Assembly: GCF_007995055.1 (NCBI RefSeq)
Contig: NZ_VOQQ01000001.1
Location: 1,719,001-1,783,000, forward strand
Direction of reading: 5' to 3'
Length of the DNA: 64,000 nucleotides
Origin: Sphingosinicella ginsenosidimutans
GTDB lineage: Bacteria > Pseudomonadota > Alphaproteobacteria > Sphingomonadales > Sphingomonadaceae
The notes under the pieces were generated by a model. The model had not been told where the DNA came from, ran no database searches, and saw nothing but the letters and a program-made list of their open reading frames with translations. Position numbers and translations under genes: made by a program. Positions 1 to 64,000 of the stretch are shown in pieces (within the stretch, counting starts at the first letter, position 1; each line of letters starts with the position of its first letter).

Positions 1-30
1 CTTTCCTCCCGAAGGAGTGTGGGTGGGGAA

Positions 31-870
31 ATGGAAATGCTGAAGTCGATCCGGATCATCGCCGCCGCCGCGCTGGCGGTCGCGCCTGCCGTCGCGCCGG
101 CCCAGGCGGTCGATCCCTATCAGGCGCACGCGGCCCGCACCCAGCAACAGACGACGTCTGACTGGCCCGATCCCTATGCGGCGCAAACCCAGTCTCCGCC
201 CGCAACGGGTTCCGAATGGGTGCCGGTCGATTCCGGCCAGGCGCCGGCTCAGGACGATTGGTCGCAGGGCACCGACCCCTATCGCTCGCGAAATGACGGC
301 CAGCCGGACAGCGACTATGGCACTGGCTATGACTCCGGCCGCGGGCGCGCCGGCGATCAGGTCGCGCGCCGGACGATGGAGCGTGAATCGACCGTCCCGC
401 GCCGCGACGTGTTCAACGCCGCCGAGGGCGTGTTCGGCCGCGGCGCCCAGGGCCTCGGCACCCTGCTCGAGCGCATTCTGCGGGAGCAGGGCGAGCCGAC
501 CGCCTATATCGCGGGATCGGAAGCCGGCGGCGCGTTCGTCTTCGGCCTGCGCTACGGCTCGGGCATCATGCACCATCAGATCGAGGGCGACCGGACGGTC
601 TACTGGACCGGCCCCTCGCTCGGCTTCGATGCCGGGGCCGATGCGAACAAGGTCTTCGTGCTGGTCTACAACCTCCACGACAGCCAGGACCTGTTCAAGC
701 GCTTCCCGGCCGGCGAGGGCCATGCCTATTTCGTCGGCGGCTTCAGCGCGCAATATATGCGCCACGGCGATATCGTTCTGATCCCCATCCGGCTCGGCGT
801 CGGCCTTCGGCTCGGCATCAACGCGGGATATATGCGCTTTTCGGAACGCAATCGCTGGCTGCCCTTCTGA
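31..870 (+). CDS. eipA: EipA-like (DUF1134) periplasmic envelope-integrity protein
   Basis: 279 aa. An N-terminal hydrophobic signal peptide ending near APAQA is followed by a low-complexity segment rich in Q, P, D, Y and S (about residues 30-115), then a conserved C-terminal domain with small-residue and aromatic strands ending in RFSERNRWLPF. The C-terminal domain matches my recollection of DUF1134, whose Brucella member EipA is a periplasmic protein needed for envelope integrity. I chose the ATG at 31 because GAAGGAG lies 13 nt upstream; a second ATG at 37 is possible. It stands alone on the plus strand. The family call is firm; the precise cell-envelope role here is inferred from the family. 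Confidence 0.8.
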   Translation: MEMLKSIRIIAAAALAVAPAVAPAQAVDPYQAHAARTQQQTTSDWPDPYAAQTQSPPATGSEWVPVDSGQAPAQDDWSQGTDPYRSRNDGQPDSDYGTGYDSGRGRAGDQVARRTMERESTVPRRDVFNAAEGVFGRGAQGLGTLLERILREQGEPTAYIAGSEAGGAFVFGLRYGSGIMHHQIEGDRTVYWTGPSLGFDAGADANKVFVLVYNLHDSQDLFKRFPAGEGHAYFVGGFSAQYMRHGDIVLIPIRLGVGLRLGINAGYMRFSERNRWLPF

Positions 871-904
871 TCCCGGCGGGCATGCCGCCGCGTTCGCGCG
901 CGGG

Positions 905-1090
905 CTATTCTCCTCTGTCCTGCGCCATGCGCGCGAGGTCCGCCTCGACATAGCTGCGGGTGCCGTCCGTCACTTCGGGCTCGATGCCATAAGTATCGCG
1001 CATCTCGCGCAGTCGCGCGAGCGCGCGGCGGGGGCCGGAGGCGATCTGGCTCTTTGGCCCGACCTTGGTTGTGACGGTGATCCTGAACAT
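905..1090 (-). CDS. Small conserved-looking cytoplasmic protein of unknown function
   Basis: 61 aa, charged, no signal peptide or membrane segment. It begins MFRITVTTKVGPKSQ and contains RLREMRDTYGIEPEVTDG. The ATG at 1090 is preceded by a good AGGAGG Shine-Dalgarno about 6 nt away, which is why I prefer it to upstream starts in the same frame. I do not recognise a family. It is convergent with eipA, with a 34-nt gap. Confidence 0.55.
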   Translation of the reverse strand: MFRITVTTKVGPKSQIASGPRRALARLREMRDTYGIEPEVTDGTRSYVEADLARMAQDRGE

Positions 1091-1282
1091 GCCGGCCTCC
1101 TGCGTTCCGGAGGCGGGGCAACGCGGCGGCCGCCGTGCCGGTTCCACGGCCCGGCAAGGGTGCCGGCGCGGCGCCCGGAACACGCATCGGCAACTTGCAC
1201 GAAGGGCGTTCGCTTCCCAGTTTGACCGCTGTTGCAATGGGGCAACAGTGGACTTTTGGCGACGGCTGGAGAAGGAACCGGC

Positions 1283-2251
1283 ATGGCCGATCTCTATGCG
1301 ACCCTCGGCGTTGCGCGCGGCGCGAGCGAGGCGGACATCAAGAAAGCGTATCGCAAGCTCGCCAAGGAGCTGCATCCGGACCGCAACAAGGACAAGCCGG
1401 ACGCGTCCGCGCGCTTTTCAAAGGTCACGCAGGCCTATGACATCCTGACCGACAAGGACAAGCGCGCCCAATATGACCGGGGCGAGATCGACGACGAAGG
1501 CAATCCGCGCGCGCCCTTCGGCTTCGGCGCGGGCGGCGCGGCCGGATCGGGCGGCCCCTTTCGTGGCAACCCGTTCGGCGATGCCAATGGCGAAGCGCAT
1601 TTCCAAGGCGCCGAGGCGGGCGACCTTTCCGATCTGTTCGAGGGACTGTTTGGCGGGCTCGGGCGGCGCAGCGGCGGCGGTGGCGGCCCGTTCGGCGGCT
1701 TCGGCCGGCGCAGCGCGCCGCCGCAGAAGGGCGCCGATGCCGCCTATCGGCTCGAAGTGCCGTTCGAGGATGCGGCCCTGCTCAAGGGTCAGCGGGTTAC
1801 GCTCGCGGGCGGCCGCACGCTGGACATCAAGCTGCCGCGCGGCGTTGAGGACGGCACCAAGATCCGCCTCGCCGGCCAGGGCCAGCCCGGGCCCGGAGGC
1901 AATGGCGACGCGATCGTCACCATCGCCATCGGCCGGCACCGCTTTTTCAGCCGCGACGGCGACAATATCCGGCTCGATCTGCCGATCGCGCTCGACGAGG
2001 CGGTGCTGGGCGCCAAGGTACGCGTGCCGACCGTCGACGGGCCGGTCATGCTGTCCATTCCCAAGGGTTCGAGCTCGGGCAAGGTGCTTCGGCTCAAGGG
2101 CCGGGGGTTCACCGGGAAGAGCGGCGCGCGCGGCGATCAGCTGGTGACGTTGATGGTGGACGTGCCGGCCGACGATGCCGAGCTTGCGGCCTTCCTCGAA
2201 AGCTGGGGCGGCAAGGGGAAGGGCAACCCGCGGGCCGCGCTGGGCGTCTAG
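1283..2251 (+). CDS. DnaJ/CbpA-type J-domain co-chaperone (no zinc finger)
   Basis: 322 aa. Residues 1-70 form a J domain with the HPD signature (in LHPDRNKDKPD), which stimulates Hsp70 ATPase. A Gly/Phe-rich linker spans about 80-170, then comes a DnaJ C-terminal substrate-binding region (about 170-310). There are no CxxCxGxG repeats, so this is a type II (CbpA/DnaJB-like) protein rather than DnaJ itself. The start ATG follows GAGAAGGAA by 7 nt; an upstream in-frame ATG at 1232 has no ribosome site and would add an atypical leader. The downstream YihY gene starts 6 nt after its stop, suggesting co-transcription. Confidence 0.9.
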   Translation: MADLYATLGVARGASEADIKKAYRKLAKELHPDRNKDKPDASARFSKVTQAYDILTDKDKRAQYDRGEIDDEGNPRAPFGFGAGGAAGSGGPFRGNPFGDANGEAHFQGAEAGDLSDLFEGLFGGLGRRSGGGGGPFGGFGRRSAPPQKGADAAYRLEVPFEDAALLKGQRVTLAGGRTLDIKLPRGVEDGTKIRLAGQGQPGPGGNGDAIVTIAIGRHRFFSRDGDNIRLDLPIALDEAVLGAKVRVPTVDGPVMLSIPKGSSSGKVLRLKGRGFTGKSGARGDQLVTLMVDVPADDAELAAFLESWGGKGKGNPRAALGV

Positions 2252-2257
2252 CCTCGC

Positions 2258-3235
2258 ATGCGTGACATTTCCCCGGAATCGCCGGAAGCCCGCCGCGTCC
2301 GCCGATCGAGCGCGATGACGACCCTGCGGGCGCGGGTCGGCAAGGGATCACGCTTCCGCGAGGTGGTGAAGCGGGTCGCGGTCGGCGTCTATTCGGACGG
2401 CTTCATCCATGCCGGCAACCTCGCCTATCTCGCCTTGCTGTCGATCTTCCCGTTCGTCATTGTCGCGGCCGCGATCGCGCATCTCTTCGGGCAGAGCGAG
2501 GAGGGGATGAACGCGGTGGCGGCGCTGCTCCAGACGATGCCGTGGAGCGTGCGGCGCGTGCTCGAGCAGCCGATGCACGACATCATCGAGGCGCGATCGG
2601 GAAGCCTGTTGTGGCTGGGAGCCCTGGTCGGCCTGTGGACGACGGTGAGCTTCATCGAAACGATCCGCGACATCTTGCGCCGCGCCTACGGCGTCAGCTT
2701 CAGCCGCGCCTTCTGGGAATATCGGCTGGGCTCCGCCGGGATCATCATCGCCGCGGTGATCGTGTCGATGACCGCCTTCGCGCTGTCGGTCGCCCTGTCG
2801 AGCGCGCAGCAGCTGGTGGTGGCGCGAATCCCGGGCGCGGAGGATGTCATATCGGCGCTGACGTGGCTTCGCGTCGCGCCGGCGCTGATCCTGTTCGGGT
2901 CGCTCTACATCCTCTTCTATGCGCTGACGCCGGCCACGTATCGCGTGTCGAAATGTCCGAAATGGCCGGGCGCGCTCTTCGTCGCCTTCTGGTGGATCGC
3001 GACCACCGCGCTGCTGCCGGTCGTGCTCGGCCACCTCACCAATTATGGCCTGACCTATGGCAGCCTCGCCGGCGTGATCGTCTCGCTCTTCTTTTTCTTC
3101 CTCATCGGCCTGGGGCTCGTGATCGGGGCCGAGCTGAATGCGGCGCTTGCCGAGTCGCCTTCATCGGGCCAAGAGGGAAACGGCGCGGCCGGGGAGACGG
3201 ACGCGAGGCCGCCGACAATACAGGAGGATCAATGA
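2258..3235 (+). CDS. YihY/BrkB family inner-membrane protein
   Basis: 325 aa with about six hydrophobic segments; the conserved N-terminal block DGFIHAGNLAYLALLSIFPF and later GLVIGAELNA are typical of the YihY/virulence factor BrkB family. The old annotation RNase BN for this family is incorrect. Function is unknown; a transport or envelope role is only inferred. An alternative start is ATG at 2315 (MTTLRARVGK); neither start has a strong ribosome site. Its stop overlaps the fabI start (ATGA), so translation is probably coupled. The C-terminus is a polar, disordered tail. Confidence 0.85.
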   Translation: MRDISPESPEARRVRRSSAMTTLRARVGKGSRFREVVKRVAVGVYSDGFIHAGNLAYLALLSIFPFVIVAAAIAHLFGQSEEGMNAVAALLQTMPWSVRRVLEQPMHDIIEARSGSLLWLGALVGLWTTVSFIETIRDILRRAYGVSFSRAFWEYRLGSAGIIIAAVIVSMTAFALSVALSSAQQLVVARIPGAEDVISALTWLRVAPALILFGSLYILFYALTPATYRVSKCPKWPGALFVAFWWIATTALLPVVLGHLTNYGLTYGSLAGVIVSLFFFFLIGLGLVIGAELNAALAESPSSGQEGNGAAGETDARPPTIQEDQ

Positions 3236-4035
3236 CCGGCCTGATGACGGGAAAGCGGGGACTCATCATGGGGCTCGCCAATGACCGCTCGCTCGCCTGG
3301 GGGATTGCGAAGCAGCTGCACGAGCAGGGCGCGGAGCTGGCGTTCAGCTACCAGGGGGAGGCGCTGCAGAAGCGCGTCGCGCCGCTCGCCGCGGACCTTG
3401 GTTCGGATTTCCTGATCGACTGCGACGTTTCGGACATGGCGGCGCTCGATGCGGCGTTCGAAACGCTGAAGGCGCGCTGGCCGACCATCGATTTCGTCGT
3501 CCATGCGATCGGCTTTTCCGACAAGAACGAGCTTCGTGGCCTCTATGTCGATACCAGCCTCGATAATTTCCTGCTGACGATGAACATCTCCGCCTACAGC
3601 TTCGTCGCGGTGGCGCAGCGGGCGCGGGCGATGATGCCGGAGGGCGGGAGCCTGCTCACCCTCACCTATTACGGCGCCGAGAAGGTGATCCCGCATTATA
3701 ACGTGATGGGCGTCGCCAAGGCGGCGCTCGAAACCAGCGTCAAATATCTCGCGATGGACCTTGGGCCGGGGAAGATCCGCGTCAACGCGATCTCGGCCGG
3801 GCCGATCAAGACGCTTGCCGCGAGCGGGATCGGCGATTTCCGCTACATCATGAAGTGGAACGAATATAATTCGCCGCTGCGCCGCAACGTCACGATCGAG
3901 GATGTCGGCGGCGCGGGCCTCTATCTGCTCTCGGACCTTTCGGCGGGCGTCACCGGCGAGATCCACCATGTCGATGCCGGTTATAACGTGATCGGCATGA
4001 AGGCCGAGGACGCACCCGACATCACGGTCGCGTGA
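3232..4035 (+). CDS. fabI: Enoyl-[acyl-carrier-protein] reductase (NADH), FabI type
   Basis: 267 aa. It catalyses the last reduction of each fatty-acid elongation cycle (trans-2-enoyl-ACP to acyl-ACP). Seen here: the N-terminal nucleotide-binding segment GLANDRSLAWGIA, the HAIGFSDKNELRG region, and the Y-x6-K catalytic pair in YNVMGVAK near residues 158-165, all characteristic of FabI rather than ordinary short-chain dehydrogenases. AGGAGG sits 6 nt before the ATG. The start overlaps the YihY stop, and its own stop overlaps the GTG of the aroC-like gene, so the three genes form a tightly packed operon. Confidence 0.97.
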   Translation: MTGLMTGKRGLIMGLANDRSLAWGIAKQLHEQGAELAFSYQGEALQKRVAPLAADLGSDFLIDCDVSDMAALDAAFETLKARWPTIDFVVHAIGFSDKNELRGLYVDTSLDNFLLTMNISAYSFVAVAQRARAMMPEGGSLLTLTYYGAEKVIPHYNVMGVAKAALETSVKYLAMDLGPGKIRVNAISAGPIKTLAASGIGDFRYIMKWNEYNSPLRRNVTIEDVGGAGLYLLSDLSAGVTGEIHHVDAGYNVIGMKAEDAPDITVA

Positions 4036-4664
4036 GCGCGGGTCCGCACGGCCATGTCCTGCGCTGGTCGCTCTGGGCCGGCGAGGAGGGGGGCGGCGCG
4101 CTGATCGACGGCTGTCCGCCGGGCATCGGGCTTGACGAGGAGGCGGTCGGCGCGCGGCTCCTGTCGGGCCTGTTCGAGGGGCGCACCACCGGGACTCCGA
4201 TCGCGCTGGTGGCCGGCGATCGCGATCGCGCGTTGCTGGCCGCCGGCGCGGTGGCGGGAAAGGTGATCGACGGCGTCGCGATCAGCACCGTGATCGACGG
4301 CGACGACGTGCGCTGTGTCGGCGAAGGCGTTCCGGTCGGCTGGGGCGCGCCGGTCTATGCCCGTCTCGACGCCGAACTTGCCCGCGCGATCGGCGAGCTC
4401 GACGGGGTGCGCCGGATCGAGATCGGCGACGGCTTCGCGGCGGCGCGGTTGACCGGGGCCGCGAATGCCGATGCGATGCGCGCCGGGCCGGAATTCCGCG
4501 CCAACCATGCCGGCGGCATTCTCGGCGGGATTTCCAGCGGCCAACCGCTGCTCGTTCGCGTCGGCTTCGACGCGCCGGGCGAGCATTCGGCGGCGCTCGT
4601 CGCGGCGTCGGTCGCGCTGGTCCTCGCCGATCAGAAACTGCTGCACCGCGCCCAATGCGGCTGA
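4032..4664 (+). CDS. Chorismate synthase-like protein lacking all active-site segments (pseudoenzyme or decayed aroC)
   Basis: 210 aa against about 360 for chorismate synthase. Recognisable AroC blocks remain in the right order: IDGCPPGIGL, LLSGLFEGRTTGTPIAL, AAGAVAGK, GVPVGWGAPVYARLDAELA, RIEIGDGFAA, NHAGGILGGISSGQ and VLADQKLLHRAQCG. Missing are the N-terminal GESHG motif, the RRRPGTSR-type arginine segment, the RPGHADYT...RDYRGGGRSSARETA block and the late GRHDPCVGIRAVP block, which together bind FMN and substrate and hold the catalytic histidines. The reading frame is uninterrupted. GTG at 4032 overlaps the fabI stop (GTGA). Activity as chorismate synthase is very unlikely; it may be a scaffold or a decaying gene with the true aroC elsewhere. 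Confidence 0.8.
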   Translation: MSAGPHGHVLRWSLWAGEEGGGALIDGCPPGIGLDEEAVGARLLSGLFEGRTTGTPIALVAGDRDRALLAAGAVAGKVIDGVAISTVIDGDDVRCVGEGVPVGWGAPVYARLDAELARAIGELDGVRRIEIGDGFAAARLTGAANADAMRAGPEFRANHAGGILGGISSGQPLLVRVGFDAPGEHSAALVAASVALVLADQKLLHRAQCG

Positions 4665-4665
4665 A

Positions 4666-5412
4666 CTAGGCGCGTTTCAGACCGATCAGCGTGCCCTTGG
4701 TGCCGCGCGTGTCCAGAGTGAAATCAAACTCCGGGTGGAGCTGGCGCCAGCGCCGGGCGATCATTCGTTCCCCGGGCCGGGCCCCATCGTCCAGCATCAC
4801 CGCCCCGCCCGGCGCGATCCGCCCCAGCAGCGTTTCGGCGGCGCCGCGGGTGAACGGGTGAATTGTCCATGGCGGCCCGTCGACGACGAGCAGATCGATC
4901 CCGCAGGGAAGCGGCCCGTGATCGTACCACAGGCCCGGCCACCCATGCGGCGACGGCGCCAGCGGCACGGCGCGCAGATCGGCCGCGAGAGCGTGATCGG
5001 CGAGCCAGCGCCCCGTCGCGTCGACGAAATCGGCATGCTGGTCGAAGCTCGTCAGCATGCCGCCGCCGGCAAGATCGAGCGCGCGGGCGAGGACGAGCGT
5101 CGAGGCGCCCATCCCGAATTCGACGACAACCTTCGGTCGGCGTTCCAGAACATGATCGACCAGCAAGGTGAGGAGGCCGACATCGGCCTTCCAGCTGCCG
5201 AGATGGGGAAGTGCGTCCTGTGGCAGATCGAGCCGCGCCAGCAGGTCGCGCTTGTCGGCGCGCCGGCCGCCGCGAAGGCTCTTGGCCAGCCACGGCCACT
5301 GGATCGCGCCGAACGCCGCGACCGCGAGCCGATCGGACAATCCGCGCACATAGTCGCCGGTGATGATCGCGTCGGCACGGGCAAGTATGCCGGTGGCCTC
5401 GCGGGTCGTCAT
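4666..5412 (-). CDS. Class I SAM-dependent methyltransferase-like protein
   Basis: 248 aa. A Rossmann methyltransferase core is visible: [18 protein letters not shown] (SAM-binding motif I, about residues 94-111), an acidic residue after the next strand (SFDQH), and LLVVDGPP followed by a late LDDGARPGE motif. Substrate unknown. The start overlaps the purA stop by 4 nt, so it is probably translated as the second gene of a purA operon. It is convergent with the aroC-like gene, with 1 nt between stops. Confident for the fold, not for the substrate. Confidence 0.75.
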
Positions 5413-6698
5413 AAGGCGAACGGGTCTCTCACCAGGATCGTGTCCTCGCGTTCCGGGCTGGTCGAGACGAGAGCGACGGGGCAGGCGATCAGTTCCTCCA
5501 CTCGCCTGATATATTTAATCGCCTGGGCGGGAAGCTGGGCCCAGCTGCGCGCGCCGGCGGTCGAATCCTGCCAGCCCGGCATCGTTTCGTAGATCGGCGT
5601 CGCCGCCGCCTGGTCGGCGGAATGCGCGGGGAGATGATCGAAGCGGGCCCCGTTCACGTCATAGCCGGTGCAGATGCGAATCTCCTCCAGCCCGTCGAGC
5701 ACGTCGAGCTTGGTGAGCGCGATGCCGGTGACGCCGGCGACCGCGCAGGATTGCCGGACGAGCGCCGCGTCGAACCAGCCGCAACGGCGCTTGCGCCCCG
5801 TCACCGTGCCGAATTCGCGGCCGCGCTCGCCGAGCCGCTGGCCGATCGCATCGTCGAGCTCGGTCGGGAAGGGGCCGGAGCCGACCCGCGTCGTATAGGC
5901 CTTGACGATACCCAGCACGAAGCCGGCCGCGCCGGGGCCGAGCCCGGTGCCCGCCGCGGCCGTGCCGGCGACCGTGTTGGACGATGTGACGAACGGATAG
6001 GTGCCGTGATCGACATCGAGGAGGACGCCTTGCGCCCCTTCGAACAGGATCCGGCGGCCGCGCTGCCGCGCCTCGTTCAGCGTCTTCCAGACCGGCCCGG
6101 CGAACTGGAGGACGAAATCGGCGATCCCGCCGAGCTCGCGCTCCAGCGCCTCGCGGTCGATCGGCGGTTCGCCGAAGCCGGCGCGCAGCGCATCGTGATG
6201 GGCGCACAGCCGGTCGAGTTGCGGGCCGAGCTCGCCCAGATGCGCGAGGTCACACACGCGGATCGCGCGGCGCCCCACCTTGTCCTCATAGGCCGGGCCG
6301 ATGCCCCGGCGGGTCGTCCCGATCTTGCCCTTGCCGCTCGCATCCTCGCGCAGCGCGTCGAGATCGCGGTGAATGGGGAGGATCAGCGGGCAGGTGTCGG
6401 CGATCCGCAGCGTTTCGGGGCCCACGGACACGCCTTGGCCGGCGAGCGTCTCGACCTCTGCCTTCAGCGCCCAGGGATCGAGCACCACCCCGTTGCCGAT
6501 GACCGAAAGCGTGCCGCGGACGATCCCGGAGGGGAGCAGGGACAATTTATACGTCTTGCCGTCGACGACGAGCGTGTGCCCGGCATTGTGCCCGCCCTGG
6601 AACCGGACGACGAGATCGGCGCGGCTGGCGAGCCAGTCGACGATCTTGCCCTTGCCCTCGTCGCCCCATTGGCCCCCGATGACCGTTACGTTCGCCAA
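5409..6698 (-). CDS. purA: Adenylosuccinate synthetase
   Basis: 429 aa, standard length. It joins IMP and aspartate using GTP in the first committed step to AMP. Visible motifs: N-terminal [16 protein letters not shown] (GTP-binding, with the catalytic Asp), [25 protein letters not shown], and a C-terminal [12 protein letters not shown] block. Translation starts at the ATG at 6698. It is followed by the methyltransferase with a 4-nt overlap. Confidence 0.97.
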
Positions 6699-6856
6699 GG
6701 CGCTTCAACTCCTCGAAAGTGCGGGCCGGCTCTAATTGCCCTCGCCCCCCGGGTCCAGTCTTGCGCTCGGGTGACCGGATCGTTGTTTTGGGTTAATGAA
6801 ACAAAGTCTAAGCCGCGCTCGTTCAACGCCAGGACCTTGTTCGAGGAGGGAAAATC

Positions 6857-7204
6857 ATGCGTAAGATCGTTCTCGCTCTTTCGGCCGCCGCGGCGGTCGT
6901 GCCGGCCACGGTGCTCACGACGGCACCGGCCGACGCCCAGCGTCATCACAGCCGCTATGCCCGCTATTACGACCGCCACGGCTATTATAACGGCCCGGCC
7001 TGGCGTGGCCGCGACGGCCGCTATTATTGCCGCCGTTCCAACGGCACGACCGGCCTTCTGATCGGCGGTGCCGCCGGCGCGCTGATCGGCCGCTCGGTCG
7101 ATGGCGGCCGCGATCGGACCGCCGGCACCGTGATCGGCGCCGCGGCGGGCGCGCTGCTCGGCCGCGAAGTGGATCGCAGCGGGAGCCGCCGCCGCTGCCG
7201 CTAA
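6857..7204 (+). CDS. Secreted glycine-zipper (2TM) outer-membrane-type protein
   Basis: 115 aa. A signal peptide cleaves after PADAQ near residue 28, followed by a Tyr/His/Arg-rich stretch (about 29-60) and two glycine-zipper segments, TGLLIGGAAGALIGR and AGTVIGAAAGALLGRE, then a basic tail with a terminal Cys. This layout is common in 17 kDa-antigen/YmgG-like envelope proteins; the molecular role is unknown. GAGGAGGG lies 7 nt before the ATG. A strong terminator follows 24 nt after the stop, so it is a single-gene unit. Confidence 0.75.
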   Translation: MRKIVLALSAAAAVVPATVLTTAPADAQRHHSRYARYYDRHGYYNGPAWRGRDGRYYCRRSNGTTGLLIGGAAGALIGRSVDGGRDRTAGTVIGAAAGALLGREVDRSGSRRRCR

Positions 7205-7228
7205 GCGGGTTCCCGCAGGCAATAAGAA

Positions 7229-7255
7229 GGGGCGCCGATCGGCGCCCCTTTTTTT
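7229..7255 (+). terminator. Rho-independent terminator after the glycine-zipper gene
   Basis: A perfect 8-bp stem GGGGCGCC / GGCGCCCC with a GATC loop is followed by seven T residues. It ends the 6857-7204 transcript. On the opposite strand the following run is AT-rich but has no uninterrupted T tract, so it is mainly a plus-strand terminator. Confidence 0.9.
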
Positions 7256-7272
7256 GGCGATCTGTCCGGGTC

Positions 7273-7782
7273 CTAGTTCCTGGGCTTGCGCGTGCGCGGC
7301 GTGGCCGGCTTTTTCGCGGCGCCGGCCTTGCTGCGCGACGCCGCCGGTTTGGCGGCTTTCCGCGTGGTCCCCTTGGCCGGAGCCGATGCCGCGCGGGCCG
7401 GCGCCGATTTCGCGCGGGCCGGCGCGGCCGTACCGCCATCGGCAGCCGTCGTGCCGCCGGTCTCGCCCATCATCCGGCGGACCGCGTCGGTCGCCGCATT
7501 GATCATCGCGGCGCCGATCTTGCTCGCGCTCTCGGCCGCCGCGTCGGCCGCGGCCTCGGCGGCGTCCTGGGCCTGGCGGGCGCTGCGCCGTGCGGATTCG
7601 CGGACCGTCTTGTTCGCCGCGAGCGCCGCCGCTGCGGTCACGAGGCCAGCGGCGAGCAGGCTCCGCGCGACCGGATTCTGGGCCAGCTCGGCGGCCTTGC
7701 GCCCGGCTTCGCGCAGGGCGTCGGGAATGGCATCGGCCGCCGAACGTGTCGTTTCCTCTTTTCCGGACGAATTCTTGGCCAT
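7273..7782 (-). CDS. Ala/Lys/Arg-rich protein with a membrane-like segment and basic tail
   Basis: 169 aa. N-terminal acidic/basic helix (about 1-35), a weakly hydrophobic Ala-rich stretch (SLLAAGLVTAAAALAA, about 37-55), a long Ala-rich predicted helix, then a strongly basic Ala/Pro/Lys tail (about 120-169) resembling histone H1-like or AlgP-type tails. The ATG at 7782 has AGGAGG 5 nt upstream; a longer start in the same frame lacks this. No family recognised. A DNA-, RNA- or envelope-associated role is possible from composition alone. Confidence 0.55.
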   Translation of the reverse strand: MAKNSSGKEETTRSAADAIPDALREAGRKAAELAQNPVARSLLAAGLVTAAAALAANKTVRESARRSARQAQDAAEAAADAAAESASKIGAAMINAATDAVRRMMGETGGTTAADGGTAAPARAKSAPARAASAPAKGTTRKAAKPAASRSKAGAAKKPATPRTRKPRN

Positions 7783-7876
7783 GACTTCCTCCTTGGATTT
7801 CGTACCCTTTGCGTAACAGACACGCGAGGGCGCGAACAGTTCCATCCGGCACGCCGTCGCCACCGCCCAGACAGGC

Positions 7877-7906
7877 GAAAGGCCGCCGGGCGGGTGCCCG
7901 ACGGCC
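7877..7906 (-). terminator. Hairpin downstream of the 18-codon ORF
   Basis: A GGCCG..GGGC / GCCC..CGGCC stem of about ten pairs with one mismatch and a 4-nt loop, followed on the minus strand by TTTCGCCTGTCT. It lies about 50 nt after the short minus-strand ORF and would end that transcript. The T tract is poor, so termination efficiency is uncertain. Confidence 0.5.
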
Positions 7907-7958
7907 TCTCGACATGGTCAGCGGCCGGAAGCCTCCAGCCCGGAAGACCTTGAAAAGC

Positions 7959-8015
7959 TTACGCCTTCATCTCCCGAACGGACTTGACCGACCTCTCTGC
8001 TGAACCATGAGACAT
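7959..8015 (-). CDS. 18-codon ORF with a perfect Shine-Dalgarno (leader peptide or microprotein)
   Basis: It encodes MSHGSAERSVKSVREMKA. The ribosome site is AAAGGAGGTGATCC, fully complementary to the 3' end of 16S rRNA, with GGAGG 7 nt from the ATG; this is far stronger than any other site I see in the window. A minus-strand promoter-like pair (TTGATC, 17 nt, CATATT) lies about 35 nt upstream, and a hairpin follows. No family recognised. It could be a short peptide, a leader, or simply a sequence whose purpose is the 16S-like motif. Confidence 0.5.
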   Translation of the reverse strand: MSHGSAERSVKSVREMKA

Positions 8016-8074
8016 CGGATCACCTCCTTTCGCTATGTTGAACTCAATTCGAATATGAGTCGTGGCGAATCGGC

Positions 8075-8099
8075 GATCAAGTCTTGATCTCTTTTTTTT
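8075..8099 (+). terminator. Plus-strand hairpin with T8 tract; possible sRNA terminator
   Basis: GATCAA - GTC - TTGATC, then TC and eight T residues. No annotated plus-strand gene precedes it, so it either terminates an unannotated small RNA transcribed across 7.9-8.1 kb or overlaps the minus-strand promoter of the 18-codon ORF. The stem is short (6 bp). Confidence 0.5.
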
Positions 8100-8144
8100 C
8101 GCGGCTAGGATTCCATGCTTCGCGCCGCCCCTCCGGGCGGCTTT

Positions 8145-8672
8145 TCATGCGCCGCCGCGGCAATCCTCGACGACGCGCGCCAGTTCCGGCCAGGCGGGCA
8201 CGTAGAGCGGCGCGGCGCCGCCGCCACGCACCATGAATCGGCCGCGGCTGAACGCCATCTGGTCGAGCAGGGGGTCGCCGGCAGACAAGGTCGCGACCGC
8301 GCTCGAGCCCTGCGTCTCCGCGCGCAGGGTGCGCTCGCCGAACGTCGTGGTGATCGTGAGCGGCTGGCCGCCCGCGGAGCCGCTGCGGGTCAGCGCGACG
8401 CCGCCACCGTCGCAGCGTAGCGCGAGGCTCGGCGCGCCCGCCGGGCCGAAATAGGCGAGCGACCGGCCGTCATTGTCGTAACGCCACTCGCCGGGGCTGA
8501 TCGCCGCGTCGCGCCAGTCGACGCTCGGCGGCGGCGCGGCCGGTGCCTCCGGTTGCGGGGCGGGAGCGGGCGGCGGGGTTGGCGGCGCCGGGGCCGGCGC
8601 GGGCGGGCGCGGCACGCAGGCCGAAAGCAGCGCCGCGACGCCGGCGGCGAGGAGACCGATGCGCCGCGTCAC
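8145..8672 (-). CDS. Proline-rich lipoprotein, paralogue of its upstream neighbour
   Basis: 175 aa. Lipoprotein signal with lipobox LLSAC (Cys at about residue 19), then a Pro/Ala-rich linker (about 20-50) and a globular domain containing GEWRYDNDGRSLAYFGPAG and SLALRCDGGG. The start overlaps the stop of the next upstream gene by 4 nt. The domain closely resembles the neighbour's (WR...FGPAGA..SLRCDG), indicating a tandem duplication. Probably periplasmic, anchored to a membrane. Function unknown. Confidence 0.7.
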   Translation of the reverse strand: MTRRIGLLAAGVAALLSACVPRPPAPAPAPPTPPPAPAPQPEAPAAPPPSVDWRDAAISPGEWRYDNDGRSLAYFGPAGAPSLALRCDGGGVALTRSGSAGGQPLTITTTFGERTLRAETQGSSAVATLSAGDPLLDQMAFSRGRFMVRGGGAAPLYVPAWPELARVVEDCRGGA

Positions 8673-9286
8673 TGGGCGTTCTGCGCGGCCGGAGCCGTCT
8701 GGTTCACCGGCGCCGGCGCGGCGACATTGACGGAAATGTCCGCCCCGTCCTCGTCATCCGCGCGCACATTGGCGCAGCCATTCACGTAGGTCGTGATCGA
8801 CGGCGAGGCCGGCAGGACAAGCGGCGGCGAATCCCCGACCCGCACGACCAGTGGCCCGGTGTTGCGGGCGAGCTGGCCGACCAGCGGATCCTGCGGCATG
8901 ATCGCGGCGCGAAGCAGCGGTGTCGCGCCGCCCACCGAAACGACCGCCAGACGGCGCGTCTCGCTCCCCATCGTCAGCATCATCATCGGCAGGTCCCCCG
9001 TCGGGGCGGCGCCGTGCCGCTGGAGGAAGAGGCCGCGCCGCCCATCGCAGCGGAGGCTGAACACCGGCGTCGCTCCGGCCGGCCCGAATTCAAGGACATT
9101 GGCATCGTCCTGGACGGATGCGCGCCATTCGCCGAGCGCCACCCCGCCGTCATCTTCCTCCGGGGTGCGGACATGCTCGACGGTGCGGGCCTCGTCATTG
9201 TCCTCGGCAAGCACGTTCGCATCTTCCGATCGCGCGCAGGCGGCGAGGAGGAGAAAGGCGAAAAGGGCGGCGCGTCTGGCGGCCAT
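8669..9286 (-). CDS. Lipoprotein, first gene of a paralogous pair
   Basis: 205 aa. The signal peptide ends in lipobox LLAAC (Cys about residue 17), then an acidic linker and a domain with GEWRASVQDDANVLEFGPAGA, SLRCDG and PLVGQLARNTGPLVVRVGD, followed by a Pro/Ala tail. The same residue pattern occurs in the next gene (8145-8672). The two genes overlap (ATGA) and form an operon. I recognise no characterised family. Confidence 0.7.
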   Translation of the reverse strand: MAARRAALFAFLLLAACARSEDANVLAEDNDEARTVEHVRTPEEDDGGVALGEWRASVQDDANVLEFGPAGATPVFSLRCDGRRGLFLQRHGAAPTGDLPMMMLTMGSETRRLAVVSVGGATPLLRAAIMPQDPLVGQLARNTGPLVVRVGDSPPLVLPASPSITTYVNGCANVRADDEDGADISVNVAAPAPVNQTAPAAQNAQ

Positions 9287-9363
9287 GCGTGGCTCCCGGG
9301 ATACTGGCGATCGGGGCCACCGTGGCGGAGTGGGCGCGGCCTTTCAAGAGCGGAAGAACCCGG

Positions 9364-9645
9364 TCAATCGCGACCGAAGGCGGCGCGAAGCTCGCCCTTG
9401 GCCGCCTCCAGGACCTTGCGCCGATGGGCGGAGAGGCCGTCGCCGGCACGGTTGATGTAGAAGGTCAGCATCGACATGGCTGACTGGTAGGGGCTGCTCT
9501 TGCGCCGCTTGCTCTGCTCCGCCGACCTCTTCAGCGACTGCGCGATCGACTTGGGATCGTCGCGCGTGAACACGTCCTCCTCGAGGTCGAGCGCATTGGA
9601 ATGTTCGGTCACGTCCTGCGACCATCTCTTCGCATCGGTCGGCAT
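9364..9645 (-). CDS. DUF3175-family protein
   Basis: 93 aa, charged and soluble. The pattern RWSQDVTEHSNALDLEEDVF, IAQSLKRSAEQSKRRKS and SAMSMLTFYINRAGDGL matches my memory of DUF3175, a short bacterial family of unknown function often present in alphaproteobacteria. I place the start at the ATG at 9645; a GTG immediately before it (9648) is an alternative. It follows a 48-codon gene by 8 nt, probably in one unit behind the promoter at 9809-9833. Confidence 0.75.
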   Translation of the reverse strand: MPTDAKRWSQDVTEHSNALDLEEDVFTRDDPKSIAQSLKRSAEQSKRRKSSPYQSAMSMLTFYINRAGDGLSAHRRKVLEAAKGELRAAFGRD

Positions 9646-9653
9646 CACGATCC

Positions 9654-9800
9654 TCAGTGGCGCTTGAAATACTGGACCTCGCGCTCATGCTTCTCGGCCG
9701 CCGCGCGCGTCTCGAACGTGCCGAGGTTGCGGCGCTTGCCGGTCTTCGGGTCCTTCTTGCGCGAATAGAGTCGCCAGCCGGATTTGAGCTTGCGGATCAT
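9654..9800 (-). CDS. Small basic protein (48 aa), conserved type in sphingomonads
   Basis: It reads MIRKLKSGWRLYSRKKDP, continues with a KTGKRRNLGTFETR segment and ends EVQYFKRH. Lys/Arg-rich, no signal peptide. I recall near-identical small proteins in other sphingomonads, without an assigned function. The ATG at 9800 lies only about 9 nt downstream of a GGAAC-N16-CGTT promoter and has no clear Shine-Dalgarno, so the mRNA may be nearly leaderless. DUF3175 follows 8 nt after its stop. Confidence 0.7.
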   Translation of the reverse strand: MIRKLKSGWRLYSRKKDPKTGKRRNLGTFETRAAAEKHEREVQYFKRH

Positions 9801-9808
9801 GGGGAAGG

Positions 9809-9833
9809 AACGGTCGGTTCGCCGCCCCGTTCC
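9809..9833 (-). promoter_or_regulatory. GGAAC-N16-CGTT (EcfG-type) promoter inside an inverted repeat
   Basis: On the minus strand GGAAC (9833-9829) is followed by 16 nt and CGTT (9812-9809), the general-stress EcfG consensus of alphaproteobacteria. It precedes the 48-aa gene and DUF3175. The same bases form an 8-bp inverted repeat (AGGAACGG/CCGTTCCT) immediately after uvrB, so a role as the uvrB terminator is the alternative reading; no T tract follows. Confidence 0.5.
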
Positions 9834-9838
9834 TCAGC

Positions 9839-12037
9839 TCATCGCGGCCGCCTCCCGCCCATCCGCATCTGGCGGGTCTTGCCGTAGCGAGTCTTGCGGG
9901 TGCCGGGCTTGCCCTCGTTGGAATGACCGACGACCGGCGCGCGGCTCTGTTCGGTGGCGAGGCCGAGTTCGCCCGCTTCGAGCCGGCGGATTTCGTCGCG
10001 AAGGCGGGCCGCTTCCTCGAATTCGAGATCGCCGGCGGCCTTGCGCATCCGGCCTTCGAGCTCCTGGATATAGGCGCGCAGATTGTGGCCGACGAGGTGC
10101 GGTGCGTCCTCGTCGCCAGTGTCGATCGTCACGCTGTCGCGGTTGGAAACGTCGGCGAGGATGTCGGCGATGTTGCGCTTGATCGTCGTCGGGGTGATGC
10201 CGTGCTCGGCGTTATACGCCTCCTGCTTCTCGCGGCGGCGGTTGGTCTCGTTGAGCGCGCGCTCGATCGAGCCGGTGATCGTGTCCGCGTAGAGGATCAC
10301 CTTGCCCTCGACATTGCGGGCGGCGCGGCCGATCGTCTGGATGAGGCTGGTTTCCGAGCGAAGGAATCCCTCCTTGTCGGCATCGAGGATCGCGACCAGT
10401 CCGCATTCGGGGATGTCGAGGCCCTCGCGCAGCAGGTTGATGCCGACGAGCACGTCATAGACGCCGAGCCTCAGGTCGCGGATCAGCTCGATCCGCTCCA
10501 GCGTCTCGACGTCGCTGTGCATGTAGCGCACGCGAAGCCCCGCCTCATGGAGGAACTCGGTCAGATCCTCCGCCATCCGCTTGGTGAGCGTGGTGACGAG
10601 CGTCCGATAGCCCTTGGCGGCGGTCGCCTTCGCCTCGGCGATGAGATCGTCGACCTGGTCCTCGACAGGCCTGATCTCGACCGGTGGATCGATGAGCCCG
10701 GTGGGGCGGATCACCTGCTCGACGAAGACGCCCGAGGCCTGCTCCATCTCCCACGGGCCCGGCGTCGCCGAAACCGCGACCGTCTGCGGGCGCATCACGT
10801 CCCATTCGTTGAAGCGGAGCGGCCGGTTGTCGATGCAGCTCGGCAGCCGGAAGCCATATTCGGCGAGCGTGATCTTGCGGCGATGGTCGCCGCGCGCCAT
10901 CGCGCCGATCTGCGGCACGGTCTGATGGCTCTCGTCGACGAACAACAGGGCGTTGTCGGGGAGATATTCGAACAGGGTCGGCGGCGGCTCGCCGGGCAGG
11001 CGCCCGGTGAGGAAGCGCGAGTAATTCTCGATGCCGGCGCACGATCCGGTGGCGGCGATCATCTCGAGGTCGAAATTGGTGCGCTGCTCAAGCCGCTGCG
11101 CCTCCAGCAGCCGGCCCTCCGCCGTCAGCTCCTTCAGGCGCTCCTGAAGCTCGAAGCGGATCGCCTCCATCGCCTGCTTCAGCGTCGGGCCCGGCGTCAC
11201 ATAGTGCGAGTTCGCATAGACGCGGATGTAATCCAGGCTGGCCGACTTCTTGCCGGTCAGCGGATCGAATTCGACGATCTCCTCGATCTCGTCGCCGAAG
11301 AAGGAGACGCGCCAGGCGCTGTCCTCATAGTGAGAAGGAAAAATCTCGAGATTGTCGCCCTTCACCCGGAAATTGCCGCGCGCAAAGCCCTGGTCGTTGC
11401 GCTTGTACTGGAGCGCGACGAGCTTGCGGACGATCTCGCGCTGATCGACGCTCTGGCCCTTCTTGAGGTCGAAGATCATCGCCGAATAGGTTTCGACCGA
11501 TCCGATGCCGTAGAGGCAGGAGACCGAGGCGACGATGATGACGTCGTCGCGCTCCAGCAGGGCGCGGGTCGCCGAATGGCGCATCCGGTCGATCGCCTCG
11601 TTCACCGAGCTTTCCTTCTCGATGTAGGTGTCCGACCGGGGCACATAGGCCTCGGGCTGGTAATAATCGTAATAGCTGACGAAATATTCGACCGCATTGT
11701 CGGGGAAGAAGCTCTTGAACTCCCCGTAGAGCTGGGCGGCGAGGATCTTGTTGGGGGCGAGGATCAGCGCCGGGCGCTGCAGCTCCTCGATCACCTTCGC
11801 CATCGTGAAGGTCTTGCCCGATCCGGTGACGCCGAGCAGCACCTGGGTCCGCTCGTCGGCCCGCACCTGATCGACCAGCTCGGCGATCGCCGCGGGCTGG
11901 TCGCCGGAGGGCTGGTAATCGGATACGACGCGGAACGCCTTGCCCCCTTCGACCTTGTCGGGGCGCTGCGGCCGATGGGGGACGAAGGCCGCGCCGGTCT
12001 CCGGTTCGTCGAGGCTGGTGCGAATCTGAATGGCCAC
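9839..12037 (-). CDS. uvrB: UvrABC system protein B (excinuclease helicase subunit)
   Basis: 732 aa. UvrB loads on damaged DNA with UvrA and recruits UvrC for nucleotide excision repair. Seen: Walker A GVTGSGKT (about residue 60), the beta-hairpin [21 protein letters not shown], helicase motifs DESHQT and [13 protein letters not shown], and a C-terminal UVR (coiled) domain [23 protein letters not shown] cut into E-rich helices, then a basic tail. The start is GTG at 12037 because family members begin [14 protein letters not shown]; the frame stays open upstream but is atypical. A degenerate LexA box abuts the start. Confidence 0.97.
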
Positions 12038-12052
12038 GTTCCCGATATGGTC
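12038..12052 (-). promoter_or_regulatory. Degenerate LexA-like box at the uvrB start
   Basis: GTTC-N7-GGTC on the plus strand, one mismatch from the alphaproteobacterial LexA word GTTC-N7-GTTC. It touches the GTG start of uvrB. The two perfect boxes in this window lie 2 nt from their starts, which supports this weak site, but a single mismatch in four defining bases leaves it tentative. Confidence 0.35.
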
Positions 12053-12155
12053 ACGCCACGGCTCCGGCGCAACGGCCGAGGCTGCGCGGCAATCGCCCCA
12101 CTGGCGTTCGCCCGCCGGCGGGTCTAGCCTCCCGCGCACTCATAAAGGGGGAGGG

Positions 12156-12698
12156 ATGAACATGCGTGGACTTGCATTCCTGTCGCTGCTGGCGCTGGCC
12201 GGCTGCGGCGATAATGGCGCGGCGGTCCAGAACGAGGCGCCGGCCGAGGCGGCGACGATCGCCGCCGGCCAGTGGACTCTCGAGACCGAGGTCACACAAT
12301 TCGCCAAGACCGACAACGGAACGCCGCGGATCGACACGCCGGTCGGCACCCGTGCGACGGAGACGGTCTGCGTCGGCGCCGGCGGAACGCCGCCGCCCGC
12401 GCTGTTCGGCGGCGAGGGCAATGACTGTCACGGCGACAGCATCTATGCGCGCAACGGGCGGCTCAGCGTGCAGATGACCTGCACCCGCCACGGCCTGTCG
12501 GGCAATGTCCTGATCGGAGCGAACGGGACGTTCACCGACGGTCAGATCGAATATGACCGCGACGTGCGGACCAATCTCGTGACCGATGGCGACGTGATGA
12601 TGACCGTCCACGTCACCGGGCGTCGCTCGGGGGCCTGCACCGCCGACACCGACGCCGGTGGCAATGCCAGCGCTGCCGCCGGCGACCATGCGGGCTGA
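12156..12698 (+). CDS. DUF3617-like lipoprotein
   Basis: 180 aa. Signal peptide with lipobox LALAGC (Cys about residue 18), then a domain opening with GQWTLETEVTQF and containing VCVGAG, NDCHGDSIYARNGRLSVQMTC and a late SGAC. The Trp-containing opening and paired cysteines are the pattern of DUF3617, abundant in sphingomonads; function unknown. ATG at 12156 follows GGGGAGGG by 2-5 nt. The next gene begins with the base after its stop. Confidence 0.7.
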   Translation: MNMRGLAFLSLLALAGCGDNGAAVQNEAPAEAATIAAGQWTLETEVTQFAKTDNGTPRIDTPVGTRATETVCVGAGGTPPPALFGGEGNDCHGDSIYARNGRLSVQMTCTRHGLSGNVLIGANGTFTDGQIEYDRDVRTNLVTDGDVMMTVHVTGRRSGACTADTDAGGNASAAAGDHAG

Positions 12699-13256
12699 GT
12701 GACCGGGCGGGCGGCGCTTTTCCCTGGCCTGGCCGCGCTCGCGCTGGCGATCGCGGGCTGCCGGGGAGAGGCGCCGCCGCGCGAGATGAGCCGGACTGAG
12801 GTGGCGGCCGTGCTCGCCGGCCTGCGCGTCGCGCCCGGGCTTTGGGAGGTGCGCAGCGCCGTCGTGGATGCGGCCGGGGCGAATCTTCCGGTGGAGGCTC
12901 GGCGGGGGATGATCGGGCCGCGCCCGACGCTGCGCCATTGCATCACGCCGGCGGAGGCGGCGCGCCCGGCCGCGCGCTTCCTCGGCCAGCCGGCCCGACC
13001 CGGCTGTGCCTGGCGCGGCTTCGCGCTGGCGGGAGAGCGGCTGCGCGGGACGACCGTCTGCCCGGGCGTCACGACGCGGATGGCCGGCCGCTACCGTCCC
13101 GACGGATTCGATTCGCGGATGGAGATCGATCGGGCGATGCCGGACGGGGCCGTCCTGACGCTGACGATTGCGAGCCGGGGGCGGCGGATCGGCGCCTGCC
13201 CGGAACAAAGGCCGGCGCCGGCCGCTGAAGCCGCGATGGAGGTGCGGCCGGGGTGA
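12699..13256 (+). CDS. Second DUF3617-like lipoprotein
   Basis: 185 aa, GTG start directly after the TGA of the previous gene. Lipobox AIAGC (Cys about residue 21); VAPGLWEVRS opens the domain, followed by paired cysteine segments (HCITPAEA, GCAWRGFALAGERL, TTVCPG). It is a diverged relative of the gene before it. Its last codon overlaps the GTG of the lipid-kinase gene (GTGA), so the three genes are co-translated. Confidence 0.7.
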   Translation: MTGRAALFPGLAALALAIAGCRGEAPPREMSRTEVAAVLAGLRVAPGLWEVRSAVVDAAGANLPVEARRGMIGPRPTLRHCITPAEAARPAARFLGQPARPGCAWRGFALAGERLRGTTVCPGVTTRMAGRYRPDGFDSRMEIDRAMPDGAVLTLTIASRGRRIGACPEQRPAPAAEAAMEVRPG

Positions 13257-14140
13257 ATATCCGGGTGATCGTGAACCGTGGCGGCGGCTCGGCCGGCGAG
13301 GAGGCGGCCGATCGGCTGCGGGCGCTCTTCGCGGCGGCGAGCGTCACCGCCGATATCGCTGTCGTCGCGCCGGACGAACTGGCCGATCTGTGCGCCGAGG
13401 CGGCCAAGGCGACCGGCCTGGACCTGGTCGCGGTGGCGGGCGGCGATGGCACGCTCGGCACCGCCGCCGCGGCGCTTGCCGGCACCGGCCGGCCACTCGG
13501 CATTCTTCCGCTGGGGACGCTCAATCATTTCGCGCGCGACGCCGGAATCCCCACCGATCTCGAGGGCGCGGTCGATGCGATCGCGAACGGCGTGCCGCGC
13601 CGGGTCGACATCGCCGAGGTCAACGGCAAGGTCTTCGTCAACAACAGCTCGGTCGGCCTCTATCCGCACATGGTCCGGCTGCGCGAGGCGCAGCAGGCGG
13701 GCGGGCGATCGAAGCGGCTCGCAATGCTCTCGGCGAGCCTCGCCACCCTGCGATCGTTCCGCAAGCATCGCCTCAGAATCCGCGCGCCGGGGCTTGAGGC
13801 GCCGATCGAGACGCCTTTGCTGTTCGTCGGCAACAATCGCTATCAGGTGAACCTGTTCGGCCTCGGCCAGCGTGAGGCGATCGACCAGGGGGAATTGTGC
13901 CTTTACGCCGTGCGCGCCCATAATCGCGGCCGGCTCCTGTGGGCCGGCCTGCGCGGGATTTTCGGCCGGCTCGACCAGCAGCGCGATTTCGTCACCGCTT
14001 ATGTGACCGAAGCGGAAATCGCGTCCGATCGCGCCCGGCTCGGCGTCGCGACGGACGGCGAGCAGCAATGGATGGAAACGCCGCTCGTCTATCGCGTCAG
14101 GCCGGGGGCGCTGACGATCATGGTGCCGGCGGAACGCTGA
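13253..14140 (+). CDS. Diacylglycerol kinase-family lipid kinase
   Basis: 295 aa. The catalytic signature AGGDGTLGTAAAALAG (about residues 62-77), LPLGTLNHFARD, and the phosphate-binding VNNSSVGLYP block identify a DgkB/YegS-type kinase that phosphorylates diacylglycerol or a related lipid. The start GTG overlaps the preceding stop by 4 nt, linking it to two lipoprotein genes. Its 3' end overlaps the convergent metallo-hydrolase gene by 23 nt. The exact lipid substrate cannot be read from sequence. Confidence 0.85.
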   Translation: MNIRVIVNRGGGSAGEEAADRLRALFAAASVTADIAVVAPDELADLCAEAAKATGLDLVAVAGGDGTLGTAAAALAGTGRPLGILPLGTLNHFARDAGIPTDLEGAVDAIANGVPRRVDIAEVNGKVFVNNSSVGLYPHMVRLREAQQAGGRSKRLAMLSASLATLRSFRKHRLRIRAPGLEAPIETPLLFVGNNRYQVNLFGLGQREAIDQGELCLYAVRAHNRGRLLWAGLRGIFGRLDQQRDFVTAYVTEAEIASDRARLGVATDGEQQWMETPLVYRVRPGALTIMVPAER

Positions 14141-15251
14141 ATGTCTGGCCCGCCTCGGGGGCGATGAAGCGATCGGCGGGGATTGCCTGCTCACGGGCAA
14201 GCGCGGCGATCGCCTGGCGCGGCGCGTCGATCGGCTCGAAGCTCAGCTGGAACGTGCCCCAGTGGACGCCGATCGCGCGCGTCGGGTTCAGCGTCCGGAA
14301 AATGCGGAAGGCCTCCTGCGGATTGACATGGTTGGTGTGCATGACGGCCTCGGGCTGCCAGGCACCGATCGGGATGATCGCGAGCCGGAAGGGGCCGTGC
14401 GCGGCGGCCTGCCGCACCCAGGCGCCGTCGCCCCAGGCGGTGTCCCCGGCGAAGAAGATCTTGCCCGCCGGCGTCTCGATCGTGAACCCGGACCAGAGCG
14501 CGCGGCTGCGATCGGCGAGCCAGCGCGAGCTCCAGTGGTGGACCCGTTCCACCGTCACCGCATAGGCTTCGCCACATTGCCACGCCCCGCCCTCGCAGGT
14601 CGGGTGGCCCGCGACCATGCCGCCGTCCCTTCGCTGGATGAAGCGGCCGCCCCAATCGAAGGCGAGCGCCGGGATGCCGTTGCGCCGCAGGATGGTGTCG
14701 TTGCCGAGGCTGGTGACGATCCGCGGCCGATCGCGCTCCCACAGCCGCTTCAGCGTCGCGATGTCCATATGGTCATAATGGTCGTGGCTGATGACGACGA
14801 GGTCGATCTTGGGCAGGTCGTCGAAACGGACGCCCGGTTCGCGCACGCGCTTCGGCCCGATGAAGGAGAATGGGGAGGCGCGCTCCGACCAGACCGGATC
14901 GGTGAGGATGTTGAGCCCCGCCGTCTGCACCAGCACGGTCGAATGGCCGATCCAGGTGACGCGCATGTCGTTGCCGGTCACGCGCCGGGCCGGGACGACG
15001 GGATGGACGGGAACCTGGGCCGGCCAGGGCGCGCGGTCGCGTCCGGCGAGCCAGCGCGTGATCGCGCCGGACGGTCGCGAGATCATGGCGTCGGCATCGG
15101 GATTGAAGAAACGCTGGCCGTCAAAATGATCGCTGATCGGCCCGCGATAATAGATGCGATCGAGAAATGGCGGGACGAGCGTCGGCGCGAAGCAGAGCGC
15201 GACAAGGACGAAGAGCAGGCCTGTCCCGAGCCAGCGGAGCGCCCGCTTCAT
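14118..15251 (-). CDS. Membrane-anchored metallo-beta-lactamase-fold hydrolase (NAPE-PLD/UlaG-like)
   Basis: 377 aa. One N-terminal membrane segment (about residues 8-25), then an MBL domain: WIGHSTVLVQ, SHDHYDHMD (the HxHxDH metal motif), GDTAWGD and a terminal GVHWGTFQLS. The closest architecture I recall is N-acyl-phosphatidylethanolamine phospholipase D-like proteins (RomA/YfbB type); the substrate is unproven. I use the ATG at 15251 (MKRALRWLG); it overlaps the upstream small gene by 4 nt. Convergent with the lipid kinase. Confidence 0.85.
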   Translation of the reverse strand: MKRALRWLGTGLLFVLVALCFAPTLVPPFLDRIYYRGPISDHFDGQRFFNPDADAMISRPSGAITRWLAGRDRAPWPAQVPVHPVVPARRVTGNDMRVTWIGHSTVLVQTAGLNILTDPVWSERASPFSFIGPKRVREPGVRFDDLPKIDLVVISHDHYDHMDIATLKRLWERDRPRIVTSLGNDTILRRNGIPALAFDWGGRFIQRRDGGMVAGHPTCEGGAWQCGEAYAVTVERVHHWSSRWLADRSRALWSGFTIETPAGKIFFAGDTAWGDGAWVRQAAAHGPFRLAIIPIGAWQPEAVMHTNHVNPQEAFRIFRTLNPTRAIGVHWGTFQLSFEPIDAPRQAIAALAREQAIPADRFIAPEAGQTFSVPPAP

Positions 15252-15643
15252 CGCGACAGCGAGAATCCCGCGGGCGCCCGGTCTTCGGAATGTTCTTCGT
15301 GATACATGTCGAAGACGAGCCTGGCCTCGCTGCCGGCGCATCGGACGGGGTAGACCCGGGTGACCGTGCCATAGCCGCCGGTGCCGCCATCGCTGTGCGG
15401 CCCGATCTGGGGCGTGCTTCCGTCGGGGCAGCGCAGCCGGCCGAGATAGGCATGCTCGCCTTCCGGGCCGCCGACACGGATCGGGTTGGCGAGGGTGCCG
15501 AGCGGATGCTGCTCGGCCGCGCGGATCGCCGCCAGTTCCTCGTCCTCCGGGCTGTCGCGATTGACCTGGCCCAGCATCTGTTCGGGCGTGGTCGCCTGCG
15601 GCGCGTGGGGCAGGGCGGCGGCGATCAGAAGGGCGATGAACAT
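15248..15643 (-). CDS. Small secreted protein of unknown function
   Basis: 131 aa. Signal peptide MFIALLIAAALPHAPQA, then a polar domain with LRCPDGSTPQIG, GTGGYGTVTRVYPVRC and FDMYHEEHSE; two cysteines may form a disulfide. It overlaps the metallo-hydrolase start (ATGA), so the two form an operon. Family not recognised. The start at 15643 has GGAG 9 nt upstream. Confidence 0.6.
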   Translation of the reverse strand: MFIALLIAAALPHAPQATTPEQMLGQVNRDSPEDEELAAIRAAEQHPLGTLANPIRVGGPEGEHAYLGRLRCPDGSTPQIGPHSDGGTGGYGTVTRVYPVRCAGSEARLVFDMYHEEHSEDRAPAGFSLSR

Positions 15644-15728
15644 GGGGGGACTCCGGACGGGTTGGCCGCCATTTAGGGACCGGGCCCCGGCCGGCACAAG
15701 CCGCGATGCGCCGGGCCGTTGCGCGGGG

Positions 15729-18700
15729 CTAATGAAAATCGCGCGACCGGAGGCGCAGGCCGCCGTCGCGCCGTGGCGGCAGCGGAGGCCTGGCCAGCTT
15801 GCGCTCGCGCGGGTCTGGGCCGCCGCCGCGGGCACCGTCGGCGGGGCTCGGCAGGCGCGGGAAATCCATCTCGCCGACTCGCGCGAGGAGGGGCGTCAGA
15901 TCCTCGATCCGATCGGTGATGACGTGGGTCACCTGGCCTTCGCGCTGGAGCGTGCCGTGGATCGCGATCATCGCCGCCGACATGATGACGCGCCGGTTCG
16001 CCTCGAAGATGCGCTGCCACGCGATCGCGTTGGCGATGCCGGTTTCGTCCTCCAGCGTGAGGAAGGTCACATTGCCCTTGCCCGGCCGCTGGCGGATCAG
16101 GACGATGCCGGCGACGACCACCTTGGCGCCGTCCTTCATCGCCGCCAGCCGCCCTGACGGCGTCACGCCAAGACGCGTAAGCTCGGGCCGCAGGAAGGCG
16201 GCCGGATGGCCGCGCAGCGACAGCTGGACCGCGCGATAATCCTCGACCACCTCGCGGCCTTCGGTCAGCGCCGGCAATGCCACTTCGGGCTCGTTCATGC
16301 GCGCCTCGGCCGCGGCGAACAATGGCAGCGGCGGCCCGCCGAGGCCGCGGATCCGCCACAGGGCCTGGCGCCGGTCGAGCCCCAGGCACTGGAAGGCGTC
16401 CGCATCGGCGAGCTTCTCCAGCGCCGCGACCGGGACGCCGGCGCGATCGAGCACATCCTCCACCGAGGTGAAGGGCGCCGCCATCGCCGCCGCCGCGATC
16501 CGCGCGCCATGATCGTTGGAAAGCCCGCGCACCATGCGAAGGCCGAGCCGGACCGGCCATAAAGCCTTCCCCGACATGTCCCGGGGAGGGTCTTGTGCCT
16601 CCAGCGTGCAATCCCAGCGGCTCGCATTGATGCACACCGGCCGCACCTCCACGCCATGTTCGCGCGCGTCGCGGACAAGCTGGGCGACGCCGTAGAAGCC
16701 CATCGGCTGGGCGTTGAGGATCGCGGCGCAGAAGACGTCCGGATGGTGGCACTTCATCCACGAGGAGGCATAGGCGATCCTGGCGAAGCTGGCGGCATGG
16801 CTTTCGGGAAAGCCGTAGCTGCCGAATCCCTCGATCTGGCGGAAGGTGCGCTCGGCGAAATCGCGCGAATAGCCGCGCTTCACCATGCCTTCGACCATGT
16901 CGTCGAAAAATGCGCTGACCCCGCCGGTCGATTTGAAGGTCGCCATCGATCGGCGCAGCGCATCGGCCTTGGCCGCGGGAAAGCCGGCGCCGACGATCGC
17001 CACCTTCATCGCCTGTTCCTGGAACAGCGGCACGCCGAGCGTCTTTTCAAGAACGTCCTTCAACTCCTCCCTCGGATATTCGGGCAGCTCCTTCCCCTCG
17101 CGCCGGCGCAGATAGGGGTGGACCATATTGCCCTGGATCGGCCCCGGGCGGACGATCGCGACCTGGATGACGATATCGTAGAACTGGCGGGGTTTGAGCC
17201 GCGGCAGCATCGACATCTGCGCGCGGCTTTCGATCTGGAAGACGCCGATCGTGTCGGCCCTGCCGATCATGTCGAAGACTTTCGGATCGTCGGTCTGCAT
17301 CTCCGGCGAGGCGAGGGTGAGGCGGCACCCCTTGTGCGCGGCCAGAAGATCGAAGGCCCGCCGCATGCAGCCGAGCATCCCGAGGCCGAGAATGTCGACC
17401 TTCATGATCTTCAGTTCCTCAAGATCGTCCTTCTCCCATTCGACGACGCGCCGGTCCGCCATCGTCGCCGGTTCGATCGGCACGAGATCGTCGAGCCGAT
17501 CGCGGGTGAGGACGAAGCCGCCGGGATGTTGCGAAAGGTGGCGCGGCGTGCCGACGAGCTGGCGGGTCAGCGCCAGCGTGAGCGCGAGCCTCGGATCGTC
17601 CCGGTCGAGCCCGAGCTGGGCGACATGGCGTTCGGCGACGCCGTCGTTCGACCAGCCCCAGACCTGGCCCGAAAGCGCGCCGGTCACGTCGTCGGGCAGG
17701 CCGAGCGCCTTGCCGACTTCGCGCACCGCGCGGCGCGTTCGGTAGCGAACGACAACGGCGGCGAGCGCGGCGTGGCGATGGCCGTATGTGTCGTAGATCC
17801 ACTGGATCACTTCCTCGCGCCGCTCATGCTCGAAATCGACGTCGATGTCGGGCGGCTCGTTGCGGTCGTCGGACAGGAAGCGTTCGAACAACAGCTTGTG
17901 CGCGACCGGATCGATCGAGGTGATGCCGAGCACGTAGCAGATCATCGAATTGGCGGCCGAGCCGCGGCCCTGGCAAAGGATGCCCTGGCTGCGCGCGAAC
18001 TGGACGATCGAGTTCACGGTGAGGAAATAGGGGGCGTAGTTCCAGCTCTTCACCTGGCTGAGCTCGCGCTCGAGCTGGTCGGCATGGGCCTGCGTCCGGT
18101 TGGGCAGGGCGGCGAGCGCGGCGCGCGCAAGCGCTTCCAGCGCCTCCTGCGGCGGGCGGCCGCTCATCACGATCTCGTCGGGATATTGCTGGCCAAGCTC
18201 GCGCAGGGAAAATTGGCAGCGATCGGCGATGTCGGCGCTCGCCCGCACCGCATCGGGGAAGCGCGCGAACCGCCGCGCCATTTCCTGCGGGCTCTTCAGG
18301 TAGCGGTCGGCGAAGCGTTCGCGGCGGAAGCCGAGCTCGTCGATCGTGCACTTCTCGCGGATCGCGGTGACGACATCCTGGAGCATCCTTTTTTCGGGGC
18401 TGTCATAGAGCACGTCGCCGGTGGCGAGGCCGCGCAGGCCGTGGCGGCGCGCCATCGCGTCCAGCGCATGGAGCCGCGCCGCCTCGCCCGGCCGGCGGCG
18501 ATGGGTGAGTGCGACATGGCCGCGCGCGCCGAAAATGTCCGCCACCTGCGCGAGCGCGATGTCGGCGACGCGATCGGCCTCGTCCGGCACCAGAGCGGCG
18601 ACGAGGCCGTCGCTCCACGCCGCGACATCCTCCCAATGGAGGAAGCACTGCCCCTTTTCCCCACGATCGCGGTCGGCGCGCATCTTGCCGGTGGTGAGCA

Positions 18701-18980
18701 GCCGGGTGAGCCGCGACCATGCGGCGCGATCTTCGGGCCAGACGAGCAGGCCGGTGCCGTCCATGAGATCGAGCCGGCAGCCGGCGACGAGCCGCACGCC
18801 CGTCTCGTCGCTGGCCCTGAGCGCCTTGACGAGACCGCCCACCGTATTGCGATCCGCGATCCCGATGGCTGGATAGCCGAGCAGCGCCGCCGCCGCGAAC
18901 ATCTCCTCCGCGCTCGCCACCCCGCGCAGGAAACTGAAATGCGTCGCCGCCTGGAGCTCGACATAGGAAGCGCAAGTCAT
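15729..18980 (-). CDS. dnaE2: Error-prone DNA polymerase III alpha paralogue DnaE2 (ImuC)
   Basis: 1083 aa. A C-family polymerase for damage-induced translesion synthesis with ImuA and ImuB. N-terminal PHP domain ([18 protein letters not shown]), the catalytic palm motif [16 protein letters not shown], and a C-terminal OB region, ending [11 protein letters not shown] as in other DnaE2 proteins. The start ATG at 18980 overlaps the imuB stop by 4 nt. It is the last gene of the SOS block on this strand. In other alphaproteobacteria this cassette is LexA-regulated, and the imuA box here fits that. Confidence 0.96.
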
Positions 18981-20611
18981 GCGAAAATGCCGTGCATGTG
19001 CCAGGTGAGATCGCCGGTGCCGGGCAGGTCCGGATCGCCCCGGCGGAACAGCCAGAAGCGCTGGCCTTCCTCGGATTCGACCTGGAAATAGTCGCGGATG
19101 GCGTCGGCCTCGTCGGCGCGGCGCCACCATTCGCCGTGGATGCGCTCGGGGCCGTCGCCGGCGACGACCTTGTAGGCGCGGCCGCGCCAGGTGAAGCGCA
19201 GCGGCACGCCGTCCGGATGTTCGGCCATGACGAAATCCACCGGCTCCGGCGGCGCGAGCAGGCAGGCGGGGCGGGGCCAGCGCGGCCAGGGCGCGGCGGC
19301 GCCGAGCGGATCGGCGCGCGCGACGCTTCGTTCGGGCAGGTCGCTTTCGATCGCCGACAGCCGGAAGACGCGCCGCCGCCCGAGCCGGACGGCAAGCCGA
19401 TCGACCAGCGCGGCGAGATCCGGCGTCTCCCGTCCGGCGAGGCCGCCCTCGATCGGCTGCGCGCCGAGCGGCTCGACGCGGGTGGCGACAAGGCGCAGGT
19501 TTTCAAGGCCGAAGCCGGGCTCCAGCCGCTCGATCCGCGCCGCCATCAGCCGCAGCAGATGGGCGCCGTCGCGGGTCGCCCGGGCGGTGCCGATCGCGGC
19601 CTGTTGCACGTCGCCGTCGATCCGGTCGCAGGCGAGGAGGAGGCGGCGCACGCCAAGGCCGGCGGATTCCAGCCGCGGCACCAGCCGGCGCATCGCCTCG
19701 CCGAGTGCTTCCTCGATCGCCTCCGGCGTCGCGATCGGCTCGAGGAAACGAAGCAGCACGGCGGGCGGCTCTTCCGGCACGACCGGATCGAACGGCTCGC
19801 CGACGCGGCCAAGCGCCTGATCGAGCCGCTTCAGCAGGAGACCGCCGAAGCGACGCTGGAGCGGGGCGCGGGGCATCGCGGCGAGCGCGCCGATCGTCCC
19901 GACCCCCAGCCGCGCGGCGGCGTCCAGCACCTCGGCGCCGAGCCGCAGCGCGGCCAGGGGGAAGGGGGCGATCGCCTCCGCCTCGCCGCCTTCGGGGCAG
20001 AGGATCAGCGGCGCGGCGCCATGCCGGGCGAGCGCATGGGCGGCGCCCAGGGAGCCGGCGACGGCGATCCGCGCGGCAAAGCCGAGGCGGCGGCAGAATG
20101 CGAGGATTCGTTCGCACATCCGCGCCTCGCCGCCGAACAGATGCGCGACGCCGGTCAGATCGAGCCACAATCCGTCGGGGCCCGACGGCGCGGCGCGCGG
20201 CGTCCAGCGACGCGCGGCAAAGCAGGCGAGGCGATCGAGCCAGGCGGCGTCGCCCGCAGGATCGGCATCGCGAACGACAAGGCCGGGGACGAGAATCCGC
20301 GCCTGGGCAAGCGGCATGCCGGGGGCAAGGCCGAGCGCCTGTGCCCGCGCGCAGGCCGCGGCAAGCACGATGCGGTTGCCGTCCTTGAGCGCGGTGACCA
20401 GCGCCGCGCCGCCGTCCGGACGGGCGATCAGGCGCGGCGGCGCGGTTTCCCGCGCCCAGCGGGCTCCGGGCCGCCAGCCGCCGCCGCGCGCTGCGATCAG
20501 GATCGGATCGACATCGCCGCGCCGCGATTCAGGCGGCGAGGCGATCCGCTCGGCCCGCCGGATCCGCGCGATCGCGAGGTCCGGCAGGCAGAGCGAGGCG
20601 AGCCTCGCCAT
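18977..20611 (-). CDS. imuB: Y-family polymerase-like mutasome subunit ImuB
   Basis: 544 aa. A catalytically inactive Y-family relative that links DnaE2 to the beta clamp. The N-terminus [17 protein letters not shown] takes the place of the metal-binding DxD start of active polymerases, as expected for ImuB. The little-finger region and a long C-terminal tail (PAYKV-like [20 protein letters not shown]) follow. The chosen ATG at 20611 overlaps the end of imuA by 83 nt; upstream in-frame codons give a non-family leader. Its stop overlaps dnaE2. Confidence 0.93.
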
Positions 20612-21314
20612 CGGGCGCCTCCAAGAGCCAGTGGAAAGGCGGGCCGCCGCGCTGGCGGACCAGATCGACATGCCAGCGTGCCCGGCCGATGCCCGGATAA
20701 GGCAGGACGGCCGAGGGCGCGCAGCCGATCCGCCAGCGGGTGACCGCGCTCGACGGCGCGGCGAGCGGATCGCCTCCCCGCCTGTGCCAGCGCCGCAGCA
20801 GCAAGGCCGCGCTCCCCCCGTCCTCGGCGGCGAGCTGGAGCCGGCGCAGGCTCGCCTGGTCGATCCTCGAAATCTCGCCCACCACCGCGGCGAGGCCGCC
20901 ATGGCGCAGGGCGTCTTCCATCGCCGCCAGCGCCTCCGCATCGTCGCGGCAGGCGGCGAAGAAGACGCGGTCGCCCGTCAGGCCGGCGCCCGCCAGGCCG
21001 GGGGCGAACAGGCCGGGGCCGGTCAGCGCCCAGAGCACCTGGCCGTCTCCCTCGTTGCGCGAGAAGCGCGCGGCGATCGCGGCCACGAACAGGGTCGCCG
21101 CCGCCATGTCCCCCGGCGCCTCGCTCGCCGCTGCCGCCTCATGCAACGCCGCCATCGCCAGGCCGCCGCCGGCAAGCCGCCCATCCACCGCGTCGAGCCC
21201 GAACGGCACTGCGCCGCGCCCATCGGCGCGGCCATTCTGCTCGATCGTGCGCACCGCCGCGCGCAGCTCGGCAAGGGAGGAAGGCGAAAAGGTCATCATG
21301 CGACTCGGACTCAT
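20529..21314 (-). CDS. imuA: RecA-like mutasome accessory protein ImuA
   Basis: 261 aa. A RecA/SulA-related protein found in front of imuB. The segment PFGLDAVDGRLAGGGLAMAALHEAAAA resembles the ImuA N-terminal ATPase-like region. The ATG at 21314 lies 2 nt from a perfect LexA box, the same spacing seen at the radical SAM gene; the internal ATGs at 21299 and 21296 are alternatives. None has a Shine-Dalgarno, so leaderless translation is plausible. It is part of an SOS-induced imuA-imuB-dnaE2 cassette. Confidence 0.9.
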   Translation of the reverse strand: MSPSRMMTFSPSSLAELRAAVRTIEQNGRADGRGAVPFGLDAVDGRLAGGGLAMAALHEAAAASEAPGDMAAATLFVAAIAARFSRNEGDGQVLWALTGPGLFAPGLAGAGLTGDRVFFAACRDDAEALAAMEDALRHGGLAAVVGEISRIDQASLRRLQLAAEDGGSAALLLRRWHRRGGDPLAAPSSAVTRWRIGCAPSAVLPYPGIGRARWHVDLVRQRGGPPFHWLLEAPDGEARLALPAGPRDRADPAGRADRLAA

Positions 21315-21316
21315 AT

Positions 21317-21331
21317 GTTCTTGATATGTTC
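21317..21331 (-). promoter_or_regulatory. LexA (SOS) box of imuA
   Basis: GTTC-TTGATAT-GTTC, a perfect match to the alphaproteobacterial LexA operator GTTC-N7-GTTC (read as GAAC-N7-GAAC on the gene's strand). It lies between the udgX stop (21340) and the imuA start (21314). Expected to repress imuA-imuB-dnaE2 until DNA damage. Confidence 0.9.
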
Positions 21332-21339
21332 CAACAGAG

Positions 21340-22728
21340 TCAAGCCGCTGCGCCCACGGCCTCCGCCCGCGCGGCGATCGCCTTCAGATCGGCGACGAAC
21401 CTTTCATATTCGGCCTCGCGATCGTCGCGCACGCGAAGGAGGAAGCTCGGGTGGACGGTGACCCAGGCCTCGCCGCCATCGGGCAGCCGGTGGCCCGATC
21501 CGCGCAGGGCGCCGATGGTCACGACCTTGCCGAACAGCGATCGCGCCGCCGTCGCGCCGAGCGCCACCGTCACCGCCGGCTTCACCAGCGTCAGCTCCTG
21601 CTGAAGCCACCAGCGGCAGGCGGCGATCTCGCCGCCGTCGGGCTTGTCGTGGATGCGCCTTTTGCCGCGCGGCACGAACTTGAAATGCTTGACCGCGTTG
21701 GTGACGTAGGTGCGCCGCCGATCGATCCCGGCATCGGCGAGCGCGGAATCGAAAACCTGCCCGGCCGGCCCGACGAAGGGATGGCCGGCCAGATCCTCCT
21801 GGTCCCCCGGCTGCTCGCCGACGAAGAGGATTTCGGCGTCGAGCGGGCCTTCGCCGAACACCGTCCGGGTGGCGTGCTTGTAGAGGTCGCAGCGGGTGCA
21901 GTGCATCGCCTCGGCGCGGATCGCGTCCCAGGTCTTGCCGGCATTGTCGCCGACGACCGCCGCCGCCTTCGCCACCATCGCGCTCTCCCGCGCCTGCGCC
22001 CCCTTGATCAGTTCGCCCACCAACGCGGTTTCGGGCATGTTTTTCCAATATTTCTTCGGCATCTCCTTCAGCATCGCGCCGATCTTCACGCGGGCCGGAT
22101 TGAAGATGGAGGCATAATAGGTCTTCCACATCGCCTCGATCGGATCGCCGGACGGGGCGTCCGCCCGCGACGCGCCCGGGCCTTCGCGAAGCACCGCCAT
22201 GTCCCAATGCAGCGACAGCGCCGGCGTCAGGATCGACCAGCGCATGTTGGCGAAGCGCCTGACGAAGAAGGGCGCGGCGGCGCGCACGACATGATGATCG
22301 GGCTCGAACCAGGCGATGAAGCGCGGTCCTTCCCCGGTCTCCACCTCGCGGAACCGCAGGAAGGCGTGCATCTTGTGGATGTCGCGCCGCACCGCCTTCG
22401 CCATCGCCTCGAGCCGGAGGAGCAGTGGATCGGCGCTGTCCTCCATCGCCCGCGGCCGCGCGCGCAGGCGCAGCAGCAATGCGTAGAGCAAGGCGAAACG
22501 CTCGGGATCCTTGTGGCAGATCACCGTCTCGGCCAGCGTGATGAAGGCGCGCGGCACTGGAAAGGCCGGCGCCGCCGTCGGGAGCACGGCTTCGTCGCCG
22601 AACAGGTCCGGCGCGGCCCCGGACTGCCAGGCGATGTCGCCCGGGGGGACTCCCGCCGCAGCAAGCGCCCGGGCGGCGGTGCGCCAGCCTTCGAAATCAT
22701 CCTCGCCAGCCAGGGTCACGACGCGCAT
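21340..22728 (-). CDS. udgX: UdgX-type uracil-DNA glycosylase/covalent uracil-DNA-binding protein, with DUF4130 domain
   Basis: 462 aa. An N-terminal DUF4130-type domain (about 1-235) is fused to an iron-sulfur UDG superfamily domain (about 270-455): HCTRCDLYKHATRTVFGEG (cluster cysteines), GEQPGDQEDLAGHPFVGPAG (motif A), and HPSFLLR. The insertion KRRIH at residues 356-360 is the hallmark of UdgX, whose histidine forms a covalent bond with the abasic sugar after uracil release. It starts 7 nt after the radical SAM gene and belongs to that SOS-box unit. Confidence 0.93.
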   Translation of the reverse strand: MRVVTLAGEDDFEGWRTAARALAAAGVPPGDIAWQSGAAPDLFGDEAVLPTAAPAFPVPRAFITLAETVICHKDPERFALLYALLLRLRARPRAMEDSADPLLLRLEAMAKAVRRDIHKMHAFLRFREVETGEGPRFIAWFEPDHHVVRAAAPFFVRRFANMRWSILTPALSLHWDMAVLREGPGASRADAPSGDPIEAMWKTYYASIFNPARVKIGAMLKEMPKKYWKNMPETALVGELIKGAQARESAMVAKAAAVVGDNAGKTWDAIRAEAMHCTRCDLYKHATRTVFGEGPLDAEILFVGEQPGDQEDLAGHPFVGPAGQVFDSALADAGIDRRRTYVTNAVKHFKFVPRGKRRIHDKPDGGEIAACRWWLQQELTLVKPAVTVALGATAARSLFGKVVTIGALRGSGHRLPDGGEAWVTVHPSFLLRVRDDREAEYERFVADLKAIAARAEAVGAAA

Positions 22729-22735
22729 GGCGGTT

Positions 22736-23971
22736 TCAAGCGGCGAACAGCTCCAGCTGTTCCGTCTTCGGCCGCGGGTCGAGCCGGTCGGCGAGCAGGG
22801 TGGGGCGCCAGTCCGCCGCGATCAGGAACGGCCGCAGCCTGGCGAGCGAGCGCGTCAGCCGGGCGAGATCGGCGAGCCGCAGCCGGCGATGCACGCGCGC
22901 CGCGAGGATGCGATCGACTGCCCGCACGCCAAGGCCCGGGATTCGCAGCAGCAGCTCGCGCGGGGCGCGGTTGACGTCGACCGGGAAGGTCTCGCGATGC
23001 TTCAGCGCCCAGGCGAGCTTGGGATCGATATCGAGCGGCAGATTGCCCGAACCGTCCGCGGATTCGGCCACCTCGGCGCTCGAAAAGCCGTAGAAGCGAA
23101 TCATCCAGTCGGCCTGGTACAGCCGGTGCTCGCGCATCAGTGGCGGCCGCACCAGCGGCAGCACCGCGCTTGCATCGGGGATCGGCGAGAAGGCCGAATA
23201 ATAGACGCGGCGCAGGCCGAAGCGATCGTAGAGCCCGGCGGCGCGCTGCACGATCGCGCTGTCGGTCGCGGCATCCGCGCCGACGATCATCTGCGTCGAT
23301 TGCCCCGCCGGCGCGAATTCGGGCGCACATTTGTAGCGCGCCTTCGCATCCGCGCCGTCCAGGATCGCGGCCTTCATCCCCTTCATCGCCCCCTCGATCC
23401 GCTCGGCGCTCTTCTCGGGCGCGAGCCGGCTGAGGCCGGCGCGGGTCGGCAGCTCGACATTGATCGACACGCGATCGGCGTGAACCCCCGCCTGGTGGAC
23501 GAGCTCCGGATCGGCGTCGGGGATCGTCTTCAGGTGGATATAGCCGCGAAAATCATGGTCCTCGCGCAGCGACCGCGCGACCTCGACGATCTGCTCCATC
23601 GTATAGTTGGAGGACCGGATGATGCCCGACGAGAGGAACAGCCCCTCGATATAATTGCGCCGGTAGAAAGCCAGCGTCAGATCGACCACCTCGCGCGCCG
23701 TGAAGCGGGCGCGGCGCACGTTCGAGCTCTTGCGGTTGATGCAATAATGGCAATCGAAGATGCAGCTGTTGGTCAGCAGGATCTTCAGCAGGCTGATGCA
23801 GCGTCCATCCGGCGCATAAGCATGGCAGATGCCCATGCCCGGCGCGGTCGAGCCCATGCCCGTGCCGCCCCGGCTGTCCCGCGCCTTCGTTCCCGACGAG
23901 GCGCAGGAGGCATCATATTTCGCGGCATCGGCAAGGATGGCGAGTTTCTGCCGGACATCGAGCTGGGACAT
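22736..23971 (-). CDS. Putative DNA modification/repair radical SAM protein
   Basis: 411 aa. The radical SAM cluster motif C70-x3-C74-x2-C77 (CIFDCHYC) lies in an SplB-like core, and the C-terminus has helix-hairpin-helix-like repeats (LLRIPGLGVRAVDRILAAR, about 345-365) typical of DNA binding. It matches the family described as putative DNA modification/repair radical SAM protein, often encoded next to UdgX/DUF4130 proteins. The start at 23971 fits the family N-terminus (KLAILADAAKYDASCASSG), and a perfect LexA box is 2 nt upstream, leaving no room for a Shine-Dalgarno. The biochemical reaction is not established. Confidence 0.88.
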   Translation of the reverse strand: MSQLDVRQKLAILADAAKYDASCASSGTKARDSRGGTGMGSTAPGMGICHAYAPDGRCISLLKILLTNSCIFDCHYCINRKSSNVRRARFTAREVVDLTLAFYRRNYIEGLFLSSGIIRSSNYTMEQIVEVARSLREDHDFRGYIHLKTIPDADPELVHQAGVHADRVSINVELPTRAGLSRLAPEKSAERIEGAMKGMKAAILDGADAKARYKCAPEFAPAGQSTQMIVGADAATDSAIVQRAAGLYDRFGLRRVYYSAFSPIPDASAVLPLVRPPLMREHRLYQADWMIRFYGFSSAEVAESADGSGNLPLDIDPKLAWALKHRETFPVDVNRAPRELLLRIPGLGVRAVDRILAARVHRRLRLADLARLTRSLARLRPFLIAADWRPTLLADRLDPRPKTEQLELFAA

Positions 23972-23973
23972 TT

Positions 23974-23988
23974 GTTCCCATTACGTTC
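23974..23988 (-). promoter_or_regulatory. LexA (SOS) box of the radical SAM-udgX unit
   Basis: GTTC-CCATTAC-GTTC, a perfect GTTC-N7-GTTC operator ending 2 nt before the start codon of the radical SAM gene, the same geometry as the imuA box. It indicates SOS control of both the radical SAM gene and udgX. Confidence 0.88.
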
Positions 23989-24101
23989 TCGCCTTGCCGG
24001 AGTCGAGTCACGACGTCGGGCGGCATGATCCAGCCACGAAAAGCCCTGTCGCATGTCACGCGAATGTGGAAGGGATAGGCCGCTTCGGCGTGGGAGAGAA
24101 A

Positions 24102-25748
24102 ATGATGGCGCGGGCGAATCTCGGGGCGGCCTTGTTCACGGACAAGGCATTGGAACGAAACGCCGTTCTGCTGATCGTCCTCGCCCTCTGCATCGCCCTC
24201 ATCGTCATCGGCTATGAAGGCCATCTTTACTGGCTCTGGGGCCTGGTCCTCGTCGGGCCGCTCGCGCTGATCGGGCTCTACGATCTCGTCCAGACCCACC
24301 ATTCGCTCCGCCGCACTTATCCGATCACGGCCCGGGTGCGCTGGTTCTTCGAATGGCTGCGCCCGTTCCTTCGGGCCTATATCGTCGAGAGCGATCTCGA
24401 GGGGCGGCCGTTCAGCCATGACGAGCGCGCTCTGGTCTATGCGCGCGCCCACGCCGCCGAGGACGCGCATCCGTTCGGGACCGAGCTCGATGTCTATTCG
24501 GGTGAATATGAATGGCTTGCCCATTCGATCGCGCCCAATCCGGCCGCGCCCGCCGACAGCCGGGTCACCGTCGGCACCGATCAATGCGGCAAGCCCTATC
24601 AGGCCTCGCGGCTCAACATCTCGGCGATGAGCTTCGGCGCGCTGTCGGCCAATGCGATCGAGGCGCTCAATCTCGGCGCAAAGATCGGCGGCTTCTACCA
24701 CGACACCGGCGAGGGCGGGCTTTCGCCCTACCACCTGAAACATGGCGGCGACATCGTGTGGGAGCTTGGCTCGGGCTATTTCGGCGCCTGCGACTCCAAA
24801 GGCGGATTCGATCCCGAGCGCTTCCGCGACCGCGCCGCCAGCGATGCGGTGAAGATGGTCGAAATCAAGCTGTCGCAGGGCGCCAAGCCCGGCCATGGCG
24901 GCCTCCTTCCGGGGGCGAAGGTTTCGAAGGAGATCGCCGAGACGCGCGGCGTGCCGGAGGGCGTCGATTGCCAGTCCCCGGCCGCGCACAGCGCCTTTTC
25001 GACGCCGCGCGAGCTGGTCGAGTTCGCCGCGAAGCTGCGCGATCTTGCCGGCGGCAAGCCGGTCGGGATCAAATTGTGCGTTGGTTACCCGCACGAATTC
25101 TTCGCGGTGGTGAAAGCGATGCTGGCGAGCGGCATCCTCGTCGACTTCGTCGTGATCGACGGCGCGGAAGGCGGCACCGGCGCCGCGCCGACCGAGCTTT
25201 CGGACCGGGTCGGGATGCCGCTTCGCGAAGGGCTGATCGTGGCGCGCAACGCGCTGGTCGGCACGGGCCTCAAGGGGAAGGTGAAGCTCGCCGCGTCGGG
25301 CAAGGTGGCGAGCGGCGCCGCGATCGCGATGAACGCCGCGCTCGGCGCCGATTGGTGCAATGCGGCGCGCGCCTTCATGTTCTCGCTGGGCTGCGTCCAA
25401 TCGATGCGGTGCCACACCGATACCTGCCCGACCGGGGTCGCGACCCAGTCGCCGGCGCGCCAGCGTGGCCTGGTCGTCCAGGAAAAGGCGCAGCGGGTCG
25501 CCAATTTCCACAGGGCGACGTTGCGTGCGCTGCACGAAATGGTCGTGTCGGCCGGCCTGACCTCGCCAGACGATTTCCGTCCCTGGCATCTGCGGCAGCG
25601 GATCAACGTCGCCGAGATGCGGCAGATGGACCATATCTACCAGTTCATCGAGGAGGGCGCGCTGCTCGGCGAGATCGACCCGACCAGCGTCTGCGGCCGC
25701 TGGTGGCGCGAGGCGAACGCCGACAGTTTCCGCGCCAACAGCGGCTAG
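24102..25748 (+). CDS. Membrane-anchored FMN-binding glutamate synthase-family protein
   Basis: 548 aa. Two membrane segments (about 20-40 and 45-65) precede a GltB-like FMN domain: SAMSFGALSANAIEALN, HDTGEGGLSPYHL, GQGAKPGHGG-type loop (SQGAKPGHGGLLPG), GAEGGTGAAP and CHTDTCPTGVATQ (iron-sulfur/FMN segment). The glutaminase domain of true glutamate synthase is absent. Stand-alone proteins of this type have no agreed substrate. ATG at 24102 (or 24105) follows GGGAGA by about 5 nt. It is divergent from the SOS radical SAM gene. Confidence 0.85.
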   Translation: MMARANLGAALFTDKALERNAVLLIVLALCIALIVIGYEGHLYWLWGLVLVGPLALIGLYDLVQTHHSLRRTYPITARVRWFFEWLRPFLRAYIVESDLEGRPFSHDERALVYARAHAAEDAHPFGTELDVYSGEYEWLAHSIAPNPAAPADSRVTVGTDQCGKPYQASRLNISAMSFGALSANAIEALNLGAKIGGFYHDTGEGGLSPYHLKHGGDIVWELGSGYFGACDSKGGFDPERFRDRAASDAVKMVEIKLSQGAKPGHGGLLPGAKVSKEIAETRGVPEGVDCQSPAAHSAFSTPRELVEFAAKLRDLAGGKPVGIKLCVGYPHEFFAVVKAMLASGILVDFVVIDGAEGGTGAAPTELSDRVGMPLREGLIVARNALVGTGLKGKVKLAASGKVASGAAIAMNAALGADWCNAARAFMFSLGCVQSMRCHTDTCPTGVATQSPARQRGLVVQEKAQRVANFHRATLRALHEMVVSAGLTSPDDFRPWHLRQRINVAEMRQMDHIYQFIEEGALLGEIDPTSVCGRWWREANADSFRANSG

Positions 25749-25803
25749 GCGCGCGGCCGGGCGCGAGCGATGTTTGCCGCAGGCCGGTCGGCACCGATCG
25801 CGC

Positions 25804-26265
25804 TCAGGTGCAGGCGTCGACCCATTCGGCGCCGACAAGGGCCGCCAGCCGCTCCGGCGCCACCGCGACGGAACTGGTCAGCGATCCGGCGGCGGGATAG
25901 ACGATATCGAAATCCCTGAGCGAGATATCGCAGCGCACCGCCATCGGGGTCGCCAGGCCGAACGGGCAGACGCCGCCGACCGCATGGCCGGTCAGCGCCA
26001 GCGTCTCTTCCGGCCCGAGCATCCGCGGCCGCCCGCCGAACGCCGCCTTCGCCTTCTGGTTGTCCAGCCGGGCATCGCCGCGCGCGACGAGCAGGAACGG
26101 ATCGCCGCCGCCGGCGCGGATGCACAGGGTCTTGGCGATCCGGCCCGGCTCGACGCCGAGCGCCACCGCCGCCTCCGCGACCGTCGCGGTGCTGAGGCCC
26201 TGATCGATGATCGGCAGATCGGGGGCATGCGCCGCGAGCCAGGCGCGAACCGATTCGAGGCTCAT
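25804..26265 (-). CDS. YbaK/ProX-type aminoacyl-tRNA deacylase
   Basis: 153 aa. The YbaK/EbsC fold is seen in AKTLCIRAGGGDPFLLVARGDARLDNQK (central lysine and strands, split by the GG loop) and GGVCPFGL. Members hydrolyse mischarged tRNAs such as Cys- or Ala-tRNA(Pro). Its start overlaps the stop of a small membrane protein by 4 nt. The precise tRNA specificity cannot be assigned. Confidence 0.85.
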   Translation of the reverse strand: MSLESVRAWLAAHAPDLPIIDQGLSTATVAEAAVALGVEPGRIAKTLCIRAGGGDPFLLVARGDARLDNQKAKAAFGGRPRMLGPEETLALTGHAVGGVCPFGLATPMAVRCDISLRDFDIVYPAAGSLTSSVAVAPERLAALVGAEWVDACT

Positions 26266-26522
26266 GCGGGGGGCGACGCCTCCGCCATCCGCGCCTTGTG
26301 ATAGCGGGCGCGGTAGATGACGACCCCGATCAGCACCGCCCAGCCGGCCGCCATCCCGATCCAGGCATAGCGCCGCTGGGGACTCGCGGGATCGCTTGCG
26401 AGCAGCCAGCCGGCGCTCGCCGCGACGAGGACGAAGCCGAGCAGCCGCCAGCCGATCGCGACGCGGCGAAGCTCCGCGCGATAGGCGGCGCGCTGGGCTG
26501 GATCGGCAAGATCGGGGCGCAT
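26262..26522 (-). CDS. Small two-helix membrane protein
   Basis: 86 aa. Polar N-terminus, then two hydrophobic segments (about 24-42 and 53-70) and a short basic tail. ATGA overlap with the deacylase gene indicates an operon. No family recognised. Confidence 0.6.
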   Translation of the reverse strand: MRPDLADPAQRAAYRAELRRVAIGWRLLGFVLVAASAGWLLASDPASPQRRYAWIGMAAGWAVLIGVVIYRARYHKARMAEASPPA

Positions 26523-26638
26523 GGCCCGCCTCCTAAACTCTTTTTAATGCTCGCGAAAGCGGCGCCGGTCATCGGCGGTTCAGCTTCCTGTGGCAGTTTT
26601 GGAGCGCCAATGTTCAACCGAACGGAGGAAATAATCCG

Positions 26639-27193
26639 ATGCGTTTGATTCCAGCCGTCGTGCTCGCCGGTGTGGGTTCGCTCGCCTTGGCGGGCGGGGC
26701 CTATGCCGCGAGCCGCCATGTCATGAACGTCGATCTGCCCGATGGCGGCGTCGCCCAGATCGCCTATGAAGGCGATGTCGCGCCGCAGGTGAAGATCCTT
26801 CCCGCGCGCAATGTCGCAGCGGTGCCGGTCGCCTTTGCCGATCCGTTTGCGCGCATGGACGCGATCTTCGCCGCGATGGCGCGCCAGCATGCGATGATGA
26901 TGCGCCAGGCCGCCGCGATGGCCGCGCAGGCGCAAGCCGATCCCGGCGCGGGACCGATGTTCGTCTCGGTGACCAACGGCGCACCGCAGGGCGGCAATTT
27001 CACCTTCGTCTCGACCACCACGACCGGAAACGGGACGTGCGGCCACAGCGTCCAGGTGACGCAGCGCGCCGGCGAGCCAGCCCGCCGCGTCGAGCGCAGC
27101 TTCGGCGATTGCTCGGCAAGCGCGGCTCCGGCGCCGCGGGCCGCGCCATCGGCCGCGCCGGAAACGCCGCGCCCGGCGCCCCGAGTCGTCTGA
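26639..27193 (+). CDS. Secreted protein of unknown function with Met/Ala-rich helix
   Basis: 184 aa. Signal peptide to about residue 23 (GGAYA/ASR), a strand-rich segment, a Met/Ala/Gln-rich helix (about 75-102), a Thr-rich stretch with one disulfide-capable pair (TCGHS and FGDCS), and a Pro/Ala-rich C-terminus. AACGGAGGAAA lies 9 nt before the ATG. A strong terminator follows, making it a one-gene unit. Family not recognised. Confidence 0.6.
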   Translation: MRLIPAVVLAGVGSLALAGGAYAASRHVMNVDLPDGGVAQIAYEGDVAPQVKILPARNVAAVPVAFADPFARMDAIFAAMARQHAMMMRQAAAMAAQAQADPGAGPMFVSVTNGAPQGGNFTFVSTTTTGNGTCGHSVQVTQRAGEPARRVERSFGDCSASAAPAPRAAPSAAPETPRPAPRVV

Positions 27194-27214
27194 TCCCCTT
27201 TTCAGACGCAGGGA

Positions 27215-27243
27215 GGGCGGTCCTTCGGGGCCGCCCTTTCCTT
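27215..27243 (+). terminator. Rho-independent terminator with UUCG tetraloop
   Basis: A 9-bp stem GGGCGGTCC / GGGCCGCCC (one G-T pair) closed by TTCG, followed by TTTCCTT. It separates the secreted-protein transcript from the thiC leader. Confidence 0.85.
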
Positions 27244-27269
27244 GCCCGCGTGAAGCGCGTAAGCACGGC

Positions 27270-29262
<1,993 letters not shown>

Positions 29263-29296
29263 GCCCGCGCGGAGAAGGAGCGATTGCCCCTACCTA

Positions 29297-31063
29297 CTAA
29301 GCGATCTCAACCTTGGCCGCGAAGGCTTTGAAAGTCGCCTCTTGAAGATTCGCGATCGACGCGAAAACCCCGGTAAAGTTTGGCACGGTTTTCTTGACGC
29401 CTTCGGTGGTAACGCGTCCCTTTGTAAACGCATCATCCAACTGGCCACTCAAGGGGAGAAGAATATCCAAAATCGGTTCCCACTCGGCCGCTAATTTGAA
29501 CGGTGATCTATTTTCCTTAAACCTGACGTCGAACTTATTTGGAATCGGCTTACTTAGTATAGTTTCAAGACACTGAGCTACCACATAAATCAGCAGAAAC
29601 TGAGAACCCTTTCTGTTGAGAAACTCTAGAGTCGTCACTTCGAGTTTTGTCAGTGACGACGAGTCGGTTTTCTGCTTTTCGAGCAACTTCAGGCGTCGAC
29701 TATTAATCGCTTCTAATATCGAGAAACAGAAAACAATGTGACGAGCATTTGTGCGATCTGTAAAAATGCGACCATAGTTATTGTCATCAATCCAAATTTC
29801 GGATTTCTTGTCATACGCGAGCACTGGGTCGCCATGGAACGCAGTCAACGATTGCCCGACGGTGTAAGATGGCAATGTGTATTTGCTGCGCTTGATAGCG
29901 TCACTTGCGCCGCCCCGTCGACCGCCTTCGTACTCTGCGTCGGGAATGGCGGAAAACTCTGACCTTAACCGCTCTTGTATGGAGTCATTGCTGCGGAAAT
30001 CCGCTGCCTCGAGCTTGTTCTGTGAATTGTTGAACTTGACGATCTTTTCGATGAGATCGTCGCTCGCCGCCTTCACGAAGCGAACGCCGACCAGCAGATC
30101 GTCACTGACAACTCCCTCGGCGCTCGCGATCGAGCCTGTGGTCTGTGCACCGTTAACAATAGAAACACCGGTTATGGTGAGTTTTCTGCCCTTCGAGGTC
30201 TTCTTTCCGTACTCATAGTCGAGTACGAGAGATGTTATGCCATTATTATAAACTAAGAAGTTCTCCGGCTCATTGTTTGCGGTATTTTTAATTCCGTTGT
30301 TGATGTTCTTGTCGCTCGAACGTGAGCCGAGATAGCCCCTAAGATTCGCCGAAAACAGGTCAGTTTCATATTGGCCGTATAATTTCGCCAACCAGATACC
30401 GGGGACAAAAGTGCTTATTGAGGACCAGCCTGCTTCTTTATGTTCAATGACGTCGGGAACCTGAACAACGAAGGTATCGGTTACGATAATTGTGCGCTCG
30501 GCCTTAGTGTAGAGGGACTCGATTTCATCCGCGCCAACTTCTTTCGCAAAGACATTGATTTGGGAGCCACCACTGTAGGACGACAGCGCAATTCTCACCG
30601 TTGTTTCAACGGTTTCCAGTTCCTTGCGGACGTTTTCGGACGTTGGCAGATTGTGAACGTACCAGCAGTGAATCTGTCTAATGTCGCCGCTCTTAATGGC
30701 ATCACGAAGTTCTTGGGCACGGCCGCGAAGTGCGGCGTCGAGAGTGGCCAAATCCGCGCTGAGGAGCCAACTCACCGCTGTGTTTAGATCGGCCGCCTTA
30801 TTGGCCTTCGCGGCTGGTTTTCTTGTCCTTGCTACGTAGCACTGGGCGATAACGGCGACGCCCATTTCCTTGTCGATATGCAAGACATCGCACTTGCGAT
30901 CGTTGCCACCTCCGGTGATCGCCTCGGCGGCGATCGTCTTGATATCATCAAGGTTAAATCGAAGCTGGATTGCAAAAACGCCGATGGCGTCATCGTTGAG
31001 GCCGAAATTCGCCTTCGTCGTCGCGTAAGCGGCTTGCCAACTTTGGTCCGGTGTCACGTACAT
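29297..31063 (-). CDS. AIPR-family protein (abortive infection / phage resistance)
   Basis: 588 aa. The AIPR signature is clear: GQYETDLFSANLRGYLG, PENFLVYNNGITS, ITGVSIVNGAQTTGSI, and FNNSQNKLEAADFRSNDS. N-terminal residues form a possible PD-(D/E)xK-like nuclease core (CDVLHIDKEMGVAVIAQCYVA), but the usual lysine in the QxK step appears as QCY. The gene is obviously AT-richer than everything around it, with many A/T-ending codons, indicating horizontal acquisition. ATG at 31063 follows GAGGG; an upstream TTG would add 18 residues. Likely a solitary anti-phage gene. Confidence 0.85.
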   Translation of the reverse strand: MYVTPDQSWQAAYATTKANFGLNDDAIGVFAIQLRFNLDDIKTIAAEAITGGGNDRKCDVLHIDKEMGVAVIAQCYVARTRKPAAKANKAADLNTAVSWLLSADLATLDAALRGRAQELRDAIKSGDIRQIHCWYVHNLPTSENVRKELETVETTVRIALSSYSGGSQINVFAKEVGADEIESLYTKAERTIIVTDTFVVQVPDVIEHKEAGWSSISTFVPGIWLAKLYGQYETDLFSANLRGYLGSRSSDKNINNGIKNTANNEPENFLVYNNGITSLVLDYEYGKKTSKGRKLTITGVSIVNGAQTTGSIASAEGVVSDDLLVGVRFVKAASDDLIEKIVKFNNSQNKLEAADFRSNDSIQERLRSEFSAIPDAEYEGGRRGGASDAIKRSKYTLPSYTVGQSLTAFHGDPVLAYDKKSEIWIDDNNYGRIFTDRTNARHIVFCFSILEAINSRRLKLLEKQKTDSSSLTKLEVTTLEFLNRKGSQFLLIYVVAQCLETILSKPIPNKFDVRFKENRSPFKLAAEWEPILDILLPLSGQLDDAFTKGRVTTEGVKKTVPNFTGVFASIANLQEATFKAFAAKVEIA

Positions 31064-31238
31064 TGCGTTTCCCTCACTTGCATACTCACTACGCCCGATC
31101 CTCGTTGGGATTGTCAATCTGCCGTACGCATGGAGAGCTTCTCATTGCCCCATACCACCTTCCTCTGGCGACCAGCCCAATCGTGTGGAACACCCTCGCA
31201 ACGGGCGCCACGCGAAACCCAATCCACGGAGGCAGCCA

Positions 31239-31424
31239 ATGAACGAGAACGACATCCTCATCCGGTGCGACGAGCTGGAGTGGCAGCCGACCCTTCCCGG
31301 GGGCTGGATCAAGCGGCTGCGCAGTTGCGAGAAGACCGGGCAGTGGACACAGCTCCTGAAGCTCGAGGCCGGGGCGGCGGTGCCGCCGTATTTCCATCTC
31401 GGGGCTGGTGCGTTGTGCCGTTAG
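31239..31424 (+). pseudogene. Truncated cupin-domain protein (ChrR-like fragment)
   Basis: 61 codons starting MNENDILIRCDELEWQP with a good GGAGG ribosome site 8 nt upstream. The sequence runs into the first cupin strand (LKLEAGAAVPPYFHLGAG) and then stops at LCR, where intact relatives continue with an E-F-Y-V-L-E-G strand and a second half. The missing C-terminal half suggests a broken gene at the edge of the AT-rich island. The following bases to 31492 contain nothing I can identify. Confidence 0.55.
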
Positions 31425-31492
31425 GCGTGCACAGCCAGGCGGCGGCGCAGTCCGCTCGGGCGACGCCGGCCGGCCAGTAGGCGGGGCGCACC

Positions 31493-31951
31493 TTATTTCT
31501 TCACCTTCACCACCGCTGCATCCAGCGCCTGCAGGAACCTTGACCGATCCGCCTTCGCGAAGGGCGGGGGGCCGCCGCCGCCGTCGCCCATCCCCGCCCT
31601 CAGATCGGCCATGATCGCGCGGGTCGCGATGGCGCTGCCGATCGAGCTCATTGTGAACGGCTTGCCGGTCGGGGCGAGGACGGTGGCGCCGGCCTTGAGG
31701 CAGCGGTCGGCGAGCAGGATGTCGGCGGTGACGACGATGGTGCGCTCCCCCGCGGCGCCGGCGATCCAGTCGTCGGCGGCGTCGAACGCGTCGGAGACGG
31801 TGACCCGCTCGATCAGCGGATGATCGGGCACGCGCAGGCGCATGTTGCTCACCACCGCGACCGGCACCTCGTGCCGCCAGGCGACGCGGTAGATTTCGTC
31901 CTTCACCGGGCAGGCGTCGGCATCGACCAGGATGCGCGGGGCCGCGATCAT
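31493..31951 (-). CDS. UPF0178/DUF188 (YaiI/YqxD) family protein
   Basis: 152 aa. [18 protein letters not shown] at the N-terminus, the central [19 protein letters not shown] and [11 protein letters not shown] are diagnostic of the YaiI/YqxD family, a PIN-like fold with conserved aspartates whose cellular role is undetermined. Its start overlaps the stop of the DUF2200 gene by 4 nt. Confidence 0.92.
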
Positions 31952-32316
31952 GCGCCGTTCGGGGGCGGCGTGCGCAGGATCTTGTCCATCTTCCGCCCCC
32001 GCGCCAGTTCGTCGATCAGCTTGTCGAGGATGCGCGCCTCGCGCATCAGCGGGTCTTCCACCGCCTCCACCCGCACGCCGCAGACGAGGCCGGTGACGCC
32101 CGTGCGCGCCGGGTTGAGCGCGGGCGCCCGGGCGAAGAAATCCTCGAAATTCGTCTTCGCCGCCAGCATCCGGGCCAGCCCGTCCCCGTCATAGCCGGTC
32201 AGCCAGTGGATGATCTCGTCCACCTCCGCCTTCGTCCGGCCCTTCTTCTCGGCCTTGGCGACATAATGCGGGTACACGCTTGCGAAACTCATCGTGTAGA
32301 TGCGGTGGGGCTTCAT
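31948..32316 (-). CDS. DUF2200-family protein
   Basis: 122 aa. [29 protein letters not shown] cut at its conserved start, then the IHWLTGYD and FARAPALNP blocks match DUF2200. Cytoplasmic, function unknown. It is the first gene of a two-gene unit with YaiI, divergent from arr. Confidence 0.9.
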
Positions 32317-32380
32317 CGCGGCGGTGCTCCATCGTTCGCGGCCGGCCGAGCCTAAGCGAAACGAAGGACGAGCGACAAGA

Positions 32381-32791
32381 ATGACCTATGCCCGCGACGC
32401 CGCCGGCCCCTTCTATCACGGCACCCGCGCCGATCTTGCGGTAGGGGGTTTTCTCAGCCCCGGCTTCGCCTCCAATTTCCAGGCGCAGGCGCTGTCCTGG
32501 ATCTATTTCGCGGGTACGCTCGACGCCGCCACGTGGGGCGCCGAGCTGGCCAAAGGCGAGGGGCGCGAGCGCATCTACATCGTCGAGCCGACCGGCGCGT
32601 TCGAGGACGATCCCAACCTCACCGACAAGAAGTTCCCCGGCAACCCGACCGCCTCCTACCGCTCCCGCGCGCCGCTGCGGATCGTCGGCGAGGTCGAAAG
32701 CTGGGAGCCCCATCCGCCGGAGCGGGTGGCCGAGATGAAGGCCTTCCTCGATCGATTGGCGGCCGAAGGCGACATGCGGATCATCGATTGA
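32381..32791 (+). CDS. arr: NAD+-rifampin ADP-ribosyltransferase
   Basis: 136 aa, full length for chromosomal Arr proteins. It transfers ADP-ribose from NAD+ to a hydroxyl of rifamycins and inactivates them. The compact fold is visible in FYHGTRADL (catalytic His), [19 protein letters not shown] (Tyr), [14 protein letters not shown] and [13 protein letters not shown]. The ATG at 32381 has a weak ribosome site (GACGAGCG). The native substrate of chromosomal Arr enzymes is not settled. Confidence 0.93.
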
Positions 32792-32873
32792 GGCAGCGGT
32801 TCGATCTCGACAAGGCCCGCACCCGCTGCGACAGCGGCGACCGGCGCCGGTGAACGCGAAGGGGAGAGCAGGG

Positions 32874-33647
32874 ATGCAGGGCTTCGACGGCAAGGTCATT
32901 CTCGTCACCGGCGGCACGTCGGGGCTCGGCGCGGCGACGGCGCGGCTGCTGGCGGCGCGCGGGGCCCGGGTCGCGCTGACGGGGCGGCGCGCGGCGCAGG
33001 GCGAGGCGATCGCGGGCGAGATTGCGGAGGCGGGCGGCGAGGCGCTGTTCATCCGCGCCGACGTCACCGTTGCGGCCGATTGCGATGCGATGGTCGCGCG
33101 CACGCTGGATCGGTTCGGCCGACTCGACGGCGCCTTCAACAATGCCGGGATCGCCGGGCGCGCGGGGACCGAGACGGCGGACATCGACGATGAGGTCTGG
33201 AACCTGATCGTCGCCACCAATCTCAATTCGGTGTGGCGCAGCATGAAGGCGGAAATCCCCGCCCTGCTCGCCGGCGGCGGCGGTGCGATCGTCAACATGT
33301 CGTCGATGTTCGGGCTGATCGGCAGCGATGTGCGCCACGCCGCTTATGCCGCCGCGAAGCATGGCGTGATCGGCCTCACGAAGACGGCGGCGAACGAATA
33401 TGGCCGCCGCAACATCCGGGTGAACGCGGTCTGCCCCGGCTATTGCCATTCGGAGATGGTCGATCCCCAGGTCGATGCGAAGCCCGAATTCTATGCCGAG
33501 GTGATCCGCCGGCACAGCGCGATGGACCGGCTTGGCGAGGCGGACGAGGTGGCCGAGGCGGTCGCCTGGCTCCTCTCCGATGCCGCGAGCTTCGTCAGCG
33601 GCGCCGCGCTGCCGATCCAGGGCGGCGATACGACGCCGGTCGGCTGA
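32874..33647 (+). CDS. Short-chain dehydrogenase/reductase (SDR)
   Basis: 257 aa. Classical SDR features: TGGTSGLGAATARLL (nucleotide binding), NNAGIAG, SSMFG with the catalytic Ser, YAAAK (catalytic Tyr/Lys), and VCPGYCHSEM. The start ATG at 32874 follows GGGGAGAGCAGG; an upstream ATG at 32850 is possible. The substrate is unknown. It stands alone. Confidence 0.88.
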   Translation: MQGFDGKVILVTGGTSGLGAATARLLAARGARVALTGRRAAQGEAIAGEIAEAGGEALFIRADVTVAADCDAMVARTLDRFGRLDGAFNNAGIAGRAGTETADIDDEVWNLIVATNLNSVWRSMKAEIPALLAGGGGAIVNMSSMFGLIGSDVRHAAYAAAKHGVIGLTKTAANEYGRRNIRVNAVCPGYCHSEMVDPQVDAKPEFYAEVIRRHSAMDRLGEADEVAEAVAWLLSDAASFVSGAALPIQGGDTTPVG

Positions 33648-33688
33648 GCGGCGGGCCGCGCCGCATGGGACACGGCCCGCGCGCCTGT

Positions 33689-33787
33689 TCAGCAGCCGCA
33701 ATTCCGGCAGGTGCACGGATTGCAGCGGCATCCGCCCTCGGTCTTGCAGGTGCAGGCGGGCTTCGCATTTTCGGTCTTGGTCATCAT
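33689..33787 (-). CDS. Metallothionein-like 32-residue, 8-cysteine protein
   Basis: The C-terminal 22 residues read ACTCKTEGGCRCNPCTCRNC plus GC: eight cysteines in CxC and CxxC spacing, as in small metal-binding metallothionein-like proteins. GGGAG lies 4 nt before the ATG (33787; the next codon is also ATG). It is transcribed divergently from a MerR-family regulator through a shared mer-type operator, so metal-induced expression is likely. It probably sequesters a soft metal such as Cu, Zn, Cd or Hg; which one is unknown. Confidence 0.75.
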   Translation of the reverse strand: MMTKTENAKPACTCKTEGGCRCNPCTCRNCGC

Positions 33788-33819
33788 TTTCTCCCTTGCT
33801 TGCCATGTGGCGAATCGCT

Positions 33820-33850
33820 CTCTAGCCTCCGGACCATGGTACGGAGTCAA
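33820..33850 (-). promoter_or_regulatory. MerR-type promoter/operator for the metallothionein-like gene
   Basis: On the minus strand TTGACT (33850-33845) is separated by 19 nt from CTAGAG (33825-33820). The long spacer contains the dyad CTCCGGACCATGGTACGGAG (33827-33846). This is the hallmark of MerR-activated promoters and is close to the classical mer operator beginning TTGACTCCGTAC. It lies between the two divergent genes and would also autoregulate the regulator. Confidence 0.85.
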
Positions 33851-33861
33851 GGGGATCGGCG

Positions 33862-34254
33862 ATGGCGGCCGCAATGACGATCGCCCGCCTCGGCGCGGCG
33901 GCCGGCGTCGGGGTCGAAACCATCCGCTATTATCAGCGGCGCGGCCTGCTTGCGGTGCCGCCAAGCGCCGGATCGGTGCGCCGTTACGGCGCCGAGGACG
34001 TGCGCCGGCTGAAGTTCATCCGCCGCGCCCAGGCGGCCGGCTTCACGCTTGAGGAAATCGGCGAGCTGCTGCGGCTCGATCGGACCAGCGATCGCGCCCG
34101 CGTCCGCGCGCTCGCCACCGCCCGCCTCGCCGCGCTGGACGCGAAGATCGCCGAGCTCGAGGCGGCGCGCGGCGCGCTGGAGCGGCTGAAGGGCGTCTGC
34201 GCCGCCGGCGGCAAGGGCCCATGCCCGATCATCGCCGCCTTCGATCCCGAATGA
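33862..34254 (+). CDS. MerR-family metal-responsive regulator
   Basis: 130 aa. N-terminal winged HTH (TIARLGAAAGVGVETIRYYQRRGLL), a long dimerisation helix (about 78-110) and a metal-binding tail with Cys113 and Cys121 (GVCAAGGKGPCP). The layout resembles mercuric MerR, but the first ligand cysteine of MerR (in a THC triplet) is an aspartate here (Asp77), and the two remaining cysteines are 7 residues apart rather than 8. The inducer may therefore not be Hg(II). Start at 33862; ATG at 33874 also possible. Confidence 0.88.
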   Translation: MAAAMTIARLGAAAGVGVETIRYYQRRGLLAVPPSAGSVRRYGAEDVRRLKFIRRAQAAGFTLEEIGELLRLDRTSDRARVRALATARLAALDAKIAELEAARGALERLKGVCAAGGKGPCPIIAAFDPE

Positions 34255-34264
34255 AGGAGACACC

Positions 34265-34576
34265 ATGCACGTCCTCTTGTCCTACGAACTCGCCCCCGAT
34301 TATCTCGCCCGCCGCGGCGGATTTCGCGATTCCCATCTGGCGCTCGCCTGGGCGGCGGCGGAGCGGGGCGATCTGCTGCTCGGCGGCGCCGTCGGCGATC
34401 CGGTCGAATCCGCGCTGCTGCTCTTCACGAGCCACGAGGCCGCGACCGCCTTTGCAGAGGCCGATCCTTACGTGACCCAGGGCCTCGTCCGCGGCTGGCG
34501 AGTCCAGCCGTGGATCACCGTCGTCGGCCGCGACGCCGCGACCCCGGTCCACCCGCGGCCCGAATCGACCCATTGA
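34265..34576 (+). CDS. YciI-like protein
   Basis: 103 aa, ferredoxin-like alpha+beta barrel family. Seen: an N-terminal strand HVLLSYELAPDYLARR, HLALAWAAAERGDLLLGGA, and DPYVTQGLVRGWRVQPW with the conserved Asp-Pro near the active-site position. Family function is uncertain. AAGGAG lies 6 nt upstream; the gene follows merR by 10 nt and may be co-transcribed with it. Confidence 0.85.
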   Translation: MHVLLSYELAPDYLARRGGFRDSHLALAWAAAERGDLLLGGAVGDPVESALLLFTSHEAATAFAEADPYVTQGLVRGWRVQPWITVVGRDAATPVHPRPESTH

Positions 34577-34600
34577 GGCGTCTCGCCGCCCCGCGCGGGC

Positions 34601-35647
34601 TCAGCCGGCGATTCGCCAGCGCAGCGTCCCGCCCGCCTGGAAGGGGATGATGGCGGTGCCGGCGGCGGGGAGGCTCGTCGGGACCTCGGATGCGCGGCGC
34701 TCCAGCGTGATCGTTCCGTCGTTCAGCGGAAGGCCATAGAAATTGGGCCCGTTCTCCGATGCGAAAGCTTCGAACCGGTCGATCGCCCCGTCCTCCTCGA
34801 ACATTTCGAGATAGGATTCGATCGCGAAGGGCGCGTTGAAGATTCCCGCGCAGCCGCAGGCCGCTTCCTTGCGCTCCACCGCATGGGGCGCGCTGTCGGT
34901 GCCGAGGAAGAATTTGGGCGATCCCGACATGGCCGCGCGGCGCACGGCGACGCGGTGGCGCTCGCGCTTGGCGACGGGCAGGCAATAAGCGTGCGGGCGG
35001 ATGCCGCCCTCGAAGATCGCATTGCGATTGAGCATCATGTGGTGCGGCGTGACGGTGGCGGCGATCGTCGGGCCGGCGCCCTCGACGAAGGCGACCGCCT
35101 CAGCCGTCGTGATATGTTCGAAGACGATCTTCAGCGCCGGGAAATCGCGGGCGAGGGGAGCGAGCGTCCGCTCGATAAAGACGGCCTCGCGGTCGAAAAT
35201 GTCGACGGCGGGATCGGTCACCTCGCCGTGGACGAGGAGCGGCATCCCGATCCGCTGCATCGCCTCCAGTGCCGGGCGCAGCCTGGCGATGTCGGTCACG
35301 CCGTGGGCGGAGTTGGTGGTGGCGTTGGCCGGATAGAGCTTGGCCGCCACCCAAACGCCCTCGGCGAAGCCGCGCGCGATTTCCTCGGCATCGGCATCGT
35401 CCGTGAGATAGCAGGTCATCAGCGGCGTGAAGCCATGGCCGTCGGGCAGCGCGGCAAGGATGCGATCGCGATAGGCGCTGGCGGCGTCGATGCGCGTCAC
35501 CGGCGGCACCAGGTTCGGCATCACGATCGCGCGGGCGAACTGGCGCGCGGTATAGGGCGCGACCGCGCGCAGCATCTCGCCGTCGCGCAGGTGCACATGC
35601 CAGTCGTCAGGGCGGCGGATCGTGATGCGGCTTGGATCGGTCACCAT
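34601..35647 (-). CDS. pyrC: Dihydroorotase
   Basis: 348 aa, class II (PyrC) length. It cyclises carbamoyl-aspartate to dihydroorotate in pyrimidine synthesis. Metal ligands appear in DDWHVHLRDG, the HGEVTD block, the FEHITT block and TPHHMM, with a substrate-binding GTDSAPH segment near the C-terminus. Start ATG at 35647. Divergent from ygfZ with a 19-nt gap. Confidence 0.97.
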   Translation of the reverse strand: MVTDPSRITIRRPDDWHVHLRDGEMLRAVAPYTARQFARAIVMPNLVPPVTRIDAASAYRDRILAALPDGHGFTPLMTCYLTDDADAEEIARGFAEGVWVAAKLYPANATTNSAHGVTDIARLRPALEAMQRIGMPLLVHGEVTDPAVDIFDREAVFIERTLAPLARDFPALKIVFEHITTAEAVAFVEGAGPTIAATVTPHHMMLNRNAIFEGGIRPHAYCLPVAKRERHRVAVRRAAMSGSPKFFLGTDSAPHAVERKEAACGCAGIFNAPFAIESYLEMFEEDGAIDRFEAFASENGPNFYGLPLNDGTITLERRASEVPTSLPAAGTAIIPFQAGGTLRWRIAG

Positions 35648-35666
35648 TCCTCCCTAACTGGAGACC

Positions 35667-36395
35667 ATGGCCGCCACCACCCTCGTTGATCGCGCCGTCC
35701 TTCGCCTTTCGGGCGAGGATGTGCGCGGGTTCCTGCAGGGGCTCGTGACCAATGATGTGGCGAACCTCGCGCCGGATCGGCCGCTCTGGGCCGGCCTGCT
35801 GACCGCGCAGGGCAAGGCGCTGTTCGATTTCCTGCTCTGGGCCGATGGGGAGGACGTGCTGATCGATTGCGAGGCGGCCGAGGCCGATGCGCTGGCGAAG
35901 CGGCTGGCGCTCTATCGGCTGCGACGCAGGATCGAGATCGTCCGCGACGAATCGCTGGCCGTCCACTGGTCGCGCGAGGAGGGCGGCATCCGCGATCCCC
36001 GCCTTGCCGATCTCGGCCGCCGCTGGCTCGCGCCCGCCGGCTTGGCGGCGGAAGGCTGGCTCGCCCATCGGCTTTCCCTCGCAGTCACCGAAGGCGCGGC
36101 GGAGCTGGGGCAGGACAAGACGCTCTGGCTCGAATGCAATGCCGCCGAATTGAACGGGGTGAGCTTCGCCAAGGGCTGCTATGTGGGCCAGGAGAATACG
36201 GCGCGGATGAACTGGCGCAACAAGGTCAATCGCCGGCTCGTCGTGGTGCGGACCGATGCGCCGGGGCCGCGCACGCGCATCCATTATCCGGCGCTGGGCC
36301 TTGCGGTCGAGCATCGGCGGATCGACGATCTTGAGGGCGCGATCCTGCCGGACTGGCTGGCGACCGCGCTTGCCGCGACCGAAGCGGTGGATTGA
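35667..36395 (+). CDS. ygfZ: YgfZ/GcvT-fold folate-binding protein (Fe-S cluster maintenance)
   Basis: 242 aa. The YgfZ signature KGCYVGQE is present (near residues 170-177) after an N-terminal GcvT-like fold (GFLQGLVTNDV). YgfZ proteins use folate to help repair or assemble iron-sulfur proteins. Its TGA overlaps the ATG of the next gene. It heads a run of four co-directed, tightly packed genes ending at 37889. Confidence 0.93.
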   Translation: MAATTLVDRAVLRLSGEDVRGFLQGLVTNDVANLAPDRPLWAGLLTAQGKALFDFLLWADGEDVLIDCEAAEADALAKRLALYRLRRRIEIVRDESLAVHWSREEGGIRDPRLADLGRRWLAPAGLAAEGWLAHRLSLAVTEGAAELGQDKTLWLECNAAELNGVSFAKGCYVGQENTARMNWRNKVNRRLVVVRTDAPGPRTRIHYPALGLAVEHRRIDDLEGAILPDWLATALAATEAVD

Positions 36396-36988
36396 TGCAC
36401 CCCAACCGCCTCTTCCATATCGGCGAGCCGGCAGCGATGGCGGCGATGGTTCGCGATCTCGGCTTCGGCACGCTCGTCGCGCCGACGCCGGACGGCCTTC
36501 GTGCCGCCCATGTGCCGGTGCTGATCGACGGGGATCGCCTTCGTTTCCATGTCTCGAGGTCCAATCACCTCCATGCCGCGCTCGTCGGCGGCGTCGAGGC
36601 GCTGTTCGTCGCGACCGGGCCGAGCGCCTATATCAGCCCCGATTGGTATGGCCTCGCCGACAAGGTGCCGACCACCAATTATGTGGCGGTCGAGCTCAAC
36701 GGGCCGGTCCGGCCGCTCGATCGCGAGGGGCTTGTCGCCCTGCTCGACGGCCTGTCCGCCGCGGGCGAGGGGCGGCTCGCGCCGAAGCGGCCCTGGACCC
36801 GCGCCAAGATGACCGATGGGGTTTTCGAAAAGATGCTGAACGCGATCACCGGCTTTGAAATGACGATCCGCGACTGGCGCGGCACGGCCAAGCTGGGGCA
36901 GGACAAGCCCGCGGCGGCGCGGGCTGGCGCCGCCGATGCGCTGGCCGCGCTTGGCGATCTCAGAATGGCGGAGGCGATGCGGCGATGA
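36395..36988 (+). CDS. PaiB-like FMN-binding protein
   Basis: 197 aa. N-terminal split-barrel FMN fold with HPNRLFHIGEP, VPVLIDGDRLRFHVSRSNH, and WYGLADKVPTTNYVAVEL followed by KMTDGVFEKMLNAITGFEM, all typical of PaiB/FMN-binding negative transcriptional regulators. Whether it regulates transcription is unproven in this group. The start ATG overlaps the ygfZ stop; a TTG one codon earlier is less likely. Its stop overlaps the next gene's start. Confidence 0.85.
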   Translation: MHPNRLFHIGEPAAMAAMVRDLGFGTLVAPTPDGLRAAHVPVLIDGDRLRFHVSRSNHLHAALVGGVEALFVATGPSAYISPDWYGLADKVPTTNYVAVELNGPVRPLDREGLVALLDGLSAAGEGRLAPKRPWTRAKMTDGVFEKMLNAITGFEMTIRDWRGTAKLGQDKPAAARAGAADALAALGDLRMAEAMRR

Positions 36989-37212
36989 CCCGGGACGAGG
37001 CGGAAGCCAGGGCGCGAAACCGGTTCATCATGATGAACCTGGTCGGGATCGGCGGGACGATCGTGGTGCTGTTCTCGCTGCTCTTGTGGCAGACGGACCG
37101 GATCGTGGCCGGCGGCTCGATCCTCGGCCTTCCGCTCGCCTTTGTCGGCCTGTTCATCAGCTTCCTCGGCCCGCGCTGGCTGGCCCGGCGGTGGAAGACG
37201 CCGCCGCGATGA
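36985..37212 (+). CDS. Small two-helix membrane protein
   Basis: 75 aa. Charged N-terminus (EAEARARNRF), then two hydrophobic helices (about 17-35 and 43-60) and a basic tail. Overlaps both neighbours by 4 nt, between the PaiB-like and ATP12 genes. No family recognised. Confidence 0.65.
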   Translation: MTRDEAEARARNRFIMMNLVGIGGTIVVLFSLLLWQTDRIVAGGSILGLPLAFVGLFISFLGPRWLARRWKTPPR

Positions 37213-37889
37213 AGCGCTTCTACACGGCCGCCGAGGCCGACGCCGACCGGCGCGTCCTGCTCGACGGTCGCCCGATCCAGACGCCCGGCCGCACGCCGCT
37301 CGTCCTCCCCACCGCCGAGCTGGCCGAGGCGATCGCCGATGAATGGGGTGCTCAGGGCGAGACGATCGATCCGCGGTCGATGCCGCTCACCGGCCTCGCC
37401 AATGCCGCGATCGACCGGATCGGGCCCGATCCGGCGGGGTTCGCGCGCGGGCTCGCCGCTTATGGCGAGAGCGACCTGCTTTATTATCGCGCCGAGCGGC
37501 CGGCGAAGCTCGCCGCACGGCAGGCGGAAAGCTGGGATCCGCTGCTCGCCTGGGCGCGGAGCCGCTACGATGTCGATTTCGTCGTGACCGCTGGCGTGAT
37601 CCATCGCCCGCAGCCGGCCGAAACGGTCGCCCGGCTCGCCGCGGCGACGGCGGCACGCGATGCTTTCGCGCTGGCCGGCCTTCACCCGCTGGTGACGGTG
37701 GGCGGCTCGCTGATCGCCGCGCTCGCCTTGGCCGAAGGCGCGCTGGCCGTCGATGCCGCCTGGGCGGCGGTCAGCCTCGACGATGCGTGGCAGGCCGAGC
37801 AATGGGGCGAGGATGCGGAGGCGGCCAAGGCGCTCGCCGGCCGCCGCGCCGATTTCGCCGCCGGCGCCCGCTTCCTCAGTCTGCTCTAG
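37209..37889 (+). CDS. ATP12-family chaperone (F1 ATP synthase assembly)
   Basis: 226 aa. KRFYTAAEADADRRVLLDGRPI with the conserved RPIQTP continuation, PLTGLANAAID, and DLLYYRAERPAKLAARQAE mark the ATP12 family, assembly factors for the F1 alpha subunit in mitochondria and alphaproteobacteria. The start overlaps the small membrane-protein stop by 4 nt. Its 3' end overlaps the convergent membrane-protein gene by 14 nt. Confidence 0.93.
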   Translation: MKRFYTAAEADADRRVLLDGRPIQTPGRTPLVLPTAELAEAIADEWGAQGETIDPRSMPLTGLANAAIDRIGPDPAGFARGLAAYGESDLLYYRAERPAKLAARQAESWDPLLAWARSRYDVDFVVTAGVIHRPQPAETVARLAAATAARDAFALAGLHPLVTVGGSLIAALALAEGALAVDAAWAAVSLDDAWQAEQWGEDAEAAKALAGRRADFAAGARFLSLL

Positions 37890-38469
37890 CGGCCGGACCC
37901 TCCACGACGGCCGCGGCCGCCGCCGCCGGCAGGAACCAGCGCGCGATAATCAGCCCCGCGACGACGAGTCCGATCGTCTGCGTGACGAACCAATAGACCC
38001 AATAGGCCCAGCCATAATTGTTGAAGACCGGCTCGGCGAGCAGCGTCCAGACGGTGATGCCCAGCGAGAAGAGGATCACGAGCCGCGCCCGTGCGGCGAA
38101 GCTGGCCCCGCCGACGGCGGCGAGCCCGAACGCCATCAGCACGCCGGCGGCGAGCGCGATGGCGAGCCCGGTCGGCAGCATCGAAAGGTCTTCTGCGGCA
38201 AAGCCATGGACGTTGAAATGGATCGTCGCGATCGGCCCCTGGCCGTAAGCGACCGTGCCCTGCGCGGTATCGGGCGTCGGGATCAGATAGGTGCCCGTGC
38301 CCCCCGGCGTCAGATTCTGCGCCATGGCGAGCTGGAGCGCGGCGCTCTGCGCATCGTTCGCCTTGGAAATGGCGAGCCCCGAAAGCGGCGTCCCCCAGAA
38401 GACGAAGCCGATCACGAACATCGCCAGCCCGGCGGCAAGGCCGCCCATCAAAGTGCGTACCATCGCCAT
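37876..38469 (-). CDS. Multi-pass membrane protein of unknown function
   Basis: 197 aa with about four hydrophobic segments (about 6-28, 100-122, 128-150 and 160-182) and a polar loop containing NLTPGGTGTYLIPTPDT between the first two. ATG at 38469 or at 38463 (MVRTLMGG). No family recognised with confidence. Convergent with the ATP12 gene, divergent spacing of 80 nt to gmk. Confidence 0.65.
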   Translation of the reverse strand: MAMVRTLMGGLAAGLAMFVIGFVFWGTPLSGLAISKANDAQSAALQLAMAQNLTPGGTGTYLIPTPDTAQGTVAYGQGPIATIHFNVHGFAAEDLSMLPTGLAIALAAGVLMAFGLAAVGGASFAARARLVILFSLGITVWTLLAEPVFNNYGWAYWVYWFVTQTIGLVVAGLIIARWFLPAAAAAAVVEGPAARAD

Positions 38470-38549
38470 CCTCCCTGCTTTTCGACAGGCAGACTAGACC
38501 CGGTGCACGCGTCGCGGAAGCACCATTGTGGGCGACGCAGGCGCGGCGC

Positions 38550-39182
38550 TCAGCCGATCAGCTGGCGGACGAAATCGTGGAGGAAGACGCGGCGGCCGGC
38601 CTTCAGCCGCTCGGCCTTCAGGATGTTGAGCGCGAGCTCGCAGCATTTGTCCGCATTGTTGTTGATCAGGACATAATCATATTCGGCCCAGTGGCTGATC
38701 TCGGCCGCGGCCCGCTCCATGCGCCGCGCGATCACCTCGTCGCTGTCCGTCCCGCGCGTGCGGAGCCGCCGCTCCAGCTCCTCCATCGAGGGCGGCAGGA
38801 TGAACACCCGCACGATATCGGGATCGACCTGCTTCAGCTGCTGCGTGCCCTGCCAGTCGATGTCGAGCAGCACGTCGCGGCCTCGCTCGATCGTCTTCAG
38901 CACCTCGCCCTTCAGCGTGCCGTAGCGATGACCGAAGACATGCGCCCATTCCAGGAAGGCGCCTTCGTCGACCATCGCCTGGAAACGATCGTCGCTGACG
39001 AAATGATAATCGCGGCCGTCCACCTCGCCTGGCCGGATCGGCCGCGTCGTCGCGCTCACCGACAGCGCGATGCCGTCGTCGCTGTCGAGCAGCTTGCGCG
39101 CGATCGTTGACTTGCCGGCGCCCGACGGGCTCGAAAGGACGTAGAGGAGGCCCCGCCGCTTGAACGCGCTTGCGATTTCCAT
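38550..39182 (-). CDS. gmk: Guanylate kinase
   Basis: 210 aa, normal length. It phosphorylates GMP to GDP. P-loop SSPSGAGKST near residue 18, the GMP-binding RPGEVDGRDYHFVS segment, and LLDIDWQGTQQLK are diagnostic. The ATG at 39182 is used; a longer in-frame extension is not family-like. Stands alone on the minus strand. Confidence 0.97.
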   Translation of the reverse strand: MEIASAFKRRGLLYVLSSPSGAGKSTIARKLLDSDDGIALSVSATTRPIRPGEVDGRDYHFVSDDRFQAMVDEGAFLEWAHVFGHRYGTLKGEVLKTIERGRDVLLDIDWQGTQQLKQVDPDIVRVFILPPSMEELERRLRTRGTDSDEVIARRMERAAAEISHWAEYDYVLINNNADKCCELALNILKAERLKAGRRVFLHDFVRQLIG

Positions 39183-39254
39183 GCGCGCACCTGCCTTGGC
39201 CGCGCGCCGTCCGTCAAGTGGAGACGCCGCGCTTTTCCGTGCTAATGTGCGCGG

Positions 39255-39788
39255 ATGGGGCGGATGGTCGCGTTGCTGCGGGCGGTGAATGTCGGGGGGC
39301 GCAAGCTGCCGATGGCCGAGCTGCGCGCGCTTTGCGCCGAGCTCGGCTGGACCGATGTCGCGACCTATATCCAAAGCGGGAATGTCGTCTTTTCGGCCGA
39401 TGCGTCGCCGCAGGAGGCCGAAACGGCGCTTGAAGCGGTCGTCGCGAAAACCTGGGGTTACGACGCGCCGGCGGTCGTCCGGACGGCCCCGCAATGGGCC
39501 GCGCTGCCCGCGAGCAATCCCTTTCCCGACGTCGGCGAGGCCGAGCCGAACCGGCTGATGCTCCTCGTCTCCAAGGATCCGCCCGCCGACGGCGCGGCCG
39601 AGACGATCGAGGCGCGGGCGACGGCCGGCGAGCGGGTGCGCGCGTCCGGCGGCGCCTTGTGGTTCCATTATCCGCACGGTGCCGGCACCTCGAAACTGAC
39701 GCCTTCGCTGATCGACCGGGCGGTCGGATCGCCCGGCACGGCGCGCAACTGGCGCACCGTCCAGACCCTCCTCGGGATGCTCGGATGA
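39255..39788 (+). CDS. DUF1697-family protein
   Basis: 177 aa. VALLRAVNVGGRKLPMAEL, ATYIQSGNVVFSA and the late SLIDRAVGSPGTARNWRTV block identify DUF1697 (YcnI-independent, small alpha/beta proteins of unknown role). ATG at 39255. Its stop overlaps the start of the UPF0314 gene (ATGA). Confidence 0.9.
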   Translation: MGRMVALLRAVNVGGRKLPMAELRALCAELGWTDVATYIQSGNVVFSADASPQEAETALEAVVAKTWGYDAPAVVRTAPQWAALPASNPFPDVGEAEPNRLMLLVSKDPPADGAAETIEARATAGERVRASGGALWFHYPHGAGTSKLTPSLIDRAVGSPGTARNWRTVQTLLGMLG

Positions 39789-40360
39789 TCAGGACGGTCG
39801 CCCTCATCCCCCGCAAATACTGGATGGTCGCGCTGGTGATCGTCGCGCTCGCGGCGGCGGCCGAGCTTGCCATGGGCCGCCATCCGATCTGCGCCTGCGG
39901 CACGGTGAAGCTCTTCGTGTCCACGGTGAACGGGCCGGACAACAGCCAGCATCTCGCCGACTGGTACAGCCCGAGCCACCTCATCCACGGCTTCCTTTTC
40001 TACCTGGTCGGCTGGATCGTGCTTCGCTGGCGCCCGCCGGGCGAGCGGCTGATCCTGGCCACCGCAATCGAGGCCGCCTGGGAGGTGCTCGAGAACAGCC
40101 CGATCATCATCGATCGCTACCGCGCCGCGACGATCGCGCTCGGCTATACCGGCGACAGCGTCCTCAACTCGATGTGCGACATCGGCTTCATGATGCTCGG
40201 CTTCGGCCTCGCGCGGCGGCTCCCGCTCGCCGCTAGCATCGCGATCTGCGTCGGTTTCGAATTGCTGACGCTCTACGTGATCCGTGACAATCTGACGCTC
40301 AACGTCCTGATGCTGGTCGCTCCGAACGACGCGATCCGGCACTGGCAGGCGGGCGGATAG
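39785..40360 (+). CDS. UPF0314/DUF2585 membrane protein
   Basis: 191 aa. About five membrane segments and the conserved [35 protein letters not shown] and YTGDSVLNS blocks of the UPF0314 family, which is restricted mostly to alphaproteobacteria. Function unknown. Translation is coupled to DUF1697 by a 4-nt overlap. Confidence 0.92.
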
Positions 40361-40369
40361 GAGGCGGTC

Positions 40370-40726
40370 TTGCGCATCGCTCTGGCGGCGGCATTCATGC
40401 TTTGGCTTTCCGCGCCGGCGGACGCGGCGGACGCGGCGGAGCGGGTCGCGCGCTGCGTGTTCACGTCGGGCGGCCCCGATCGCCCCTGGCGCGGGCCGTG
40501 CGTCTTTTCCGCCGATCGCGACGGCAGCTTCGCGCTCACGCCCGTCGAGGGCCGCGACATGGACGGGATGGAAGGATTCAGCCTCGACATCATCCGCCCC
40601 GGCGTCGGCCGTGCGGAATATATGATGACCTCGGGCCGCCACGAGGATGCGGGTATATTGCATCGCTCGCGCCGCGACCCGGCCTGCTGGGAATCGGGCC
40701 GCGGCTTTTCGGTCTGCGTCTATTGA
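40370..40726 (+). CDS. Small secreted protein of unknown function
   Basis: 118 aa. Probable TTG start at 40370 with GGAGG 6 nt upstream. Signal peptide ends ADAAD near residue 20. Four cysteines (VARCVF, GPCVF, PACWES, SVCVY) probably form disulfides. It follows the UPF0314 gene by 9 nt, and its stop overlaps the lldD start. Family not recognised. Confidence 0.6.
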
Positions 40727-41862
40727 TGACGATCGCGTCCGCCGCGGATTTCCGGGAGGAAGCGCGCCGCCGCCTGCCGCGCTTCCTGTTCGATTATATC
40801 GACGGCGGCTCCTATGCGGAGCAGACGCTGCATCGCAATGTCGCCGATCTGGCCGCGATCGCGCTTCGCCAGCGCGTCCTCGTCGATGTCGACCGGATCG
40901 ATCTGACGACGCGCCTGTTGGGCACGGACATGGCGATGCCCTTCGCCCTCGGGCCGATCGGCCTTGCCGGCATGTATGCGCGGCGCGGCGAGGCCCAGGC
41001 CGCGCGCGCGGCGTGTGCGAAGGGGATCCCGGCCTGCCTCTCCAGCGTCTCGGTCTGCGGGATCGAGGAATTCGCTGCGGCGAGCGCGGCGCCCGTCTGG
41101 TTCCAGCTCTATGTCATCCGCGATCGCGGCTACATGGCCGATCTGCTGGCCCGGGCGAAGGCGGCGGGCGCGAGCGCGCTCTTCTTCACCGTCGACCTGC
41201 CGGTGCCTGGCGCCCGCTATCGCGATGTCCGCTCCGGCCTCGCCGGTCCCCGGTCAGGCCCCAAGCGGCTTTGGCAGACGATCACCCATCCGCGCTGGGC
41301 CTGGGACGTCGGGCTGCGCGGCCGGCCGCACAGCCTCGGCAATTTCCTTCCGGTCGTCGAAGGCAAGGCCGGGCTCGGCGACTATGTCGGCTGGATCGGC
41401 CGCAATTTCGATCCGACCTGCACCTGGGCCGATATCGATTGGGTCCGCACGCATTGGGACGGCCCGCTCGTCATCAAGGGCGTGCTCGACGCCGACGATG
41501 CCCGCCTTGCCGCCGATGCCGGGGCGGACGGGATCGTCGTGTCCAACCATGGCGGGCGCCAGCTCGACGGCGTCGCCTCCACCGCGCACGCACTCCCCTC
41601 TATCGCAGCGGCGGTCGGCGATCGGCTCACCGTGCTCGCCGACGGCGGCGTTCGTTCGGGGCTGGATGTGGTGCGGATGCTGGCGCTCGGCGCGAAAGGG
41701 GTGCTGCTGGGGCGCGCCTGGGCCTATGCGCTGGCCGCGCGGGGCGAGGCGGGAGTCGCCCGGCTCATCGACATTTTCGAGGCGGAGATGCGGGTGGCGA
41801 TGATGCTGACCGGAGCCACCGGGATCGCGCGCATCGGCCCGCACATCCTGGACCGGGGCTGA
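40726..41862 (+). CDS. lldD: FMN-dependent L-lactate dehydrogenase / alpha-hydroxy-acid oxidase family
   Basis: 378 aa, FMN TIM barrel. Seen: [17 protein letters not shown] at the N-terminus, [15 protein letters not shown], the catalytic [10 protein letters not shown] with active-site His and Arg, and [20 protein letters not shown] (phosphate binding). LldD oxidises L-lactate to pyruvate and passes electrons to quinone; other alpha-hydroxy acids are possible. ATG overlaps the preceding TGA. Confidence 0.9.
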
Positions 41863-41894
41863 GGCCGCCGCCGGGACGGGGCCGATCCGGCTCC

Positions 41895-41919
41895 GGAACG
41901 GACGCGCCGCCGCGACGTT
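41895..41919 (+). promoter_or_regulatory. GGAAC-N16-CGTT (EcfG-type) stress promoter
   Basis: GGAAC at 41895-41899, exactly 16 nt, then CGTT at 41916-41919, an exact match to the alphaproteobacterial general-stress (EcfG) consensus. It ends 36 nt before the ATG of the 47-aa membrane protein, a suitable leader length. Confidence 0.75.
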
Positions 41920-41954
41920 GGTGGGAAATATCCCTTCAGCGGAGAACCAACGTC

Positions 41955-42098
41955 ATGCTCTGGACCATCGTCGCCATCCTCATCCTCCTGTGGCTGGCAG
42001 GTTTCGCCTTCCATGTCGCCGGCGGGCTCATCCACCTTCTGCTCGTCGTCGCCCTGATCGTCGGCCTGTTCCAGCTTTTCGCCGGCCGCAGGGCCTGA
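41955..42098 (+). CDS. Small hydrophobic lmo0937-type membrane protein
   Basis: 47 aa: MLWTIVAILILLWLAGFAFH leads into GGLIHLLLVVALIVGLFQLF and a short basic end. It is the DUF5670/lmo0937-type pattern, a tiny two-helix protein often tied to stress. GGAGA lies about 12 nt before the ATG. The EcfG-type promoter upstream supports stress-induced expression. Confidence 0.85.
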   Translation: MLWTIVAILILLWLAGFAFHVAGGLIHLLLVVALIVGLFQLFAGRRA

Positions 42099-42108
42099 GA
42101 GGGCACGA

Positions 42109-42783
42109 TTATCGGGCCGCTCGCGGCACCGCCTCGGTGCCGGGCGGCTCGGGATCCTCGCCCCGCTCGATCACGGCGCAGGGACTCTCATTGTGGTTGG
42201 GCCCCGACGATCCCCAGCGGCGAAAGCCGTTGGTGTCGATGTGGAAGCGCTGGAAGGCGTAGAAGCCCAGGCCGACCCGCGCCGCGCGGCCGGAGCGCGC
42301 GTGCATCGCGCATAGCCGACGCATCAGATCGTGCCGGTCGAGCGGCTGGACCGGGATCATGTCCAGCGCGAAATAGCCCTGGTGCGCGCTTCCCGGCGCG
42401 CCGTGGGCGCAGGCATTGAGCGCCGGGTCGCGATAGCCCGAGACGACCTCGACGGTCCCGACCGACCGTTCCACATGGTCGCGGATGTAGCGGATCGTGT
42501 TCGCCATGCCGGGCCAAAGGTTCGGCGGCGCGACCTCGAACGGCTGGCCGTTGCATTCGCGCCACATGCTCGCGGTCCTCAGCACCTGATAGGTCGGCAC
42601 TGCATGGGCGACGCCGGCGGCGGCCTGCCACGCCTCGAACGAGAGCACCTGGCCGCGCCGGCCCGGGGCGGCGTCGAGCCAGGCCTCATAATCCGCCTCG
42701 CTCTGGCCTTCGGGCAATTCCTGCGCGGGAAGCGGCGTTGAAAGGAGCAGGACGGTGGCGGCGAGGAGGCGACGCATCTTCAT
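42109..42783 (-). CDS. M15-family (D-Ala-D-Ala carboxypeptidase-like) exported protein
   Basis: 224 aa. Signal peptide to about residue 21, then a peptidoglycan-peptidase-like zinc site: VVSGYRDPALN, SAHQGYFALD (His...Asp) and FHIDTNGFRRWG. This corresponds to the HxxxxxxD...HxD arrangement of M15A peptidases. Probably acts on cell-wall peptides in the periplasm; some relatives have lost activity, so this is not proven. Start ATG at 42783 (or 42777). Confidence 0.75.
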   Translation of the reverse strand: MKMRRLLAATVLLLSTPLPAQELPEGQSEADYEAWLDAAPGRRGQVLSFEAWQAAAGVAHAVPTYQVLRTASMWRECNGQPFEVAPPNLWPGMANTIRYIRDHVERSVGTVEVVSGYRDPALNACAHGAPGSAHQGYFALDMIPVQPLDRHDLMRRLCAMHARSGRAARVGLGFYAFQRFHIDTNGFRRWGSSGPNHNESPCAVIERGEDPEPPGTEAVPRAAR

Positions 42784-42930
42784 GCCACCGCTATAACAGC
42801 TCCGCCACGCCGCGCGCGTCCCAAATCAGGCCTTAGCGCGCGTTAACCATGTCGCTTGAACGAAGATTAGCCTCGATCCGCCAAGGGGGTCGAATGGAGG
42901 GCGTCCGTCCGGCGCCCGGAGGGACTTGGG

Positions 42931-44772
42931 ATGATCTTCGGCAAGATACGTCGCCCGGCCGAACGCAAGGGCCTGCTGGCGCGGCTCGCACGCGACGCGC
43001 GCGGCAACACGCTTGCCATCGTCGCGGCGGCGATGATCCCGCTCACCGCGATGATCGGCTCCGGCATCGACATGAGCCGCGCCTACATGGCCAAGACCCG
43101 GCTCCAGAGCGCGTGCGATGCCGCGGCGCTCGCCGGCCGCCGCGTCATGCAGGACGACACCGTCGATTCGAACGTCACCGACACGGCGACGCGGTTCCTC
43201 AACTTCAACTTCCCGCAGAACCTTTACCAGACGACCGCCTTTTCGCCGAACATCACCAAGCCCGAATCCGGCACGGTGCATATCGACGTGCGCACCCGCA
43301 TGCCGACCACGATCATGCGCATGTTCGGCTTCTCGAGCCTGCCGCTCAATGTTTCCTGCGATGCCTCGCTCAACTTCGTGAACACCGACATCATGCTGGT
43401 GCTCGACGTGACCGGATCGATGGCGCAGGACGTCAACGGCCACTCGACCAGCGTCGCCGCCAACCAGAAGATCAGCGCGCTGCGCGACGCGGTGCTCGCA
43501 CTCTATGACGAGCTGAAGCCGATCCAGGACCAGCTCGAGGCCAACCATCTCCGCCTGCGCTACGGCATCGTGCCTTATTCGAGCACGGTGAACGTGGGCA
43601 GCCTGATCCGATCGGTGGACTCGTCCTACCTGGCGAGCAGCGTCTCCTATCAGACGCGGGTCGCGAACTACACGAACCCCAATTACAGCCAGACGGACAG
43701 CCCCGAGCAGACGCTGGCCGACGAAAGTTCGAACCAGAGCAGGAGCAGTCGCTGCACGAGCTGGGCGAACGATACCGTGACCACCGGAACGCCGCCGGCG
43801 ACGACGACGACCGACACCTACACCTATGCGAGCTACAATTCGAGCAACGGGACCTGCGTGCGTCACCATAAGCGGCACACCACGACCTACACGCTCGAGA
43901 ATTACGGCTTCCAGAATTACACGCAGCAGGCGTCCACCTACGACACGAGTCAGTACAAGCTCGGCAATACGGTCCGGATCGCGACGAACACCAACGGTCA
44001 CGTTCCGACCTCGCAAAGCTTCAACCTCCAGCAGCTCGCGTCGGTGTCGGGCGTCAGCACCACCAATTCATCGTGGAACGGCTGCATCGAGGAACGCAGC
44101 ACCGTCAGCACGATCACGTCCTCGTCCGGGTTCAACATCCCGACCGACGCCTATGATCTCAACGTCAACTTCATTCCGAACAGCGACGCGACACGCTGGC
44201 GGCCGATGTGGCCCGACATCGAATATCGGACGACGACATCGCAACCGAGCACCGCATGCCCGGTTGAAGCGAAGCGGCTGCAGGCGTGGACCCGCACCGC
44301 CATGCAGAGCTATGTCAACAGCCTCCAGCCTGGCGGCAACACCTATCACGACATCGGCATGATCTGGGGCGCGCGGCTGATCTCCAATGGTGGGATCTTC
44401 GCCGACAGCACCGACAGCTACAACGGCATGCCGGTCAGCCGGCACATCATCTTCATGACCGACGGCATCATGGAGCCGAGCACCTCCGTCTATTCCGCTT
44501 ATGGTGTCGAATCGCTCGACAAGCGCATCACCGGCGGCACGACCTCGCAGCAGACCGCGCGGCATACGCAGCGTTTCCGAATGATCTGCAATGCCGCCAA
44601 GACGCTCAACGCCTCGATCTGGGTGATCGGCTTCGGCGTCTCGCTCAGCGACGAGCTCAAGGAATGCGCCAGCAACGCCAGCCAGGCCTCGACCGTCGCC
44701 GATCGCGACGCGCTGATCGCCCGGTTCCGCCAGATCGGCAGCCAGATCGGCGCCCTGAGGCTGACGCAATGA
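42931..44772 (+). CDS. tadG: TadG-like pilus/secretion protein with von Willebrand A domain
   Basis: 613 aa. An N-terminal TadE-like segment with one membrane helix (ARGNTLAIVAAAMIPLTAMIG, split at its start) is followed by MIDAS residues LVLDVTGSMAQD near residue 155, a long Ser/Thr/Asn-rich insertion (about 235-390), and the rest of the VWA fold (VIGFGVS). Such proteins sit in the Flp-pilus (Tad) system and may bind surfaces or pilin. GGGACTTGGG precedes the ATG. Its stop overlaps tadE. Confidence 0.88.
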   Translation: MIFGKIRRPAERKGLLARLARDARGNTLAIVAAAMIPLTAMIGSGIDMSRAYMAKTRLQSACDAAALAGRRVMQDDTVDSNVTDTATRFLNFNFPQNLYQTTAFSPNITKPESGTVHIDVRTRMPTTIMRMFGFSSLPLNVSCDASLNFVNTDIMLVLDVTGSMAQDVNGHSTSVAANQKISALRDAVLALYDELKPIQDQLEANHLRLRYGIVPYSSTVNVGSLIRSVDSSYLASSVSYQTRVANYTNPNYSQTDSPEQTLADESSNQSRSSRCTSWANDTVTTGTPPATTTTDTYTYASYNSSNGTCVRHHKRHTTTYTLENYGFQNYTQQASTYDTSQYKLGNTVRIATNTNGHVPTSQSFNLQQLASVSGVSTTNSSWNGCIEERSTVSTITSSSGFNIPTDAYDLNVNFIPNSDATRWRPMWPDIEYRTTTSQPSTACPVEAKRLQAWTRTAMQSYVNSLQPGGNTYHDIGMIWGARLISNGGIFADSTDSYNGMPVSRHIIFMTDGIMEPSTSVYSAYGVESLDKRITGGTTSQQTARHTQRFRMICNAAKTLNASIWVIGFGVSLSDELKECASNASQASTVADRDALIARFRQIGSQIGALRLTQ

Positions 44773-45368
44773 TCCGCCGCCTTCGCCTCCGCCGGATCGG
44801 CCGCGACCAGGGCGGCGCGACCATCGTCGAATTCGCGATGGTGCTGCCGGTGCTGTGCACCTTGCTGCTCGGCGTGCTCGATCTCGGCTATCGCGCCTAT
44901 GCCGCGGCGGTGCTCCAGGGCGCGCTCCAGGAGGCCGCGCGCATGTCGACCGTCGGCGGCATTCCGATGAGCCAGATCAACGATCGGGTCCGCGCGCGGC
45001 TTGGCGCCTTCACCAACCGCGGCACCGTGACGATCAGCACGTCGAGCTATTTCGATTTCACCGATATCGGCAAGATGGAGCCGATCGTCGCGGACCATGG
45101 CGGCGATCCCAACCGTCCCGATGTCTCCGGCGACTGCTTCACAGACATCAACAATGACGGCAGCTGGGACGAGCAGGGTCGCGCCGGGCTCGGCGCGGCG
45201 GAGGATGTCGTGCGCTATCGGGCGACGCTCACCTTCCCGCACATCGTTCCGATCGGCAATTTCCTTCCCGGGTGGAACAACAACGTCGTCCTGTCCGCCG
45301 AAACCATGCTTCGCAACCAGCCCTATGCGGGACGCAACACGTCATGGCCGATCGTATGCATTCCCTGA
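44769..45368 (+). CDS. tadE: TadE-family pseudopilin-like protein
   Basis: 199 aa. Type IV-like hydrophobic N-terminus (GGATIVEFAMVLPVLCTLLLG, with the conserved Glu), then a soluble domain containing a dockerin-like calcium loop D126-x-N-x-D-G-x-x-D134. TadE proteins are minor pilins. The ATG overlaps the tadG stop. Its 3' end overlaps the next TadE gene by 25 nt. Confidence 0.88.
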   Translation: MIRRLRLRRIGRDQGGATIVEFAMVLPVLCTLLLGVLDLGYRAYAAAVLQGALQEAARMSTVGGIPMSQINDRVRARLGAFTNRGTVTISTSSYFDFTDIGKMEPIVADHGGDPNRPDVSGDCFTDINNDGSWDEQGRAGLGAAEDVVRYRATLTFPHIVPIGNFLPGWNNNVVLSAETMLRNQPYAGRNTSWPIVCIP

Positions 45369-46045
45369 GCCTTCTGCCCCGGGGCCCGCGCCGGTCTGCA
45401 GCGGCGGTGGCGCGCGCGCTCGCCGCCTCGACGAGCGGGCTTGCGATGCTCGAATTCGCCTTTGCCCTGCCGGTGCTGCTGACGCTGAGCCTGGTGGGCA
45501 TCGAGGTGTCGCATTTCGCGATGGCGAACCTTCGCGTGAGCAACATCGCGGTGATGACCGCCGACAATGCCGCGCGCGTCCGCGACACGATCGACGAGAC
45601 CGACGTGGTCGAGCTGATGACCGGCGCGAAGATGACCGGCGGCGAGATCGATTTCGGTCGGCATGGCCGGATCATCCTGTCCAGCATCGAGGCGAACACG
45701 GCCGGCGCCGGCGGCGCGAGCACCGGCCAGTGGATCCGCTGGCAGCGCTGCGACGGGGCGAAACATGCCAGCTCGGTCTGGGGCACCGAAGGCAAGGGCC
45801 AGAACGACGCGACGCTGCCCCATGTCGGCTCGCCCAACACGATCGACGCCGCGCCGGGCACCGCGGTGATGCTGGTCGAGGTCTTCTACGATTATCAGCC
45901 GCTGATCCCGAACAGCATCCTGTCCGGCCGCACGATCCATTACGAGAGTGCGTTCAACGTCCGCCAGCGCACCAATCAGGCGATCGCCAACGCCTCCAGC
46001 CTCAGCAACGCCCAGAAGCGCCTGTGCAGTAACTACGACGCGTAG
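45344..46045 (+). CDS. Second TadE-family protein
   Basis: 233 aa. N-terminal leader of about 30 residues, then SGLAMLEFAFALPVLLTLSLVG (type IV-like helix with the conserved Glu), and a domain of about 180 residues with Asn/Ser-rich parts and two cysteines (ending RLCSNYDA). Start ATG at 45344 overlaps the first tadE; 45356 is possible. It closes a tadG-tadE-tadE operon; no other tad genes lie nearby. Confidence 0.85.
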   Translation: MADRMHSLSLLPRGPRRSAAAVARALAASTSGLAMLEFAFALPVLLTLSLVGIEVSHFAMANLRVSNIAVMTADNAARVRDTIDETDVVELMTGAKMTGGEIDFGRHGRIILSSIEANTAGAGGASTGQWIRWQRCDGAKHASSVWGTEGKGQNDATLPHVGSPNTIDAAPGTAVMLVEVFYDYQPLIPNSILSGRTIHYESAFNVRQRTNQAIANASSLSNAQKRLCSNYDA

Positions 46046-46104
46046 CGCGCGGCTCCTCGCCGAGGGGGCTGGCGCCGGGACGGCCGACAGGCTAAGCGTA
46101 TTGT

Positions 46105-46422
46105 ATGAACACTACACCTCTGACGGTCGACCTGCCGCATTCGCTTGGCGCCGCGGAGGCGAAGCGGCGGATCGCCGCCGGTTCCGACAGCCTCGTCGCC
46201 CACCTTCCCGCCGGCGCGCAGGTCCGCTCCGCCTGGACCGGCGAGCGGCTGGCGATGCAGGTGCTGGCGATGGGGCAGGAGGTCAATGCCGGGATCGAGG
46301 TGCATGAGGCCTTCGTGCGGGTCGAGATGCTGCTGCCGCCCGCGCTCGGCTTCCTGCGGCCGCTGATCGAGGCGGGCGTCCGGCGCGGCGGCACGGCGAT
46401 GCTTGAGGACAAGCGCGGCTGA
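46105..46422 (+). CDS. Polyhydroxyalkanoate-system family protein
   Basis: 105 aa, beta-rich. MNTTPLTVDLPHSLGAAEAKRRI and the GTAMLEDKR ending correspond to the small PHA_gran_rgn family annotated as polyhydroxyalkanoic acid system protein. Its actual role is uncertain. Stands alone between tadE and the reductase gene. Confidence 0.8.
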   Translation: MNTTPLTVDLPHSLGAAEAKRRIAAGSDSLVAHLPAGAQVRSAWTGERLAMQVLAMGQEVNAGIEVHEAFVRVEMLLPPALGFLRPLIEAGVRRGGTAMLEDKRG

Positions 46423-46484
46423 CGCCTCTTGCCTCGCGGGGCGCGGGCGCTAGCATCTTTCCAAAAGCGGCCTGGGAGAGGCGG

Positions 46485-47786
46485 ATGCGGCATGTCGCGG
46501 TGATCGGGTCGGGTCCGGCCGGCTATTACAGCGCGGAGGCGCTCCAGAAGCAGTTCGGCGACGATGTGCGGATCGACATGATCGATCGCATGCCCGTGCC
46601 CTACGGCCTCATCCGCTTCGGCGTCGCGCCCGATCACCAGTCGATCAAGGCGGTATCGAAGCGCTACGAGAAGGTCGCGCTCAGCGACAATGTCCGCTTC
46701 GTCGGCAATGTCCTCGTCGGGCGCGACGTTTCGATCGCCGAGCTGCTCGGCCTCTACGATGCCGTCATCCTGGCGACCGGGGCGCCGCACGATCGCAAGC
46801 TCGACATTCCCGGCGCGGATCTGCCCGGCGTGATCGGATCGGCCGCCTTTGTCGGTTGGTATAACGGCCATCCGGAATTCGCCGATCTCGATCCGCCGCT
46901 CGACGTCGCGTCGGCGGCGGTGATCGGTAACGGCAATGTCGCGCTCGATGTCGCGCGCATCCTTTCGAAGACGCGGGACGAATTCGCCGGATCGGATATT
47001 GTCGGCCATGCGCTGGACGCGCTGGAGGCCTCGTCGATCCGCACCGTCCATGTGCTCGGCCGGCGCGGGCCGCATCAGATCGCGATGACGCCGAAGGAGC
47101 TTGGCGAGCTCGGCCATCTCGCCGATGCCGTTCCCGAGGTCGATCCGGACGATTTCCCGCCCGCGATGGACGATTCGCTGCTCGAGCCGGGGCTCCGCAA
47201 GTCGGTGAGCCACCTGCGCGAGTTTGCGGGGCTGCCGGGCGGCAAGCGCAAGCGCATCCTCTTCGATTTCTTCGCCAAGCCGCTCGCCATCGAGGGCGAG
47301 GGCAAGGTCGAGCGGCTGATCGTCGAAAAGACGATGCTCGACGAGCGCAAGGCGGCGGTCGGCACCGGCGAGACCTATGCGATCCCGTGCGGGATGATCG
47401 TCACCTGCATCGGCTACCAGACTCCGCCGATCGAAGGCGTGCCCTACGAAACGGATCAGGGCCGCTTCGCCAATGCCGACGGGGTGATCGGCGGCGGGCT
47501 CTACTGCGTCGGCTGGGCGCGGCGCGGCCCGACCGGAACGATCGGCACCAACCGGCCGGACGGCTATGAGGTCGCGGAGAAGATCGCCGCCGAGCTCCGC
47601 ACCGGCGCCAGCGGCAAGGCCGGGCGCGCCGGGCTGGATCGGCTGCTCGAGGAACGCGGTGTCGACATGGTCACGTTCCGCGACTGGCAGCGGATCGAGG
47701 CCGCCGAAGCCGCGCGCGCCCGCGACGGCAGCCCGCGCGAGAAGTTCGTCGCCATCGCCGAAATGCTCGGAGCGCGCGGCAAATGA
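46485..47786 (+). CDS. Ferredoxin/adrenodoxin-NADP+ reductase (FprA type)
   Basis: 433 aa. Two Rossmann motifs: VIGSGPAGYYSAEAL (FAD) at the N-terminus and VIGNGNVALDVARIL (NADP) near residues 145-160; the FGVAPDHQSIK block, VLGRRGP and a terminal GWARRGPTGTIGTNR are typical of adrenodoxin reductase-like enzymes. It shuttles electrons from NADPH to ferredoxin, usually feeding P450s or Fe-S assembly. ATG with GGGAGAGG upstream. Confidence 0.93.
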   Translation: MRHVAVIGSGPAGYYSAEALQKQFGDDVRIDMIDRMPVPYGLIRFGVAPDHQSIKAVSKRYEKVALSDNVRFVGNVLVGRDVSIAELLGLYDAVILATGAPHDRKLDIPGADLPGVIGSAAFVGWYNGHPEFADLDPPLDVASAAVIGNGNVALDVARILSKTRDEFAGSDIVGHALDALEASSIRTVHVLGRRGPHQIAMTPKELGELGHLADAVPEVDPDDFPPAMDDSLLEPGLRKSVSHLREFAGLPGGKRKRILFDFFAKPLAIEGEGKVERLIVEKTMLDERKAAVGTGETYAIPCGMIVTCIGYQTPPIEGVPYETDQGRFANADGVIGGGLYCVGWARRGPTGTIGTNRPDGYEVAEKIAAELRTGASGKAGRAGLDRLLEERGVDMVTFRDWQRIEAAEAARARDGSPREKFVAIAEMLGARGK

Positions 47787-47855
47787 GTGCGCCGGCGCTG
47801 TTGCCAAGCGTGGCCGCGCCCCTGTAGCCTCCGGCGGTCCGAACGAGGGGGAAAT

Positions 47856-48986
47856 ATGACCGGGCACGTCTTCGTCAGCCACGGATCGGACGACAGCCAG
47901 GAAGCGAACGCGCTTGCCGCGCTGATCGAATCGAAGGGCGTCGTCGCCTGGATCGCGCCGCGCGACGTGCGCCCCGGCCAGGATTATTCGGAGCAGCTCC
48001 AGGCCGCGATCGAAAGCTGCGCCGCCTTCGTCGTCCTGGTGTCGGACAAGGCGAACAAATCGCCCTTCGTCCGCGCCGAGACCGAAATGGCCTTTTCCAC
48101 CTCCAAGCCGATCTATCCGGTGCGGATGAGCGACGTGCAGCCGGCCGCGGGCCTCGCCTTCTTCCTCAAGCTGAAGCACTGGACGGACGCCTTCGGCCCG
48201 GAGCGCGAGGCCAATATCGCCCGGCTGATGCGCGAGCTGGAGGCGTTCGCGGGCACCCGGTTCGATCCCGCCCCGCCGCCCGCGTCGCCGGTCCCTCCGC
48301 CGCCTCCACCGCCGCCTCCAGCGCCCGCGCAGCCGCCCGCCGCGCCGCTCGGCCCCGGGGCGATCGTCCCGCCGACGCGTCAGCCGCTGCCTGCCGATAC
48401 CAGCCTGATCGAGGCCGCGATCGGCGCCAACCAGTCTTATTATCTGGAACATTGGCGGCGGATGGAGGCGCGGAACAAATCCTATGACTGGAACTGGCCG
48501 GCCTGCCTGTTCAACGTCTTCTGGTTCGCCTTCCGCAAGATGTGGTGGCCCGCCGTCGCGCTGGGCATCCTCTGGCTCGTTGCCAGCGTGATGATGGCGG
48601 ATCCCGCGAACAAGGCGATGCTGAAGCTTGGACTGGTCGTGCTGATCGCGCCGTCCTTCGTCACCGGCGCCTTCGCCAACCGCTGGTATCGCACCCATGT
48701 CGAGCGCCTCGTCGCAGCGACGGCGGGCATGGAGCGCGATCGCGCCCGGGCCCAGCTCGCCGCCAGTGGCGGGATTTCGCCCCTCGGCCTGATCGTCTCG
48801 ATCGTCGCGGTTCTGTTCCTCTCCCTGCTGGCGACCTTGCCCTTCGCGGTCGAACGGGCGGTCCGTGAGCAACAGCAGCTGTTGCAGGATCAGGCCAACC
48901 CGACGGTGCCGGCGGGCGACGATGGCGCCGCCGGCGGGAAGCCGCCCCCCGATCCCGCCGAAGAGGAAACGCAGCCCGCTTATTGA
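47856..48986 (+). CDS. TIR-domain protein fused to a membrane domain (TIR-DUF2628-like)
   Basis: 376 aa. Residues 1-130 are a TIR domain of the TIR_2 type: HVFVSHGSDDSQEANALAAL, VVAWIAPRDVRPGQDY, and SPFVRAETEMAF, where Glu75 sits at the NADase catalytic position. A proline-rich linker follows (about 145-175). Residues 195-340 contain an YDWNWPACLFNVFWFAFRKM segment as in DUF2628, three hydrophobic helices (about 228-246, 253-272, 310-332) and a disordered acidic tail. GAGGGGGAAAT precedes the ATG. Candidate NAD-degrading defence effector, or a signalling protein; neither is shown. Confidence 0.8.
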   Translation: MTGHVFVSHGSDDSQEANALAALIESKGVVAWIAPRDVRPGQDYSEQLQAAIESCAAFVVLVSDKANKSPFVRAETEMAFSTSKPIYPVRMSDVQPAAGLAFFLKLKHWTDAFGPEREANIARLMRELEAFAGTRFDPAPPPASPVPPPPPPPPPAPAQPPAAPLGPGAIVPPTRQPLPADTSLIEAAIGANQSYYLEHWRRMEARNKSYDWNWPACLFNVFWFAFRKMWWPAVALGILWLVASVMMADPANKAMLKLGLVVLIAPSFVTGAFANRWYRTHVERLVAATAGMERDRARAQLAASGGISPLGLIVSIVAVLFLSLLATLPFAVERAVREQQQLLQDQANPTVPAGDDGAAGGKPPPDPAEEETQPAY

Positions 48987-49072
48987 GCGGCTTGATCATC
49001 CGCGAACCGCTCCCTATAGACGCCCGGCCCCGCCGGCCCCTGGACGTTCGATCAGGGACCGCGCGTTTCGGT

Positions 49073-49149
49073 CGGGGAGTAGCTCAGCCTGGTAGAGCAC
49101 TGTCTTCGGGAGGCAGGGGCCGGAGGTTCGAATCCTCTCTCCCCGACCA
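49073..49149 (+). tRNA. tRNA-Pro (anticodon CGG)
   Basis: 77 nt with encoded CCA. The acceptor stem CGGGGAG pairs with CTCCCCG; D arm AGCTCAGCCTGGTAGAGC; anticodon stem CTGTC/GGCAG with loop TTCGGGA (anticodon CGG at 49107-49109, reads CCG); T arm GGAGGTTCGAATCCTC. No att-like duplication of its 3' end is visible within the window. Confidence 0.97.
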
Positions 49150-49199
49150 GTTTCGCCTGAAAGGGCGCCGGCGTTCTTTTCGTCAAAGGTCGGCGCGGC

Positions 49200-50702
49200 T
49201 CACCGACAGGTCTTGCATTGGGCGACAAGCAGGTTCTTGCGGATCTTGCCTGCCGACGTGCGCGGGAAATCGTCGACGAATTCGAATCGCGCGGGGACCT
49301 TGTAGGCGGCGAGGCGGGCGCGGCAGTAGGCGGCGAGTGCGGTGGCGTCCGCCTGCGCGCCGCTGGCAAGCTGCACGAAGGCGTGGCCGGCCTCGCCCCA
49401 TTGCGGGTCGCTTTCGCCGATCACCGCCACGTCGGCCACCGCCGGATGCGCGGCGAGCACATTCTCGACCTCGGCCGGGTAGACGTTGGCGCCGCCGGAA
49501 ATGAACATCTCCTTGCGCCGGCCGACGACGTGATAGAAGCCGTCGGCGTCGCGCCGGGCGAGATCGCCCGACCGCAGCCATCCGTCGCTGGTGAAGGCGG
49601 CGCGGGTCGCCTCGGGATTGCGCCAATAGCCGGGGGTCACGCCAGGCCCGCCGAACAGCAGCTCGCCGACCGCTCCGTCGGAAACGTCCCGTCCCGCCTC
49701 GTCGACGATCCGCGCGCTGCACAGAAGCTGGGGCTTGCCGACCGATCCGATCCGGTCCCAGGCGTCGGCCGGGTCCATGAGAAAGGCGGTCGGCCCGGTC
49801 TCGGTCATCCCCATGCCGTTGCACAGCCGGATGCCGAGATCGCGGCAGGCGAGGGCGATCGCGTCGGGAAGCGGCGCGCCGCCGCATCCCCAGTGGCGGA
49901 CATGATCGAGCGGCAGCGTCGCGAATCCGGGATGAGCGAGCAGGGCCCGATAGACGGTCGGCACCGCGAAGAAGGTGTCGATCCGCCGCGCCGCGAGCAG
50001 CGCGACCAGCGCGTCCGTGTCGAAGCCGGGAAGCACGATCACGCGTCCGCCCGAGATCAGGGTCGGCAAGGCGTGGAGATTGATTCCGGCGGTGTGGAAA
50101 TGGGGCAGGAAGGAGACGGTGCTGTCCGCCGCGCCGATCCCCGCGGCCGAGGTGATGTTGACGTAATTGGCGAGCGCCATCCGGTAGGTGCAGATCACGC
50201 CCTTGGGCCGGCCGGTCGTGCCGGACGTGTAGATCAGATACCAGGTGTCGGGCGCGGGCCAGTGGGGCCGCGCGGCGCGGCGGGGCGCGGCGGCGAGGGC
50301 GGCTTCATAATCCTCGTCGAGCGACAGGATCGCCGGGGCATCGGCGAGCGCGCGGGCCGTCGCCAGGTCCTCGCCGCCGACGATCAGCAACGTTGGGGCG
50401 CAATCGGCGATCAGCAGATCGAGCTCGGCGGCAGGCATCCGCCAGCTCAGCGGCACCAGGATCGCGCCGATGCGGGCACAGGCGAAAAGCAGCTCGAAAA
50501 GCTCGATCCGGTTGCGGCACAGGATCGCGACCCTGTCTCCCTCGCCGATCCCGCGCGCCGCGAGCATCGCCGCCGCGGCGCCGGCGCGCGCATCGAGCGC
50601 GGCATAGGTCAGCGACCGGCCGGTCACGCCGTCTTCGAGCGCGATCGCCGCCGGCTTCAGCGCCGCCCGCTTGGCGAGCAGATCGGGAATTTCCGCGATC
50701 AT
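49200..50702 (-). CDS. Acyl-CoA synthetase (AMP-forming, AMP-dependent ligase)
   Basis: 500 aa. ANL-superfamily motifs: YTSGTTGRPKGVI (P-loop), GMGMTETGP, GWLRSGDLARRDADG and the C-terminal catalytic lysine region RTSAGKIRKN. It activates a carboxylic acid to the CoA thioester. The substrate is unknown, but the neighbouring transport and hydrolase genes suggest a catabolic role. The start ATG at 50702 overlaps the end of the tetR gene by 4 nt, so the two are co-transcribed. Confidence 0.92.
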   Translation of the reverse strand: MIAEIPDLLAKRAALKPAAIALEDGVTGRSLTYAALDARAGAAAAMLAARGIGEGDRVAILCRNRIELFELLFACARIGAILVPLSWRMPAAELDLLIADCAPTLLIVGGEDLATARALADAPAILSLDEDYEAALAAAPRRAARPHWPAPDTWYLIYTSGTTGRPKGVICTYRMALANYVNITSAAGIGAADSTVSFLPHFHTAGINLHALPTLISGGRVIVLPGFDTDALVALLAARRIDTFFAVPTVYRALLAHPGFATLPLDHVRHWGCGGAPLPDAIALACRDLGIRLCNGMGMTETGPTAFLMDPADAWDRIGSVGKPQLLCSARIVDEAGRDVSDGAVGELLFGGPGVTPGYWRNPEATRAAFTSDGWLRSGDLARRDADGFYHVVGRRKEMFISGGANVYPAEVENVLAAHPAVADVAVIGESDPQWGEAGHAFVQLASGAQADATALAAYCRARLAAYKVPARFEFVDDFPRTSAGKIRKNLLVAQCKTCR

Positions 50703-51316
50703 CGCGCGCGAAGGCCCTCGGACACGAGGTCGATCGCCCGGTCCGCGACCTCGGCCGGGCTCATATCCTCGTCCCAGATCCCATAGCGCATCCCCAGGAA
50801 CACGCTCATCCCGATCAGCGCCCAGGCGCGCAGCTCGTCCGGGCCTTCCGAAATCTCGCCGCGCGCGCGCGCCGCGGCAAGGTTGCGCGCATAGCCGGCG
50901 GCGAAGGTCCGGTAATGCTCGCGATAGACGTCCTCGGCGACGAACTGCGCCTCCTCGATGATCCGGTAGAGCTCGGGATGCTGGCGCGTGAAGGCGATGA
51001 AGGCGGCAAGCCCGATCCGTTCGGCGGCGATGCGGTCGCCGGCGCCGCGAACCGCCTCGGCGACATGCTGGCGCACCGCATGGCTCATGTCGCGCACGAG
51101 CGCCCGGAACAGCTCCTCCTTGCTCTCGAAATAAGTGTAGAAGGTGCCGAGCGCGACGCCGGCACGGCCGGTGATCCCCGTGATCGCCGCTTCGTGGAAG
51201 CCGCGTGCGCCGAATTCCTGCGCCGCCGCCTCGAGCAGCTTTCGCACCGTCCGCCGGCCGCGCTCGGTGCGGGGCGCCTTGTCGGCCGAAACGGCGGCCT
51301 GGCCCATGTCGTTCAT
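50699..51316 (-). CDS. TetR-family transcriptional regulator
   Basis: 205 aa. N-terminal HTH (LEAAAQEFGARGFHEAAITGITGRAG, about 28-53, split here) with the typical LGTFYTYFESKEELF recognition segment, and a C-terminal ligand-binding domain. It leads the acyl-CoA synthetase gene and is divergent from the hydrolase-receptor-transporter set, so it probably represses both directions in response to a substrate or CoA ester. Confidence 0.9.
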   Translation of the reverse strand: MNDMGQAAVSADKAPRTERGRRTVRKLLEAAAQEFGARGFHEAAITGITGRAGVALGTFYTYFESKEELFRALVRDMSHAVRQHVAEAVRGAGDRIAAERIGLAAFIAFTRQHPELYRIIEEAQFVAEDVYREHYRTFAAGYARNLAAARARGEISEGPDELRAWALIGMSVFLGMRYGIWDEDMSPAEVADRAIDLVSEGLRAR

Positions 51317-51334
51317 CGCCCTCTCCCGGCCGTG

Positions 51335-51349
51335 AACCTGAACCAGGTT
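51335..51349. promoter_or_regulatory. Palindrome in the tetR/hydrolase intergenic region (candidate TetR operator)
   Basis: AACCTG-AAC-CAGGTT, a perfect 6-bp inverted repeat around 3 nt, 19 nt upstream of the tetR start on the minus strand. TetR-family regulators usually bind such repeats near their own promoter. A TTGACT hexamer lies at 51382-51387 on the plus strand. Confidence 0.5.
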
Positions 51350-51463
51350 TCAATTTTTCGCAAGCGCGCCCAATATGAATATTGACTCAAGTTTCATTTA
51401 GAGTCATGGCCGGCGCCGCCGAAAGAGTCCCGGACAGGGGCCGACGCGGATTCGGGAGGGGTT

Positions 51464-52297
51464 TTGGCAGGGTTCACCGCTTCAGACGGGGCGCATATCG
51501 CCTATCGCGACGTCGGGCAGGGCACGCCGATCGTGCTGCTGCACGGCCTGATGGCGCATGGCGGCTTCTTCGAAAAGCAGGCGCCGCTCGCCGATCGCTT
51601 CCGCCTGATCTCGATCGACCTGCGCGGCCACGGAGGCTCGCGCATGGCGGGAGGCCGGCCGACCGTCGAGCGGATCGCCGCCGATGTCGCCGAGCTCGCC
51701 GAGGCGCTCGATCTCGAAAGCGCGGTCGGGGTCGGCTGGTCGCTCGGCGCCACCGTTCTGTGGCACGTGCTCGACGGCCCGGCCGGCGCGCGCTTCGCCG
51801 GCGCGGTCGTGATCGACATGACCGCGCGCGTGCTGAACGACGCGGAATGGGATCTCGGCCTTTCGATCGAGGCGTGCGAAGCGCGCAGCGCCGCGATCCG
51901 CGATGATTTCGACAGCTTCGCTCGCGCTGCCGGCGAGGCGATCTTCGCGCAGCCCGTGACGGCGGAGCATCGGGCGCTTGCCGATTGGGCTGCGGGCGAG
52001 TTCGCCGCCAACGATGCGGCGGCGATCGGCGCGGTGTGGGAAAGCCTGGTGCGCCAGGACGTGCGCGCGCTTCTGGCCGGGATCCGCCACCCGACGCTCA
52101 TCGTCCACGGCGCGAAGAGCCAGCTCTACGGCGCCGACACCGCCGACCATCTCGTCGCCGCGCTCCCGCAGGCGCACGCCGTCCGCTTCGAGGGATCGGG
52201 CCATGCGCCCCATCTCGAGGAACCCGATCTGTTCAACCGCACGCTCGAGGACTTTGCGGGGCGCCTGACGCGCGCCGCCTCGTCCCGGAATCCATGA
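51464..52297 (+). CDS. Alpha/beta-fold hydrolase
   Basis: 277 aa. Oxyanion region HGLMAHGG, nucleophile elbow GWSLG (Ser about residue 93), and a C-terminal catalytic His in GSGHAPHLEEP. TTG start at 51464 has a good GGGAGGGG site 6 nt upstream; no ATG in frame fits. An ester, thioester or C-C bond hydrolase. Divergent from tetR and followed by the TonB receptor gene after 11 nt. Confidence 0.85.
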   Translation: MAGFTASDGAHIAYRDVGQGTPIVLLHGLMAHGGFFEKQAPLADRFRLISIDLRGHGGSRMAGGRPTVERIAADVAELAEALDLESAVGVGWSLGATVLWHVLDGPAGARFAGAVVIDMTARVLNDAEWDLGLSIEACEARSAAIRDDFDSFARAAGEAIFAQPVTAEHRALADWAAGEFAANDAAAIGAVWESLVRQDVRALLAGIRHPTLIVHGAKSQLYGADTADHLVAALPQAHAVRFEGSGHAPHLEEPDLFNRTLEDFAGRLTRAASSRNP

Positions 52298-52308
52298 GGA
52301 GAAATGCC

Positions 52309-54585
52309 ATGAAGACCCGTCACGCCTGGCTTTACGGCACCGCGCTCGCCGCCGTCGCCGCCGCCACCCCCGCCGTCGCGCAGGATCAGCCGGCGCCGGT
52401 CACCGATGCCGCCGCGCCCGATCAGGACAGCGGCGCGCAGGACATCATCGTCACCGCCCGGCGCACCTCGGAAAATCTCCAGCGCGTCCCCGGCTCGGTG
52501 TCGGCGTTCAACGCGCAGGCGCTCGATCGAATCCAGGCGACCGACACGACCGGGCTCCAGGGCGCGGTGCCGAACCTCAACATCGTCCAGGGCCGCGGCT
52601 CGTCCGATGCGACCAACATCTACATCCGCGGCATCGGCCAGCCCGATGCGCTGCAGACCTTCGATCCGGCGGTCGGCTTCTACGTCGACGGCGTCTATTA
52701 CAGCCGCATCCGCGGCACGCAGCTCGATCTGCTCGATCTCGAGCGGGTCGAGGTGCTGCGCGGCCCACAAGGGACGCTCTACGGCAAGAACACGATCGGC
52801 GGCGCGATCAGCGTCGTCACCCAGCGGCCGGGCAATGAATGGCATGGCAGCCTGACCGCCACGGTCGGCAATTATGGCGAGTTCGATCTGCGCGGCTCGG
52901 TCTCCGGCCCGATCAGCGACACGGTCTCGATCGGCCTTGCCGCGCTGCACGCCGAGCACGGCAATTATGTCGACGACCAGGTGCTCGACCGCGGCTACAA
53001 CAACAAGAATACCGAGGCCTATCGCGCGCGCCTCGCCTTCACGCCGTCCAGCCGCTTCCGGCTCGACATCATCGGCGATTACACGCGCGACGACGCGCAC
53101 CTCAATGTCGGGCAGCCGCTCAATCCGCTCACCGACCTCTTCGGGCTGCCGCTGCTCACGCTGCCGACCAATCCGCAGGATTACGACTTCACCGGCCGCA
53201 CGACCCCGACGCTGCCCAATTCCACGAAGCTCCGGCACTGGGGCCTGTCGGCAAACATGGTCTACGATCTGACCGATGCGCTGACCTTGCGTTCGATCAC
53301 CGCCTATCGCGAGCTCAAGACCGACGACTATATCGACATCGACGCGACCCAGCTCGAGGTCGGCGACGTCTTCGTGGGCGTTGACCAGAACCAGTTCAGC
53401 CAGGAATTCCAGCTCAACTACAACAGCGGCCCGCTCCAGGCCGTCGCCGGCCTCTATTATCTGCGCGAGCATATCGTCTCGCACCAGGAGGCGTTCGCGG
53501 ACGATCTGATCGGTCCGCTGCTCGGCAACGCGACCTTCCTGCGCACGATCGACGATAATCTCGTCACCGACAGCTACGCGGCCTACATCAATGCGAGCTA
53601 CGAGATCGTGCCGTCGCTGCGGCTGTCGCTCGGCGCGCGCTACACGCACGAGAACAAGGATTATTTCCGCACCACCTCGACCTTCTCGTCGAGCCCGCTA
53701 TTGACCAGCGTCGCGCCCTTCGTCTTCGCGCCGGAGGACAATTGGGACAATTTCTCGCCGATGGCGTCGATCGATTACCAGATCGGCCGCAATGCGATGA
53801 TCTACGCCCGCGTCGCGCGCGGCTTCAAGTCCGGCGGCTTCAACGGTCGCGGCAACAGCCTCCCCGAGGCGACCGAATATGATCCGGAGACGGTGACCTC
53901 CTACGAAGCCGGCATCCGCTCCACCATCGCCGGGCAGCTTCGCCTGAACCTGACCGGCTTCTACAATGATTACAAGAACTTCCAGGCACGTGTCGCCGGC
54001 ACCGACACCGATTCCAACGGGCTTCCGCTGCCGACGCTGGGCGTCATCAACGCCGGTGTGCTGCACATCAGCGGCGTCGAGCTGGAGGCGTCCTGGACGC
54101 CGGTCCGCGGCCTGCTGATCGACAGCCAGATCGGCTATCTCGATGCGAATTACAAAGTGTTCGCCGACGATCGCTTCCCGAACGGCAGCCGCGCCTTCCA
54201 GACGCCGGCCTTCGCGCCGCACTGGACGATGCGCTTCGGCGGCCAGTACGAGGCCGATCTCGGCGGCAGCGGGCACCTCATCTTCGGCGGCCAGGCGCGC
54301 TACCGCTCGACCCAGGCGCTGGCGATCGACAACACGCTGATCGTCGGCGGGGTCGGCACGACGACGCGGATAGACGGGCTGTTCCAGGGCGGTTACTGGT
54401 TGTTCGACGCGCGCGTCGAATGGCAGAGCCCGAGCCGACGGTTCAGCCTCGGCCTCTATGGCCAGAATCTCAGCGATGAGGTGTACAAGACCGATGGCCA
54501 GGAATTCTCGTCGGTCGGCAACATTCGCACCGCTTATTACGGCGCGCCGCGCACCTGGTTCGTCCGGGGCACGATCCGCTTCTAG
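52309..54585 (+). CDS. TonB-dependent outer-membrane receptor
   Basis: 758 aa. Signal peptide (AVAAATPAVAQ), TonB-box-like QDIIVTARRTSENLQRVP, plug domain (VPNLNIVQGRGSS, VYYSRIRGTQ, LERVEVLRGPQGTLYGKNT) and a 22-strand barrel ending in aromatic residues (WFVRGTIRF). Imports a large or scarce substrate using TonB energy. The ATG at 52309 has AGGAGA 8 nt upstream; earlier ATGs exist at 52294 and 52304. Its position with an MFS transporter and hydrolase suggests uptake of an organic nutrient rather than iron. Confidence 0.94.
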   Translation: MKTRHAWLYGTALAAVAAATPAVAQDQPAPVTDAAAPDQDSGAQDIIVTARRTSENLQRVPGSVSAFNAQALDRIQATDTTGLQGAVPNLNIVQGRGSSDATNIYIRGIGQPDALQTFDPAVGFYVDGVYYSRIRGTQLDLLDLERVEVLRGPQGTLYGKNTIGGAISVVTQRPGNEWHGSLTATVGNYGEFDLRGSVSGPISDTVSIGLAALHAEHGNYVDDQVLDRGYNNKNTEAYRARLAFTPSSRFRLDIIGDYTRDDAHLNVGQPLNPLTDLFGLPLLTLPTNPQDYDFTGRTTPTLPNSTKLRHWGLSANMVYDLTDALTLRSITAYRELKTDDYIDIDATQLEVGDVFVGVDQNQFSQEFQLNYNSGPLQAVAGLYYLREHIVSHQEAFADDLIGPLLGNATFLRTIDDNLVTDSYAAYINASYEIVPSLRLSLGARYTHENKDYFRTTSTFSSSPLLTSVAPFVFAPEDNWDNFSPMASIDYQIGRNAMIYARVARGFKSGGFNGRGNSLPEATEYDPETVTSYEAGIRSTIAGQLRLNLTGFYNDYKNFQARVAGTDTDSNGLPLPTLGVINAGVLHISGVELEASWTPVRGLLIDSQIGYLDANYKVFADDRFPNGSRAFQTPAFAPHWTMRFGGQYEADLGGSGHLIFGGQARYRSTQALAIDNTLIVGGVGTTTRIDGLFQGGYWLFDARVEWQSPSRRFSLGLYGQNLSDEVYKTDGQEFSSVGNIRTAYYGAPRTWFVRGTIRF

Positions 54586-54597
54586 GGCGGCCGCCGC

Positions 54598-55872
54598 GTG
54601 ACGGACGCACGATTGGCATCGCCGGCACGGCCCCGTTCGCCCGGGCTCGTGCTGGCGATGCTGCTCGTCGTCTATATCTTCAACTTCCTCGACCGGCAGA
54701 TCCTCGGCATCCTGGCGACGCCGATCAAGCTCGATCTCCAGCTCAGCGATACCGAATTCGGCGCGATCGGCGGGCTCGCCTTCGCATTGCTCTATTCGCT
54801 GCTCGGCCTGCCGCTCGCCTTTCTCGCCGACAAGACCAGCCGAAGCGCGGTGATCGCGGGCAGCCTCGCCGTGTGGAGCGCCTTTACCGGCCTGTGCGGG
54901 ATCGCGACCGGTTATTGGCAGCTTTTCCTGTTCAGGCTCGGCGTCGGGGTCGGCGAGGCGGGGGGAGTCGCGCCCTCCTATGCGCTGATCGCGGATTATT
55001 TCCCGCCCGATCGACGCGCGCGGGCGCTCGCCATCTATTCGCTCGGCATCCCGATCGGGCTTGCGGGCGGCACATTGCTCGGCGCCTATATCGCCGCCTG
55101 GGTGAATTGGCGCACGGCCTTCATCGCGATGGGCGTTGCGGGCCTGGCCTTCGCGCCGATCTTCGTCCGGAGCGTCAGGGATCTCCACCGGGCCGCGCCG
55201 CCGGCATCGCGGGCGCCCGTTGCCGCCGTCTTCCCCTTGCTCGCGCGCAAGCCGAGCTTCTGGCTGATGTCCTTCGCCGCCTCGTTCAGCTCGCTGTGCG
55301 GCTACGGCCTCGCGCTCTGGACGCCCTCGGTCATCATGCGAAGCTTCGGCTTCGATCTGATCACGACGGGCCAGTTCATGGCCTCATTGCTCCTGATCGG
55401 CGGCACCGCGGGCGTGTTCGCGGGGGGCTGGTTCGCGGACCGGCTCGGCCAGGGCGATCGCGGCTGGTATGCGAAGCTTCCGGCCTATGCCTGGCTGATC
55501 ACCTGCCCGACCTTCGCGATCGGGTTGCTGACGCCATCGCCCTGGATCGCCTGGCCGCTGCTGCTCATCCCGAATGCGCTCAACATCCTGTGGCTCGGCC
55601 CGGTGACGACCGCCGTCCAGCATCTCGTCCCCACCCACATGCGCGCAACCGCCTCGGGGAGCTTCCTGTTCATCAACAATCTGATCGGCCTCGGCGTCGG
55701 GCCGCTGCTGATGGGCGCGATCTCGGATTGGCTGAAGACGGGGTACGGGACGGAATCGCTGCGCTACGCCGCCGTCTCCTGCCTCGGATTTTATATTCTC
55801 GCCGCGCTGCTCGCGCTGCTCAGCGTGCGCGCGCTCCGGCGCGACTGGGTCGCCGAGGCGCCGGCCGGCTAG
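54598..55872 (+). CDS. Major facilitator superfamily transporter (spinster-like)
   Basis: 424 aa with twelve predicted membrane helices; NFLDRQILGILATPIK at the first helix and the loop motif LADKTSRSAVIAG are typical of the spinster-type MFS group common in sphingomonads. GTG start 12 nt after the receptor stop. It probably carries the receptor's substrate across the inner membrane. Its stop overlaps the convergent aldolase gene by 4 nt. Confidence 0.9.
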   Translation: MTDARLASPARPRSPGLVLAMLLVVYIFNFLDRQILGILATPIKLDLQLSDTEFGAIGGLAFALLYSLLGLPLAFLADKTSRSAVIAGSLAVWSAFTGLCGIATGYWQLFLFRLGVGVGEAGGVAPSYALIADYFPPDRRARALAIYSLGIPIGLAGGTLLGAYIAAWVNWRTAFIAMGVAGLAFAPIFVRSVRDLHRAAPPASRAPVAAVFPLLARKPSFWLMSFAASFSSLCGYGLALWTPSVIMRSFGFDLITTGQFMASLLLIGGTAGVFAGGWFADRLGQGDRGWYAKLPAYAWLITCPTFAIGLLTPSPWIAWPLLLIPNALNILWLGPVTTAVQHLVPTHMRATASGSFLFINNLIGLGVGPLLMGAISDWLKTGYGTESLRYAAVSCLGFYILAALLALLSVRALRRDWVAEAPAG

Positions 55873-56687
55873 GTCGCGAAGCTCGGATCGAGCCGGTAGG
55901 CCTTCCTCAGCAGGGCCGGCCAGGCCAGCATGTTCGCGCCGGCCTTGAGGCTCGCCTTGCCCTGTTGCGCCGTCACCTCGGGCGCGCCCTGCGGCGGACG
56001 GTTGAGGTCGGCCTCGCCCGCCGAAAGCGCCTTCACCTGCGCCTCGCAGGCGCGCTCCAGGAAATAGATCTTGAGGAACGCCTCGCCGATCGTCTCGCCG
56101 AACGCGAGCGTGCCGTGATTGCGCAGGATCATCGCGCTCTTGTCGCCAAGGTCCGCGACGATGCGGTCGCGCTCGTCCAGATCGACCGCGAGCCCCTCAT
56201 AATCGTGATAGGCGATCTCGTCGCGGATCAGCATCGCCGTCTGCGTCAGCGGCAGCAGGCCCTCGCGATGCGCCGAGACGGCGAGGCCGTTGGGCGTGTG
56301 CAGGTGGATCACGGCCTGCGCATCCTCGCGCGCCATGTGCAGCGCCGAATGGATGGTGAAGCCGGCCGCATTGGTGATGAACGGCGTCGGATCGACCGCC
56401 CGCCCGCTCGTGTCGACCTTCACCAGCGAAGAGGCCGTCACCTCCTCGAACATGAGGTTGTAGGGGTTGAGCAGGAAATGGTGGTCCGGCCCCGGCACCC
56501 GCGCCGACAAATGGGTGAAGATGAGGTCGTCCCAGCCGAAATGCGCGACCAGCCGGTAGGCCGCGGCGAGATCGACGCGGATTTTCCACTCCTCCTCGCT
56601 CACCTTGCCCTTGAGCGAAGGAATCTCGACCGTGGACAGGGCATGGGCCTCCGCCAGGCTCTCCGCGATCGCTTCGACACGTCCCAT
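55869..56687 (-). CDS. Class II aldolase/adducin-family protein
   Basis: 272 aa. The fold's zinc-site residues are present in THLSARVPGPDHHFLLNP, IHLHTPNGLAVSA (HxH) and NHGTLAFGET (His). Members cleave sugar-phosphate or hydroxy-acid carbon bonds, or have other roles; the substrate here is unknown. It starts at ATG 56687, 27 nt after the maiA stop (both minus strand), and may be co-transcribed with maiA. Confidence 0.88.
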   Translation of the reverse strand: MGRVEAIAESLAEAHALSTVEIPSLKGKVSEEEWKIRVDLAAAYRLVAHFGWDDLIFTHLSARVPGPDHHFLLNPYNLMFEEVTASSLVKVDTSGRAVDPTPFITNAAGFTIHSALHMAREDAQAVIHLHTPNGLAVSAHREGLLPLTQTAMLIRDEIAYHDYEGLAVDLDERDRIVADLGDKSAMILRNHGTLAFGETIGEAFLKIYFLERACEAQVKALSAGEADLNRPPQGAPEVTAQQGKASLKAGANMLAWPALLRKAYRLDPSFAT

Positions 56688-56714
56688 CTTCGTCTCTCCT
56701 GTCTGCGGCCCCTT

Positions 56715-57362
56715 CTAGCCCTTCGCGGCCGCCGGCGCGACCCTGTCCGGATGGGCCGCGGCGAAGGCGTCGAGCGCCGTCGCGGCCGCATCGGCGCGCA
56801 AGAGGGTCGGATAAGCGTCGAGCGGCGTCTCCAGCCGGCGCGCATTGTACATCTGCGGCACCAGGCAGATGTCGGCGAGGCTGGGCGCGTCGCCGAACAG
56901 GAACCGCCCAGCGCGCGGCGCCGCCAGCGCCTCGAGCCCGGCGAAGCCCTCGGCGATCCAGTGCCGATACCAATCGTCGCGCGCGCCCTGGTCGATGCCG
57001 AGCCGGGCGAGATGTTTGAGCACGCGCAGGTTGTTCAGAGGGTGGATGTCGCAGGCAATGGCGAGCGCCATCGCCATCACATGCGCGCGGTCGTCCGGAT
57101 CGGCGGGGATCAGCTTCGGCTCGGCATGGGTCGCGTCGAGCCATTCCACGATGGCGAGGCTCTGGGTGAGCACGCGCCCGCCGATCGCCAGCGCCGGCAC
57201 CAGCCCCTGCGGATTCGCGTCCTTGTAGGCGTCCGCCATCTGCTCGTCCGCGAGCAGGTTCACCGGCGCCGCCTCATAGGCCACGCCCTTGAGGTTGAGC
57301 GCGATGCGCACCCGGTAGCAGGCGGAAGAGCGCCAGTAATCGTAGAGGATCGGCTGGGTCAT
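56715..57362 (-). CDS. maiA: Maleylacetoacetate isomerase (zeta-class glutathione transferase)
   Basis: 215 aa. N-terminal thioredoxin-like domain with YDYWRSSACYRVRIALNLKG (the zeta signature SSCxxRVRIAL, with Ala in the middle) and LTQSLAIVEWL, then a helical C-terminal domain with CDIHPLNNLRVL. It isomerises maleylacetoacetate to fumarylacetoacetate in Tyr/Phe or related aromatic breakdown. No fahA or hmgA is in the window, so the pathway link is inferred from family alone. Confidence 0.9.
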   Translation of the reverse strand: MTQPILYDYWRSSACYRVRIALNLKGVAYEAAPVNLLADEQMADAYKDANPQGLVPALAIGGRVLTQSLAIVEWLDATHAEPKLIPADPDDRAHVMAMALAIACDIHPLNNLRVLKHLARLGIDQGARDDWYRHWIAEGFAGLEALAAPRAGRFLFGDAPSLADICLVPQMYNARRLETPLDAYPTLLRADAAATALDAFAAAHPDRVAPAAAKG

Positions 57363-57394
57363 GGATGCTCGATAGCCGGGGCGGCGGCCGTGGA

Positions 57395-58693
57395 TCAATC
57401 GATCCGCAGCCGGACGAACGCCATCGCGCCGTCCCGATCCCCGGCGTAAAGGGCAGCGAGCGCGCCCGGCACGAAATTGCGCGCCCACAGCCCGCCAAGG
57501 CCCAGGCGGAGGTGGCGCGCGACCCGGAAATCGCGGATCGCGCCGATGGAGACCTTGCCGACATCATAGGCCGGCCCGTGGTGGCCGGCCGCCGGGACCA
57601 GCTCGTTGTTCTGAGTCCATTCGGCGCGGCCGAAGAGCGTCCACAGGCCAAGGCCGACGCCGCTTTCGAACGCCAATGCATCGAGGTTCGCACCGTCCGA
57701 GGACCGCCGGCCCCAGGCGAGGGTCGACGACCACCAGCCGTCCCGGCCGATCGGGCGCGTGTAGATCGCGCTCGCCGACCAGCGCGTCTGGTTCTCGCCC
57801 GGCTCGAGCTGCTCGGGCGAGACGAAGCGGCCCCAGCTCACCTGCAGCGAAAGCGTGCGGGAGGGGTTCCACGACAGCCGCGCGGCCGTCGAATCGAGCG
57901 GGCCGGTCTCGATGTCCCAGCGATGCTGGTCCGGCTCGCGCGCATTGAAGCGGGAGGCTTCGACCTTGACGTTGCCGAACACCGCGCCGGCGGTCAGCAC
58001 GCCGAAGCTGATATGCGTGGAATCGAGCCAGTGATGGGTGATCGGCGCTTCCGGCGAATCCATGATCGACTGGCGGTGCATGAAGGCGGGCGGGCCGAAG
58101 GCGGGCTCGCCGGGCAGTCCCCCATAGACGAACAGGCTCGCCTGGTCCGAAAGACGCCGCGAATAGCTGGCCGACAATTCCATGAAGAGATCGTGCGGGT
58201 GCTGGCGATCGACCAGCGGCGTCAATCCGTCCGCCGTCTCGCCGCTGGCGAGGAGCAGCGGATAGCCGCGCGCGCCCATCAGCGGATCGGGGCTCAGCAT
58301 CGCCCGGACCTGGACGACGCTGCCGTCCGCGAAGCCGCGCCGGGCCATTCCCATCACCATGCCGGAGGCGAACGCGCGCTCGTCGCCACGCGGCCCGCTT
58401 TGCCAGTCATGGACAAGGTTGAGATCGGCATGGGCCATGATCGTCCACTCGCCCGCCATCAGGTGGAGGCCGTCGTGGCGCGACGCGTCGGGCTGCCACG
58501 CCGTGCCGGAAGCTTCGCGCGTGGCGTCGTAAGGGCCGAGCGCGGCCGGCATCGCCATGGGGTGCGCCATCGGCATTTCGGCCGGCATCGCCATTCCCGC
58601 CATATCGTGGCCGGCATGCGGACCCCGTTGTTCCTGCGCCAGAGCGGGGGAGGCGATCAGGGCGAGGAGCGGAAAAAGCGGGCGCACCGGCAT
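57395..58693 (-). CDS. Outer-membrane beta-barrel-like protein with His/Met-rich N-terminus
   Basis: 432 aa. Signal peptide to about residue 19, then a His/Met-rich segment (about 24-50) containing GPHAGHDMAGMAMP and EMPMAHPMAM, a pattern that binds copper in periplasmic proteins. The rest alternates hydrophobic and polar residues with aromatic strand ends, ending FVRLRID, as in outer-membrane barrels. No recognised family name. The start at 58693 lacks a strong ribosome site. Confidence 0.6.
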   Translation of the reverse strand: MPVRPLFPLLALIASPALAQEQRGPHAGHDMAGMAMPAEMPMAHPMAMPAALGPYDATREASGTAWQPDASRHDGLHLMAGEWTIMAHADLNLVHDWQSGPRGDERAFASGMVMGMARRGFADGSVVQVRAMLSPDPLMGARGYPLLLASGETADGLTPLVDRQHPHDLFMELSASYSRRLSDQASLFVYGGLPGEPAFGPPAFMHRQSIMDSPEAPITHHWLDSTHISFGVLTAGAVFGNVKVEASRFNAREPDQHRWDIETGPLDSTAARLSWNPSRTLSLQVSWGRFVSPEQLEPGENQTRWSASAIYTRPIGRDGWWSSTLAWGRRSSDGANLDALAFESGVGLGLWTLFGRAEWTQNNELVPAAGHHGPAYDVGKVSIGAIRDFRVARHLRLGLGGLWARNFVPGALAALYAGDRDGAMAFVRLRID

Positions 58694-58727
58694 GTTCTAG
58701 GAAGGCGTCCGATCCCGCGCAACGCCG

Positions 58728-60185
58728 CTAAGGCCCGAGGTCGCCCTGGCGCGGGATATGCTGCGGTCGCGGGCGGCGGGGCAGGCCGAGCGCTTCGGCG
58801 ACATCCTCGTCCCAGCCATAGCTGTCGAGCCGGTAACGCACGCGTCCGCCATCGAAAAAGGCGGTGTGGTAGTAGAGCCGCACCGGGATCCGATGCGGGA
58901 GCCGCACGAAGGTCTCGTCTCCGGTGGCGCGGGCGCGGTTCCATTCGTCGAGCACGCCCTCGTCGCGGGCGATCATCGCCGCAAAACCGAGCGCGTCGAA
59001 GACGCGGACGCAGCCGTGGCTGGCGTGGCGATCATCCTCCGCGAAGAGCTGCTTCGCCGGGGTGTCGTGCAGATAGATGGCGTGGTCGTTCTGAAGATCG
59101 AACTTGACCAGGCCGAGTGAATTTTGCGGCCCCGAATCCTGGACCAGCCAGCCGTCCTTCCAGCTCATGTGATTGCGACGGAGATAATCCTCGCCGTGCC
59201 GCGTCGCCTCGTCCTGGATCGATCGCGGGATCGTCCAGGTCGGGTTGGCGACGAGGCGGAAGAGCGGCGAGGCGAGCTGCGGCGTCTCCCGGCCCGGCTC
59301 GCCGGCGACGACGCGGCGGACATCGGCCGCGCGGCCATCGCGCCAATAGGTGAGCATGGTCGCGGCGGTATTGACGTCGATCCGGGTCGCCGGCGGGTTG
59401 CGCGGCAGCCAGCGCAGCCGCTCCAGCGCCACCGCCAGCGTCCGGGCGCGCTCGAACGGTCCTTCGTTGAGCGCGGCGAGGGTGGATGCGCCGATCACGC
59501 CCGTGGTCGAAAGGCCGAAATCCTGCTGAAGCTGGCGCACTGCGGCGACCAGATCGGCCGTGTAGCGCCGCGGCGCGGTGGCCGGAGCCTGGACATAACC
59601 GTTGGCGGCGAGTGCAGCCGCAATGGCCGGGAGGCGCGGATCGGCGGCGCCGGGGCGGATCGCCCGCCCGTCCGCGATCGGCGCCGGCCGCTCGCCATGC
59701 GCCGCCGCCGTCGCCGCGACATAGGCGTCGGAAAGCGCGCGATATTCGGCGTCCTGCGGCGCCAGGCTTTCCAGCCACGCGCCGATCCTGTTCGCGGCGC
59801 GGGCCTGGGCAAGCCCTGCGGCAAGGCCGGGGTCCGGGCGGTCGATCTCGTAAATCCGGTAGAGCCGCGTCGGATCGGTCCGGCCGTGGGCCAGCGCCCC
59901 GGCATAGGCCAGCGCCGCCCGGTTCAGCGCCGTGTCGCGCGCGTCCGGCGTCGTCGCTCGGGAAATTCCGCGCAGATATTCGTCGGGATCGAGGCCATGC
60001 CGCCCGGCCTGCCGCAAGGCCGCGATGAGATCGCGGGCCGAGGCCTCGGACCAGTGCGCCGGCGCGGCCGCTTCGCCGTTCCCGGTCGCTGGCGAAGTCG
60101 GTCCGGAACAGCCCCCCAGCAGCGCGACGCCGGCCGCCAGGATCGAAATGGCGGCGCTCGCCCGCCCGCTTTGACGCAGATACAT
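58728..60185 (-). CDS. L,D-transpeptidase (YcbB/LdtD-like) lipoprotein
   Basis: 485 aa. Lipobox LLGGC near residue 26, a peptidoglycan-binding-like region (RQLQQDFGLSTTGVIGASTLAALN, about 215-238, split by its repeats), and a YkuD catalytic domain with HASHGCVRV, whose Cys attacks the peptide stem to form 3-3 cross-links. A GTG at 60200 is an alternative start; the ATG at 60185 gives the more usual N-terminus. Stands alone on the minus strand. Confidence 0.88.
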   Translation of the reverse strand: MYLRQSGRASAAISILAAGVALLGGCSGPTSPATGNGEAAAPAHWSEASARDLIAALRQAGRHGLDPDEYLRGISRATTPDARDTALNRAALAYAGALAHGRTDPTRLYRIYEIDRPDPGLAAGLAQARAANRIGAWLESLAPQDAEYRALSDAYVAATAAAHGERPAPIADGRAIRPGAADPRLPAIAAALAANGYVQAPATAPRRYTADLVAAVRQLQQDFGLSTTGVIGASTLAALNEGPFERARTLAVALERLRWLPRNPPATRIDVNTAATMLTYWRDGRAADVRRVVAGEPGRETPQLASPLFRLVANPTWTIPRSIQDEATRHGEDYLRRNHMSWKDGWLVQDSGPQNSLGLVKFDLQNDHAIYLHDTPAKQLFAEDDRHASHGCVRVFDALGFAAMIARDEGVLDEWNRARATGDETFVRLPHRIPVRLYYHTAFFDGGRVRYRLDSYGWDEDVAEALGLPRRPRPQHIPRQGDLGP

Positions 60186-60238
60186 GCCGGGCCAACGCAC
60201 GTGTCCGCCGCCCGATCCGTCACTTTCCGCAACCGTGC

Positions 60239-60253
60239 TTAAGGCTTGATTAG
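60239..60253 (+). promoter_or_regulatory. CtrA-like box upstream of the PilZ gene
   Basis: TTAA-GGCTTGA-TTAG, one base from the CtrA consensus TTAA-N7-TTAA, with exact 7-nt spacing. It lies 13 nt upstream of the PilZ ATG, overlapping a likely promoter. CtrA controls motility genes in sphingomonads. Confidence 0.6.
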
Positions 60254-60265
60254 GCTTTGCAGGCG

Positions 60266-60655
60266 ATGACCGGCAGGAAAGGACAGATCGTGACCCGCGC
60301 CCAGCTCGCTATCCTGCCGCCCTCCGACGGACGCAAGGCCGAGCGCCGCGTCGTCAACCTGGCGGCGCGCCTGCGCGAGCCCGGGGCCCGGCTGATCGAC
60401 GTCGAGCTCCACAATCTGTCGACCAGCGGGTTCATGGCCCGCGGCGACGCCCGGCTCGAGGTGGGCGACACGATCTGGCTCAAGATTCCCGGCTTTTCCC
60501 CCGAGCCCGCACGCGTCGTCTGGATCGAAGGCGATCAGATCGGATTCGAATTCGCCACCCCCCTGCATCCGGCCACGGTCGAAATGCTCGTGGCCGCCGG
60601 CCGCCGGCGCACCGGGCCGCAGAAGCGCATCTTTGGCGGCCCGGGGCGGGGTTAA
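60266..60655 (+). CDS. PilZ-domain protein (c-di-GMP binding)
   Basis: 129 aa. The c-di-GMP-binding pair is present: RKAERR near residue 25 (RxxxR) and NLSTSGF near residue 53 (D/NxSxxG). The rest of the small barrel follows (DTIWLKIPGFSPEPARVVW). ATG at 60266; a TTG at 60257 is possible. Together with the next gene it probably links c-di-GMP to flagellar control. Confidence 0.9.
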   Translation: MTGRKGQIVTRAQLAILPPSDGRKAERRVVNLAARLREPGARLIDVELHNLSTSGFMARGDARLEVGDTIWLKIPGFSPEPARVVWIEGDQIGFEFATPLHPATVEMLVAAGRRRTGPQKRIFGGPGRG

Positions 60656-60687
60656 CTTTTGCCAGCCCCCGATATCGTAAAACTACG

Positions 60688-60703
60688 TTAGTTTCGCGTT
60701 AAC
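60688..60703 (+). promoter_or_regulatory. CtrA-like box upstream of the sigma-54 activator gene
   Basis: TTAG-TTTCGCG-TTAAC, matching TTAA-N7-TTAAC except one base, with exact 7-nt spacing. It sits 49 nt before the GTG start of the flagellar regulator gene and is the second CtrA-like box within 450 nt. Confidence 0.65.
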
Positions 60704-60752
60704 CATTTCCGGTCATTCAAGGTCCCGTAAAGAGGCTTCAGGGGGGAACAGG

Positions 60753-61904
<1,152 letters not shown>

Positions 61905-61944
61905 TCCGGCCCGGTTTGTCCCGGCCCGCGCCGGGGCGACTTTC

Positions 61945-62346
61945 TCAGCGCCCCCGCTCGCCGATCGCCGACCAGGCGCTGGCGATCTCGCCGAGCTGCT
62001 GGCCCGCCTTGGCGATCGCCTCGGCATCGTCGTCGCGGCAGGCCTGGACCAGCGTCCGGCGCGCCTGGCGATAGATGCCGGCGAGGCCGGTGGCGATCTC
62101 GCCGCCTTTCTCGAAATCCAGGCTGGTCTCGAGCCCGTTCAGGATGGCGAGCGCGCGCGACTGGCGCTGGGCGCGCTGCGAAAGATCGCGCCGGCGCACC
62201 GCGACGGTCAGCGCGTCGATCGCCTTGATGAGCTCGTCGAACATGATCTGGACCAGGCGATGCGGCGTGGCGCCCTCGATCCGGCTCGCCAGATCGACGC
62301 TCTGATAGCGCGCGCGCGCCCCGAACTGCCCCCTTTGAACGTACAT
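61945..62346 (-). CDS. fliS: Flagellar secretion chaperone FliS
   Basis: 133 aa, four-helix bundle. The characteristic RYQSVDLASRIEGATPHRLVQIMFDELIKAI block, cut into its two helices, is present; FliS prevents early assembly of flagellin in the cytoplasm. It lies 38 nt after fliD on the same strand and is probably in one operon. Convergent with the activator gene. Confidence 0.93.
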   Translation of the reverse strand: MYVQRGQFGARARYQSVDLASRIEGATPHRLVQIMFDELIKAIDALTVAVRRRDLSQRAQRQSRALAILNGLETSLDFEKGGEIATGLAGIYRQARRTLVQACRDDDAEAIAKAGQQLGEIASAWSAIGERGR

Positions 62347-62384
62347 GCCTTGGATCCTTCTTACAAAACGCTACCGGACGACGA

Positions 62385-64000
62385 TCAGTTGTTGCTGCTC
62401 GTCCACATCTTCACCTGCTGGTCGAGATAGGCCTGGGTCGCCTTGAACGAGGAGACCTGCTGGTTCATCTTTGTGAAGCTGGCGAGCAGCTGGTTGTAAT
62501 ATTGCTCGGAACGGGCATCGAGCTTGGTCTGGTCATCCGCGATCCGGTCCGCCTCCGCCTTCAGCCGCTGCGAGGTCGTATCGAACGCGCCGCCGCGGGC
62601 GCGCAGCGAATCGCGGATCGCCTGCAGCGCGCCACCGAGGCCCGGATCGATCGTGATCGTCGCGCTAGAAACCGCGCCCGAAACGCCCAGGATCAGGCCG
62701 ACCGCTTTGCTTCCCGACGGCGCGATCAGGTTCGATCCGGACGCCTTGAAGGCGACGCCGTCGATCTTGCCCGATGCCGGCGGTCCGGGAAGGATGTCGG
62801 TGACGGTATAGGTGCCCGGCTTCACGCCGGTGACGCTGCTCTTGATCGTCAGGAAGGGGCTGGAGCTCGACTGCGACGGGTTGAACAGCGCCTCGACGCC
62901 GTCCGGATTGTTGGCCAGCGCGTTGGCGAGCACGGTCTGGTCGACGCTGAGCGTGCCGTCGCGATTGGTCCGCACGCCGATTTCCGCGAGGGTGTGCGGG
63001 CCATCGCCGGCGCTCGACAGCACCGCGGTGGTGAGTTGCGCCAGCTGACGCTGCATCTGCTGGACGCCGATGTCGCCGCGAAGCGGGCCGGCCGTGCCGT
63101 CGGCGGCCGGCTTGATCGCCTCGTTGATCATCTGCTGCAGCTGGTTGTACGCTTCGACGAAATCGCCGACCGCCTGCTGGATCGCCGCGGTCGGGCGAGT
63201 CGCGCCCATCGTGACCGGCGTATCGGGCGCGGCCTTCTTGAGCGTGATCTGGACGCCGGGGATGAGATCGGTGAAGCTGTTGGTCGCGCGGTGAACCTCC
63301 ACCCCGTCCAGGCTCACGATCGCGTCCTGCGCCGAGACCTTGAGGTCCATGCCGCCGGCCGTGTCGGGATCGTAAGCGAAGCGCTCCAGGCCCGAATCGG
63401 TGCCGTCGGCAAAGCTCAGCGTGAAGGCGTTGGCCGCGCCGGTCTGGCCCTTGATGACGAGCCGCGCGCCGCTCGTGTCGGTGACGACGCTCGCGGTGAC
63501 GCCGGCGCCGGCCTTGTTGATCGCCTGGGCAAGGCCGTCGAGGCTGTTGTTGCTCGAATCGATGACGACGTTGAAGCTGCCAGCGGCGGTGGCGATGGTC
63601 AGCGTCCCTTCGCCGACAGGCTCGGCGCGGCTGGCGAGCGAGGCTGAGGCGAGCGTCTGCGCCGCGGCGATCTGGCTCACGGTGATCGCGGCGGAAAGGT
63701 TGCCGATACGGCTTCCCGCCAGCGCGGTCGCGGTCAGCACGCTGCTGTCGGACACGTCGGGCTGGCTGAACAGCGAGCCGCCGGAAATCAGCGTGCCGAG
63801 CGCCGAGGCGAAGCTGTCGATCGCGCTGGACATGTTGCCGAGGGCGGAGACCTTGGCGGTGTTCGCGGCCTGGCGCTGGTCGATCAGGTCCTGCTGCGGC
63901 GCCTTCTGCGCGGCCGAGAGCTGGTCGACGAGGTTGTTGACGTCGATTCCGGAGCCGGTGCCGAGCGCCGAGAGGATCGCGCTCGAGGTCGAGCTGCTGG
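62385..64000 (-). CDS. fliD: Flagellar filament cap protein FliD (5' end outside the window)
   Basis: At least 537 codons visible. The N-terminal flagellar D0-type motif LGTGSGIDVNNLVDQLSAAQ appears near the window edge (63890-63970), so the gene starts just beyond 64000. The middle contains VVDSS-type repeats and the C-terminus is a long coiled helix (DRIADDQTKLDARSEQYYNQL). FliD caps the growing filament and directs flagellin polymerisation. It precedes fliS. Confidence 0.93.
   Translation of the reverse strand, partial: SSSTSSAILSALGTGSGIDVNNLVDQLSAAQKAPQQDLIDQRQAANTAKVSALGNMSSAIDSFASALGTLISGGSLFSQPDVSDSSVLTATALAGSRIGNLSAAITVSQIAAAQTLASASLASRAEPVGEGTLTIATAAGSFNVVIDSSNNSLDGLAQAINKAGAGVTASVVTDTSGARLVIKGQTGAANAFTLSFADGTDSGLERFAYDPDTAGGMDLKVSAQDAIVSLDGVEVHRATNSFTDLIPGVQITLKKAAPDTPVTMGATRPTAAIQQAVGDFVEAYNQLQQMINEAIKPAADGTAGPLRGDIGVQQMQRQLAQLTTAVLSSAGDGPHTLAEIGVRTNRDGTLSVDQTVLANALANNPDGVEALFNPSQSSSSPFLTIKSSVTGVKPGTYTVTDILPGPPASGKIDGVAFKASGSNLIAPSGSKAVGLILGVSGAVSSATITIDPGLGGALQAIRDSLRARGGAFDTTSQRLKAEADRIADDQTKLDARSEQYYNQLLASFTKMNQQVSSFKATQAYLDQQVKMWTSSNN

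Follow-up and report, generated by a model that had tools for sequence, protein, structure and literature searches.

A reduced AroC paralogue downstream of fabI and its reciprocally degenerate partner: a proposed heteromeric chorismate synthase in Sphingosinicella ginsenosidimutans

The gene that follows fabI in Sphingosinicella ginsenosidimutans, here designated aroC_S, encodes a member of the chorismate synthase (AroC) family, which carries out the last step of the shikimate pathway; this member has lost both catalytic histidine motifs. The question raised by this locus is whether its product (S) is the remnant of a decaying gene, a pseudoenzyme with another function, or one part of a working enzyme. 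The locus was analysed in a window of 64,000 nucleotides (contig NZ_VOQQ01000001.1, positions 1,719,001 to 1,783,000), the features of which are collected in Table 1. The initial annotation had described a 210-codon open frame coupled to fabI, and this was confirmed, the single frame starting at a GTG within the GTGA overlap at the fabI stop. The assignment to AroC also stood, on the basis of a PF01264 match over residues 92-179 (E 1.3e-29; score 103.4, above the cut-off of 27) with weaker collinear blocks on either side, and of matches to PDB chorismate synthases down to 4.5e-27. The cut-off of NF003793 was not reached (111 against 321 bits). The open frame alone is little evidence because the DNA is GC-rich: an antisense ORF of 224 residues, probably a coding shadow, spans the same place, and 13-71% of the runs in which neutral drift was simulated remained free of stops. 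The 248-residue protein encoded between aroC_S and purA occupies the same place in several relatives; it matched no NCBIfam model and appears methyltransferase-like by eye.

Table 1. Features at the aroC_S locus, in window coordinates
Feature	Position	Strand	Remark
fabI, enoyl-ACP reductase, 267 aa	3232..4035	+	NCBIfam NF006019, E 1.8e-148; stop overlaps aroC_S start
Antisense ORF over aroC_S, 224 aa	3981-4655	-	Probable coding shadow
aroC_S (S), 210-aa reduced chorismate synthase paralogue	4032..4664	+	Proposed accessory subunit
GESHG site	4077..4091	+	Reads AGEEG in S (alignment)
Junction, 22 residues absent	4139..4140	+	DIQP...RRRPG...QRR
Junction, 42 residues absent	4229..4230	+	RSKDY...RPGHAD...SARETA
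Junction, 47 residues absent	4298..4299	+	EIGGD...AGSSLGA
GWGAPVYARLD	4338..4370	+	Retained in S; mostly absent from aroC_L
Loop block GDGF...NHAGGILGGISSGQ	4425..4544	+	In S, absent from aroC_L; best-conserved part of S
Junction, 29 residues absent	4577..4578	+	TSSIL...GRHDPCV
C-terminal LLHRAQCG	4638..4661	+	Present in S, replaced in aroC_L
248-aa protein	4666-5412	-

Alignment of S with the 352-residue AroC of a congener (G005) gave internal gap runs of 2, 22, 42, 47 and 29 residues, which delete or alter GESHG, the RRRPG segment and the stretches from RPGHAD to SARETA, from EIGGD to SSLGA and from TSSIL to GRHDPCV. With GESHG, RPGHAD, SARET and GRHDP all altered or deleted, S does not have the makeup of a stand-alone enzyme. 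The earlier claim that every active-site segment had been excised was not confirmed: GESHG, RRRPG, RPGHAD...SARETA and GRHDPCV are deleted or altered, but S has kept the loop block with NHAGGILGGISSGQ; this block had been counted as scaffold and is instead strongly conserved. The predicted fold of S was confident and corresponds to a complete chorismate synthase beta-alpha-beta sandwich without the catalytic loops, so that on this model the earlier mention of a shortened barrel appears to be mistaken.

A search for a second, full-length aroC had been proposed, and a second copy (aroC_L; product L, 310 residues) was indeed found, at C1:372289-373221 on the minus strand. It could not be accepted as an intact aroC since it is itself incomplete, and no third AroC and no full-length aroC was detected in the genome (G000; 3.04 Mb, 2 contigs, 99.82% complete), where these were the only two loci found. 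All catalytic motifs are present in L (GESHG, RRRPG, RPGHAD, SARET, RGGGRSSARETA, FKPTSS and GRHDPC). What L lacks is most of GWGAPVYAKLD (a 9-residue gap) and the GDGF...NHAGGIxGGISxGQ excursion (a 38-residue gap), and in place of the C-terminal LLHRAQCG it has a tail that terminates in SPHPALSPERRGT. As L nevertheless passes the NCBIfam cut-offs for chorismate synthase (349.4 bits against 321 for NF003793; 311.5 against 212.2 for TIGR00033), the gap would be invisible to automatic annotation. The gene lies between trpG (stop-start TGATG) and aroB (stop-start ATGA), with trpE upstream. The genome also has aroA and genes for a prephenate dehydratase and a second chorismate-binding enzyme, so the cell presumably synthesises and consumes chorismate. 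The final codons of aroC_L cross a C-rich/G-rich inverted repeat (CCCCTC...GAGGAGGGGG; L034:4290-4340, minus strand), which provides both the new C-terminal tail and the aroB overlap; no close second copy of this repeat was found in the window, L034 or L037.

The losses of the two proteins were compared in an alignment of S, L and 134 other distinct AroC proteins; after exclusion of 8 streamlined ones, 126 full-length sequences remained. Among these, 91 columns were invariant at 100% identity, of which 55 are lost in S, 17 in L and none in both; the union of S and L thus contains all 91 residues, and the 17 missing from L are all present in S. At 97% conservation (148 columns) 83 were lost in S, 34 in L and 3 in both, where 19 shared losses were expected, and at 90% (196 columns) the corresponding numbers were 111, 52 and 8. 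The full-length AroC sequences lose on average 0.8 of the 148 conserved columns, with a maximum of 9. Three or fewer shared losses were obtained in 5e-5 of the trials in which the loss runs of L were placed at random, and only 1 of 147 circular shifts of the L losses did as well as the real arrangement. The same placement test on gap runs only was weak (0.034 for zero overlap, the real overlap being 2 columns in a variable loop). In the 97% set, S keeps 31 of 33 covered residues that are lost in L compared to 34 of 61 that are kept in L (P 1.2e-4), and L retains 80 of 82 residues that are lost in S compared to 34 of 45 that are kept in S (P 1.9e-4). In their common columns, S and L share only 45-49% of residues.

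The part of S that L lacks was then considered at the codon level. Within the kept block of 64 codons, codon positions 1, 2 and 3 are identical between S and its relatives at 85, 83 and 59%, and among the relatives themselves at 87, 91 and 59%; the amino acid identities are 76% and 82%, respectively. For the other 146 codons the amino acid identity of S falls to 49%, against 83% among the relatives. Among the nucleotide sites that the genus conserves, S has changed 1 of 46 first positions and 5 of 48 second positions in the block, compared to 28/90, 29/110 and 4/14 at positions 1, 2 and 3 outside it. Simulated neutral evolution with the third-position divergence matched gave 25-38% block identity against 78-81% observed, in a model that leaves out the constraint under which the comparison sequences evolved. 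From the block identity and the few changes at conserved first and second positions, it was deduced that the block is under near-normal purifying selection, as judged from these sequences, across a divergence of the order seen between species. Since the three codon positions have changed about equally outside the block, the remainder of S may be remodelled or under relaxed constraint.

We propose that S and L are reciprocally degenerate paralogues which together form one heteromeric chorismate synthase, and place the probability of this reading at about 0.77. It rests on the sequences, the complementary losses, the selection on the block, the predicted folds and the failure to detect a third AroC. 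Two paralogues are present, neither of them complete, with no strictly invariant residue lost from both; selection on S falls on the very residues that L is missing, and the block has diverged as it does between working homologues. Each protein probably depends on the other for function. The physical assembly of L with S, the action of the loop in trans, the activity and the stoichiometry are what we infer from these data.

In the proposed arrangement, L would provide the FMN/EPSP site through GESHG, RRRPG, RPGHAD, SARET, KPTSS and GRHDP, and S would retain the fold and the position in the oligomer with its own catalytic loops trimmed, its GWGAP and NHAGGIxGGISxG loops reaching the site of L across the subunit interface. 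Should the glycine-rich NHAGG loop extend into the FMN site of the neighbour, a homodimer would have two composite sites, and a heterodimer could then shed one whole site by losing the catalytic loops from one chain and the donated loop from the other, which matches the losses seen in S and L. If the loop does act in trans, an L:S dimer would therefore have one complete site, the other having been removed by evolution. UniProt/HAMAP places FMN contacts at SAR, INA, KPTSS, a Gly within GGIS and the Arg of RHD; of these, L lacks the Gly alone, and S has the Gly, with LDG for INA. The NHAGG loop of known chorismate synthases is assumed here to serve the site on the far side of the interface, and the neighbouring subunit reportedly contributes slightly to the FMN site according to the abstract of the 1UM0 paper. 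It is probable, at somewhat lower confidence than the pairing itself, that a flavoenzyme of central metabolism, homomeric in its usual form, has turned into an obligate heteromer through the division of one composite site between the chains. There would be exactly one complete FMN/EPSP site per L:S dimer, both chains having lost their share of the other, and the pattern of deletions would show which parts of the enzyme work in cis and which across the interface. Chorismate synthase has been described as a dimer of dimers (PMC7144000), with coevolving residue pairs apposed across its interfaces (PMC2651771). If the tetramer of the family is retained, the stoichiometry would be L2S2.

One other explanation is that S, at the ancestral fabI locus, is a pseudogene in decay and that L is active on its own in spite of its internal deletion. 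This is consistent with the full set of catalytic motifs in L and its NF003793 score, with the existence of relatives whose single AroC is shortened to 303-312 residues, and with the many losses of S, the remainder of which looks relaxed. Those shortened proteins retain the GGIxGGIS core, however, and every one of the 17 invariant residues that L is without is present in S. In addition, the 76% identity of the block lies far above that of the matched simulation, even though the latter places no constraint on the comparison sequences. Plain decay does not fit the near-normal selection on the block, a point that does not extend to the rest of S. The ordered decay suggested earlier was not borne out for this part, and the rest of S may be under relaxed constraint. 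Taken as a whole, this explanation was considered quite unlikely.

Slightly less so, but still unlikely, is that S has been retained as a pseudoenzyme for a different role, either regulating or stabilising L or unrelated to it, and that L is active by itself. The confident and complete fold predicted for S fits such a role, and there is precedent for a dead paralogue enhancing its partner, for instance in the trypanosomatid deoxyhypusine synthase (PMC3663545). A stabilising role alone fails to explain why conservation in S falls on the loop block that L has lost and not on the core or the interface. The initial annotation had also named a retained pseudoenzyme, as one of two possibilities; the lost histidine motifs and the block under purifying selection agree with this, but S was treated there alone, and the reciprocal gap in L is the key. 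Finally, an assembly or sequencing artefact at one or both loci was judged very improbable. Both loci do come from a single assembly, but it comprises two contigs at near-full completeness, the copies are part of coherent operons separated by 1.35 Mb and have the low identity given above, and each carries several separate in-frame losses.

The short form was absent from all 25 other genomes of the genus that were examined, and searches of the same 25 revealed no second aroC copy. By motif matching, aroC follows fabI in 11 of them, precedes aroB in 12 and does neither in 2; it also adjoins fabI in other families of the order (e.g., L004, L010, L013, L018). Six aroB-linked relatives (G025, G008, G005, G012, G013, G004) have no aroC remnant downstream of fabI. 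The simplest story is that a copy arose at aroB and the fabI copy was lost in most lineages, and that in the S/L lineage mutual dependence preceded the loss of either copy; the trees gave no clear order of events. Among the matches listed, no complementary aroC pair was recognised elsewhere in 397 genomes of the family or 389 of the class (this genome included in both); sets of 13 and 4 family genomes and of 6 class genomes were re-examined, and the others, including G032, G353, G411 and G427 with their weak or broken matches, were judged by best E-value and match number. The two-piece cases re-examined appeared by their coordinates to be mostly contig ends, sequences being read for G309 and a few others. 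A contig scan covering 80 of 562 confirmed loci gave 80 full-length AroC proteins with GESHG and GRHDPC and no complementary pair. As the pair is known from one genome and no other species, recurrence provides no test. In a fragmented MAG (66% complete; L208 and L213, G429:C54:2024-2841), aroC lacks profile positions 143-203, its halves lying 6 nt apart in frames of different length, probably through an assembly error.

It is a textbook path from a homomer to an obligate heteromer that a gene is duplicated and the copies then undergo reciprocal loss. In short-form HisG with HisZ (ATP phosphoribosyltransferase), an enzyme of amino acid biosynthesis needs a catalytically inactive paralogous partner chain; HisZ comes from another family and is widespread, whereas S and L are both AroC and the pair has been seen once. 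To our knowledge, whole active-site loops are rarely seen cleanly split over two chains of an essential enzyme, and no report of a heteromeric or pseudoenzyme chorismate synthase was found among the titles and abstract openings listed from the open-access literature. Homomeric AroC (PF01264, TIGR00033; e.g., PDB 1UM0, 1QXO, 2O12) has the fold predicted for the S and L chains. Streamlined AroC proteins occur in the same genus or family (G006, G018; G192, G318, G243 and G431 of genus g98), with the NHAGG loop partly trimmed and the hairpin before GRHDP trimmed; unlike S and L, each of these retains every catalytic motif and the GGIxGGI or GIDGGI core on a single chain. Their loci (L035:5278-6207 and L036:5563-6501 in two congeners; L154, L155, L157 and L159 in g98) are single-copy, and these proteins, unusually short for the enzyme, have apparently arisen more than once. 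Known AroC carries all motifs on one chain and forms homotetramers (PMC7144000, PMC2651771), whereas here the motifs are split over two chains. The trypanosomatid deoxyhypusine synthase resembles the present case as an essential enzyme made of impaired and dead paralogous subunits; it differs in being an unrelated enzyme whose dead paralogue, according to the abstract of PMC3663545, activates its partner, with no mention there of whole loops lost reciprocally.

For annotation, L serves as a warning, as it passes a curated cut-off as a complete AroC despite missing a loop that is invariant in the family. If the proposed reading is true, the S/L pair would amount to chorismate synthase dissected by nature, and would show which segment can be supplied in trans and what the minimal subunit fold is.
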